Assembly: GCA_903869725.1 (NCBI GenBank)
Contig: CAIQAD010000029.1
Coordinates: 1 to 32,950 of the forward strand
Origin: an uncultured Alphaproteobacteria bacterium
GTDB lineage: Bacteria > Pseudomonadota > Alphaproteobacteria > Pelagibacterales > Pelagibacteraceae
Direction: 5' to 3'
Length of the DNA stretch: 32,950 nt
Shown in pieces: positions 1-32,950 of the stretch. The notes beneath the pieces were generated by a model. It had not been told where the DNA came from. It made no database searches and saw nothing but the letters and a program-made list of their open reading frames with translations. The stretch's first letter is position 1. Each line of letters opens with the position of its first letter. Both the position numbers and the translations under genes were made by a program.

Positions 1-908
1 ATAATTTTATTAATATTAAATTTTTCATTACCCTGAGAATTTTGATTACTGGCAAATTCTAAATATTCAGTAATCATTTTTTCCATTTCGTCTATTTCTT
101 CATTTAATTTATTCAAATTTTTATTTTTATTAAGAAGAGCAATCTGTAGTTTGAGTCTTGTTAATGGAGTTTTTAAATCGTGACTTATTCCTGAAAGCAT
201 AGCAGTTCTTTGACTAATATGTTTTAATATTCTTCTTTTCATTCTTTCAAATTCTATAGCCGCTTTTCTAATCTCGGAGGCACCAGAAACTCTAAACTCT
301 TCATTAAAATCCCCTTTTCCAAAAGCTTCAGCGGCTTTTGCTAATTGTAAAATTGGTCTAATTTGATTTCGTAGAAATATTATTGAGATAAATAAAAATA
401 TTAGCGAAGGAAGAACAAGCCAATAAATGAAAATTCTACCAGAACTATTACGGACTCTATTTTTAGGAATCAAGAACTGTATTACTTGATTATTGTCAAA
501 TACTTTAATTTGAATGTATTCACTACTTGCTCTAGTATTAAACCAAACTGGTGATTTTATTTTTTTTTTTAGTTCATCATCAGTAATTTTATCGTAAAGG
601 CTATACCATTTAATAACCTCATTTTCTGGTAGAGTTTTTTCATCAATTTTGAAGGAAATAAAAATTTTATTTTTTTCACTATAAATTTCTAAGAGCTGAT
701 TCAATTTTTGATCTTTTTTATATTGAGGATATAAAGATAAAAATGTGTTTATTTCGCTTGTAATTGCTCTTGCTAATCCTCTGTTTGATTTGTACCAAAT
801 ACTATTAAAAAAAACTGTAGTAATAATAATTTGAGTAAGAAAAACAGGTATAATAATGATTAATAATGATCTTGCGAAAAGGCTTTTGGGAAAAAAATTC
901 TTATACAT
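1..908 (-). CDS. EnvZ-type sensor histidine kinase, N-terminal part (cut by window edge)
   Basis: About 302 residues can be read from the ATG at 908-906; the C-terminal ATPase domain lies beyond base 1. In order: a membrane segment at about residues 13-36, a roughly 120-residue periplasmic region, a second membrane segment at about 159-179, a HAMP linker, then a HisKA H-box whose phospho-acceptor is His243 in SGISHDLKTPLTRLK. That H-box is characteristic of EnvZ-like kinases. The start is one base from the stop of the ompR-like gene, so the two are cotranscribed and presumably form a cognate pair. Inner-membrane location follows from the topology. The signal sensed cannot be told from sequence. 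Small indels aside, the readable part looks intact. Confidence 0.9.
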   Translation of the reverse strand, partial: MYKNFFPKSLFARSLLIIIIPVFLTQIIITTVFFNSIWYKSNRGLARAITSEINTFLSLYPQYKKDQKLNQLLEIYSEKNKIFISFKIDEKTLPENEVIKWYSLYDKITDDELKKKIKSPVWFNTRASSEYIQIKVFDNNQVIQFLIPKNRVRNSSGRIFIYWLVLPSLIFLFISIIFLRNQIRPILQLAKAAEAFGKGDFNEEFRVSGASEIRKAAIEFERMKRRILKHISQRTAMLSGISHDLKTPLTRLKLQIALLNKNKNLNKLNEEIDEMEKMITEYLEFASNQNSQGNEKFNINKI

Positions 909-909
909 T

Positions 910-1590
910 TTATTCTAACCACAACACATAGCCTGACCCTCGGACTGTTTGGAGGTACTTAGGATTTTTTGGCTCTGGTTCAATTTTTTGTCTTAATCTT
1001 GTTATTAGAACATCTATAGTTCTTTCCTCCCCAAGGTTGTTCATTTTCGATATATCTTCTCTAGAGAAGATTTTTCCTGCAGATGCAATCATATTTTCTA
1101 ATAATATTTTTTCATTTAAATTAATTTTTATTATTTTTTTATTCCTAATTATTTCCATTTTTTCTGTATTTATTTTCGTATCGCCAAGAATAATTATTTT
1201 TCCAATATCTTTATTTTTAGATGTTCTCTTTAAAATATTATTTATTCTTAATAACAATTCTTTAGGGTCAAAAGGTTTTGATAAATAATCTTCTGCCCCC
1301 AATTCTAAACCTCTTATTCTGTCTTGTGTTTCTCCTTTAGCAGTTAATAGAATTATCGGCATGTTAATTTTATGTCTTATGTCTTTAGTTAGTTCTAAGC
1401 CATCTTTTCCTGGCATCATAATATCGATTATTGCCAAATCAAATTTTACAATCTTCATTTTTTCTTCTGCATCTGAAGAGTGAATAGCTGTTGAAACTAA
1501 AAATTTTTGATTTTTTAAATATTCTTTCAATAAATTTCGAATTTTATCATCGTCATCTACGATTAGAATATGAATTTTTGAGTTATTCAT
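910..1590 (-). CDS. OmpR/PetR-family response regulator
   Basis: A receiver domain is joined to a winged-helix DNA-binding domain. Visible are the acidic pocket Asp12-Asp14, phospho-acceptor Asp56 in IIDIMMPGKDG, Lys105 in SKPF, and a C-terminal OmpR-type wing ending in VRGSGYVLWLE. I chose the ATG at 1590, giving 226 residues, because the receiver fold begins right after it and GGAAAG lies upstream at ribosome-binding distance. A longer reading to 1656 only adds a lysine-rich, non-conserved leader inside marR. The ATG overlaps the marR stop by 8 nt. The MarR-OmpR pairing resembles PetP-PetR of Rhodobacter, where PetR is needed for cytochrome bc1 expression; transferring that role here is inference. 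Confidence 0.9.
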   Translation of the reverse strand: MNNSKIHILIVDDDDKIRNLLKEYLKNQKFLVSTAIHSSDAEEKMKIVKFDLAIIDIMMPGKDGLELTKDIRHKINMPIILLTAKGETQDRIRGLELGAEDYLSKPFDPKELLLRINNILKRTSKNKDIGKIIILGDTKINTEKMEIIRNKKIIKINLNEKILLENMIASAGKIFSREDISKMNNLGEERTIDVLITRLRQKIEPEPKNPKYLQTVRGSGYVLWLE

Positions 1591-2020
1591 TAATAATTCT
1601 TTCCATAATTTTTTTAAAATTTGATACTTCTTCAGTTGTTGATTTTTTAAGCGCATTCAAAATTCTTTTTTTTTGTTTTGAAAAAATTTCAGTTGATAAT
1701 TTAACTCCTTCCTCTGTAAGGATTAATTCTTTTTGTCTACCATCTTTTAATCCTTTTTTTTGAAGAATAATTTTTTTTTTAATTAGATCTTGCAGAACTC
1801 TACTTAGGCTTTGTTTTGTAATTTTTAATTTTCTTAATATTTCAGCTATTGTAATACTAGGGTTTCTTTCAATTATGCATAGTAGTCTGTGATGAGCTCT
1901 TCCAAAAGAATTTTTTTTAAGTACCTCGTGAGGATCTGAATATGAGTCTATGTAAGCTTGAAAAATTAATTCTATAATTTCTTTTAAACTTTTTTCTCTT
2001 AAATATAAAAGATCTTTCAT
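1583..2020 (-). CDS. MarR-family transcriptional regulator (PetP-like)
   Basis: A 145-residue winged-helix protein of usual MarR length. The recognition region around residues 55-85 (ITIAEILRKLKITKQSLSR) is followed by the wing, which contains the typical DGRQKELILTEEG. The family binds palindromic operators as dimers and often responds to small ligands. It is the first gene of a marR-ompR-envZ operon and diverges from ilvE across 83 bp. A GTCA/TGAC inverted repeat in that gap is a possible site of autoregulation. The ligand is unknown. The similarity to PetP of Rhodobacter rests mainly on gene order. Confidence 0.85.
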   Translation of the reverse strand: MKDLLYLREKSLKEIIELIFQAYIDSYSDPHEVLKKNSFGRAHHRLLCIIERNPSITIAEILRKLKITKQSLSRVLQDLIKKKIILQKKGLKDGRQKELILTEEGVKLSTEIFSKQKKRILNALKKSTTEEVSNFKKIMERIINE

Positions 2021-2046
2021 TAAGAACTTATTCTACGTCAGTTTTA

Positions 2047-2075
2047 TTGACATATCTACTTTACTTATTTACCAA
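2047..2075 (+). promoter_or_regulatory. Candidate ilvE promoter with perfect -35 and weak -10
   Basis: A perfect TTGACA stands at 2047-2052. A weak -10 (TACCAA) follows after 17 bp, about 28 bp before the ilvE ATG. The -35 overlaps an imperfect palindrome, GTCAGTTTTATTGAC at 2037-2051, that could be a MarR-type operator. The -10 match is poor, so the exact start is uncertain. Confidence 0.35.
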
Positions 2076-2103
2076 TATATTTTTAAATTATTAAGCATTT
2101 TAT

Positions 2104-2985
2104 ATGGATCCAATTCCTTTTGACAAAAGATCTGGAAAAATTTGGTATGATGGAAGTTTAGTAGATTGGGAAAAAGCAAATTTACACATTTTAAGCCATG
2201 GTCTTCATTATGCTAGTTGTGTTTTCGAGGGCGAAAGAGTTTACCAAGGAAAAATTTTTAAACTAAGAGAGCACACCAATAGACTAATTTATTCTGCAAA
2301 AAGAATGGGTTTTCAAATACCATTTAGCGAAGAAGAAATTGATATTGCTTGCCAGCTTGTAGTTAAAGAACAAAAAATTATTAATGGATACGTTCGACCT
2401 ATCGCTTGGCGCGGAAGTGAAATGATGGCTGTTTCTGCACAAAAAAGCAAAATTCATTTAGCAATTGCAACTTGGGAATGGGGTTCTTATTTTGATCCTA
2501 ATATTAAAATTAAAGGAATAAAATTAAATATTTCCTCTTGGCAAAAACCTTCTCCAAAATCTATACCCTGGGATACAAAAGCCTCAGGCATTTATATGAT
2601 TAATACTTTGTCCAAACATGCAGCAGAAGAGAAAGGTTTTCAAGACTCTCTCATGTTAGATTGGGAAGGAAATATTGCGGAAGCAACAGGAGCAAATATT
2701 TTTTTTATTGATAGTAAAAAAAATGAAATACATACACCAATACCAGATTCTTTTTTAGATGGAATTACAAGAAGATCAATTATTGAGATTATAAAAAAAT
2801 TTAAAATAAAAATTTTAGAAAGAAAAATACATCCTAAAGAAATTTCGAAATTTGATGGATGTTTTTTAACTGGAACGGCTGCGGAAGTAACACCAGTATC
2901 TCAAATTACTGAATATAAATTTAATATATCACCAGTTATTTCAAAATTAGATGATGAATATAAAAAAATAGTTAATAACAATTAG
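2104..2985 (+). CDS. ilvE: Branched-chain amino acid aminotransferase
   Basis: Fold-type IV PLP aminotransferase of 293 residues that interconverts leucine, isoleucine and valine with their 2-oxo acids using glutamate/2-oxoglutarate. Evidence includes the N-terminal LHYASCVFEGERVY block, the PLP-binding Lys159 in PWDTKASGIYM, the LDWEGNIAEATGANIFFI block and the TGTAAEVTPV phosphate-binding loop near the C terminus. Length is normal. It stands alone on the plus strand, diverges from the MarR gene and converges on pgsA with an 11-bp gap, so it is probably monocistronic. D-amino-acid transaminase and aminodeoxychorismate lyase are relatives, but the LHYASCVFEGERVY and TGTAAEVTPV blocks favour IlvE. 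Confidence 0.92.
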   Translation: MDPIPFDKRSGKIWYDGSLVDWEKANLHILSHGLHYASCVFEGERVYQGKIFKLREHTNRLIYSAKRMGFQIPFSEEEIDIACQLVVKEQKIINGYVRPIAWRGSEMMAVSAQKSKIHLAIATWEWGSYFDPNIKIKGIKLNISSWQKPSPKSIPWDTKASGIYMINTLSKHAAEEKGFQDSLMLDWEGNIAEATGANIFFIDSKKNEIHTPIPDSFLDGITRRSIIEIIKKFKIKILERKIHPKEISKFDGCFLTGTAAEVTPVSQITEYKFNISPVISKLDDEYKKIVNNN

Positions 2986-2996
2986 ATAAAGAAATT

Positions 2997-3551
2997 TTAA
3001 TCAAAAGATAAATTTACACCTTTGCGAATATAAATATAACCAGTGTATAAAGTTAAGATTGCAGATATCCAAAGCAAAGTTAATCCAAGTTGAATACCAT
3101 AATTAAATAATAATTTATCTCCACTTTCTCCTGCTAATAAGATTGATATCGAAATCATTTGAATCACAGTTTTTATTTTAGATAATTTTGTCACCGGGAT
3201 AAAAACCTGAGCTTTTGCTAAAAATTCTCGTAATCCTGATATTAATATTTCTCTAGTCACAATAATAATTGCAGCTATGACAGAGATATCATTAATAATT
3301 TTATCCATAACCAGCAACATTAAAGCAGTAGCAACTAATACTTTGTCAGCTATGGGATCTAATAATTCTCCAAATTTAGATTGTTGTTTATATAATCTTG
3401 CAAAAAAACCATCCAAATAATCAGTAAAAGCTGCAATTGCAAATAATCCGCAAGCTAAGAAATCATATAATTCACCGGGTATAAAAAAAATAATAATTAA
3501 AATAGGAGCTACGAGAATTCTTCCAATAGTTAAAATATTAGGAATTTTCAT
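2997..3551 (-). CDS. pgsA: CDP-diacylglycerol--glycerol-3-phosphate 3-phosphatidyltransferase
   Basis: Integral membrane enzyme of 184 residues making phosphatidylglycerol-phosphate, the committed step to phosphatidylglycerol and cardiolipin. The CDP-alcohol phosphotransferase signature is complete: Asp44, Asp47-Gly48, Ala51-Arg52, Gly61, Asp65 and Asp69, with canonical spacing. Several hydrophobic segments fit the six-helix family fold. Its ATG overlaps the end of uvrC by 14 bp, and uvrC-pgsA adjacency is common in alphaproteobacteria. It is the last gene of the uvrB-SDR-folB-uvrC-pgsA transcript. No terminator is visible in the 11 bp before the convergent ilvE. Confidence 0.93.
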   Translation of the reverse strand: MKIPNILTIGRILVAPILIIIFFIPGELYDFLACGLFAIAAFTDYLDGFFARLYKQQSKFGELLDPIADKVLVATALMLLVMDKIINDISVIAAIIIVTREILISGLREFLAKAQVFIPVTKLSKIKTVIQMISISILLAGESGDKLLFNYGIQLGLTLLWISAILTLYTGYIYIRKGVNLSFD

Positions 3552-5397
3552 TTTTTAAACTATGTTTATTTTGATTAAAGAAATTGTAGATTTTAATAGC
3601 AGTATTATCATTAATACCATCAATTTTTTTAATATCCTGAAGACTAGCATTTTCAATCATTTTTATAGATCCAAAGTGATTAAGAAGTAACTTTTTTCTT
3701 TTTTTTCCAATTCCTTCAACATCGTCAAGAGCAGATTTAGTAAATGATAATTTTCTATTTTTTCTGTGAGAAAAAATAGCAAATCTATGAACTTCATCAC
3801 GAAGTCTTTGTAAAAAAAATAATAATACATTATTTTTAATTTTTATTTTTTCATTATTTAAATAGAAATTTTCATTTCCTTGATTTCTTTTTTCTCCCTT
3901 AGCTATTGCAATAATAGTTAAATTAAATAATCCTAAATTATTTAAAATTTTTCTTGCTGTGTTGTAATGGCCTTTTCCTCCATCAATAACAATTAAGTCA
4001 GGATTATTTTCTTCATTTTCCAGTTTAATTTTAGAAAATCTTCTTAACAAAACTTCCTCAAGCATTTTATAATCATCTGGTAAATAATCTATATTTTTAT
4101 TTATATTAAATTTTCTATATCTTTTTTTAATAAAACCATTTTTATTAAAAGCAATTAAAGCTCCAACAGCGTTTTTTCCTTGCATATGACTATTGTCATA
4201 AACTTCAATAAGATTTGGATTAAAACCTAATTTGAATTCTTTATTTATGAGAGAAAGAAAATGTGAATTATTATCATTCTCTAGTAATTTTTTTTCTAAA
4301 GCTAATTTAGCATTTTGAATTGCCATTTTAATAATAGAATTTTCTTCATGATTTTTTGGGATTTTTATATTAATTTTTTTCTTATATTTTTTTTCAAGAG
4401 CTGATTCAATTAGAGAAATATCTTTAATTTTTTTATTAATAATTATTTCTTCTGGAGGAATTTTATTTTCATAAAATTGTATTAAGAATGAATAAATAAT
4501 ATCTTCAATCAAATCTTCAGGATGATGCTTAGGAAAAAAGGCTTGATTACCCCAATTTTGTTTTGATCGGTAAAAAAATACTTCAATACAAGTCGCATTA
4601 TTTTTTTTGAATGCGACAATTAAATCTGCATTATTAAAATTATTTTTATTAATTTGCTGTAATGATTGAATTTGACTTAATGCCTTTATCCTATCCCTAA
4701 TACCTGCTGCTTTTTCGTAATTTAAATTTTCACTTTCTTTTTCCATTTCTTTAGAAAGTTTTTTTTGAATATCTATTGATTTTCCATTTAGAAAATTTTC
4801 ACTATCTGTGACTAATTTGTTATAGTTGATCTGGTTAATCTCACCTGTGCAAGGCGCAGAACATCTTTTAATTTGGTATAAAATACATGGTCTTTTTCTG
4901 TTTTTGAATACTATATCGTCACATACTCTTAATAAGAAAACTTTTTGCAATGTTTTAATAGTCCAGTTAGCAGATCCAATAGATGCAAACGGTCCAAAAA
5001 AAATGTCTCTATCGTTTTGTTTACCGCGAAACTTAGTGAGTTGCGGAAAATTATTAGATTTTGTTATTTGAATATAAGGAAAAGATTTGTCATCCTTTAA
5101 AAGAATGTTGTATTGAGGCTGATTTTTTTTTATTAAATTAGCTTCGAGTAATAATGCTTCAGCTTCATTCTGAGTTGCTATGTATTCTATGTTATTAATT
5201 GAAGAAATCATTCTTTCTGTTCTAATTGGAAGAAAAGAATTCACAGAATAACTTTTAAGACGATCAATAAGATTTTTAGCTTTACCAACATAGATTACGA
5301 CATTATTTTTATTGAGCATTTTATAAATGCCAGGCCCTTTCGGAACAAACTGAATAATATTTTTAATTAATTTTTTTCCTTGATCAAGGTCATTCAT
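3538..5397 (-). CDS. uvrC: UvrABC excinuclease subunit C
   Basis: A 619-residue nuclease making both incisions in nucleotide excision repair. Domains in order: GIY-YIG nuclease (GIY at 23-25, YVG at 36-38, Arg46); a cysteine-containing segment; a UVR motif around residues 205-240 (LNYEKAAGIRDRIKAL) that contacts UvrB; an RNase H-like nuclease with VYDNSHMQG, VIDGGKGH and RDEVHRFAIFSHR; and C-terminal helix-hairpin-helix repeats (VEGIGKKRKK, IDGINDNTA). All catalytic blocks look intact and length is normal. It overlaps folB by 8 nt upstream and pgsA by 14 bp downstream. Being in one operon with uvrB lets both repair subunits be made from one message. Confidence 0.96.
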   Translation of the reverse strand: MNDLDQGKKLIKNIIQFVPKGPGIYKMLNKNNVVIYVGKAKNLIDRLKSYSVNSFLPIRTERMISSINNIEYIATQNEAEALLLEANLIKKNQPQYNILLKDDKSFPYIQITKSNNFPQLTKFRGKQNDRDIFFGPFASIGSANWTIKTLQKVFLLRVCDDIVFKNRKRPCILYQIKRCSAPCTGEINQINYNKLVTDSENFLNGKSIDIQKKLSKEMEKESENLNYEKAAGIRDRIKALSQIQSLQQINKNNFNNADLIVAFKKNNATCIEVFFYRSKQNWGNQAFFPKHHPEDLIEDIIYSFLIQFYENKIPPEEIIINKKIKDISLIESALEKKYKKKINIKIPKNHEENSIIKMAIQNAKLALEKKLLENDNNSHFLSLINKEFKLGFNPNLIEVYDNSHMQGKNAVGALIAFNKNGFIKKRYRKFNINKNIDYLPDDYKMLEEVLLRRFSKIKLENEENNPDLIVIDGGKGHYNTARKILNNLGLFNLTIIAIAKGEKRNQGNENFYLNNEKIKIKNNVLLFFLQRLRDEVHRFAIFSHRKNRKLSFTKSALDDVEGIGKKRKKLLLNHFGSIKMIENASLQDIKKIDGINDNTAIKIYNFFNQNKHSLKNENS

Positions 5398-5794
5398 GAT
5401 CTTTTCTTTTATAAAATTCTATACCTACAGACTCAGTATTTTTAATGATAGTTAGTTTTTCGATTTTAATTTTTACACTAATAATATTCTTATGAGAAAG
5501 AATATTTTTTATTAGATCATTTGCAAAACTTTCTAAAAAGTTATATTTCTTTTTTAAAAAAAAATTTATTTTTTTTATAATTTCCTCATAATTGATAATT
5601 GAGTTTATATTTCTGTCGTTTATTTTTCTAGAACTGTTTAAAATTTCAACATTAATTCTTAATTTTTGAGGTTTTAATCTTTCGAAGGCGTGATAACCAA
5701 TAATTGCTTTACATGTATAATTTTTAATAAAAATAATTTCCTTAGATTTAATTTTATTTTTAAAAAGTTCTAAAATATTAGATTGATTTTTCAT
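5390..5794 (-). CDS. folB: Dihydroneopterin aldolase
   Basis: A 134-residue FolB-family protein, slightly long because of about 15 extra N-terminal residues. The enzyme converts dihydroneopterin to hydroxymethyl-dihydropterin and glycolaldehyde in folate synthesis. Residues matching the family active site are Glu38 in GYHAFERL, Tyr69 in INYEEI and Lys113 in KIEKLT, with spacing close to the Staphylococcus enzyme (Glu22, Tyr54, Lys100). Its ATG follows directly on the SDR stop (TAA then ATG), and it overlaps uvrC by 8 nt. Sequence identity to well-known FolB proteins looks low by eye, so a related pterin epimerase activity is possible. Confidence 0.78.
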   Translation of the reverse strand: MKNQSNILELFKNKIKSKEIIFIKNYTCKAIIGYHAFERLKPQKLRINVEILNSSRKINDRNINSIINYEEIIKKINFFLKKKYNFLESFANDLIKNILSHKNIISVKIKIEKLTIIKNTESVGIEFYKRKDHE

Positions 5795-6550
5795 TTATTC
5801 TTTAATACCTAAAACATCTGGTGTTTTCCAATTTAGACTTTGACCACTATCTATTGCAATAATTTGTCCTGTAATAGTCTCGCTATTTGCAAATAAAAAG
5901 GCTACATCACAGATATCTTTTATTTTTACAGGCTTTTTTAAAAGAGTATTTAGTGTTTGCTTTTTAAAATGATTTGTTGATTGTCTTTTATTTTTCATAA
6001 CAGGACCAGGAGCTATAGCATTCACTCTTATTTTAGGAGCTAGTTTCATAGCCGAAGTTTTTGTAAGAGTGTGTAAAGCTGTTTTGCTTATAGTATAAGA
6101 AAAGAAATGAGGGGTTAACTTGAAAATTCTTTGATCCAAAATGTTTATAATAGACTTATTTTGAGTATCTTTATTTTTTTTAGCAAATTCTTTTATTAAT
6201 AAAGCCGGCGCTAGTAAATTAATTTTTATATGCTGTTCCCAGTTTTTAAGATTAAAATTTTCAATATTATCTTCATTAAATATTGATGCATTATTAATAA
6301 TGCAATTAATTCCTCCTAAAATTTTTTTTGCTTTAGATATTATTTTTTTTACCTCTGTTACTTTTGAAAGATCAGCTTTTATTACTAAACACTTAACGTT
6401 TAATTTTTCTATATCTTTTTTAAGTTTGTAAGCTGGTATTTTTGATTTATTAAAATGAAGTGCAATATTCCATCCGTATTTTGCAAAATATAAAGCTAAT
6501 TCTTTGCCTATTCTTTGAGATGATCCAGTAATTAAAATATTTTTTTTCAT
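5795..6550 (-). CDS. Short-chain dehydrogenase of pteridine reductase (FolM/PTR1) type
   Basis: Rossmann-fold NAD(P)H reductase of 251 residues. Features are the dinucleotide loop TGSSQRIG at 8-15, NNAS at 86-89, Asn110, and Tyr152-x3-Lys156. The residue 13 before the catalytic Tyr, normally Ser, is Asp139. That substitution is a hallmark of pteridine reductases such as Leishmania PTR1 (Asp181/Tyr194) and E. coli FolM. Basic Arg13 in the nucleotide loop suggests NADPH preference. It overlaps uvrB by 4 nt (ATGA) and abuts folB, so a role in reducing dihydropterin or dihydrofolate fits the neighbourhood. The function is inference; a generic 3-oxoacyl reductase is less likely because the active-site Ser is absent. 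Confidence 0.75.
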
Positions 6551-8700
6551 TTTTTCTTCCTTTTTGAGGTCATTCCAGCCTTTCCTTGCGTTGATCTTCC
6601 AATTAATTCTTTTTTTATATCTGCATTATAAACTTTAATTTTATTATGGACATTTATTTCAAGCTCAGTTTCTTGCAGTTTTCTAATTTCATCTCTTAAT
6701 TTTGCTGCTTGTTCAAATTCAAGATTTTCTGCAGCTTTTTTCATTTCTTTTTCTAACATCTTTAAATGTTTTTTAAGATTGTTACCAACTGGAATATTTT
6801 CATCAAAACTTACATAATCTTTTTCGTAAATTCCCTCTAAAATGTCATTAATTTTACTTTTAATTGATTGAGCAGTTATGTTATTTTTTTTATTATAATT
6901 AAGTTGTATTTCTCTTCTTCTACTTGTTTCTTTAATAGCTTTTTTAATACTCTCAGTTTCCTTATCTGCGTACAAAATTACTCTACCGTCAATATTTCGT
7001 GCTGCTCTTCCAATAGTTTGAATTAATGATATTTCAGATCTTAGAAAACCTTCTTTATCGGCGTCTAATATTGCTACTAATGCACACTCTGGAATATCTA
7101 ATCCTTCTCTTAGTAAATTAATTCCAATTAATACGTCAAATATTCCAAGTCTAAGATCTCTTATGATTTCTATTCTCTCTAATGTTTCAATGTCAGAATG
7201 CATGTAACGAACTTTAATTCCATTTTCATCAAGAAACTCAGTTAAATCCTCAGCCATCTTTTTAGTTAGAGTTGTTACAAGCACTCTTTGGTCATTTTTT
7301 GAAACTGTTAAGCATTCGTTTAAAAGATCATCAATCTGATTTTTTGCTGGTCGTATATAAATTTCAGGATCAATTAGTCCTGTCGGTCTTATAATTTGTT
7401 CTGCGAACGCTCCTTTAGTTTGATTTAATTCCCATTCCCCAGGTGTTGCAGAAACGAAAATTGTTTGTGGTCGCATTAAATCCCACTCTTCAAATTTTAA
7501 AGGTCGATTATCCATGCATGATGGCAATCTAAATCCATATTCCGATAAAGTTTTTTTACGAGTATAATCACCCTTGTACATTCCATTTAGTTGCGGGATT
7601 GTCACGTGACTTTCGTCCACAAATACTAAACAATTGTCAGGCAAATATTCAAATAATGTTGGAGGCGGTTCGCCTGAATTTCTTCCAGACAAAAATCTAG
7701 AATAATTTTCTATACCAGAACAACTTCCTGTAGCTTCTATCATTTCAAGATCATAACGCGTTCTTTCTTCTAACCTTTGTGCTTCCAGAAGCTTTTTTTG
7801 TTGTCTAAATTTTTCTAAAGTTAAAATTAATTCTTTTTTAATCTCTTTAATAGCGTTCTGGATTGTTGGGCGAGGTGTTATATAGTGACTATTTGCATAA
7901 AGTTTTATTTGATCTAGTTCTTGATGATCTTGACCAGTAAGTGGATCAAAAGATTTAATTTTAGTTATTTTATCATTTTCAATCGTCACTCTCCAAGCTT
8001 CATCTTCTAAATGGGAAGGAAAAATTTCTATATTTTCTCCTCTAGCTCTAAAAGAGCCTCGATAGAAATTTTGATCATTTCTTTTATACTGCAACTCAAC
8101 TAATTCTTTTATAATTTTATTTCTTTCGTAATTTTCATTTCGCTTAAAAATAATGGTCATTTTACTGTAAGACTCCACTGACCCAAGTCCATAAATACAA
8201 GAAACGCTAGATACAATAATGACATCATCTCTTTCCAAGAGTGCTCTTGTTGCGGAATGACGCATTCGATCTATTTGTTCATTAATAGAAGCTTCTTTTT
8301 CTATATATGTATCTGATCTTGGTACATAAGCCTCTGGCGTGTAATAATCATAATAAGAAACAAAGTATTCAATAGCATTATTTGGAAAAAAATTTTTCAT
8401 TTCCCCAAATAATTGAGCAGCTAAAGTTTTATTTGGAGCTAAAATTAATGCAGGTCTATTTAATTCTTCAATAATTTTAGCCATTGTAAAAGTTTTTCCT
8501 GAACCGGTAACTCCGAGTAAAACTTGATTTTTTTTACTATTAAGAATTTCTGATTTTAAAAATTTTATTGCTTTTGGCTGATCTCCAGCAGGAGTATATT
8601 CAGTTACAAGTTGAAATTTTTTACCACCTTCAATTTTTTCTAAAGAAAGTGCTTTTGTATCTGTTTTTTTTGCTATATTAATTCCTGGAAAATTTTGCAT
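6547..8700 (-). CDS. uvrB: UvrABC excinuclease subunit B
   Basis: DNA damage-verifying helicase-like subunit of 717 residues. Features are Walker A GVTGSGKT at 63-70, the beta-hairpin region ([12 protein letters not shown], then [14 protein letters not shown]), the DEAD-like [18 protein letters not shown], the helicase motif VI region QTIGRAARN, and a C-terminal UVR motif ([15 protein letters not shown]) that pairs with UvrC. Residues 1-28 are an extension relative to E. coli UvrB, whose start aligns near [10 protein letters not shown]; no in-frame ATG lies closer, so the ATG at 8700 is kept. It is the first gene of the five-gene operon. Only 23 bp separate it from aspC, and a TATATT box 7 bp upstream predicts an almost leaderless message. 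Confidence 0.96.
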
Positions 8701-8707
8701 TGTTAGT

Positions 8708-8715
8708 AATATAAT
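8708..8715. promoter_or_regulatory. Overlapping divergent -10 boxes between uvrB and aspC
   Basis: The 23-bp gap 8701-8723 holds TATAAT on the plus strand (8710-8715), 8 bp before the aspC ATG, and TATATT on the minus strand (8713-8708), 7 bp before the uvrB ATG. A fair -35 for aspC (TGGAAA, 18-bp spacing) would lie inside uvrB. Start sites 6-8 nt downstream would fall at or next to both ATGs. AT-rich DNA makes such hexamers common, but the gap leaves little room for any other promoter. Confidence 0.45.
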
Positions 8716-8723
8716 TAATTTAG

Positions 8724-9944
8724 ATGTCTATACTATCAAGTTCTTTATCTAGAATAAAACCATCGCCAACTATGGCGACAACTCAAAAAGCAAGTGATTT
8801 AAAAGAAAGCGGTAAAGAAATTATAGCGCTTACTGTAGGCGAGCCAGATTTTGATACTCCAGATAATATTAAAGAGGCAGCGATTAAAGCAATTAAAGCT
8901 GGAAAAACAAAGTACACAACAGTTGACGGAACTAACGAATTAAAAAAAGCAATTGTAATGAAATTTGAAAGAGAAAATAATCTTAAATTTAATATTGAAA
9001 ATATATCTGTTGGAGCAGGCGGAAAACAAGTAATTTATAATTGTATCTTAGCAACAATTAATCCAGGTGACGAAGTTATTATTCCTTCGCCTTATTGGGT
9101 TTCTTATCCAGATATCGTTTTATTAGCAGGAGGAACGCCCATATTTGTTGAAGGAAAAGAAGAAAATAATTTTAAAATTACAGCAGATCAGCTGCAACAA
9201 AGTATTACAAATAAAACTAAATGGTTTATTTTAAATTCACCATGCAATCCTACAGGCATGTGTTATTCAAGATCAGAATTAAGCGCGCTTGTTACTGTAT
9301 TAAAAAATAATAAACATGTTAATATTTTAACCGATGATATTTATGAACATATTTTTTATGAAAACCCAAAAGGTTCTAATAATTCAAAATTTGTTAATAT
9401 TTTGGAAATTGAAGACTCTCTTAGAGAACGAACAGTTATTATTAATGGTGTAAGCAAATCATATGCAATGACTGGTTGGAGAATAGGATATGCTGCCGGT
9501 CCTAAAGAAGTTATTAAAGGAATACAAAAAATTCAGTCTCAATCAACAACAAATCCCTCTTCCATAAGTCAAGCTGCTGCTGTTGAAGCGTTAAATGGAG
9601 TACAGAATTTTATTAAAACGCGTTCTTTAGAATTTGAAAAAAGAAGAGATTTTGTTGTCACAGGCTTAAATAATATTAAAGGATTATCTTGTTTAAATCC
9701 AGGAGGAGCTTTTTATGTTTTTCCAAATTGCAAAAAAACTATGAACAAAAAAACTAAATATGGAAAAATTATAAAAGATGATACTGATTTTGTTAATTAT
9801 TTATTAGAAGACACAGGGGTTGCGGTAGTGCAGGGTTCAGCTTTTGGAGCAGAAGGATATTTTAGAGTTTCTTATGCAACTTCAATGGAACTTTTGGAAA
9901 AAGCTTTACAAAAGATTAAAAATTTCTGTGAAACTCTAAATTAG
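8724..9944 (+). CDS. aspC: Aspartate aminotransferase (class I, Ib subgroup)
   Basis: Fold-type I PLP enzyme of 406 residues transferring the amino group between aspartate and 2-oxoglutarate. Evidence: the N-terminal block [11 protein letters not shown] typical of alphaproteobacterial Asp[21 protein letters not shown] at 171-178, a conserved Asp in DDIYEH near 204-205, the PLP lysine Lys245 in [16 protein letters not shown], and the C-terminal RVSYA containing the carboxylate-binding Arg. The start agrees with the conserved N terminus, so the 23-bp gap to uvrB is real. It converges on trxB with a 4-bp overlap. Members of this subgroup sometimes also act on prephenate. Confidence 0.93.
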
Positions 9945-10882
9945 TGATTAGATAAATATTTCTCAGCTTCTAAAGCCGCCATACAACCCATGCCAGCTGC
10001 GGTAACTGCTTGTCTATAAATTTTATCTTTTACATCTCCAGCGGCGAATATGCCTGAAATGTTAGTTTTGGTGGAGTCCGGTTCTGTAATAATATATCCG
10101 TCTTTATCCATATTTATTTGTCCTTTAAAAATTTCTGTTGCAGGATCATGTCCGATAGCAACAAACATTCCATGAGTTTCAAGATCTGTAATTTTATTAT
10201 TTTTAATATTTTTTATCTTAATTCCAGTAACTCCTTTAGGATTTTCTGTTCCAATCACTTCTTCTATCACGCTATCCCAAATTATGTTTATTTTAGAGTT
10301 AGAAAAAAGTTTTTTTTGCAGTAATTTTTCTGCTTTTAATTCACTTTTTCTATGTATTAGTGTTATTTTTTTTGCAAAATTAGTTAAAAATAAAGCTTCT
10401 TCCGCAGCAGAATTACCTCCACCAACAACAACTACATCTTTATTTTTATAAAAGAAACCATCGCATGTCGCGCAAGCGGAAACTCCAAATCCTTTAAATT
10501 TTTCCTCAGATTTTAATTTTAACCAACGAGCCTGTGCTCCCGTGGTAATAATTATACTTTGTGCGTAATAATGTTCACCAGAATCTCCAATAATTTCAAA
10601 AGGCTTTTTTTGAAAATTAACTTTTGAAATATGATCTTCAATAAATTTTGTACCAACTTTTAAAGCTTGTTCTTTCATTTGTTCCATTAACCATGGACCC
10701 TGAATGACTTCTGAAAATCCAGGAAAATTCTCTACATCAGTTGTTATTGTTAACTGTCCGCCAGGTTGAGTTCCTGCAATTAATACCGGTTCTAACATTG
10801 CTCTCGCCGCATAAATTGCAGCGGTATAACCAGCTGGGCCTGATCCTATTATAATTACTTTGCTAGGGTTTTGGACATTCAT
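9941..10882 (-). CDS. trxB: Thioredoxin-disulfide reductase
   Basis: FAD/NADPH flavoprotein of 313 residues that reduces thioredoxin in the cytoplasm. Features are the FAD-binding GSGPAGYTAAIYAAR near residues 13-27, the redox-active CATC (Cys137, Cys140) followed by DG, the NADPH-binding GGGNSAAEEA, and the C-terminal FAAGDVKD motif. Length is normal. It is divergent from the ELM1-type gene (47-bp gap with a palindromic promoter candidate) and ends within the last codons of aspC on the other strand, so it is probably monocistronic. Confidence 0.95.
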   Translation of the reverse strand: MNVQNPSKVIIIGSGPAGYTAAIYAARAMLEPVLIAGTQPGGQLTITTDVENFPGFSEVIQGPWLMEQMKEQALKVGTKFIEDHISKVNFQKKPFEIIGDSGEHYYAQSIIITTGAQARWLKLKSEEKFKGFGVSACATCDGFFYKNKDVVVVGGGNSAAEEALFLTNFAKKITLIHRKSELKAEKLLQKKLFSNSKINIIWDSVIEEVIGTENPKGVTGIKIKNIKNNKITDLETHGMFVAIGHDPATEIFKGQINMDKDGYIITEPDSTKTNISGIFAAGDVKDKIYRQAVTAAGMGCMAALEAEKYLSNH

Positions 10883-10904
10883 TGTAGATTTTAATTAATA
10901 ATAC

Positions 10905-10920
10905 TTATAATTAATTATAA
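10905..10920. promoter_or_regulatory. Palindromic bidirectional -10 element between trxB and ELM1-type gene
   Basis: TTATAATTAATTATAA is a perfect 16-bp palindrome that places a consensus TATAAT on each strand: plus 10906-10911, minus 10919-10914. The plus box lies 18 bp before the ELM1-type ATG, the minus box 31 bp before the trxB ATG. No convincing -35 is visible for either side (best three of six matches). It could equally be an operator. Confidence 0.4.
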
Positions 10921-10929
10921 ATTTAAACA

Positions 10930-11874
10930 ATGAAATATTCTAAAGCTTTGTTATTAACCAATGGCGTTCAGGGAATGATTAGTCAAGCTGAAGGCTTGGC
11001 TAAAGCTTTAAATTTAGATTTTAAGCATTATTTCGTAAATTTAAAAAAACCCTGGAAATATTTTCCTATTAATTTTGTACCAGTACAAAAATTTGTAATT
11101 CAAGGTGAAATTCCAGAAAATACTGATGATGAAATACTTATTTCTTGTGGAAAAAATGGCATCATTCCTTCTTTATTTTTAAAAAAAAATAATAAAAATT
11201 TATTAAACATTCATATACAAAATCCGGCGGTAAGTTTATCCAACTTTGATTTAGTTATTGCTCCAGAACATGATCATATATCAGGCTCGAATGTCATCTC
11301 AACATTTGGATCGTTGCATTACGTAACGCAAGAAGAAATTAAAAATGTAAATAATTATTTTTCTAAATATAATTTTTTTAAAAATGAAAAAATAGTCACT
11401 ATTATTCTTGGTGGTCCTAATCGTTATTATAATTTTACAAAAATAGAATTGCTAAAAATATTTTATGATTTGAAAGAAAATTTTTTAGACAAAAATTATA
11501 AATTAATAATTATTAAATCTAGAAGAACACCTAATGATATTATTACATTTGCAAAAAATTATTTTTTAGATACGGCAATTGTTGTGGATAAAGTAAATAA
11601 AGAAGCATACTTTTCTGCTCTTAAAATTTCCAATATTTTAATTGTAACAAGCGACTCAACTTCTATGATTTCAGAGTGCGCAGTCACAGAAAAGCCAATA
11701 TTTGTAGCTAAACTCAATCCAATAAGTCAAAATAAAAAATTTAACTTTTTCTTGGATAGTTTTAGACAGAAAGGAATTATTAGATTTTTAGGTGAAAAAG
11801 TTGATTATTGGAGTTATCCAGTGCTAAACGAAACAAATCGTGTTGCAAACATTATAAAACAAAGATTTAATTAA
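10930..11874 (+). CDS. ELM1-family (DUF1022) putative glycosyltransferase
   Basis: A 314-residue protein of the family named after plant mitochondrial fission factor ELM1 and widespread in alphaproteobacteria. Recognisable are the N-terminal NGVQGMISQAEGLAKAL, the central block ISCGKNGIIPSLFL, the stretch IQNPAVSLSNFDLVIAPEHD, and the C-terminal nucleotide-sugar-like site with VTSDSTSMISECAVTEKPIF. The two-Rossmann layout resembles GT-B glycosyltransferases. The bacterial function is not established; roles in lipid A or envelope glycan synthesis have been suggested from gene neighbourhoods. It has no signal peptide. Four bases separate it from the oxygenase-like gene, so both are likely one transcript. 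Confidence 0.8.
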   Translation: MKYSKALLLTNGVQGMISQAEGLAKALNLDFKHYFVNLKKPWKYFPINFVPVQKFVIQGEIPENTDDEILISCGKNGIIPSLFLKKNNKNLLNIHIQNPAVSLSNFDLVIAPEHDHISGSNVISTFGSLHYVTQEEIKNVNNYFSKYNFFKNEKIVTIILGGPNRYYNFTKIELLKIFYDLKENFLDKNYKLIIIKSRRTPNDIITFAKNYFLDTAIVVDKVNKEAYFSALKISNILIVTSDSTSMISECAVTEKPIFVAKLNPISQNKKFNFFLDSFRQKGIIRFLGEKVDYWSYPVLNETNRVANIIKQRFN

Positions 11875-11878
11875 CACT

Positions 11879-12535
11879 ATGAGTTTTTTAAATTCTTTTA
11901 AAAATAAATGCGTTCATTCAAAATTTCCTTTTGATCATTGGGAATTAACAGAGCCTTTGACAGATCTTATGATTAAAGAAATTTGTGAAGCAAAAGTACC
12001 TGAGATTAAAATTAACTATGATGGCACGAGGGCAATTGATGGTGGCGGAGGAGAATATAGAACTGGCGATCCCACAGGAGGAGCAGCTGGCAAAATTAGA
12101 CAGTTTGTTACTAAAGAAAACTATAAAAATTTTCCTAACCTTAAAAAATTTATAGATGAATTGTGCAATATTGAAACAGCTCAGTTTGTTGGGTCTAAAA
12201 TAAAAAAAGATTTAACAAAATCTTATGTAAGAGTTGAAATTATAGCTGATAGAGTTGGATTTTGGCTAAAACCCCATTGTGATATTAAAGAGAAGTTAAT
12301 GTCTTGTTTGCTTTTTGCAAATCCTGATAATTTTGAGTCTGAAGAGTTAGGAACAGACTTTTATGATAAAAATTTAAAAGTTGTCAAAACTGTTCCGTAC
12401 AAAAATAATTATGGCTATGTTTTTGCAAGCGGTCCTAATACTTGGCATGGTTTGGAAAAAAAAGAGATAAAGAAAGATAGAAGATGTCTTCAAGTAAATT
12501 ACGTAACTTTTCTAACTGATTGGAAAGTTAATTAA
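11879..12535 (+). CDS. Putative 2-oxoglutarate/Fe(II)-dependent oxygenase
   Basis: A 218-residue soluble protein. A candidate facial triad is His133-x-Asp135 in [11 protein letters not shown] and His190 in [10 protein letters not shown]. Arg201/Arg202, 11-12 residues after His190, could bind the 2-oxoglutarate carboxylate. This HxD...H...R order and spacing is that of the double-stranded beta-helix dioxygenases. The N-terminal part has an unusual glycine-rich [15 protein letters not shown]. The substrate cannot be named. It lies 4 bp after the ELM1-type gene, suggesting hydroxylation of a product linked to that gene. The last 8 bp overlap the convergent 3' end of carB. The fold assignment is an inference from motifs only. 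Confidence 0.6.
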
Positions 12536-15500
12536 TATCCTGCAAAGCCAAAACCTCAAATTTTGACTTTTTTAAAGATTTAATTGCTTCAGTTATAGCG
12601 TTAACTCCTGCAATAGTAGTGTAATAAGGAGTATTGCTGGTTAATGCTGCCCTTCGTAAAGAAAAAGAATCTTTGATAGATTGTTTGCCATGAGAGGTAT
12701 TTATAACTAAAGCTACTTTTTTTTGATTAAGGTAGTCTTCAATATGAGGCTTTCCTTCAATAACTTTATTAATTTTTTTACAGTTAATATTTTTAGAATT
12801 TAAAAAATTTGCTGTTCCGAAAGTTGCTAATATTTCAAAACCTAAAGATGTTAAATCTTTTGCAATATTTACAATATGCTTTTTATCATCGTCTTTTACA
12901 GAAAGAAAAGCTATTCCTGATTTTGGAATTGTATTGCCAGTAGCAAACTGACTTTTTGCAAAAGCCAAACCAAAAGATTTGTCAATGCCCATAACTTCTC
13001 CAGTTGATTTCATCTCTGGTCCAAGCAAGGTATCTACATTAGGAAATTTATTAAAAGGAAACACAGCTTCTTTAACTGAAAAAAGTTTATGTTTTTTCTT
13101 CTTTAAATTTAGATTTTTTAGTTTCAAGCCAGTCATTACTTTAGTTGCTATCTTCGCAACAGGAACGCCGATTGCTTTTGCAACAAAAGGGATTGTTCTG
13201 CTTGCTCTAGGATTAACTTCTAATACAAAAATTGAATCTTTTTTTACTGCAAATTGAATATTAAGAAGACCTTTTACTTTTAAACTTAAAGCAATTTTTG
13301 TAGTTTGTTTTTTAATTTCCTCGATAATATTTTCTTTCAAAGAATATGGAGGAATGCAACAAGCTGAGTCGCCAGAGTGAATTCCGGCTTCCTCGATATG
13401 TTCCATAATTCCTGCAATAAAAACATCTTTGCCGTCACAAATAGCGTCAACATCAACTTCTGTTGCTTCGTTAATAAATTTATCTATTAACACTGGTTCA
13501 TTGCCTGAAACTTTTACTGCTTCAGTAATATATTTTTTTAGATGAACTTCGTCATAAACAATTTCCATAGCTCTACCTCCAAGAACATAAGAAGGCCTTA
13601 TTACGACTGGAAAACTAATTTTTTTTGCAATAGTTAATGCCTGATCTTCAGAGCGCGCAAGCCCACTTTCCGCTTGTAATAAATTATTATCAATTAAAAA
13701 ATTTTTAAATTTTTCACGATCTTCGGCTAGATCTATAGATTTTAATTGGGTTCCAAGTATGGGTATGTTATTTTCGTGAATAAATTTTGCTAGTTTTAAA
13801 GGTGTTTGACCTCCAAATTGCACAATTACTCCAACCAAAGTACCTTTCTCTTTTTCTTTCTGGATGATTTCAATTACATGCTCTTCTGTTAATGGTTCAA
13901 AATATAACCGGTCGCTTGTATCATAATCTGTAGATACAGTTTCTGGATTACAATTAATCATGATTGTTTCATAATTTATTTCTTTCAAGGCATAACTTGC
14001 TTGGCAACAGCAATAATCAAATTCAACTCCTTGACCAATTCTGTTTGGACCGCTTCCTAAAATAATTACTTTGTTTTTATTAGTTGGATTAGATTCACAT
14101 GAATTTAAGTCGCTACTTTCATAAGTTGAATACATGTAAGGAGTTTTAGATTCAAATTCTCCAGCGCAGGTATCTATTTTTTTATAAATTGGATAAATTT
14201 TTAATTTATTTCTAGCAGATCTTATTTCGGATGTTTTTTTACTTAAAATTTTTGCAATTTTTTTATCGGAAAAACCAATAGACTTTATATGTTGAAATTC
14301 TTCTTTATTTTTTAAAATGTTTCCTAATTTAATTTTTTTTTCGGTTTCTACTAATTCTTTAATTTGTTCCAAGAACCAATTGTCAACTTTACTCATCTCA
14401 TAAATATCTTTAATTTTTAAACCCATTCTAAAAGCTTCAGCTATATAAAGTATTTTTTGGGGTGTTCGTTCTGTAAGCTTTATTTTTAATTCTTTAATAT
14501 TAATTTTTTCATTAATATCTAAACCATCTAATCCTATTTCGAGAGAGCACAGAGCTTTTTGCAGCGATTCTTTAAAATTTCTTCCAATAGCCATTACTTC
14601 CCCCACAGATTTCATTGCAGTACCCAGTATTGCTTCTGCATTTTTAAATTTTTCAAAAGCAAATCTTGGAATTTTTGTAACTACATAATCAATAGTAGGT
14701 TCAAAAGAAGCCGGTGTGGTTCCTGTAATTTCATTTTTCAACTCATCTAGGCTATATCCAACAGCTAATTTTGCAGCGATCTTTGCTATAGGAAAACCAG
14801 TTGCTTTTGATGCAAGAGCAGAGGATCTTGATACTCTAGGATTCATTTCGATAATAATCATTCTTCCGTTACTTGGATTAATTGCAAACTGAACGTTAGA
14901 TCCACCGGTTTCTACACCAATTTTTCTAATACATTTAAAGGAAGCGTCCCTCATTAACTGATATTCTTTGTCAGTTAGCGTTAAAGCCGGAGCGACTGTA
15001 ATAGAGTCTCCAGTATGAATTCCCATCGGATCTATATTTTCAATTGAACATATAATTATACAGTTATCATTTTTATCTCTAACAACTTCCATTTCAAATT
15101 CTTTCCATCCTAATAAAGATTCTTCAATTAAAACCTCTTTTGTCGGAGAAAGATCTAGACCGTTAGAGACAATTTTTAAGTAATCTTTTTTATTATAAGC
15201 AATTCCTCCTCCACTGCCTCCCAAAGTAAATGAAGGACGTATTATTGCAGGCAAACCAATAGATTTTAAAATATTTTCAGCATCCTTAATTGACCTGCAT
15301 ATTGCAGATTTTGCACATTCAAGGCCTATATCTGTCATATTTTTTTTAAATTTTTCTCTGTCTTCAGCATTTTCAATTGCCTCTGAATTCGCACCTATCA
15401 GTTCAATATTGTACTTTTTTAGTATACCCTTTTTTTTTAATAACATAGCTGCATTAAGGGCTGTTTGTCCTCCCATTGTAGGAAGTATCGCGTCTGGTTT

Positions 15501-15743
15501 TTCTTTTTTAATAATTTCTTCTATAATTTCTGTAGTAATTGGTTCAATATATGTTTTATCGGCAACATCTGGATCAGTCATGATTGTTGCAGGATTGGAA
15601 TTGATCAAAATAATTTTATAACCATCGGCTCTTAATGCTTTACATGCTTGAGTTCCAGAATAATCAAATTCACATGCTTGACCTATAATAATTGGTCCGG
15701 CACCAATAATTAAAATAGATTTTATATCTTTTCTTTTAGGCAT
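12528..15743 (-). CDS. carB: Carbamoyl-phosphate synthase large subunit
   Basis: A 1071-residue enzyme, very near the E. coli length of 1073. It makes carbamoyl phosphate from bicarbonate, ammonia (channelled from CarA) and two ATP, feeding pyrimidine and arginine synthesis. Two homologous ATP-grasp halves are evident: the first from [17 protein letters not shown], the second from [17 protein letters not shown], each with an EVNPR/EMNPR metal-site motif. A C-terminal MGS-like allosteric domain covers about residues 930-1071 and contains [10 protein letters not shown]. Its ATG overlaps the carA stop by 8 nt (ATGCCTAA), so the subunits are translationally coupled. Confidence 0.97.
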
Positions 15744-16935
15744 TAATTTTATTTTTTTTTATAAGATTTATAAATTCATTAAAAAGATAATTGCTATCAT
15801 GTGGTCCAGGAGATGATTCCGGGTGGTATTGAACAGAAAATGCAGGATTTGTTTTGGATCTTATTCCTTCAATCGAATAGTCAAATAATGAAAGATGAGT
15901 AACTTCAATATTTTTAGGAAGTTTATTTTTTACAACTTCAAAACCGTGATTTTGACTGGTAATTTCGACTTTATTATTAAGCAGATTTTTTACAGGATGA
16001 TTAGCCCCACGATGTCCTTGATGCATTCTTTTAGTTTTTGCGCCAAGGCTTAAAGCAAGCAATTGGTGACCTAAACAAATTCCAAATACTGGAATATTAT
16101 TTGAAATAATCTCTTGAATAATTTTAATTGCGTATTTACCAGTTCTATCAGGATCTCCAGGTCCATTGGACAAAAATACGCCATCTGGTTTTAGTGATTT
16201 TATTTCTCTTGCGCTTGTAGTTGATGGCACCACCGTTACTTTACATTTAAGTTCAGAAAAATTTCTTAAAATATTTATTTTCATTCCATAATCAATTGCA
16301 ACAATATGATATTTAATATTTTTTTGTATTTGATAACCTTTTTCATTCCATAATTTTTTTCCAATCCATAGATATTTTTTTTTGCAGGTTACTTGTTTTA
16401 TAAGATCCGTGTTTTCTAAGCTTGGCCATTTCTTAGTTTGATTTAGTAAAATATTAATGTTTAATTTTTTATTTGGAGCAAAAGCAATAGTCGCTTTCTT
16501 TGCGCCAAATCTTCTTATTTTTAATGTTAGTTTTCTTGTATCTATTCCATAAATGGCGGTAACTTTATTTCTTTTAAGCCATAAATCTAAATTTTCTAAA
16601 GATCTGTAATTCGAAGCTTTTGATATTGATGTATTAAATATTGCGCCTTTCACCCATGTAGCTTCGCATTCTAAATCCTCATCATTTGCGCCAACATTTC
16701 CAATATGCGGGAAAGTAAAATTAATAATTTGTCCAGCGTAAGAAGGATCTGTTAAAATTTCTTGGTAGCCAGTAATTGAAGTATTAAAGCATATTTCACC
16801 AGATGAAACTCCGTGCGCACCTATTCCAAATCCTTGGAAAATTTCTCCATCTTCAAGAATTAAAATAGCTTTATTGTTCGGTGAATAATTTTTTTTGTAT
16901 TTATTTTCTAAACTGTTTTCTTTAGACAAATACAA
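15736..16935 (-). CDS. carA: Carbamoyl-phosphate synthase small (glutamine amidotransferase) subunit
   Basis: A 399-residue class I amidotransferase that hydrolyses glutamine for CarB. The N-terminal CarA domain begins at [14 protein letters not shown] (about residue 22) and includes [16 protein letters not shown]. The glutaminase part has SNGPGDP, nucleophile Cys287 in GICLGHQ, and His371/Glu373 in YHPES. The reading frame opens at TTG 16935-16933. No in-frame ATG exists before the conserved region, so the 20-odd N-terminal residues and the start are uncertain. An ATG five bases upstream is out of frame. It is the first gene of carAB, with a candidate promoter and inverted repeat in the leader. 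Confidence 0.94.
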
Positions 16936-16948
16936 CCCATGAGTTAAT

Positions 16949-16969
16949 ACTTTTAAGTTATTTAAAAGT
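16949..16969 (-). repeat. Inverted repeat in the carA leader
   Basis: ACTTTTAA at 16949-16956 and TTAAAAGT at 16962-16969 form a perfect 8-bp inverted repeat with a 5-nt loop. It lies between the candidate carA -10 (16983-16978) and the carA start, so it would sit at the very 5' end of the message or act as an operator. There is no T-run after it, so it is not an intrinsic terminator. Confidence 0.5.
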
Positions 16970-16977
16970 TGGCGAAC

Positions 16978-17004
16978 ATTATGAAAAAGTTGCTAGGCAG
17001 TCAA
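16978..17004 (-). promoter_or_regulatory. Candidate carAB promoter
   Basis: Read on the minus strand, TTGACT (17004-16999, five of six matches) is followed by CATAAT (16983-16978, five of six) with a 15-bp spacer, shorter than the ideal 17. The predicted start is about 35 nt before the carA TTG. In the other direction a weaker pair (TTGAGC 17022-17027, TAATTT 17045-17050) could serve the yqeY-like gene. Confidence 0.4.
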
Positions 17005-17056
17005 GTTGCTTATATTTTCTTTTGAGCAATTGGTTTATTTAGAGTAATTTAAAAAT

Positions 17057-17515
17057 ATGAATTTATTAGATAAAATTAATTCTGCATTAAAAGAATCAGC
17101 TTTAAAACAGGAAAAAGATAAAGTTTTGACTCTTCGCATGGTAATTGCGGCTATCAAAGATAAAGAAATAGAAAAAAGATCTACAAATGAAAAAAATATC
17201 AAAGATGCAGATGTTATTGCTGTTCTAAATAAAATGTTAAAGCAAAGAAGAGAATCGTTAGAAATTTACAACAAAGCTTCAAGAGTCGATTTATCCGAGA
17301 AAGAGCAAAGTGAAATAAATTTTATACAATATTTTTTGCCAAAACAATTAAATGAATCTGAAACAAGAAAAGTCTGTGAAGAAAGTGTTAAAGATTCAGG
17401 CGCGAGCTCAATAAAAGACATGGGAAAAGTTATGAGCATTTTAAAAATAAAATATGCAACGAATTTAGATTTTGCAAAAGCTGGTGCTATTTTAAAAGAA
17501 ATATTATCTAAATGA
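17057..17515 (+). CDS. GatB/YqeY domain protein
   Basis: A 152-residue all-helical YqeY-family protein with the family features LRMVIAAIKDKEIEKR near the N terminus, a lysine/arginine-rich middle (LNKMLKQRRESLEIY), YFLPKQLNE, and the C-terminal block with DMGKVMSILK. The domain resembles the tRNA-contacting tail of the GatB amidotransferase subunit, but free-standing YqeY has no proven reaction. It overlaps dnaG by 4 nt (ATGA), and the order yqeY-dnaG-rpoD is common in alphaproteobacteria, so it probably belongs to the macromolecular-synthesis operon. Confidence 0.88.
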   Translation: MNLLDKINSALKESALKQEKDKVLTLRMVIAAIKDKEIEKRSTNEKNIKDADVIAVLNKMLKQRRESLEIYNKASRVDLSEKEQSEINFIQYFLPKQLNESETRKVCEESVKDSGASSIKDMGKVMSILKIKYATNLDFAKAGAILKEILSK

Positions 17516-19272
17516 AATATCCAAAAGAGTATTTAGAAGAAATTAAACAAAGAGTTAAAGTTTCTGACGTTGTTGGAAGTTCTGTAAAATTAAAAAGAAG
17601 AGGGAGAGAGTTTGTTGGGTTATCTCCATTTACAAACGAAAAAACACCGTCTTTTACAATAAATGATGAAAAGGGATTTTATCACTGTTTTAGTACTGGA
17701 GAGCATGGAAACATTTTTGATTTTTTAGTTAAAATAGAAAAATTAAATTTTGGTGATGCAGTTCGTAAATTAGCATCAAAAGCTGGCATGCAAGAGTTTA
17801 AATTTACTAAAGAGAATATAGAAATTGAAAATAAACGACAAAAATACGATCAAATTCTATCAATAGCTTTACAAGAATACCAAAAAAATTTTTTAACGAA
17901 CAACATAGTAAAAAAATACGCAATTGATCGTGGATTAACAAAAGAAATTTTATTAGAATTTAAAATAGGTTATTCGCTTGAACAGGGTTTAGATATTTCT
18001 TTGTTCAAAAATTTTTCAGAAAAGGAGTTATTAGATTCCGGCATTTTTTTTCAGGATGAAAAAAATAAGAGATTAATTGACAGATTTAGAAATAGATTAA
18101 TTTTTCCAATTTTTGATAGCAACAACAAAATAATTGGATTTGGAGGTAGAGCCTTATCAAAAAATTATTTAGCAAAATATATTAATTCCCCGGAAACTGA
18201 ATTCTTTAAAAAAGGTTTTAATTTATTCAATCTTAATCACGCAAAGTTAAATAATAAGCAAAATAAATTTGCGCTTATTGTTGAGGGGTATGTAGATGCA
18301 ATCATGCTTTATCAGTCCGGTTTTAAAAATGCCGTTGCAACTCTCGGTACAGCAATGACGGAATATCATCTTAATTTAATTTGGAGATATTTTAATGATG
18401 CTGTTATTTGTTTCGATGGCGATAAAAGTGGTCAAAATGCTGCAGAAAAAATATCTGAAAAATTAATAGGTTATATGAAGCCAAATTATTCTTTATCATT
18501 TGTGATATTGCCCAATGGTTATGATCCAGATTCTTTTATTAGAAAAAATGGCAAAGAAAATTTTGATAACTTGTTAGGTCAAAAAACGGATATAGGTACT
18601 TTTATTTTTGATAATAATTTTCAAAATTTGAAATCTCATCAGCCAGAGGAATTGGCTGGTTTTGAAAAAAGATTGATTGAATTGTGTTCAACAATTCAAG
18701 ATCCAATAGTAAAAAAATATTATTTAAGTTTTTTTAAAAATAAAATTTATGAGCAATTTTATCAAAGAAAGAAAAAAGATTTTAAGGCTTTAAATAAAAC
18801 AAAAGAATTAGCGAGAAAAATTAATCGATATTCTTCTTTTGAAATTAAAGAATTTTCTTTAATTTATTTATTTCTTCATAATCTTAAAAATTTAAAAGAA
18901 AGAATTAACGAACTTATTAAAATCTCATTTCACAATTCTAAAATTGAAAATTTAAAAAAGGCATTAATAGAAATTGTCAATAGTCGAGAAAATTTTGTTG
19001 ATTTTAATTTAATTCAAAAGTTAGAAGAAAATGGATTTCTTACAATATTGAATGAAATTAATAATTTTTCAGGAGTTAAAGGTATTTCCGAAAATTTAAA
19101 AATTGAAAAATTTGATTTTTTTTTAAACGACTTAAAAGATGAAATTAGTAATCTCGAAATGCAAAATAAGCTTAATGCAGCAGAAGAATCATTTTCGAAA
19201 AATATGAGCGAAACTCAATTTAACGAATTTTTATCACTAAAAAATCAAATTATAGCTGCAAAAAAGATCTAG
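17512..19272 (+). CDS. dnaG: DNA primase with degenerate zinc-binding motif
   Basis: A 586-residue primase making RNA primers at the replication fork; E. coli DnaG is 581. The N-terminal CHC2 domain is recognisable (GREFVGLSPFTNEKTPSF, then GFYHCFSTGEHGN), but the four zinc ligands Cys, His, Cys, Cys appear as Ser38, Thr41, Cys59, Thr62, so only one remains. The catalytic TOPRIM domain is intact: Glu258 in VEGYVDA, and Asp302 and Asp304 in FDGDKSG. The helicase-binding C-terminal third is very rich in lysine and asparagine. It starts at the ATGA overlap with the yqeY-like gene; 55 bp separate it from rpoD. Confidence 0.95.
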   Translation: MKYPKEYLEEIKQRVKVSDVVGSSVKLKRRGREFVGLSPFTNEKTPSFTINDEKGFYHCFSTGEHGNIFDFLVKIEKLNFGDAVRKLASKAGMQEFKFTKENIEIENKRQKYDQILSIALQEYQKNFLTNNIVKKYAIDRGLTKEILLEFKIGYSLEQGLDISLFKNFSEKELLDSGIFFQDEKNKRLIDRFRNRLIFPIFDSNNKIIGFGGRALSKNYLAKYINSPETEFFKKGFNLFNLNHAKLNNKQNKFALIVEGYVDAIMLYQSGFKNAVATLGTAMTEYHLNLIWRYFNDAVICFDGDKSGQNAAEKISEKLIGYMKPNYSLSFVILPNGYDPDSFIRKNGKENFDNLLGQKTDIGTFIFDNNFQNLKSHQPEELAGFEKRLIELCSTIQDPIVKKYYLSFFKNKIYEQFYQRKKKDFKALNKTKELARKINRYSSFEIKEFSLIYLFLHNLKNLKERINELIKISFHNSKIENLKKALIEIVNSRENFVDFNLIQKLEENGFLTILNEINNFSGVKGISENLKIEKFDFFLNDLKDEISNLEMQNKLNAAEESFSKNMSETQFNEFLSLKNQIIAAKKI

Positions 19273-19327
19273 TAATTTAGAGCTGCACTAAATATATATA
19301 TCACCTCCAAACACATTAAATATTAAA

Positions 19328-21205
19328 GTGAAAGCAGAAAAGCTTATTTCAAAATCTTTTGAAAAACTTCTTGAGAGAGGTAAAGCGCGTGGCTTTATCA
19401 CTCATGAAGAGCTAAAAAAATCTTTAGGAAAAAGAAACAGTAACACTGAAAGTTTAGAAAAAGCAGTTGTTAGTATATTTGATAATTTAATTACTTTAGT
19501 TAAGCAAAAATCTGATTTTAAAGTAAAATCAAAAGAAGAAGTTGTTAAATCTGAAAAAACTTCTGAAAGAAGTGATGATCCAATAAGAATGTATCTCAGA
19601 GAAATGGGCGGTGTTGAGTTACTGTCCAGAGAAGGTGAGATCGCAATTGCTAAACGAATTGAGTCTGGAAAATATGTAATGGTTTCTGCTTTAGCCGAGA
19701 GTCCACTAATGGCTAAAAAAATATTTGAATGGAAAGATAAATTAAATGCCAACGAAATGTTGGTTAGAGATATTATTGATCTCGATAGTAATTATTTAGA
19801 AGACGAAAATTTTGCTAAAAATTTAGCTACAAAGTCAGTTGAAAAGATAGCTAAAGATAACAAAAATAAAAAAGACACGAAAGATAATGATGATCCAGAT
19901 AATAAAACGGTTGAAGCAATTGAAGAAGAAAATGATGAATATAATATTTCCCTAGCTGCACTTGAGATCGAGCTTAAACCAAAAATTTTAAAAACTTTTG
20001 AGAAACTATCAAAAAATTATAAAAAACTTATTACCTATCAAAAAGAAAAATTATCTCTCGTACTTGCTAGATCTAAATTTAGCCCAAGCAAAGAAAAAAA
20101 CTATCAAACGATTAAAGAAGAAATAAGCCAGGATATTTTGCAATTGCAATTAAATCCAGTAACTCAAGAAGAGTTAGTTCAATTAAATTATGCTGAAAAT
20201 AAAAAATTAATTAATTTTGATGGAGAACTTTTACGTTTGGCTTCTAAGCATGGAATTCCTAGAGAAGAATTTATTAAATTTTATGTAGGTAATGAAATTA
20301 ATCCAAATTTTGAAAATTTTTTAAGTGAAAATAAAAAGTGGAATAATTTTTTTACTAAAGAAAAAAAAGAATATGAAGTTATTAAAAATAAACTAATACA
20401 AATATCAAAAGATATTGGTTTGCCAGTTTCTGACTTTAAAATTTTAGTTAATAAAATTAAAAAAGGCGAAAGAGAATCAAGGATTGCTAAAAAAGAAATG
20501 ATAGAAGCCAATCTAAGATTGGTTATTTCAATCGCTAAAAAATATACCAACAGAGGACTGCAGTTTTTAGATTTAATTCAGGAGGGAAATATTGGATTAA
20601 TGAAAGCAGTTGATAAGTTTGAATATAGAAGAGGTTATAAATTTTCAACATACGCGACTTGGTGGATTAGACAGGCAATTACAAGATCAATCGCCGATCA
20701 GGCGAGAACTATTAGAATTCCAGTACACATGATTGAGACAATTAACAAAATAGTTAGAACCTCAAGACAAATGTTAAGTGAATTTGGTAGAGAGCCGACA
20801 CCTGAAGAATTGTCCAAAAAATTAGCAATGCCTTTAGATAAAGTTAGAAAAGTTTTAAAGATTGCTAAAGAACCAGTTTCTTTAGAAACTCCAGTTGGAG
20901 ATGAAGAAGATAGTAATTTAGGAGACTTTATAGAGGATAAAAACGCATTAATTCCAGTTGATGCGGCAATTCAAAGTGGTCTTAGAAATACAACTACAAA
21001 AGTTTTAGCAACATTAACTCCCAGAGAAGAAAGAGTTCTTAGAATGCGATTTGGAATAGGAATGAATACAGATCATACATTAGAAGAAGTTGGTCAGCAA
21101 TTTTCTGTAACTAGAGAGAGAATTAGACAAATAGAAGCTAAAGCTTTGAGAAAATTAAAACATCCAAGTAGATCAAGACAATTAAAAAGTTTTTTTGATA
21201 GTTAA
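19328..21205 (+). CDS. rpoD: RNA polymerase primary sigma factor (sigma-70)
   Basis: A 625-residue housekeeping sigma factor. Region 1.1 occupies the N terminus ([16 protein letters not shown]), region 1.2 includes [16 protein letters not shown], and a long charged non-conserved region follows. Region 2 ([20 protein letters not shown], then [15 protein letters not shown]) recognises the -10, region 3 follows, and region 4 ([20 protein letters not shown]) recognises the -35. The GTG at 19328 gives the conserved N terminus; no Shine-Dalgarno is visible before it. It probably shares a transcript with dnaG. The full set of regions means ordinary TTGACA/TATAAT promoters are expected here. Confidence 0.96.
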
Positions 21206-21210
21206 TTGTA

Positions 21211-21239
21211 TTGTTAATAAACTTAATTTTTAATATTAT
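21211..21239 (+). promoter_or_regulatory. Promoter of the CAU tRNA gene
   Basis: TTGTTA (21211-21216) and TATTAT (21234-21239) are separated by exactly 17 bp, and the -10 ends 11 bp before the first base of the tRNA. Position and spacing are ideal for a short-leader tRNA transcript. The box starts 6 bp after the rpoD stop. Confidence 0.6.
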
Positions 21240-21250
21240 ATAGAAGTTGT

Positions 21251-21327
21251 GGGCCTGTAGCTCAGTTGGTTAGAGCCCCCCGCTCATAACGGGGTTGTCC
21301 GGGGTTCAAATCCCTGCGGGCCCACCA
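21251..21327 (+). tRNA. tRNA with CAU anticodon, probably tRNA-Ile2
   Basis: A full 77-nt cloverleaf with encoded CCA. The acceptor is GGGCCTG/CGGGCCC with discriminator A. The D stem is GCTC/GAGC. The anticodon stem CCCCG/CGGGG encloses CTCATAA (anticodon 21285-21287), and the T arm CGGGG/CCCTG encloses TTCAAAT. CAU can read Met, or Ile (AUA) after lysidine modification by TilS. The C4-G69 and C5-G68 pairs match TilS recognition features known for tRNA-Ile2 and differ from elongator tRNA-Met. A CAU tRNA beside rpoD also occurs, as I recall, in other alphaproteobacteria. It is not an initiator: the first pair G-C is intact. Amino acid identity is inference. Confidence 0.9.
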
Positions 21328-21362
21328 AGATTAATTATGTTTTGTAGTTGGGAGTCTTAGTT

Positions 21363-23036
21363 ATGAAAAGTGATATTGAAATTGCTCAGCAGGCTAAAAT
21401 AAAAAAAATATCGGAGATTGCTAAAAATCAATTAGAGATTAGTGAAGACTATTTAGAATCTTATGGTCATTATAAAACAAAAGTTTCATTATCTTATTTA
21501 GAAAAATTAAAAAATAAAAAAGATGGCAAATTAATTTTAGTAACAGCAATTAGTCCTACGCCTGCAGGCGAAGGAAAGACAACAACGACGGTTGGCTTAG
21601 GCGATGCTTTAAATCATATTGGTAAAAAAACTATTATTTGTTTAAGAGAACCTTCTTTAGGTCCTGTGTTTGGAATTAAAGGTGGTGCAGCAGGAGGTGG
21701 GTTTGCTCAGATTGTTCCAATGGAAGATATTAATTTACATTTTACAGGTGATTTTTCTGCGATTTCTTTGGCGCATAATTTACTGTCTGCAATGCTAGAT
21801 AATCATATTTATCAAGGTAACTATTTAAATATTGATGTTAAAAATATTTCATGGAAGCGAGTTGTTGATATGAATGATAGAGCGCTACGTAAAATTTTAA
21901 TTGGAATTGGAGAAACTAAAGGTGAATATCCTAGAGAAGATGGTTTTGATATTGTCGTAGCTTCAGAAATAATGGCAATTTTTTGTTTATCCACTTCTAT
22001 TGAGGATTTAAAAAAAAGATTAAGTCAGATTGTTGTAGGTTATACCAAGGATAAAAAACCAATAACTGCAAAAGATTTAAAAGCTGATGGTGCCATGACA
22101 GTTCTTTTAAAAAATGCGTTAGCGCCTAATTTAGTTCAAACTTTAGAAAATAACCCTGCCTTTGTTCATGGAGGACCATTTGCAAACATTGCGCACGGTT
22201 GTAGTTCTGTGATTGCAACTAAAGCTGCACTTAAACTTGCAGATTATGTAGTTACAGAAGCTGGTTTTGGAGCTGATCTTGGAGCTGAAAAATTCGTGGA
22301 TATTAAATGTAGAAAATCTGGTTTGCGTCCTTCAGCAGCTGTGCTTGTTGCAACAGTTAGAGCTATTAAATATCATGGTGGTGTTGATCTTCCAGATTTA
22401 ACTAAAGAGGACATAAAAGCGCTTGATAAAGGATTAATTAATCTTGAACGTCATGTTGAGAACGTTACTAAAGTCTATAATTTACCATGCGTAGTTTCGA
22501 TCAATAAATTTACTAGCGATACAAAAGCTGAAATTGAATTAATTTTTGAAAGAATGAAAAAACTTGGAGTTAAAACAGTGCTTTCTTCTCATTGGAGTGA
22601 TGGAGGAAAAGGCGCATCTGATCTTGCAAACACAATTGTTGAGTTATGTGAAAATACAGAAAAAAAAATGCAATTTGTTTACGAAGATAAAGATGCTCTA
22701 TGGGATAAAATTAATAAAATTGCAAAAAAAGTTTATCGGGCGAAAGAAATAGTGGCGGATGATCAGATAAAAGAAAAAATTAATAGTTTGCAAAAAAATG
22801 GTTATGGGCATTTTCCGGTTTGTATTGCAAAAACGCAAAGTTCTTTTTCAATTGATCCTAAATTAAGAGGTGCCCCAAATGATCATATCGTTTCTGTTCG
22901 TGAAATTAGACTTGCTGCTGGAGCTGAATTTATTGTGGTCATTTGTGGAAGTATTATGACTATGCCGGGATTGCCCAAAAATCCTGCTGCTGAGAAAATA
23001 GACTATATCGAGGGTAAGACAGTTGGTTTATTTTAA
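21363..23036 (+). CDS. fhs: Formate--tetrahydrofolate ligase
   Basis: A 557-residue FTHFS that joins formate to tetrahydrofolate with ATP, giving 10-formyl-THF; it can also run in reverse during C1 oxidation. Visible are the P-loop [11 protein letters not shown], the block [19 protein letters not shown], the region [12 protein letters not shown], and the C-terminal [13 protein letters not shown] chose the ATG at 21363 because GGGAG (21350-21354) sits 8 nt upstream and the conserved N terminus follows; a TTG at 21348 would add five residues. The gene starts 35 nt after the tRNA with no terminator between, so the two probably share a transcript. C1 metabolism is prominent in SAR11-type bacteria. 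Confidence 0.96.
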
Positions 23037-23057
23037 TTCTATTTTGTAGAATTTTTT
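23035..23057 (+). terminator. Candidate intrinsic terminator of fhs
   Basis: AATTCTA (23035-23041) and TAGAATT (23047-23053) make a perfect 7-bp stem with a 5-nt loop, running directly into a T-run to 23057. The stem is AT-rich and therefore weak. It overlaps the fhs stop codon and the 3' end of mlaC on the other strand. The T-run exists only on the plus-strand side. Confidence 0.5.
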
Positions 23058-23653
23058 GTTTGCAATATTTTTATTAATTCATCAAAGCTTTTGCTTGCAA
23101 GTATTGATGCAAATTCTTCTTTCTGAGTTCGGGCCAGACTTAAACCTTCAACTACTAAATCCAAAACTTTTAAAGAGCTTCCATTGAAGTATATTCTCCA
23201 ATCAACCATTAATTCTTGACCATCTTTTTTTGAAAAAATTGAGGAATTAACTACTATATTAACGTCGCTTACTTTTTTTGAGTCTTTGATTTTTAATTCT
23301 TGATCTGCAAAGTCATTTAATTTTAAAGAAATACTTTTTACAAAATACTGTTTAAAAAGTTTATTGAAATTTTCTTTTTGTGTAGCAGTTATCTTATCTT
23401 TAAAATCTCCAAGCGTATAGTTTGCAAGTTTATCAAGATCAATATACGCGGTACAAAGTTCTTCAATTTTTTTTAATCTTGATTGCTCATCTAATGCTTT
23501 GTTGTTAACAATTGTTTTTGCTTCATTGCTTAGTTTTACGATAAATGCTTCAGCAGAAGGTTCGTTTGCAAATGAAAAAGTTGTTATAAAAATAAAAGGT
23601 AAAAGAAATAAAGTAAATTTTTTTAAATAATTAAATCTAAAAATTTGCGACAT
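23039..23653 (-). CDS. mlaC: MlaC-family periplasmic phospholipid-binding protein
   Basis: A 204-residue MlaC/Ttg2D-type carrier that shuttles phospholipid between the outer-membrane MlaA complex and the inner-membrane MlaFEDB transporter. A Sec signal peptide covers about residues 1-29 (hydrophobic LFLLPFIFITTFSFA). The mature part has the family stretch LDKLANYTLGDF and then the segment VDWRIYFNGSSLKVLDLVVEG. Its ATG overlaps the mlaA stop by one base (TAATG), so the two are coupled. Length is normal. Confidence 0.9.
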   Translation of the reverse strand: MSQIFRFNYLKKFTLFLLPFIFITTFSFANEPSAEAFIVKLSNEAKTIVNNKALDEQSRLKKIEELCTAYIDLDKLANYTLGDFKDKITATQKENFNKLFKQYFVKSISLKLNDFADQELKIKDSKKVSDVNIVVNSSIFSKKDGQELMVDWRIYFNGSSLKVLDLVVEGLSLARTQKEEFASILASKSFDELIKILQTKNSTK

Positions 23654-24387
23654 TATCTTATGTCTGAAGATTCTTTTTCTGTTGATGTTTTATTGCTTGC
23701 GTTATTAACAAGGGTTTCTCTTTTTTGTAAAAATAAACTTTTGTATGTTGCGTATAGATCTATAGAACTTTTCTCTAAAGAGTCGGTTGCTTTAATATTT
23801 TCTGCTCTAAAGTTAAGCAAATCTAAAGCTTCAAGACTATAATACGTCTCAACCCCAGGATCGCTATTTCCAATTACATAATAAAAGGGATCTGCATAAA
23901 TTCCAACTAATCTTCCAAGACCATCTCTTGGAGATGAAGGTCCAAATACTGGAAGAACTGCATAACATCCATGAGGAACTCCCCAAGCGCCAAGTGTTAT
24001 TCCAAAATCTGTTCTGCTTCTTTTTTTAATCCCCATCTCAGAAGCAGGATCAAATGTGCCAAAAAAACCTAAAGTACTATTAATTACAAATCTAGAAGAC
24101 GATATTAATCCATCTTCAACATGCCCTTGTAAAATTTCGTTAATAGCAGTTTTTGTTGTGTTAAAATTATAAGTACCATTGCTTACGCCAGTTTTAATTG
24201 GACTTGGCAACATATTGTAAGTTTGAGCAATTGGCTTGATAACATCTTTATCAAGTTCCATATTGAAATTAAAAATTGCTCTATTGATTTTTTCATTACA
24301 ATCAGGAAGCTGCTCAACAGCAAAAGCACTTTTTGAAATTAATGATATAAATAAAAAAGTTATAACTATTAATAAGTAATTTTTCAT
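23653..24387 (-). CDS. mlaA: MlaA/VacJ-family outer-membrane lipid asymmetry protein
   Basis: A 244-residue VacJ protein that removes phospholipid from the outer leaflet of the outer membrane and hands it to MlaC. The core is recognisable: INRAIFNFNMELD near 33-45, FVINSTLGFFGTFDPA, RTDFGITLGAWGVPHGCY and LPVFGPSSPRDGLGR. The N terminus is a signal peptide ending AFA (about residue 23) with no lipobox cysteine, so it is probably cut by signal peptidase I, unlike the E. coli lipoprotein. The C-terminal 25 residues are Ser/Thr/Lys/Glu-rich and not conserved. It is the first gene of mlaA-mlaC; the ABC-transporter partners are not in this window. Confidence 0.92.
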   Translation of the reverse strand: MKNYLLIVITFLFISLISKSAFAVEQLPDCNEKINRAIFNFNMELDKDVIKPIAQTYNMLPSPIKTGVSNGTYNFNTTKTAINEILQGHVEDGLISSSRFVINSTLGFFGTFDPASEMGIKKRSRTDFGITLGAWGVPHGCYAVLPVFGPSSPRDGLGRLVGIYADPFYYVIGNSDPGVETYYSLEALDLLNFRAENIKATDSLEKSSIDLYATYKSLFLQKRETLVNNASNKTSTEKESSDIR

Positions 24388-24420
24388 ATTCTTGAGATCT
24401 GTCTATATATATAGATTTGC

Positions 24421-24428
24421 ATTATAAT
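24421..24428. promoter_or_regulatory. Overlapping divergent -10 boxes between mlaA and amidase
   Basis: ATTATAAT contains TATAAT on the plus strand (24423-24428), 47 bp before the amidase ATG, and TATAAT on the minus strand (24426-24421), 33 bp before the mlaA ATG. No good -35 is visible on either side. The amidase has AAGGA at 24465-24469 as ribosome-binding site. Confidence 0.4.
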
Positions 24429-24475
24429 ATACAAAATTAAATAGGCTTTTCTGCTTATAGTACAAGGAAATTCTA

Positions 24476-25210
24476 ATGAAAATATACAATTTTAGGTCTA
24501 GTAATTTTAGTTCTAGAAAGAGTGCAAAAAAGATTAGCTCTATAATCATACATTATACAGGAATGAAATCTTTTGATCAAGCTTTTCAAAGATTAATTGA
24601 TGAAAGATCAGAGGTTAGTAGTCATTATTTAATATCAAGAAGTGGAAAAGTTTTTAAATTAGTTGAGCATAAGTATGCTGCTTGGCACTCTGGTATTTCT
24701 AAATGGGCAAATTTTGTTAATTTAAATAAAAACTCAATTGGAATTGAACTAGAAAACAAAGGCCATCAATACGGATATCAAAATTATACTAATAAACAGA
24801 TTTTATCATTAATAAAATTACTAAAAATTTTAAAGTCTAAGTTTAATATCAATAATAAAAATATCATAGGTCATTCTGATATTGCTCCTGATAGAAAAAT
24901 TGATCCCGGGGAGAAGTTTCCTTGGAAAAAACTTAGTGAAAAAAATTTATCAATTTGGCATTGTTTAAATGATAATTTTTTAAAAAAATACAGATTTAAA
25001 AGAATAATTATTAGTAAAAAATTAATAAATAAATTAATTTCCAAAATGGCTAAAAAACTAGGATATTCAACAGTTTTTAGTGGTAAATCTTTAAATAAAA
25101 ATTTTATTAAAGCTTTTCAAAGAAGATTTAGACAAAAGAATATTAATGGAATTTTTGATCAAGAATGTCTGTTGATATTAAAGAACTTAAATAATACATT
25201 AAACAGTTGA
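24476..25210 (+). CDS. N-acetylmuramoyl-L-alanine amidase (Amidase_2, AmiD/AmpD type)
   Basis: Zinc amidase of 244 residues cutting the MurNAc-L-Ala bond of peptidoglycan. Zinc ligands are His26 in IIIHYTG, His133 in IGHSDIAPDRKIDPG and Asp143; Glu92 in IGIELEN is in the expected catalytic area. A C-terminal segment of about 80 residues (FIKAFQRRFRQKNINGIFDQ) resembles a peptidoglycan-binding helical domain, as in AmiD. No signal peptide or lipobox is seen at the N terminus, which would suggest a cytoplasmic recycling role like AmpD; the two readings conflict. It has a good SD (AAGGA, 6 nt from the ATG). It is followed by rnpB and the dcw operon, an order seen in other alphaproteobacteria. 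Confidence 0.88.
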   Translation: MKIYNFRSSNFSSRKSAKKISSIIIHYTGMKSFDQAFQRLIDERSEVSSHYLISRSGKVFKLVEHKYAAWHSGISKWANFVNLNKNSIGIELENKGHQYGYQNYTNKQILSLIKLLKILKSKFNINNKNIIGHSDIAPDRKIDPGEKFPWKKLSEKNLSIWHCLNDNFLKKYRFKRIIISKKLINKLISKMAKKLGYSTVFSGKSLNKNFIKAFQRRFRQKNINGIFDQECLLILKNLNNTLNS

Positions 25211-25240
25211 ATCTTTTATTTCATTAATATATTATTAAAA

Positions 25241-25604
25241 AGCCAGTTAGTTGAATGGTAGCTTTGATTATTTCAAAGAGGAAAGTCTGGGCTCCACAAG
25301 ATAACAGTGCCAGTTAATAACTGGCGAGGGCGACCTCAGGGATAGTGCCACAGAAAATAAACCGCCTTATCAAGGCAAGGGTGAAAAGGTGTGGTAAGAG
25401 CGCACCGGGCATTTGGTAACAAATGCCGCATGGAAAACCCCACTGGGAGCAAGACCAAATAGAAACAACAAGATTTAAATTTATTTAAATCTAGCCTAAT
25501 CTTGGGTGAGTTGTTTGGGTTGGTTGCTTGAGTTTATTGGTAACAATAAATCTAGATAAATTACCGTTTTTAATGACAGAACCCAGCTTACAGACTAACT
25601 GGCT
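25241..25604 (+). ncRNA. rnpB: RNase P RNA (type A)
   Basis: Catalytic RNA that matures the 5' ends of tRNAs. The ends pair as helix P1: AGCCAGTTAGT at 25241-25251 with ACTAACTGGCT at 25594-25604. Conserved blocks in order are GAGGAAAGTCTGGGCTCCAC near 25280, the CAGGG/GCCACAGAAA region, the TGGAAAACCCCACTGGGAGC stretch, CAAGACCAAATAG, and ACAGAACCCAGCTTACAG near the 3' end. Length of about 364 nt is normal. Exact ends are set from P1 pairing. No intrinsic terminator follows it, so its 3' end may be made by processing. Confidence 0.95.
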
Positions 25605-25669
25605 AAAAATAAAAAACTTATTTGCCAATCAAAAATCCCGAATAAATTAATTTAATAGAACAAATATAG

Positions 25670-25690
25670 AACATTAAAGTTATTAATGTT
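25670..25690. repeat. AT-rich inverted repeat between rnpB and mraZ
   Basis: AACATTAA (25670-25677) and TTAATGTT (25683-25690) form a perfect 8-bp inverted repeat with loop AGTTA. A further TTAATGT lies at 25697-25703. The 212-bp gap 25605-25816 is otherwise unremarkable AT-rich DNA except for TTGACT at 25712 and the CCCA repeats that follow. The repeat could be an operator or a 3'-end structure of the rnpB precursor. Confidence 0.4.
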
Positions 25691-25728
25691 GATTAATTAA
25701 TGTCTATTCCATTGACTTACTATTATAT

Positions 25729-25753
25729 ACCATGTTATCCCATGACAACCCAT
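25729..25753 (-). promoter_or_regulatory. Candidate MraZ operator: three 10-bp-spaced TGGG-type repeats
   Basis: On the minus strand TGGG occurs at 25752-25749 and 25742-25739, with TGGT at 25732-25729, exactly 10 bp apart. MraZ of E. coli is known to bind direct TGGG-containing repeats with a 10-bp period upstream of its own gene. The repeats lie 64-88 bp before the mraZ ATG and just downstream of TTGACT (25712-25717), where they would overlap or follow the core promoter. The orientation is on the strand opposite to mraZ. Confidence 0.5.
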
Positions 25754-25816
25754 AAATGATGATATTTAAATATTTTATCCATAAATTTATTGGGAAATTT
25801 TTTTTAAAAATAAAGA

Positions 25817-26257
25817 ATGTTTATATCAACTTACGAAAACAAATTAGATGTGAAAGGAAGAGTTTCTGTGCCAGCTAGTTTTCGTTCGCACCTTTCAAGT
25901 TTAGGATATAATAGTGTGGTTTGTTACCCGTCATTTACAAATGCTTCAGTTGAATTTTGTCCACAAAATAGAATTGAAAGATTAAGTGAAAGCATTGACC
26001 ATCTAAGTCCATTCGAAGAAAACAGAGACGTTTTTGCAACCTCAATTCTTGCAGATAGTTTTCAACTAAATTTTGATTCTGACGGAAGAATTGTTTTGCC
26101 AAAAAAACTTTTAGATCATTCAGGTATCAAAGATAAAGTAGTTTTTGTAGGACAAGGAAAAACATTTCAAATGTGGGAACCACAAAAATTTTCGAAATTT
26201 AGAAATGAAGTAAGAAAAAAAGCAAAGACATTAAGATCAGACTTAAAATGGTCTTAG
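25817..26257 (+). CDS. mraZ: MraZ transcriptional regulator of the dcw operon
   Basis: A 146-residue AbrB-like ring-forming DNA-binding protein that represses the division/cell-wall operon in E. coli. Both repeats carry the DxxxR signature: DVKGR at 11-15 and DSDGR at 87-91. Length is typical. It leads the operon, with 34 bp to ftsZ. The ribosome-binding site is weak. Putative operator repeats lie upstream. Confidence 0.95.
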   Translation: MFISTYENKLDVKGRVSVPASFRSHLSSLGYNSVVCYPSFTNASVEFCPQNRIERLSESIDHLSPFEENRDVFATSILADSFQLNFDSDGRIVLPKKLLDHSGIKDKVVFVGQGKTFQMWEPQKFSKFRNEVRKKAKTLRSDLKWS

Positions 26258-26291
26258 TGAATATAAATAAATAACAATAACGGAGAAAAAA

Positions 26292-27761
26292 ATGACAATA
26301 AAAATAAATGTACCTGAACTTAAAGAATTAAAACCAAGAATAGTTGTTCTTGGTGTGGGCGGCGCAGGTGGCAATGCAATTAATAATATGATTGAGCAAG
26401 GTATACAAGGTGTAGAGTTTGTAGCCGCAAATACAGACGCACAAGCTTTGAAATATAATAAAGCTGGTTATAAAATTCAACTTGGTACAAATTTAACTAG
26501 AGGTTTAGGAGCTGGTGCAAAATCAGATATAGGACAAGCTGCAGCAGAAGAAACTTTAAATGAATTAATTAATTTATTACAAGGCGCTAATATGGTTTTT
26601 ATCACTGCTGGAATGGGTGGAGGAACGGGAACTGGAGCAGCACCAGTAATAGCAAGAGCAGCTAAAGATTTAAATTTATTAACAGTTGCAGTTGTTACAA
26701 AGCCTTTTATATTTGAAGGACCCGGCAGATTAAAAGTTGCTGAAAGAGGATTAGAAGAATTGAAAAAATATGTTGATACTAGCATTATAATTCCTAATCA
26801 AAATTTATTTAAAGTAGCTAATGAAAAAACTACTTTCCCTCAAGCTTTTAAGATGGCTGATAACGTTTTAATGCAAGGCGTTAGAGGAGTAACTGATTTA
26901 ATTGTTAAACCAGGTCTTATTAATCTAGATTTTGCAGATATTGAGACAGTAATGAAAGGTATGGGCAAAGCTATGATGGGAACTGGAGAGGCAGAAGGAG
27001 ACAAGAGAGCAATTATGTCTGCTGAAGCTGCATTAATGAATCCTTTAATTGATGATTATTCTCTAAAAGGAGCAAAAGGTCTTCTTATTAATATTTCAGG
27101 TGGAAATGACATTACTCTTTTTGAAGTAGATGAAGCGGCAAATAAAATAAGAGCAGAAGTAGACTCCTCTGCTGAAATTTTAGTTGGATCAACTTTTGAA
27201 GAAGGATTAGGTGGGAAAATGAGAGTGTCAATAGTTGCAACTGGTTTAGGTGGCGAACTTGCATTAAATAATAAACCTGTAGTTAGCATGATGAGACATA
27301 TTAATAATAGAAATAATGGTTACAGCACTTCTTATAACCGACAACAGGAAGCTTTTGTTCCAAATTACGTTGCTCATCATAATTCACCAAGAGCAATGAC
27401 AAGTGGAGCAAATGCGCTTGATATGTATCAGGATATTAAAAATGAAACACAAATTAATTCTGAATCGCATATACAAAATCATCAAGAGAAAAACTCTATT
27501 ATTGCACAAGAAAATTTAGTGCAAAATAACAATGAAACACATGGAGTTAAGTTAGAAAATTTTAGTGCAATAACTGAAGAAGAAAATAAAAAGATATCAG
27601 ATGAAGTTGATTCTTTCCCTAAGTTGTTCTCAGAAGATGAAAATCTTAATAATAATGAAGAAAATTCTTCACAATTTTTTAAAGATTTAGGACACGATCT
27701 TACTGATGAAGAAAAATCTGATCTAGAAATACCTGCGTTTCTAAGAAGACAAACAAACTAA
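26292..27761 (+). CDS. ftsZ: Cell division GTPase FtsZ
   Basis: Tubulin-like GTPase of 489 residues forming the division ring. The N-terminal nucleotide site has GVGGAGGNA at 21-29 and the tubulin signature GGGTGTG at 109-115. The T7 synergy region includes [15 protein letters not shown]-terminal linker of about 150 residues, rich in Asn, Glu and Ser, leads to the conserved tail peptide [11 protein letters not shown], the site that binds FtsA and other partners. GGAG lies 7 nt upstream of the ATG. Its position between mraZ and rsmH is unusual: in most bacteria with a dcw cluster ftsZ is at the far end, after ftsQ and ftsA. Confidence 0.97.
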
Positions 27762-27768
27762 ATAATAT

Positions 27769-27784
27769 AGAAAAATTTTTTCTA
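27769..27784. repeat. 16-bp perfect palindrome abutting the rsmH start
   Basis: TAGAAAAATTTTTCTA reads the same on both strands and ends at the base before the rsmH ATG. It fills most of the 23-bp ftsZ-rsmH gap and leaves no Shine-Dalgarno. As RNA it cannot form a loop-free hairpin tightly, so it may matter as DNA, or simply reflect AT-rich composition. Confidence 0.6.
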
Positions 27785-27818
27785 ATGTCACTGGAATACG
27801 ATCATATTCCAGTGATGT
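27785..27818 (+). promoter_or_regulatory. Hairpin sequestering the rsmH start codon
   Basis: TCACTGGAATA (27788-27798) and TATTCCAGTGA (27805-27815) are perfectly complementary over 11 bp, with loop CGATCA. In RNA the stem can grow by G-U, U-G and A-U pairs at its base, taking in all three bases of the rsmH ATG (27785-27787 with 27816-27818). There is no T-run after it, so it is not a standard terminator. It lies at the boundary between ftsZ, a protein needed in thousands of copies, and the low-abundance downstream proteins, so it may reduce translation or stop 3' decay of the ftsZ message. The role is inference. Confidence 0.7.
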
Positions 27819-28798
27819 TAGAAGAGGTAAATCAAATATTGCATCCTTATGAAAAAGGACTTTATATAGATTGTACATTCGGCGCAGGTGGTTACACAAA
27901 AAATATATTAAAAAATAAAGAAGTCTCAGTTATTAGTATCGATCGGGATGAAAATATTAAAATTTTTTCAAAAGAGATCTTAAAAAAAAACTCAAATCGT
28001 TTTAAATTAATTATTGATAAATTTAGCAATTTAGAAGAAATTTTAAAAAAAGAAACAAATCCGCCAACAGCGATTATATTTGATCTTGGCGTGTCTTCTT
28101 TACAAATCGACAATCCGGAAAGAGGATTTTCCTATAAAAATCATGGATTATTAAAAATGACTATGGGTAACAATAATATTAATGCTTTTGATATTGTAAA
28201 TAAATGTAGTCAGGAAAGATTAAGGGATATTTTTTGGTTTTTTGGCGAAGAGAGAGAGGCAAATCTTATTGCAAAATTAATTGTGCAGAAAAGAGAAGAT
28301 AAAGAAATTGAAACAACTAAAGAATTAGCGGAAATAATATTAAGAGCTAAAAGATACAAAAATAAACAAAGCAAAAAAGATTGTTGTGCAAAAGTTTTTC
28401 AGGCAATTAGAATGGTCGTTAATCAAGAATTAACTGAAATTTATAAAGGTTTAATTAGTGCAATTAATGTTTTATCGAAAAATGGTAAAATTATAGTTGT
28501 TACCTTCCATTCTATTGAAGATAAGTTAGTAAAAAAAATTTTTGATTATTTTTCTAATCAAAAAAAAGGAGTATCTAGATATCTTCCTGAATCTGAAAAT
28601 AAAAAAAATTCAAATATTATTAAACTTATTAATAAAAAAGTCTTAATACCTTCTAAAAAAGAATTAGAAAAAAACAATAGGTCAAGATCTGCAAAATTAA
28701 GATCGGTTATTAAAATAAATGATATAAATTTTAAAATAGATAGATCTTTTTTAAATTTTGAGAAATTTTTTGAAATAGAAGAAAATTGCTATGCCTAA
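27785..28798 (+). CDS. rsmH: 16S rRNA (cytosine(1402)-N4)-methyltransferase
   Basis: SAM-dependent methyltransferase of 337 residues (formerly MraW) that modifies C1402 in the ribosomal decoding centre. Family blocks: HIPVMLEEV at the N terminus, the SAM-binding DCTFGAGGYTKNIL at about 29-42, FDLGVSSLQIDNPERGFSY, KVFQAIRMVVNQEL and VVTFHSIEDKLVK. The conserved HIPVML starts at residue 7, which fixes the ATG at 27785 despite the lack of an SD. The first ten codons also encode a strong hairpin. It overlaps ftsL by 8 nt (ATGCCTAA). Confidence 0.96.
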   Translation: MSLEYDHIPVMLEEVNQILHPYEKGLYIDCTFGAGGYTKNILKNKEVSVISIDRDENIKIFSKEILKKNSNRFKLIIDKFSNLEEILKKETNPPTAIIFDLGVSSLQIDNPERGFSYKNHGLLKMTMGNNNINAFDIVNKCSQERLRDIFWFFGEEREANLIAKLIVQKREDKEIETTKELAEIILRAKRYKNKQSKKDCCAKVFQAIRMVVNQELTEIYKGLISAINVLSKNGKIIVVTFHSIEDKLVKKIFDYFSNQKKGVSRYLPESENKKNSNIIKLINKKVLIPSKKELEKNNRSRSAKLRSVIKINDINFKIDRSFLNFEKFFEIEENCYA

Positions 28799-29057
28799 AA
28801 AAATTATAATCATGTGTTCTCTTATTATATTTGGAACTATTTTTATTTCATTTATTAAAAATAAAACAAAAGAAATTGAGAAACAAATATTAATTCTTAA
28901 TAAAGAAAATGAAGAATTAATTATTAAATTAAAAAATGAAAAATTAGAAAATGATTATTTGTCTTCCCCTGAAATAATAAAAGAATTAGCAAAAAAATTT
29001 TTACCCAAAGATTATGTAGAAATGAATAAGTCGCAATTTAAATATTTAAATGATTAA
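28791..29057 (+). CDS. ftsL: FtsL-like division protein
   Basis: A small bitopic membrane protein of 88 residues: short cytoplasmic N terminus, membrane helix at about 4-21, then a coiled coil at about 25-55 rich in Glu, Lys and Leu. Sequence conservation in this family is low, so the call rests on topology, size and position between rsmH and ftsI, where ftsL always lies. FtsL forms a complex with FtsB and FtsQ that activates FtsWI septal synthesis. Both junctions are 8-nt overlaps. It is short compared with the roughly 120 residues of E. coli FtsL. Confidence 0.8.
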   Translation: MPKKIIIMCSLIIFGTIFISFIKNKTKEIEKQILILNKENEELIIKLKNEKLENDYLSSPEIIKELAKKFLPKDYVEMNKSQFKYLND

Positions 29058-30753
29058 AGATAAAAATAAAAAAAATAATTTTTATTACTCGAACGATTCT
29101 AATAAGAATGAATCTGCTTTTTCTGATGTTAGTTTAATTTTGAAAAATAGAATTAATATTGTACTAAAAAGCTTTTTAATTATTATTTCTATTATTTTAG
29201 TTAGATTGCTATATCTTGGATTTAGTCATACTAATGAGATTAATTTTGATAATTTTATTTCAGAAAAAGATTACAATACAAGATTAAATATTGTTGATCG
29301 CTCAAATCTATTAATAGCAACAAGTGTAGACGTATATGATCTTGTTCTAAAAGTCGACAAAGCACGTAATTTATCAGAATTATTGGCAAAGTTAAAAAAA
29401 GAAAAAGAATTTAAAAATATTAACGTTGAAGAAATCAAAAAAGAAAGTTTATTAAAAAAAAGAATAGTATTAAAAAAAAAATTAGATCCGGAAGAGTATA
29501 AAAAAGCTGTTTTGCTTGGTGAACCTTCTCTCGAGTTAAATAAAAGACAGGTAAGAATTTACCCTCAAAGAAATTTATTTAGTCATGTTTTAGGACAAAT
29601 TGACGATGACTACAAAGGTATCTCAGGGATAGAAAGTTATTTTAATAGTAAAATTCTTAATACAACTGATCCTAGCAGTACATTTCAAATTACTTTAGAT
29701 TCTGTAATTCAATCTCAAATTAGACAAGAACTTTTAGAAGCAATAAATACATATTCTTCTAAGGGTGCAGCTGCACTTTTGATGAATGTTAATTCTGGTG
29801 AAATTATATCTCTAGTATCTTTACCTGACTTTGATCCAAATAGAAGAGAATCGTTAAATGATAATAAATTTTTTAATAAAATTACTTTAGGAACATATGA
29901 ATTGGGATCCGTATTTAAAAGTTTTGTAATTGCAGACGCTTTAGAATTAAAATTAGTAGATGAAAATACAATATTTGAAAATTTACAAAGCAAAACTTAT
30001 TGCGGAAATAAAGTATTCCATGAACATGATAAAAAAATTAAAAATTTAACTACTTCAGAAATTTTAATTAAATCATCCAATGTTGGTGCAATGTTAATAG
30101 GAGAAAAAGTAAATAAAGAGAGATATAAAAATTTTTTGACAAAAATAGGTTTATTTGATTTGCCCTCAGTCGAAATTCCTGAAAAAACTAAACCTTTAAA
30201 TGTAAATTGGTCTGAGTGTACATTAGACACAGCATCTTATGGACACGGAATAAGCACAACTCCAATTCAATTGGCATCAGCCTACGCTACTTTAGTAAAT
30301 GGAGGTTATAAAATTTATCCTACATTAATTAAGAAAAAAAACTCACATAAACAAGAACGGATTATTTCGTCAGACACAAGTTCACGAATGATTAAAATGT
30401 TAAGAAGAGTAGTGGATAAGACTGATCCAGCAGAAGGCACTGGAAGAAAAGCAGATATCAGTGGTTATTCAGTTATTGGAAAAACAGGAACAGCCGATAA
30501 ACCTGCAAAAGATACAAAAGGTTATACTCATCAATATATCAGCGTATTTGTTGCAATTTATCCTGAGGAAAAGCCTGAAAATTTGCTATTAATTATGATT
30601 GATGAGCCAAAGTCATCGATTACTAAGGGCATTTACCGAACAGAGTCTGCATGGAATGCTGTTCCTGTAGCAGGGTCAATTATAAAGAAAATTGGACCAA
30701 TATTAGCAGAAAAAAATTATAATATCGCTTTTAATGTCAAACAAGATAAATAA
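29050..30753 (+). CDS. ftsI: Septal peptidoglycan transpeptidase FtsI (PBP3)
   Basis: Class B penicillin-binding protein of 567 residues crosslinking septal peptidoglycan. A cytoplasmic tail of about 38 residues precedes one membrane helix (39-57). The periplasmic dimerisation domain includes RNLFSHVLGQID. The transpeptidase has nucleophile Ser287 and Lys290 (SVFK), Ser342-x-Asn344, and the KTG at 478-480. It overlaps ftsL by 8 nt and murE by 20 nt. All active-site motifs are intact; SVFK is a normal SxxK variant. Confidence 0.96.
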   Translation: MIKDKNKKNNFYYSNDSNKNESAFSDVSLILKNRINIVLKSFLIIISIILVRLLYLGFSHTNEINFDNFISEKDYNTRLNIVDRSNLLIATSVDVYDLVLKVDKARNLSELLAKLKKEKEFKNINVEEIKKESLLKKRIVLKKKLDPEEYKKAVLLGEPSLELNKRQVRIYPQRNLFSHVLGQIDDDYKGISGIESYFNSKILNTTDPSSTFQITLDSVIQSQIRQELLEAINTYSSKGAAALLMNVNSGEIISLVSLPDFDPNRRESLNDNKFFNKITLGTYELGSVFKSFVIADALELKLVDENTIFENLQSKTYCGNKVFHEHDKKIKNLTTSEILIKSSNVGAMLIGEKVNKERYKNFLTKIGLFDLPSVEIPEKTKPLNVNWSECTLDTASYGHGISTTPIQLASAYATLVNGGYKIYPTLIKKKNSHKQERIISSDTSSRMIKMLRRVVDKTDPAEGTGRKADISGYSVIGKTGTADKPAKDTKGYTHQYISVFVAIYPEEKPENLLLIMIDEPKSSITKGIYRTESAWNAVPVAGSIIKKIGPILAEKNYNIAFNVKQDK

Positions 30754-32134
30754 ATTTATTAATTATAAAGACTACAATCTTTCAATTAATTCCCAAAAAG
30801 TCAAAAAAAACGATATTTTTTTTGCAATTCAAGGAACAAAGGATTCAGGAAATAATTATATTAACGAAGCTATAAAAAAAAAATCTTCTGTAATAGTTTC
30901 TGATAAAAAAATAACAAATTATAAAAGTGTTAGAGTAAAAAATGTTAGAAAATTTCTAGCCAAAATTTGTTCTTTAAAATATTTTAATAAGCCTAAAAAT
31001 ATTATTGCGGTTACTGGTACAAATGGCAAATCATCAGTAGCTCATTATCATTATCAAATCTTAAAGTTAAATAATATTTCATCATCAAGTATTGGAACTT
31101 TAGGAATATTTTACAATAATAATTACAAAAAAACAGATCTTACAACGCCAGATGTAGTTACCTTGCATAAAGAACTTAATTATCTAAAAAAAATTAAAGT
31201 TGATAATGTTTGCATTGAGGCATCAAGTCACGGACTTAACCAAGAGCGATTATCTGAAATTAATTTTAAAGCAGCTATTTTTACTAACTTTACTCAAGAT
31301 CATTTAGATTATCATAAAACTTTAAATAAATATTTAAAAGCTAAACTTTATTTGTTTACTCATTTACTAAACAACAGGTCATTTGCTATTACTGATAGCG
31401 ATATTCCTGAATATGCAAAAATAAAAAAAATTTGTAAAAAACGAAAAATTAAAGTTCTGTCATTTGGAAAATTTGGCAATACAATAAAATTAATTTTTCA
31501 TAAATATAGTTCTCAGTATCAAATAATTAAAATTAATTTTTTAGGAAAAATTTATCAATTAAAAATAAATTTAATCGGAAACTTTCAGATTAAAAATTTA
31601 TTTTCTTCTATGATCTCTGCTAACTTAATTTTAAACAATACTGATAAAATAATAAATATTATTTCTAAATTAAAAGCTCCAAAAGGAAGAATGGAGATAA
31701 TATCAACTAAAAAATCCAAGTTTGTAATAGTTGATTATGCACACACGCCAGATGCATTAAAAAAAAGTTTATTAACTCTTAAAGAGCAATTTAAAAAGAA
31801 AATAGATGTGGTTTTCGGTTGTGGTGGAGATCGAGATAAAAATAAAAGATATAAGATGGGTATCATAGCAGCACGTTTTGCTGATAAAATTTATTTAACT
31901 AATGACAATCCTAGATCTGAAAATCCAATGTCCATTATAAGACAAATTAGAAAAGGGTGTTCTAATTCAACAGTGATATTAGATCGAAAATCTGCAATTA
32001 AAACTGCGATTCAGAGATTATCTAGTTCTGGAATATTATTAATTGCGGGAAAAGGTCATGAGAATTACCAAATTATTGGTAAAAAAAGAAAAAAATTTTC
32101 AGATCAAAAAACTGCAAAATTATATTTAAATTAA
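30734..32134 (+). CDS. murE: UDP-MurNAc-L-Ala-D-Glu--meso-diaminopimelate ligase
   Basis: Cytoplasmic Mur ligase of 466 residues adding the third residue of the peptidoglycan stem peptide. ATP loop VTGTNGKSS at about 93-101; central-domain block EASSHGLNQERL; VDYAHTPDALKKSL; and DNPR at 391-394, the motif that recognises meso-diaminopimelate rather than lysine. The cell wall is therefore predicted to be the Gram-negative meso-DAP type. The ATG lies inside ftsI (20-nt overlap), and the stop is followed immediately by the murF ATG. Slightly short compared with E. coli MurE (495). Confidence 0.95.
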   Translation: MSNKINKFINYKDYNLSINSQKVKKNDIFFAIQGTKDSGNNYINEAIKKKSSVIVSDKKITNYKSVRVKNVRKFLAKICSLKYFNKPKNIIAVTGTNGKSSVAHYHYQILKLNNISSSSIGTLGIFYNNNYKKTDLTTPDVVTLHKELNYLKKIKVDNVCIEASSHGLNQERLSEINFKAAIFTNFTQDHLDYHKTLNKYLKAKLYLFTHLLNNRSFAITDSDIPEYAKIKKICKKRKIKVLSFGKFGNTIKLIFHKYSSQYQIIKINFLGKIYQLKINLIGNFQIKNLFSSMISANLILNNTDKIINIISKLKAPKGRMEIISTKKSKFVIVDYAHTPDALKKSLLTLKEQFKKKIDVVFGCGGDRDKNKRYKMGIIAARFADKIYLTNDNPRSENPMSIIRQIRKGCSNSTVILDRKSAIKTAIQRLSSSGILLIAGKGHENYQIIGKKRKKFSDQKTAKLYLN

Positions 32135-32950
32135 ATGAAAGATTATCTTTTTACAGCCGAAGATATTAATTTAATTTTTAATGCGCATTTGAATAGTAAA
32201 TTAAAATTTAAAAATGTTGCCTTAGACAGTAGAGAAATTAAAGATCATGGAATATTTATTGCATTTAAAGGAAAAAAAAATGATGGTCATAATTTTGTTC
32301 AAAAAATTACTAATAAAAAAAATAATTTAGCGATAGTTTCAAAAAATGCAATTAATAAAAAAAATATTATAAAAGTAAAAAACACATTAGAAGGTTTAAG
32401 AAATTTAGCAGATTATTCTAGACAAAGAAGTAAAACTACTATTATTGCTATTACTGGAAGTTGTGGCAAAACATCTCTTAAAAATTTATTAAGTCATACT
32501 TTAAAAAAATTTGGTTCAACATATGCTCCACCCAAATCATTTAATAACCATATAGGAGTTCCATATGCATTAGCTAACTTATCTCTAAAAAATAAATATG
32601 GAGTTTTTGAAGTCGGAATGAGCTCTAAAGGAGAAATCGACAAACTAGCTTCAATGATTAAACCTGATATTGGAATTATTACTAATATTGGCCCAGCTCA
32701 TTTGGAAAATTTTAAAAATCTTCTCGGTATTTGCAAAGCTAAATCTGAGTTAATAGACTCTATAGAAAAAGGAGGATATATAATTTTAAATAGAGACGAT
32801 AATTTTTTTAATTTTTTAAAAAATAAAGCAAAAAAAAATAATGTTAACGTTATCTCTTTTGGTTTTTTAAAAGCTGATCTTCAGATTAAAAAATCTGTAA
32901 AAAAATTTAATAATAAATTATTAATAAAAGTTAATAATAAAGTTTTAAAA
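32135..32950 (+). CDS. murF: UDP-MurNAc-tripeptide--D-Ala-D-Ala ligase, N-terminal part (cut by window edge)
   Basis: An open frame of 272 codons runs from ATG 32135, directly after the murE stop, to the last base without a stop. The N-terminal domain contains LDSREIKDHGIFIAFKG and HNFVQ, typical of MurE/MurF. The ATP loop TGSCGKTS is at 107-114, followed by the MurF-type block PPKSFNNHIGVPYAL and FEVGMSSKGEI, then TNIGPAHLENF. MurF adds D-Ala-D-Ala to complete the UDP-MurNAc-pentapeptide. Order murE-murF is standard for the dcw cluster. About 40 percent of the expected protein lies beyond the edge. Confidence 0.95.
   Translation, partial: MKDYLFTAEDINLIFNAHLNSKLKFKNVALDSREIKDHGIFIAFKGKKNDGHNFVQKITNKKNNLAIVSKNAINKKNIIKVKNTLEGLRNLADYSRQRSKTTIIAITGSCGKTSLKNLLSHTLKKFGSTYAPPKSFNNHIGVPYALANLSLKNKYGVFEVGMSSKGEIDKLASMIKPDIGIITNIGPAHLENFKNLLGICKAKSELIDSIEKGGYIILNRDDNFFNFLKNKAKKNNVNVISFGFLKADLQIKKSVKKFNNKLLIKVNNKVLK

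Follow-up and report, generated by a model that had tools for sequence, protein, structure and literature searches.

How does a DnaG primase hold its N-terminal ribbon together, and read its template, when three of the four residues that should bind zinc have been replaced? The question is raised by the dnaG gene of an uncultured alphaproteobacterium of the Pelagibacteraceae (GenBank assembly GCA_903869725.1, contig CAIQAD010000029.1). The stretch of DNA analysed here, called the window, is 32,950 nucleotides long and constitutes one whole contig of this genome, which measures 1.08 Mb in 55 contigs and is 96.8% complete. We propose, with a probability of roughly two in three, that the gene codes for a functional DnaG, the sole one of its genome, bearing an established zinc-free form of the ribbon with a metal-free polar cluster, and that such ribbons are exchangeable by recombination.

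The dnaG gene of the window and its ligand site

The gene product matches the full-length NCBIfam model TIGR01391 with 400.8 bits (cut-off 283.6), and the Pfam Zn_ribbon_DnaG profile (PF01807) matches its N-terminus with 106 bits (cut-off 24.9; Table 1). The TOPRIM motifs are intact: VEGYVD at residue 257, FDGD at 301 and YDPD at 337 correspond to E. coli positions 264, 308 and 344, where we take the catalytic acids to be E265, D309, D311, D345 and D347. On the core tree the protein groups with a DnaG of the Pelagibacteraceae (SH-aLRT 97). The gene is flanked on one side by rpoD and on the other by an open reading frame at 17057-17515, which lacks an NCBIfam match and is presumably YqeY-like; E. 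coli dnaG (NC_000913.3) sits between rpsU and rpoD. A tRNA-Met (CAT) gene is found at 21251-21327 of the window, between rpoD and the gene for formate--tetrahydrofolate ligase.

Direct reading of the codons and alignment with E. coli DnaG place Ser38, Thr41, Cys59 and Thr62 of the window protein on C40, H43, C61 and C64; the Cys-His-Cys-Cys ligand set of the CHC2 ribbon is incomplete. The first-pass annotation of this DNA had reported the absence of three of the four ligands amid retained flanks (PFxNEKTPSF and FYHCF) and TOPRIM acids; both observations are borne out, save that it placed the start of the site at 17622, one base ahead of the Ser38 codon. It had also named two circumstances that would undo the observation. 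A sequence error at the ligand codons is rejected because all 31 genomes of the order in which the domain was read are zinc-free, and a second, full-length zinc-binding DnaG is rejected by the single PF01807 match, that is a single CHC2 domain, in this 96.8% complete genome.

Table 1. Features of the dnaG gene in the window (positions of the whole stretch)
Feature	Position	Strand	Basis or remark
dnaG, DNA primase, 586 aa	17512..19272	+	TIGR01391, PF01807; sole DnaG found in the genome
N-terminal ribbon (CHC2 / zinc-binding domain), aa 4-94, zinc-free form	17521..17793	+	PF01807, AlphaFold2 model, 1d0q match
Ser38 replacing zinc ligand Cys (E. coli C40)	17623..17625	+	codon reading, alignment
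Thr41 replacing zinc ligand His (E. coli H43)	17632..17634	+	codon reading, alignment
His58, aligned with the C. difficile trinucleotide-preference residue	17683..17685	+	alignment to A. aeolicus 2au3 (Lys there)
Cys59, single ligand kept (E. coli C61)	17686..17688	+	codon reading, alignment
Ser61-Thr62 replacing Gly and the fourth ligand Cys (E. coli C64)	17692..17697	+	Thr62 codon 17695-17697
DNAG_N part of the catalytic core, aa 127-245	17890..18246	+	Pfam PF08275
TOPRIM domain, aa 256-343, with E258, D302/D304, D338/D340	18277..18540	+	Pfam PF13155, motif positions

Fold and constraint

The window ribbon resembles the zinc-binding domains of known DnaG structures (1d0q, 2au3) in fold, in position, in the sequence around the site and in its linkage to a DNAG_N and TOPRIM core, and differs from them in the replacement of three of the four ligands and of the glycine of the knuckle by Ser61. 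An AlphaFold2 model built from the window ribbon and 40 relatives has a mean pLDDT of 89.2 and superposes on the Bacillus stearothermophilus zinc domain 1d0q with an rmsd of 0.9 A over 92 columns (TM 0.85/0.87); the ribbon of Mucilaginibacter, a zinc-free member of a different phylum, is modelled equally well (pLDDT 89.7; 0.9 A over 92 columns against 1d0q). As AlphaFold2 is blind to metal, these models speak for the fold and not for its stability without zinc, and on this basis the earlier suggestion that the domain probably folds without zinc appears likely. Across 30 rows of the order the mean identity to the window is 72% for the ribbon and 42% and 45% for the two parts of the core, which argues that the ribbon is not decaying.

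Phyletic distribution of the zinc-free ribbon

In the Pelagibacterales, the marine SAR11 order, 118 of 137 genomes searched had a match to the domain, and the 31 that were read, mostly the best-scoring, comprise 27 with the ligand positions SKCT, two with SKCS, the window genome with STCT and its genus mate with SSCS. An even draw from the class (289 genomes, 277 with a match) yielded readings for 183 genomes from 154 coded families: 146 of the genomes are CHCC and 37 zinc-free, while by family 134 are uniformly CHCC, 19 uniformly zinc-free and one (f29) holds both. An enlarged tally of 165 families (141 CHCC, 23 zinc-free and one mixed) is not an even sample, its 11 extra families having come from the order search and from genomes picked partly for matching or missing the zinc-free DNA pattern. 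That pattern was present in 36 of the 349 genomes of a scan of the phylum, all of them within the class of the window; it is blind to Ser38 written AGY and matched 48 of 216 loci, as against 64 counted as zinc-free.

A scan of named genomes with the zinc-free pattern returned at least 119 stretches, 118 of them with a recognisable ribbon. Among the matches listed, 97 of the 118 belong to the Alphaproteobacteria (37 Hyphomicrobiales, 35 Pelagibacterales, 11 Caulobacterales and 14 others); the others listed are 2 Nevskiales, 10 Bacteroidota (two of them short non-DnaG proteins), 3 Chlorobiota, 1 Verrucomicrobiota, 4 that are less well placed, and 1 Fidelibacterota bin whose DnaG falls among those of the Alphaproteobacteria in the tree. 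The DnaG of a contig binned as Candidatus Marinimicrobia (L229 / L394) groups inside the Alphaproteobacteria, and the contig is perhaps mis-binned. Named carriers include Bradyrhizobium, Caulobacter, Methylobacterium, Mucilaginibacter, Myroides and Chlorobium, which are taxa of soil, plants, freshwater, clinical samples or sulfidic waters, as well as Nevskiales and the marine Henriciella and PS1 clade. In the phylum of Mucilaginibacter the domain occurs in 127 of 128 genomes, and of the 90 read 58 are CHCC and 32 zinc-free, a ratio that is not a frequency, the 90 being the 30 best-scoring and 60 more that include nearly all of the lowest-scoring. The complete DnaG encoded by Caulobacter phage Sansa (KT001913.1) is zinc-free and clusters on the core tree with its Caulobacter counterpart; the phage is a possible carrier for dnaG exchange. 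The other phage DnaG that was read is CHCC.

The zinc-free state is thus neither confined to the ocean nor to one clade. The first-pass annotation had suggested a clade trait, and this description fits the order as far as it was read (31 of 31); the notion of a single clade fails, as the state is scattered on the core tree and recurs outside the Proteobacteria.

Two further kinds of protein came to light in the Bacteroidota. A MAG of Pricia antarctica (L397) has, beside a DnaG of normal length, a second long CHC2 protein with a frame of 1162 aa, whose ribbon is zinc-free and reads SACT. Four short zinc-free CHC2-like proteins (L398, L399, L400 and L402) resemble the window ribbon in Ser38 and share Asp59 with some zinc-free DnaG proteins; they differ in having Arg41 and Gly61, in their frames of 74 to 346 aa and in not being chromosomal dnaG. 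Perhaps, as a guess, they are primases of mobile elements.

An all-or-none state with a shared signature

When 428 distinct ribbons, part of which came from a pattern demanding Ser38, are sorted by the number of ligands kept, 217 have four, none has two or three, 142 have one and 69 have none. Intermediates are also absent from the distinct ribbons of the Alphaproteobacteria (221) and Bacteroidota (89), most of which were not chosen by pattern. These counts leave out 13 fragments or non-DnaG loci and the loci with less than 250 aa of core, and 460 rows were kept. One apparent CHCA intermediate among the loci left out (L213 / L215; G087:C19, about 2989-4218) comes from an alphaproteobacterial dnaG, otherwise CHCC, in which some 310 residues are inserted after His58, ahead of Cys59-Phe-Gly-Cys. 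The insert ends in Asn before Cys in an intein-like manner, and our guess is that it is an intein.

The 211 distinct zinc-free domains share a signature. Ser38 is found in all of them, though part of this set was found with the Ser38-demanding pattern; position 61 is Ser or Ala in 211 of 211, compared with Gly in 215 of the 217 zinc ribbons, and position 62 is Ser or Thr in 210. Position 41 is variable (K, T, N, S, Q, V, A or G, with His in 2). Position 59 is Cys in 140 and Asp in 71, and for the latter reason Cys59 is rejected as a residual site for metal. Within the Alphaproteobacteria (158 zinc rows against 67 zinc-free rows, about 30 of them SAR11), the consensus at columns more than 80% conserved in either set differs only at 17, 38, 41, 61 and 62, and in the Bacteroidota it changes at columns 9, 35, 36, 38, 41, 55, 61 and 62. 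Hence, in both groups the metal site and the glycine knuckle change, while the greater part of the conserved surface is kept.

We posit that the polar cluster formed by Ser38, Cys or Asp59, Ser or Ala61 and Ser or Thr62 stands in for the Cys, Cys, Gly and Cys that hold zinc, with position 41, the His of the zinc form, left free to vary. Such a ribbon would bind no metal, and hydrogen bonds between side-chains along with packing might replace it, so that the domain would keep its shape and its template-reading surface.

Template recognition

In the C. difficile primase a Lys beside the zinc ribbon affects trinucleotide preference (PMC5204125); in the alignment of the same source only C. difficile, C. 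perfringens and A. aeolicus have this Lys, and G. stearothermophilus has His. By our own alignment to A. aeolicus 2au3, Lys70 of C. difficile would correspond to position 58 of the window protein; His65, also considered for this role, is ruled out by the A. aeolicus alignment. Among the Alphaproteobacteria position 58 is His in 72 of 76 zinc-free rows and 131 of 160 zinc rows, and among the Bacteroidota it is Lys in 32 of 32 zinc-free rows and 39 of 57 zinc rows. In each group, then, the zinc-free enzymes have the residue that also prevails in the zinc form, His in the Alphaproteobacteria and Lys in the Bacteroidota. We predict from these sequences that template choice and priming by zinc-free DnaG proteins would be normal. 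How recognition works, a point already raised in the first-pass annotation, stands as a question that can now be put to the test.

Conflicting histories of the ribbon and the core

The trees were built from subsets of our own choosing (116, 83, 51 and 43 rows), with ribbon alignments of 88 columns. When the ribbon is left out and the tree is built from the core (116 rows), the zinc state needs at least 25 changes, against a mean of 38.7 for shuffled labels, and the strongly supported branches by themselves force 10. The ribbon tree (83 rows, ligand columns masked) parts the Alphaproteobacteria, E. coli and Nevskia (39 rows) from a Bacteroidota/Chlorobium side (44 rows) with support of 100/98; both zinc states lie on each side of this split, with at least 8 changes, and a zinc-free ribbon group within the Alphaproteobacteria is poorly supported (81/13). 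The trees give no direction; the occurrence of CHCC in E. coli, 1d0q and 2au3 suggests that it is ancestral. If it is, we infer that the zinc ligands were lost at least twice, once on the alphaproteobacterial side and once on that of the Bacteroidota and Chlorobiota.

A distinctive zinc ribbon, type B, conflicts with the core in the same manner. Its 12 rows were picked by ribbon sequence and are not exhaustive. Among 51 alphaproteobacterial rows with the ligands masked, 1 change suffices for it on the tree of the ribbon (94/85), against 12 on the core, and the core rejects it as one clade (dlnL 86, p 0.0027); so it does with 43 rows (p 0.0002), after removal of eight that include the window and of which four were flagged long. 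With these 43 rows the core also rejects a single clade of zinc-free rows (p 5e-13), which the ribbon does not (p 0.115). The quick core tree of 51 rows is itself weak: 4 of its 48 inner branches are starred, forcing 2 changes each for type B and for the zinc-free state, and 97 of 500 shuffles cluster the zinc-free label on it at least as tightly. The ribbon and core data each reject the best tree of the other, a weak comparison, both trees having been optimised on their own data.

For pairs with TOPRIM identity of 75-80%, the ribbons, with ligands masked, are 80% identical when the state is the same and 58% when it differs (609 and 15 pairs); at TOPRIM identity of 90% or more the figures are 93% and 60% (245 and 3 pairs). 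Below 65% ribbons of same and different state differ little, and the pairs are not independent. The best state-changing mosaic among these sequences is formed by the zinc-free primase of Mucilaginibacter and a zinc-binding one (L455), which are 53-63% identical over residues 1-210 and 90-97% over residues 211-330, a contrast that is partly expected because TOPRIM is generally more conserved than residues 1-210; for comparison, a flavobacterial primase (L475) gives 40-77% over residues 1-210 and 63-77% over TOPRIM. A record of Nitrobacter vulgaris (NvAb1_2, L242) has a ribbon 91% identical to that of Bradyrhizobium sp. LMTR 3 and a TOPRIM domain 50% identical, where two Bradyrhizobium/Afipia pairs have TOPRIM identities of 90 and 93%. 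This mosaic is a single record with no change of zinc state, and it is graded, with an intermediate block of 62-64% at residues 100-245, which rules out a clean break at residue 90. The Nitrobacter record has the YqeY-like neighbour of dnaG, which occurs in none of the Bradyrhizobium/Afipia loci searched; the genes around it that lent themselves to comparison were too few to place the contig, whose Nitrobacter label is tentative. A clean breakpoint at the edge of the ribbon was not found in any state-changing pair.

From the conflict between the domain and core trees we infer that the ribbon was probably exchanged between primases by recombination. The ribbon would in that case be an exchangeable 5' segment of dnaG, with zinc and zinc-free forms moving between primases, and we propose that intermediates are not seen because recombination swaps whole ribbons. 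Its fuller version, in which two interchangeable forms produce mosaic dnaG genes by swapping of the 5' segment, perhaps via phages, and recombination thereby switches metal dependence, we hold tentatively, at somewhat less than even odds. Neutral exchange between two solutions of equal worth would fit as well.

A competing explanation is convergence within single lineages, point by point and without recombination, in a burst of coupled substitutions each time. Distant phyla with the same signature on ribbons that are otherwise typical of their lineage, the Bacteroidota-like character of the ribbons of both Mucilaginibacter and L455, and the single base change needed for Cys to become Ser all agree with such a course. 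Against it stand the lack of any intermediate in 428 domains and the persistence of the ribbon/core conflict with the ligands masked, also for type B, where no ligand change is involved; we consider it rather unlikely.

Alternative explanations for the loss of the ligands

One alternative is thiol hardening, whereby the loss of zinc-bound cysteines would shield DnaG from nitric oxide, oxidants or thiophilic metals, and zinc-free ribbons would be favoured wherever such stresses prevail. Bradyrhizobium and a Nitrobacter record are among the zinc-free taxa, and both genera live with nitrogen oxides; the habitats of the zinc-free taxa are otherwise very diverse. In Salmonella the zinc proteins that become S-nitrosylated include DnaG, and nitric oxide mobilises zinc (PMC6094482). 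The zinc cysteines of ClpX and DnaJ are nevertheless retained in the window genome, and Cys59 is still present in 140 of the 211 zinc-free domains, so this benefit seems improbable.

The first-pass annotation had raised a possible link with low zinc demand in the open ocean, and this saving of zinc finds little backing and is highly improbable. The uniform state of the 31 SAR11 genomes read would suit it, as would the very low zinc of the pelagic surface ocean noted in PMC4771312. Many named carriers outside SAR11 are, as listed above, of soil, plant, freshwater or clinical origin; furthermore, the C4 site of ClpX and the four CXXCXGXG motifs of DnaJ, the two other zinc sites checked, are intact in the window genome. 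PMC4771312 also reports that metal uptake is reduced in SAR11 except for high-affinity zinc uptake, with znuA in 50% of the SAR11 genomes surveyed, a retention that may alternatively be read as a need for zinc.

Binding of a metal through other ligands, for instance His58, Cys59 and His65, would agree with the 97% conservation of both histidines in the zinc-free domains of the Alphaproteobacteria. Yet these are also the commonest residues in the zinc-binding domains of the class (His58 82%, His65 70%), and all 32 zinc-free Bacteroidota rows combine Lys58 with Gly or Ala65, 16 of them also carrying Asp59, which makes this option extremely improbable.

The closest precedent for a ribbon without three of its four cysteines is the N-terminal domain of metazoan mitochondrial TWINKLE, a helicase that has lost primase activity, as PMC7231222 describes, and human Twinkle is also the next structural match to the window ribbon after two primases, a weak one (E 0.11). 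That the window ribbon is likewise degenerate, with primase function reduced or lost, nonetheless appears very unlikely: no DnaG besides this one was found in the genome (96.8% complete), its catalytic acids are intact, and across the order identity is higher in the ribbon than in the core. The putative zinc-binding domain of bacterial GluRS, whose zinc motif is missing from many species (PMC4381286), belongs to a different enzyme with a different function. Searches of the open-access papers in PubMed Central yielded no description of a zinc-free DnaG.

Conclusions

In Caulobacter, Bradyrhizobium and other tractable organisms, naturally occurring primases without zinc uncouple the metal from recognition, so that the part played by each can be tested directly. 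They also bear on the design of drugs against the ribbon domain and on the recombination of essential replication genes. If our proposal of ribbon exchange is true, it would be recombination, and not stepwise mutation, that decides whether an enzyme essential for replication depends on metal.

Follow-up and report, generated by a model that had tools for sequence, protein, structure and literature searches.

A conserved mRNA structure in the first codons of SAR11 rsmH, a candidate translational brake behind ftsZ

We found that SAR11 bacteria carry a cis-acting mRNA structure in the first codons of rsmH, conserved by compensatory change across most genera of the group. Judging from the aligned sequences, its 3′ arm is set by the conserved HxPV(M/L) motif of RsmH, and the freely varying upstream 5′ arm tracks that motif by compensatory change. 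We give about even odds (roughly 0.5) to the reading that the structure is a built-in translational brake, which would keep RsmH and the products of the downstream genes low relative to FtsZ. Both the direction of this effect (repression) and its purpose (a protein ratio) are what we infer from the structure.

A long helix over the rsmH start codon

The window, by which we mean the whole 32,950-nucleotide stretch analysed, most probably comes from freshwater SAR11 (LD12), genus Fonsibacter. Genera are labelled g1-g17, arbitrary numbers of which only g1 and g4 could be given a probable identity, and the two families, which belong to one order, f1 (apparently Pelagibacteraceae) and f2. Gene order in the window is mraZ-ftsZ-rsmH-ftsL-ftsI, with ftsZ and rsmH assigned by NCBIfam equivalog models. 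The features are as follows.

25817-26257, + strand: mraZ (profile match)
26292-27761, + strand: ftsZ (ORF; NCBIfam TIGR00065, E 6.8e-116), stop codon at 27759-27761
27762-27784, + strand: ftsZ-rsmH spacer of 23 nt, its last 10 bases part of the helix
27775-27798, + strand: 5′ arm of the 24-bp helix, including the rsmH start codon
27785-27787, + strand: rsmH AUG, pairing with 27816-27818 (A-U, U.G, G.U)
27785-28798, + strand: rsmH (mraW), 16S rRNA (cytosine(1402)-N(4))-methyltransferase, 337 aa (NCBIfam TIGR00006, E 5.4e-82)
27799-27804, + strand: hairpin loop CGATCA of 6 nt, from the fold; relatives differ in loop sequence and length
27805-27828, + strand: 3′ arm of the helix, codons for the (H)IPVMLEE motif of RsmH
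28791-29057, + strand: ftsL (ORF call and profile match)
29050-30753, + strand: FtsI/PBP-like transpeptidase (ORF call and profile match)

The reading frames of rsmH and ftsL, and those of ftsL and ftsI, overlap (28791-30753), and since each overlaps its neighbour, FtsL and the FtsI-like protein are probably translated serially behind rsmH. No Shine-Dalgarno-like sequence was seen ahead of the rsmH AUG on inspection of the spacer. Upstream, between an amidase-like ORF and mraZ, lies a bacterial class A RNase P RNA (25243-25606), whose neighbourhood matches that of P. ubique (PMC2704228). In 'Ca. Pelagibacter ubique' HTCC1062 the mraZ/RNase P RNA interval is 38796-39447 (PMC2704228), and the rsmH of genome G036 (35833-36789, minus strand) has a position that fits beside it.

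An earlier note on this DNA had described exactly complementary arms at 27788-27798 and 27805-27815, with four G-C pairs, and a stem able to extend across the AUG by wobble pairs. Both observations are correct and the hairpin was understated: with G-U pairs included, 27775-27798 pairs with 27805-27828 over an uninterrupted 24 bp, and the 11-bp arms form the core of this predicted RNA helix. Folded in isolation, the 54-mer has an energy of -28.6 kcal/mol. In a 121-nt context the energy is -34.5, against -14.1 ± 2.9 in dinucleotide shuffles (z -7.0, 0/200). Under a synonymous null, in which the UTR and the protein were kept and synonymous codons alone were redrawn, the native value of -34.6 compares with -17.4 ± 3.75 and was equalled by none of 400 recodings; most other f1 representatives gave z values of -4.4 to -7.3 in this comparison. 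For the window's rsmH, opening is predicted to cost 25.2 kcal/mol and the AUG to be unpaired with a probability of about 0.01. An intrinsic terminator was ruled out, as there is no U-run and AAATCAAATATTG comes right after the 3′ arm.

Folding of mRNA around the start codon is a general determinant of expression. The rsmH site obeys the same physics but is distinguished by being kept family-wide through compensatory evolution and by being its genome's extreme. In the complete genome of Fonsibacter LSUCC0530 (G003), of the same genus as the window, the rsmH start region has the lowest folding energy of 1165 ORFs (-28.1; next -23.7, median -7.3) and the highest opening cost for -15..+15 among 1164 (21.9 kcal/mol, median 6.3); ORFs were called by length and starts assigned simply, making the ranks of genes other than rsmH approximate. 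The second-strongest start fold in G003, a 14-bp hairpin, lies among the first codons of a gene for a TRAP transporter of the DctM family (Pfam PF06808; L195:8417-10501, minus strand, equal to G003 748414-750501). The second-highest opening cost belongs to a redoxin-family gene (L211:5789-6367, minus strand, equal to G003 1065786-1066367), directly upstream of which is a GCCCCAA..TTGGGGT hairpin, perhaps the terminator of the previous gene.

Distribution and covariation across SAR11

We compared rsmH junctions from more than 110 SAR11 genomes. ftsZ lies upstream of rsmH in every SAR11 locus with enough flank, and mraZ lies directly upstream of rsmH in 28/30 other alphaproteobacterial loci. Four layouts could be told apart. 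Layout A (g1, g7, g9, g12) is a single hairpin with the AUG inside its 5′ arm. Layout B (g3, g4, g6, g8, g10, g11, g13) is a three-way junction whose closing helix contains or abuts the AUG; it comprises P0 (AATAAATG with CATTTATT, chiefly in g4), P1 (GCCACCAT with ATGGTGGC), P2, a hairpin across the HxPV codons, and P3 (GCTAA with TTAGC), with CCCCU unpaired between P3 and P1. In layout C the g5 hairpin begins near +15, just downstream of an open AUG. The g2 loci, also of layout C, carry another short hairpin on the AUG, formed by GATGAA and TTCATC, in 5/5 cases (L026, L031, L042, L044, L120); this unrelated hairpin suggests that the feature was replaced there, not lost. In layout D (f2) the ftsZ stop and the rsmH start share the sequence ATGA, and in g15 and g17 a hairpin runs from about +9; g16 and locus L069 have little or no helix. 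Genome bin G022 carries two different rsmH loci (L015, L052), both with the three-way junction, and is probably a mixed bin. In several Pelagibacter-type rsmH genes (L118-L157 and similar), GCCACCATGG right after the start codon equals the eukaryotic Kozak consensus, a match presumably due to the P1 helix and coincidental.

Predicted AUG burial and extreme opening cost are found in layout A and most of layout B. Genera of the hairpin and junction types have median opening costs of about 12-21 kcal/mol for -15..+15; the corresponding values in g5 and the f2 genus g15 are 7.9 and 7.6 kcal/mol, close to the average gene, the helix then lying at about +9 to +15. A stable predicted fold enclosing the start codon is found in the window's genus and in Pelagibacter, and not in g5 or f2. 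Most sequences of g1, g4, g5, g9, g12 and g15 have a helix with its 3′ arm on the HxPV codons that outdoes shuffled 5′ sequence (p ≤ 0.05), against 3/30 outside the order, where the median z was -0.7. The covariance model R1, built on layout B, gave strong matches (E below 1e-20) solely at rsmH in SAR11 genomes and weak matches only elsewhere; run against 115 class-wide genomes it gave no strong match, the hits being a single SAR11 rsmH at E 1.4e-4 and a weak one at E 0.05. The earlier note had staked its reading on relatives with the same gene order keeping the pairing. All Fonsibacter and most SAR11 genera do so, by compensatory changes, but L100, a locus outside SAR11, has ftsZ upstream and no hairpin. 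The idea that ftsZ before rsmH demands the hairpin is weakened by this locus, since gene order alone is evidently insufficient.

The compensatory changes were counted on alignments. For layout B, a structure-blind MAFFT alignment of 53 sequences was 91.8% paired across the cells of the named structure, a percentage biased upward because the structure was derived from members of the same set; the stronger evidence is that 115 cells had double changes where shuffles gave 43 ± 6 (0/500). Its covariation score was 0.207 (shuffles 0.115 ± 0.005), and slid registers reached at most 47% paired and 21 double-changed cells. Among the 23 sequences of layout A, both sides had changed in 5 pairs where shuffles gave 2.0 (0/500), and in 18 cells where they gave 6.6. 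Layout C (g5) is nearly invariant, so covariation says little there, and layout D has at most moderate support from counting one named hairpin; RNAalifold returned no consensus on the f2 alignment. Single cases illustrate the pattern: L023 pairs TACCGG with CCGGTA, L013 GACTGG with CCAGTC and L045 GCCGCT with GGCGGC, and in L034/L035 a Pro-to-Ser change (CCA to TCA) is accompanied by CTGG to CTGA. The AUG.AUG contact of layout A contains two wobble pairs that are unable to change and are present in 23/23 sequences; in g5, where the AUG is shifted upstream, those same two positions are Watson-Crick pairs.

Constraint on the codons also exceeds what the protein requires. Third positions of the layout B codons GCC, ACC, TCC/ACC, CCT, GGT and GGC vary little or not at all; those of the last Gly, of Pro and of Ser/Thr are the same in 56/56 sequences, Ser/Thr-Pro always being TCC/ACC then CCT. 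Usage of TCC, ACC and GGC is low in G003, at 6.6%, 11.8% and 14.3% of the codons for their amino acids. Homozygosity at fourfold sites is about 1.0 at most sites within the element and 0.3-0.55 just past it in layout B; in layout A it drops directly past the 3′ arm. The unpaired CCCCU inside the junction is invariant and confined to the Pelagibacter-type genera; hairpin-type genera have neither it nor a conserved loop.

A translational brake and other readings

According to the brake model, free 30S subunits would fail to load at rsmH because no Shine-Dalgarno-like sequence precedes an AUG that is paired. Synthesis of RsmH would be slow, its pace dictated either by how readily the structure breathes or by the supply of ribosomes from ftsZ; FtsL and FtsI would also be kept low, via the overlapping reading frames, and FtsZ would be made from the same mRNA at a high rate. 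The AUG would be buried by one long hairpin in Fonsibacter and its closest relatives, and by the closing helix of the three-way junction in marine Pelagibacter. The blocked start codon proposed in the earlier note holds up in these genera as predicted occlusion, but it does not extend to g5 and f2, where the AUG is open. A helix starting at about +9 to +15 lies within reach of the initiating ribosome. In layouts C and D this could mean a less effective brake or a different task for the structure, and roles for the hairpin by itself may apply to g5 and f2 with their unburied AUG.

That HxPVM codons happen to complement upstream codons, the pairing being functionless, is scarcely credible. The conserved protein motif does fix the 3′ arm and the g5 helix hardly varies, but a coding accident is contradicted by the synonymous-codon nulls and the compensatory changes, by third positions frozen up to a sharp element edge and by the first rank in the genome, which together speak for a selected RNA structure and bear out the earlier note's view that the pairing is unlikely to be accidental. 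A regulated switch or autogenous site deserves more weight, though we regard it as unlikely. Here a protein (RsmH or a ribosomal or assembly factor) or a small ligand would stabilise the structure and shut off rsmH, and the CCCCU and three-way junction of Pelagibacter would be the recognition site. The junction with its four helices and the Ser/Thr-Pro codons held in 56/56 despite their low usage fit this picture, comparable elements are known for ribosomal proteins (PMC4137082), and the invariant CCCCU, which a plain brake explains poorly and which counts against it, hints at the trace of a binding partner in Pelagibacter. Set against this are the absence of CCCCU and of a conserved loop from hairpin-type genera, the free exchange of Pelagibacter stem bases, the lack of convincing likeness to helix 44 of 16S rRNA, where RsmH has its target, and the failure to find a conserved, G-rich complement of CCCCUC nearby. 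Mimicry of helix 44, suggested by CCCCUC and CACCAUGG, found no support, the scores not being consistently above shuffles and the best 16S matches lying elsewhere. There is likewise a small chance that a SAR11-specific regulatory RNA family sits inside the rsmH coding sequence, an ancestral hairpin having become in Pelagibacter a junction whose CCCCU core senses a ligand or protein; if so, ribosome methylation, cell division and wall synthesis would be linked in highly abundant bacteria.

The remaining readings concern the mRNA and the ribosomes on it. As a site of the RNase III type or, as the earlier note also proposed, a barrier to exonucleases, the helix would guard the 3′ end of the ftsZ mRNA and uncouple the levels of the downstream genes. 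A near-continuous duplex of 24 bp in the window, stems free in sequence with pairing retained, and a g5 hairpin kept although the AUG is open all suit such a role. We find it doubtful, as many relatives have helices of 9-12 bp only, short for RNase III, placement is tightly tied to the start codon in hairpin-type and Pelagibacter genera, which a 3′ barrier does not need, and the unpaired CCCCU is invariant. Strict dependence of rsmH on ftsZ, with independent initiation blocked and only ribosomes finishing ftsZ able to open or enter the structure, seems to us quite improbable and shares ground with the brake model. It draws support from short spacers, 12-27 nt long in most f1 genera and replaced by the ATGA overlap in f2, from a buried AUG and from the missing Shine-Dalgarno-like sequence, but in the window 13 nt separate the end of the stop codon from the helix, and by the geometry of the ribosome footprint a terminating ribosome would touch the base of the stem without melting it.

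Relation to known RNA elements

The closest parallels are translational operators that sequester a start codon or RBS, such as the autogenous leaders of ribosomal proteins with the S15 regulators among them (PMC4137082), which likewise combine a cis structure at a translation start with covariation and low sequence conservation. The rsmH element differs in pairing mostly inside coding sequence, in having no known binding protein and in belonging to an rRNA methyltransferase gene of a cell-division operon. The mraW RNA motif (RF01746), described for Actinomycetales (PMC2864571), resembles it in its association with the name mraW (rsmH) only, and an Rfam cmscan of the window returned RNase P RNA and a tRNA only, with RF01746 not above its gathering score. 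SAM-V, from the same organisms, is likewise a translational control element found close to start codons (PMC2704228, PMC6429828), but no pseudoknot or aptamer was recognised in the rsmH element. The surveys of structured RNAs in SAR11 that included SAM-II and SAM-V screened intergenic regions, and ftsZ, mraW and rsmH are absent from their main texts (PMC2704228, PMC6429828). The earlier note knew of no such element in the dcw operon, and we likewise found none in Rfam or these two main texts, although supplements or subscription papers may hold an earlier description. The element was presumably overlooked because it lies inside protein-coding sequence and the surveys were intergenic; in compact genomes, intergenic-only screens miss conserved RNA elements whose sequence takes in a start codon. 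To our knowledge, few regulators are known from SAR11, whose cells are extremely abundant. A strongly preserved structure at their cell-division cluster is a concrete candidate control point.
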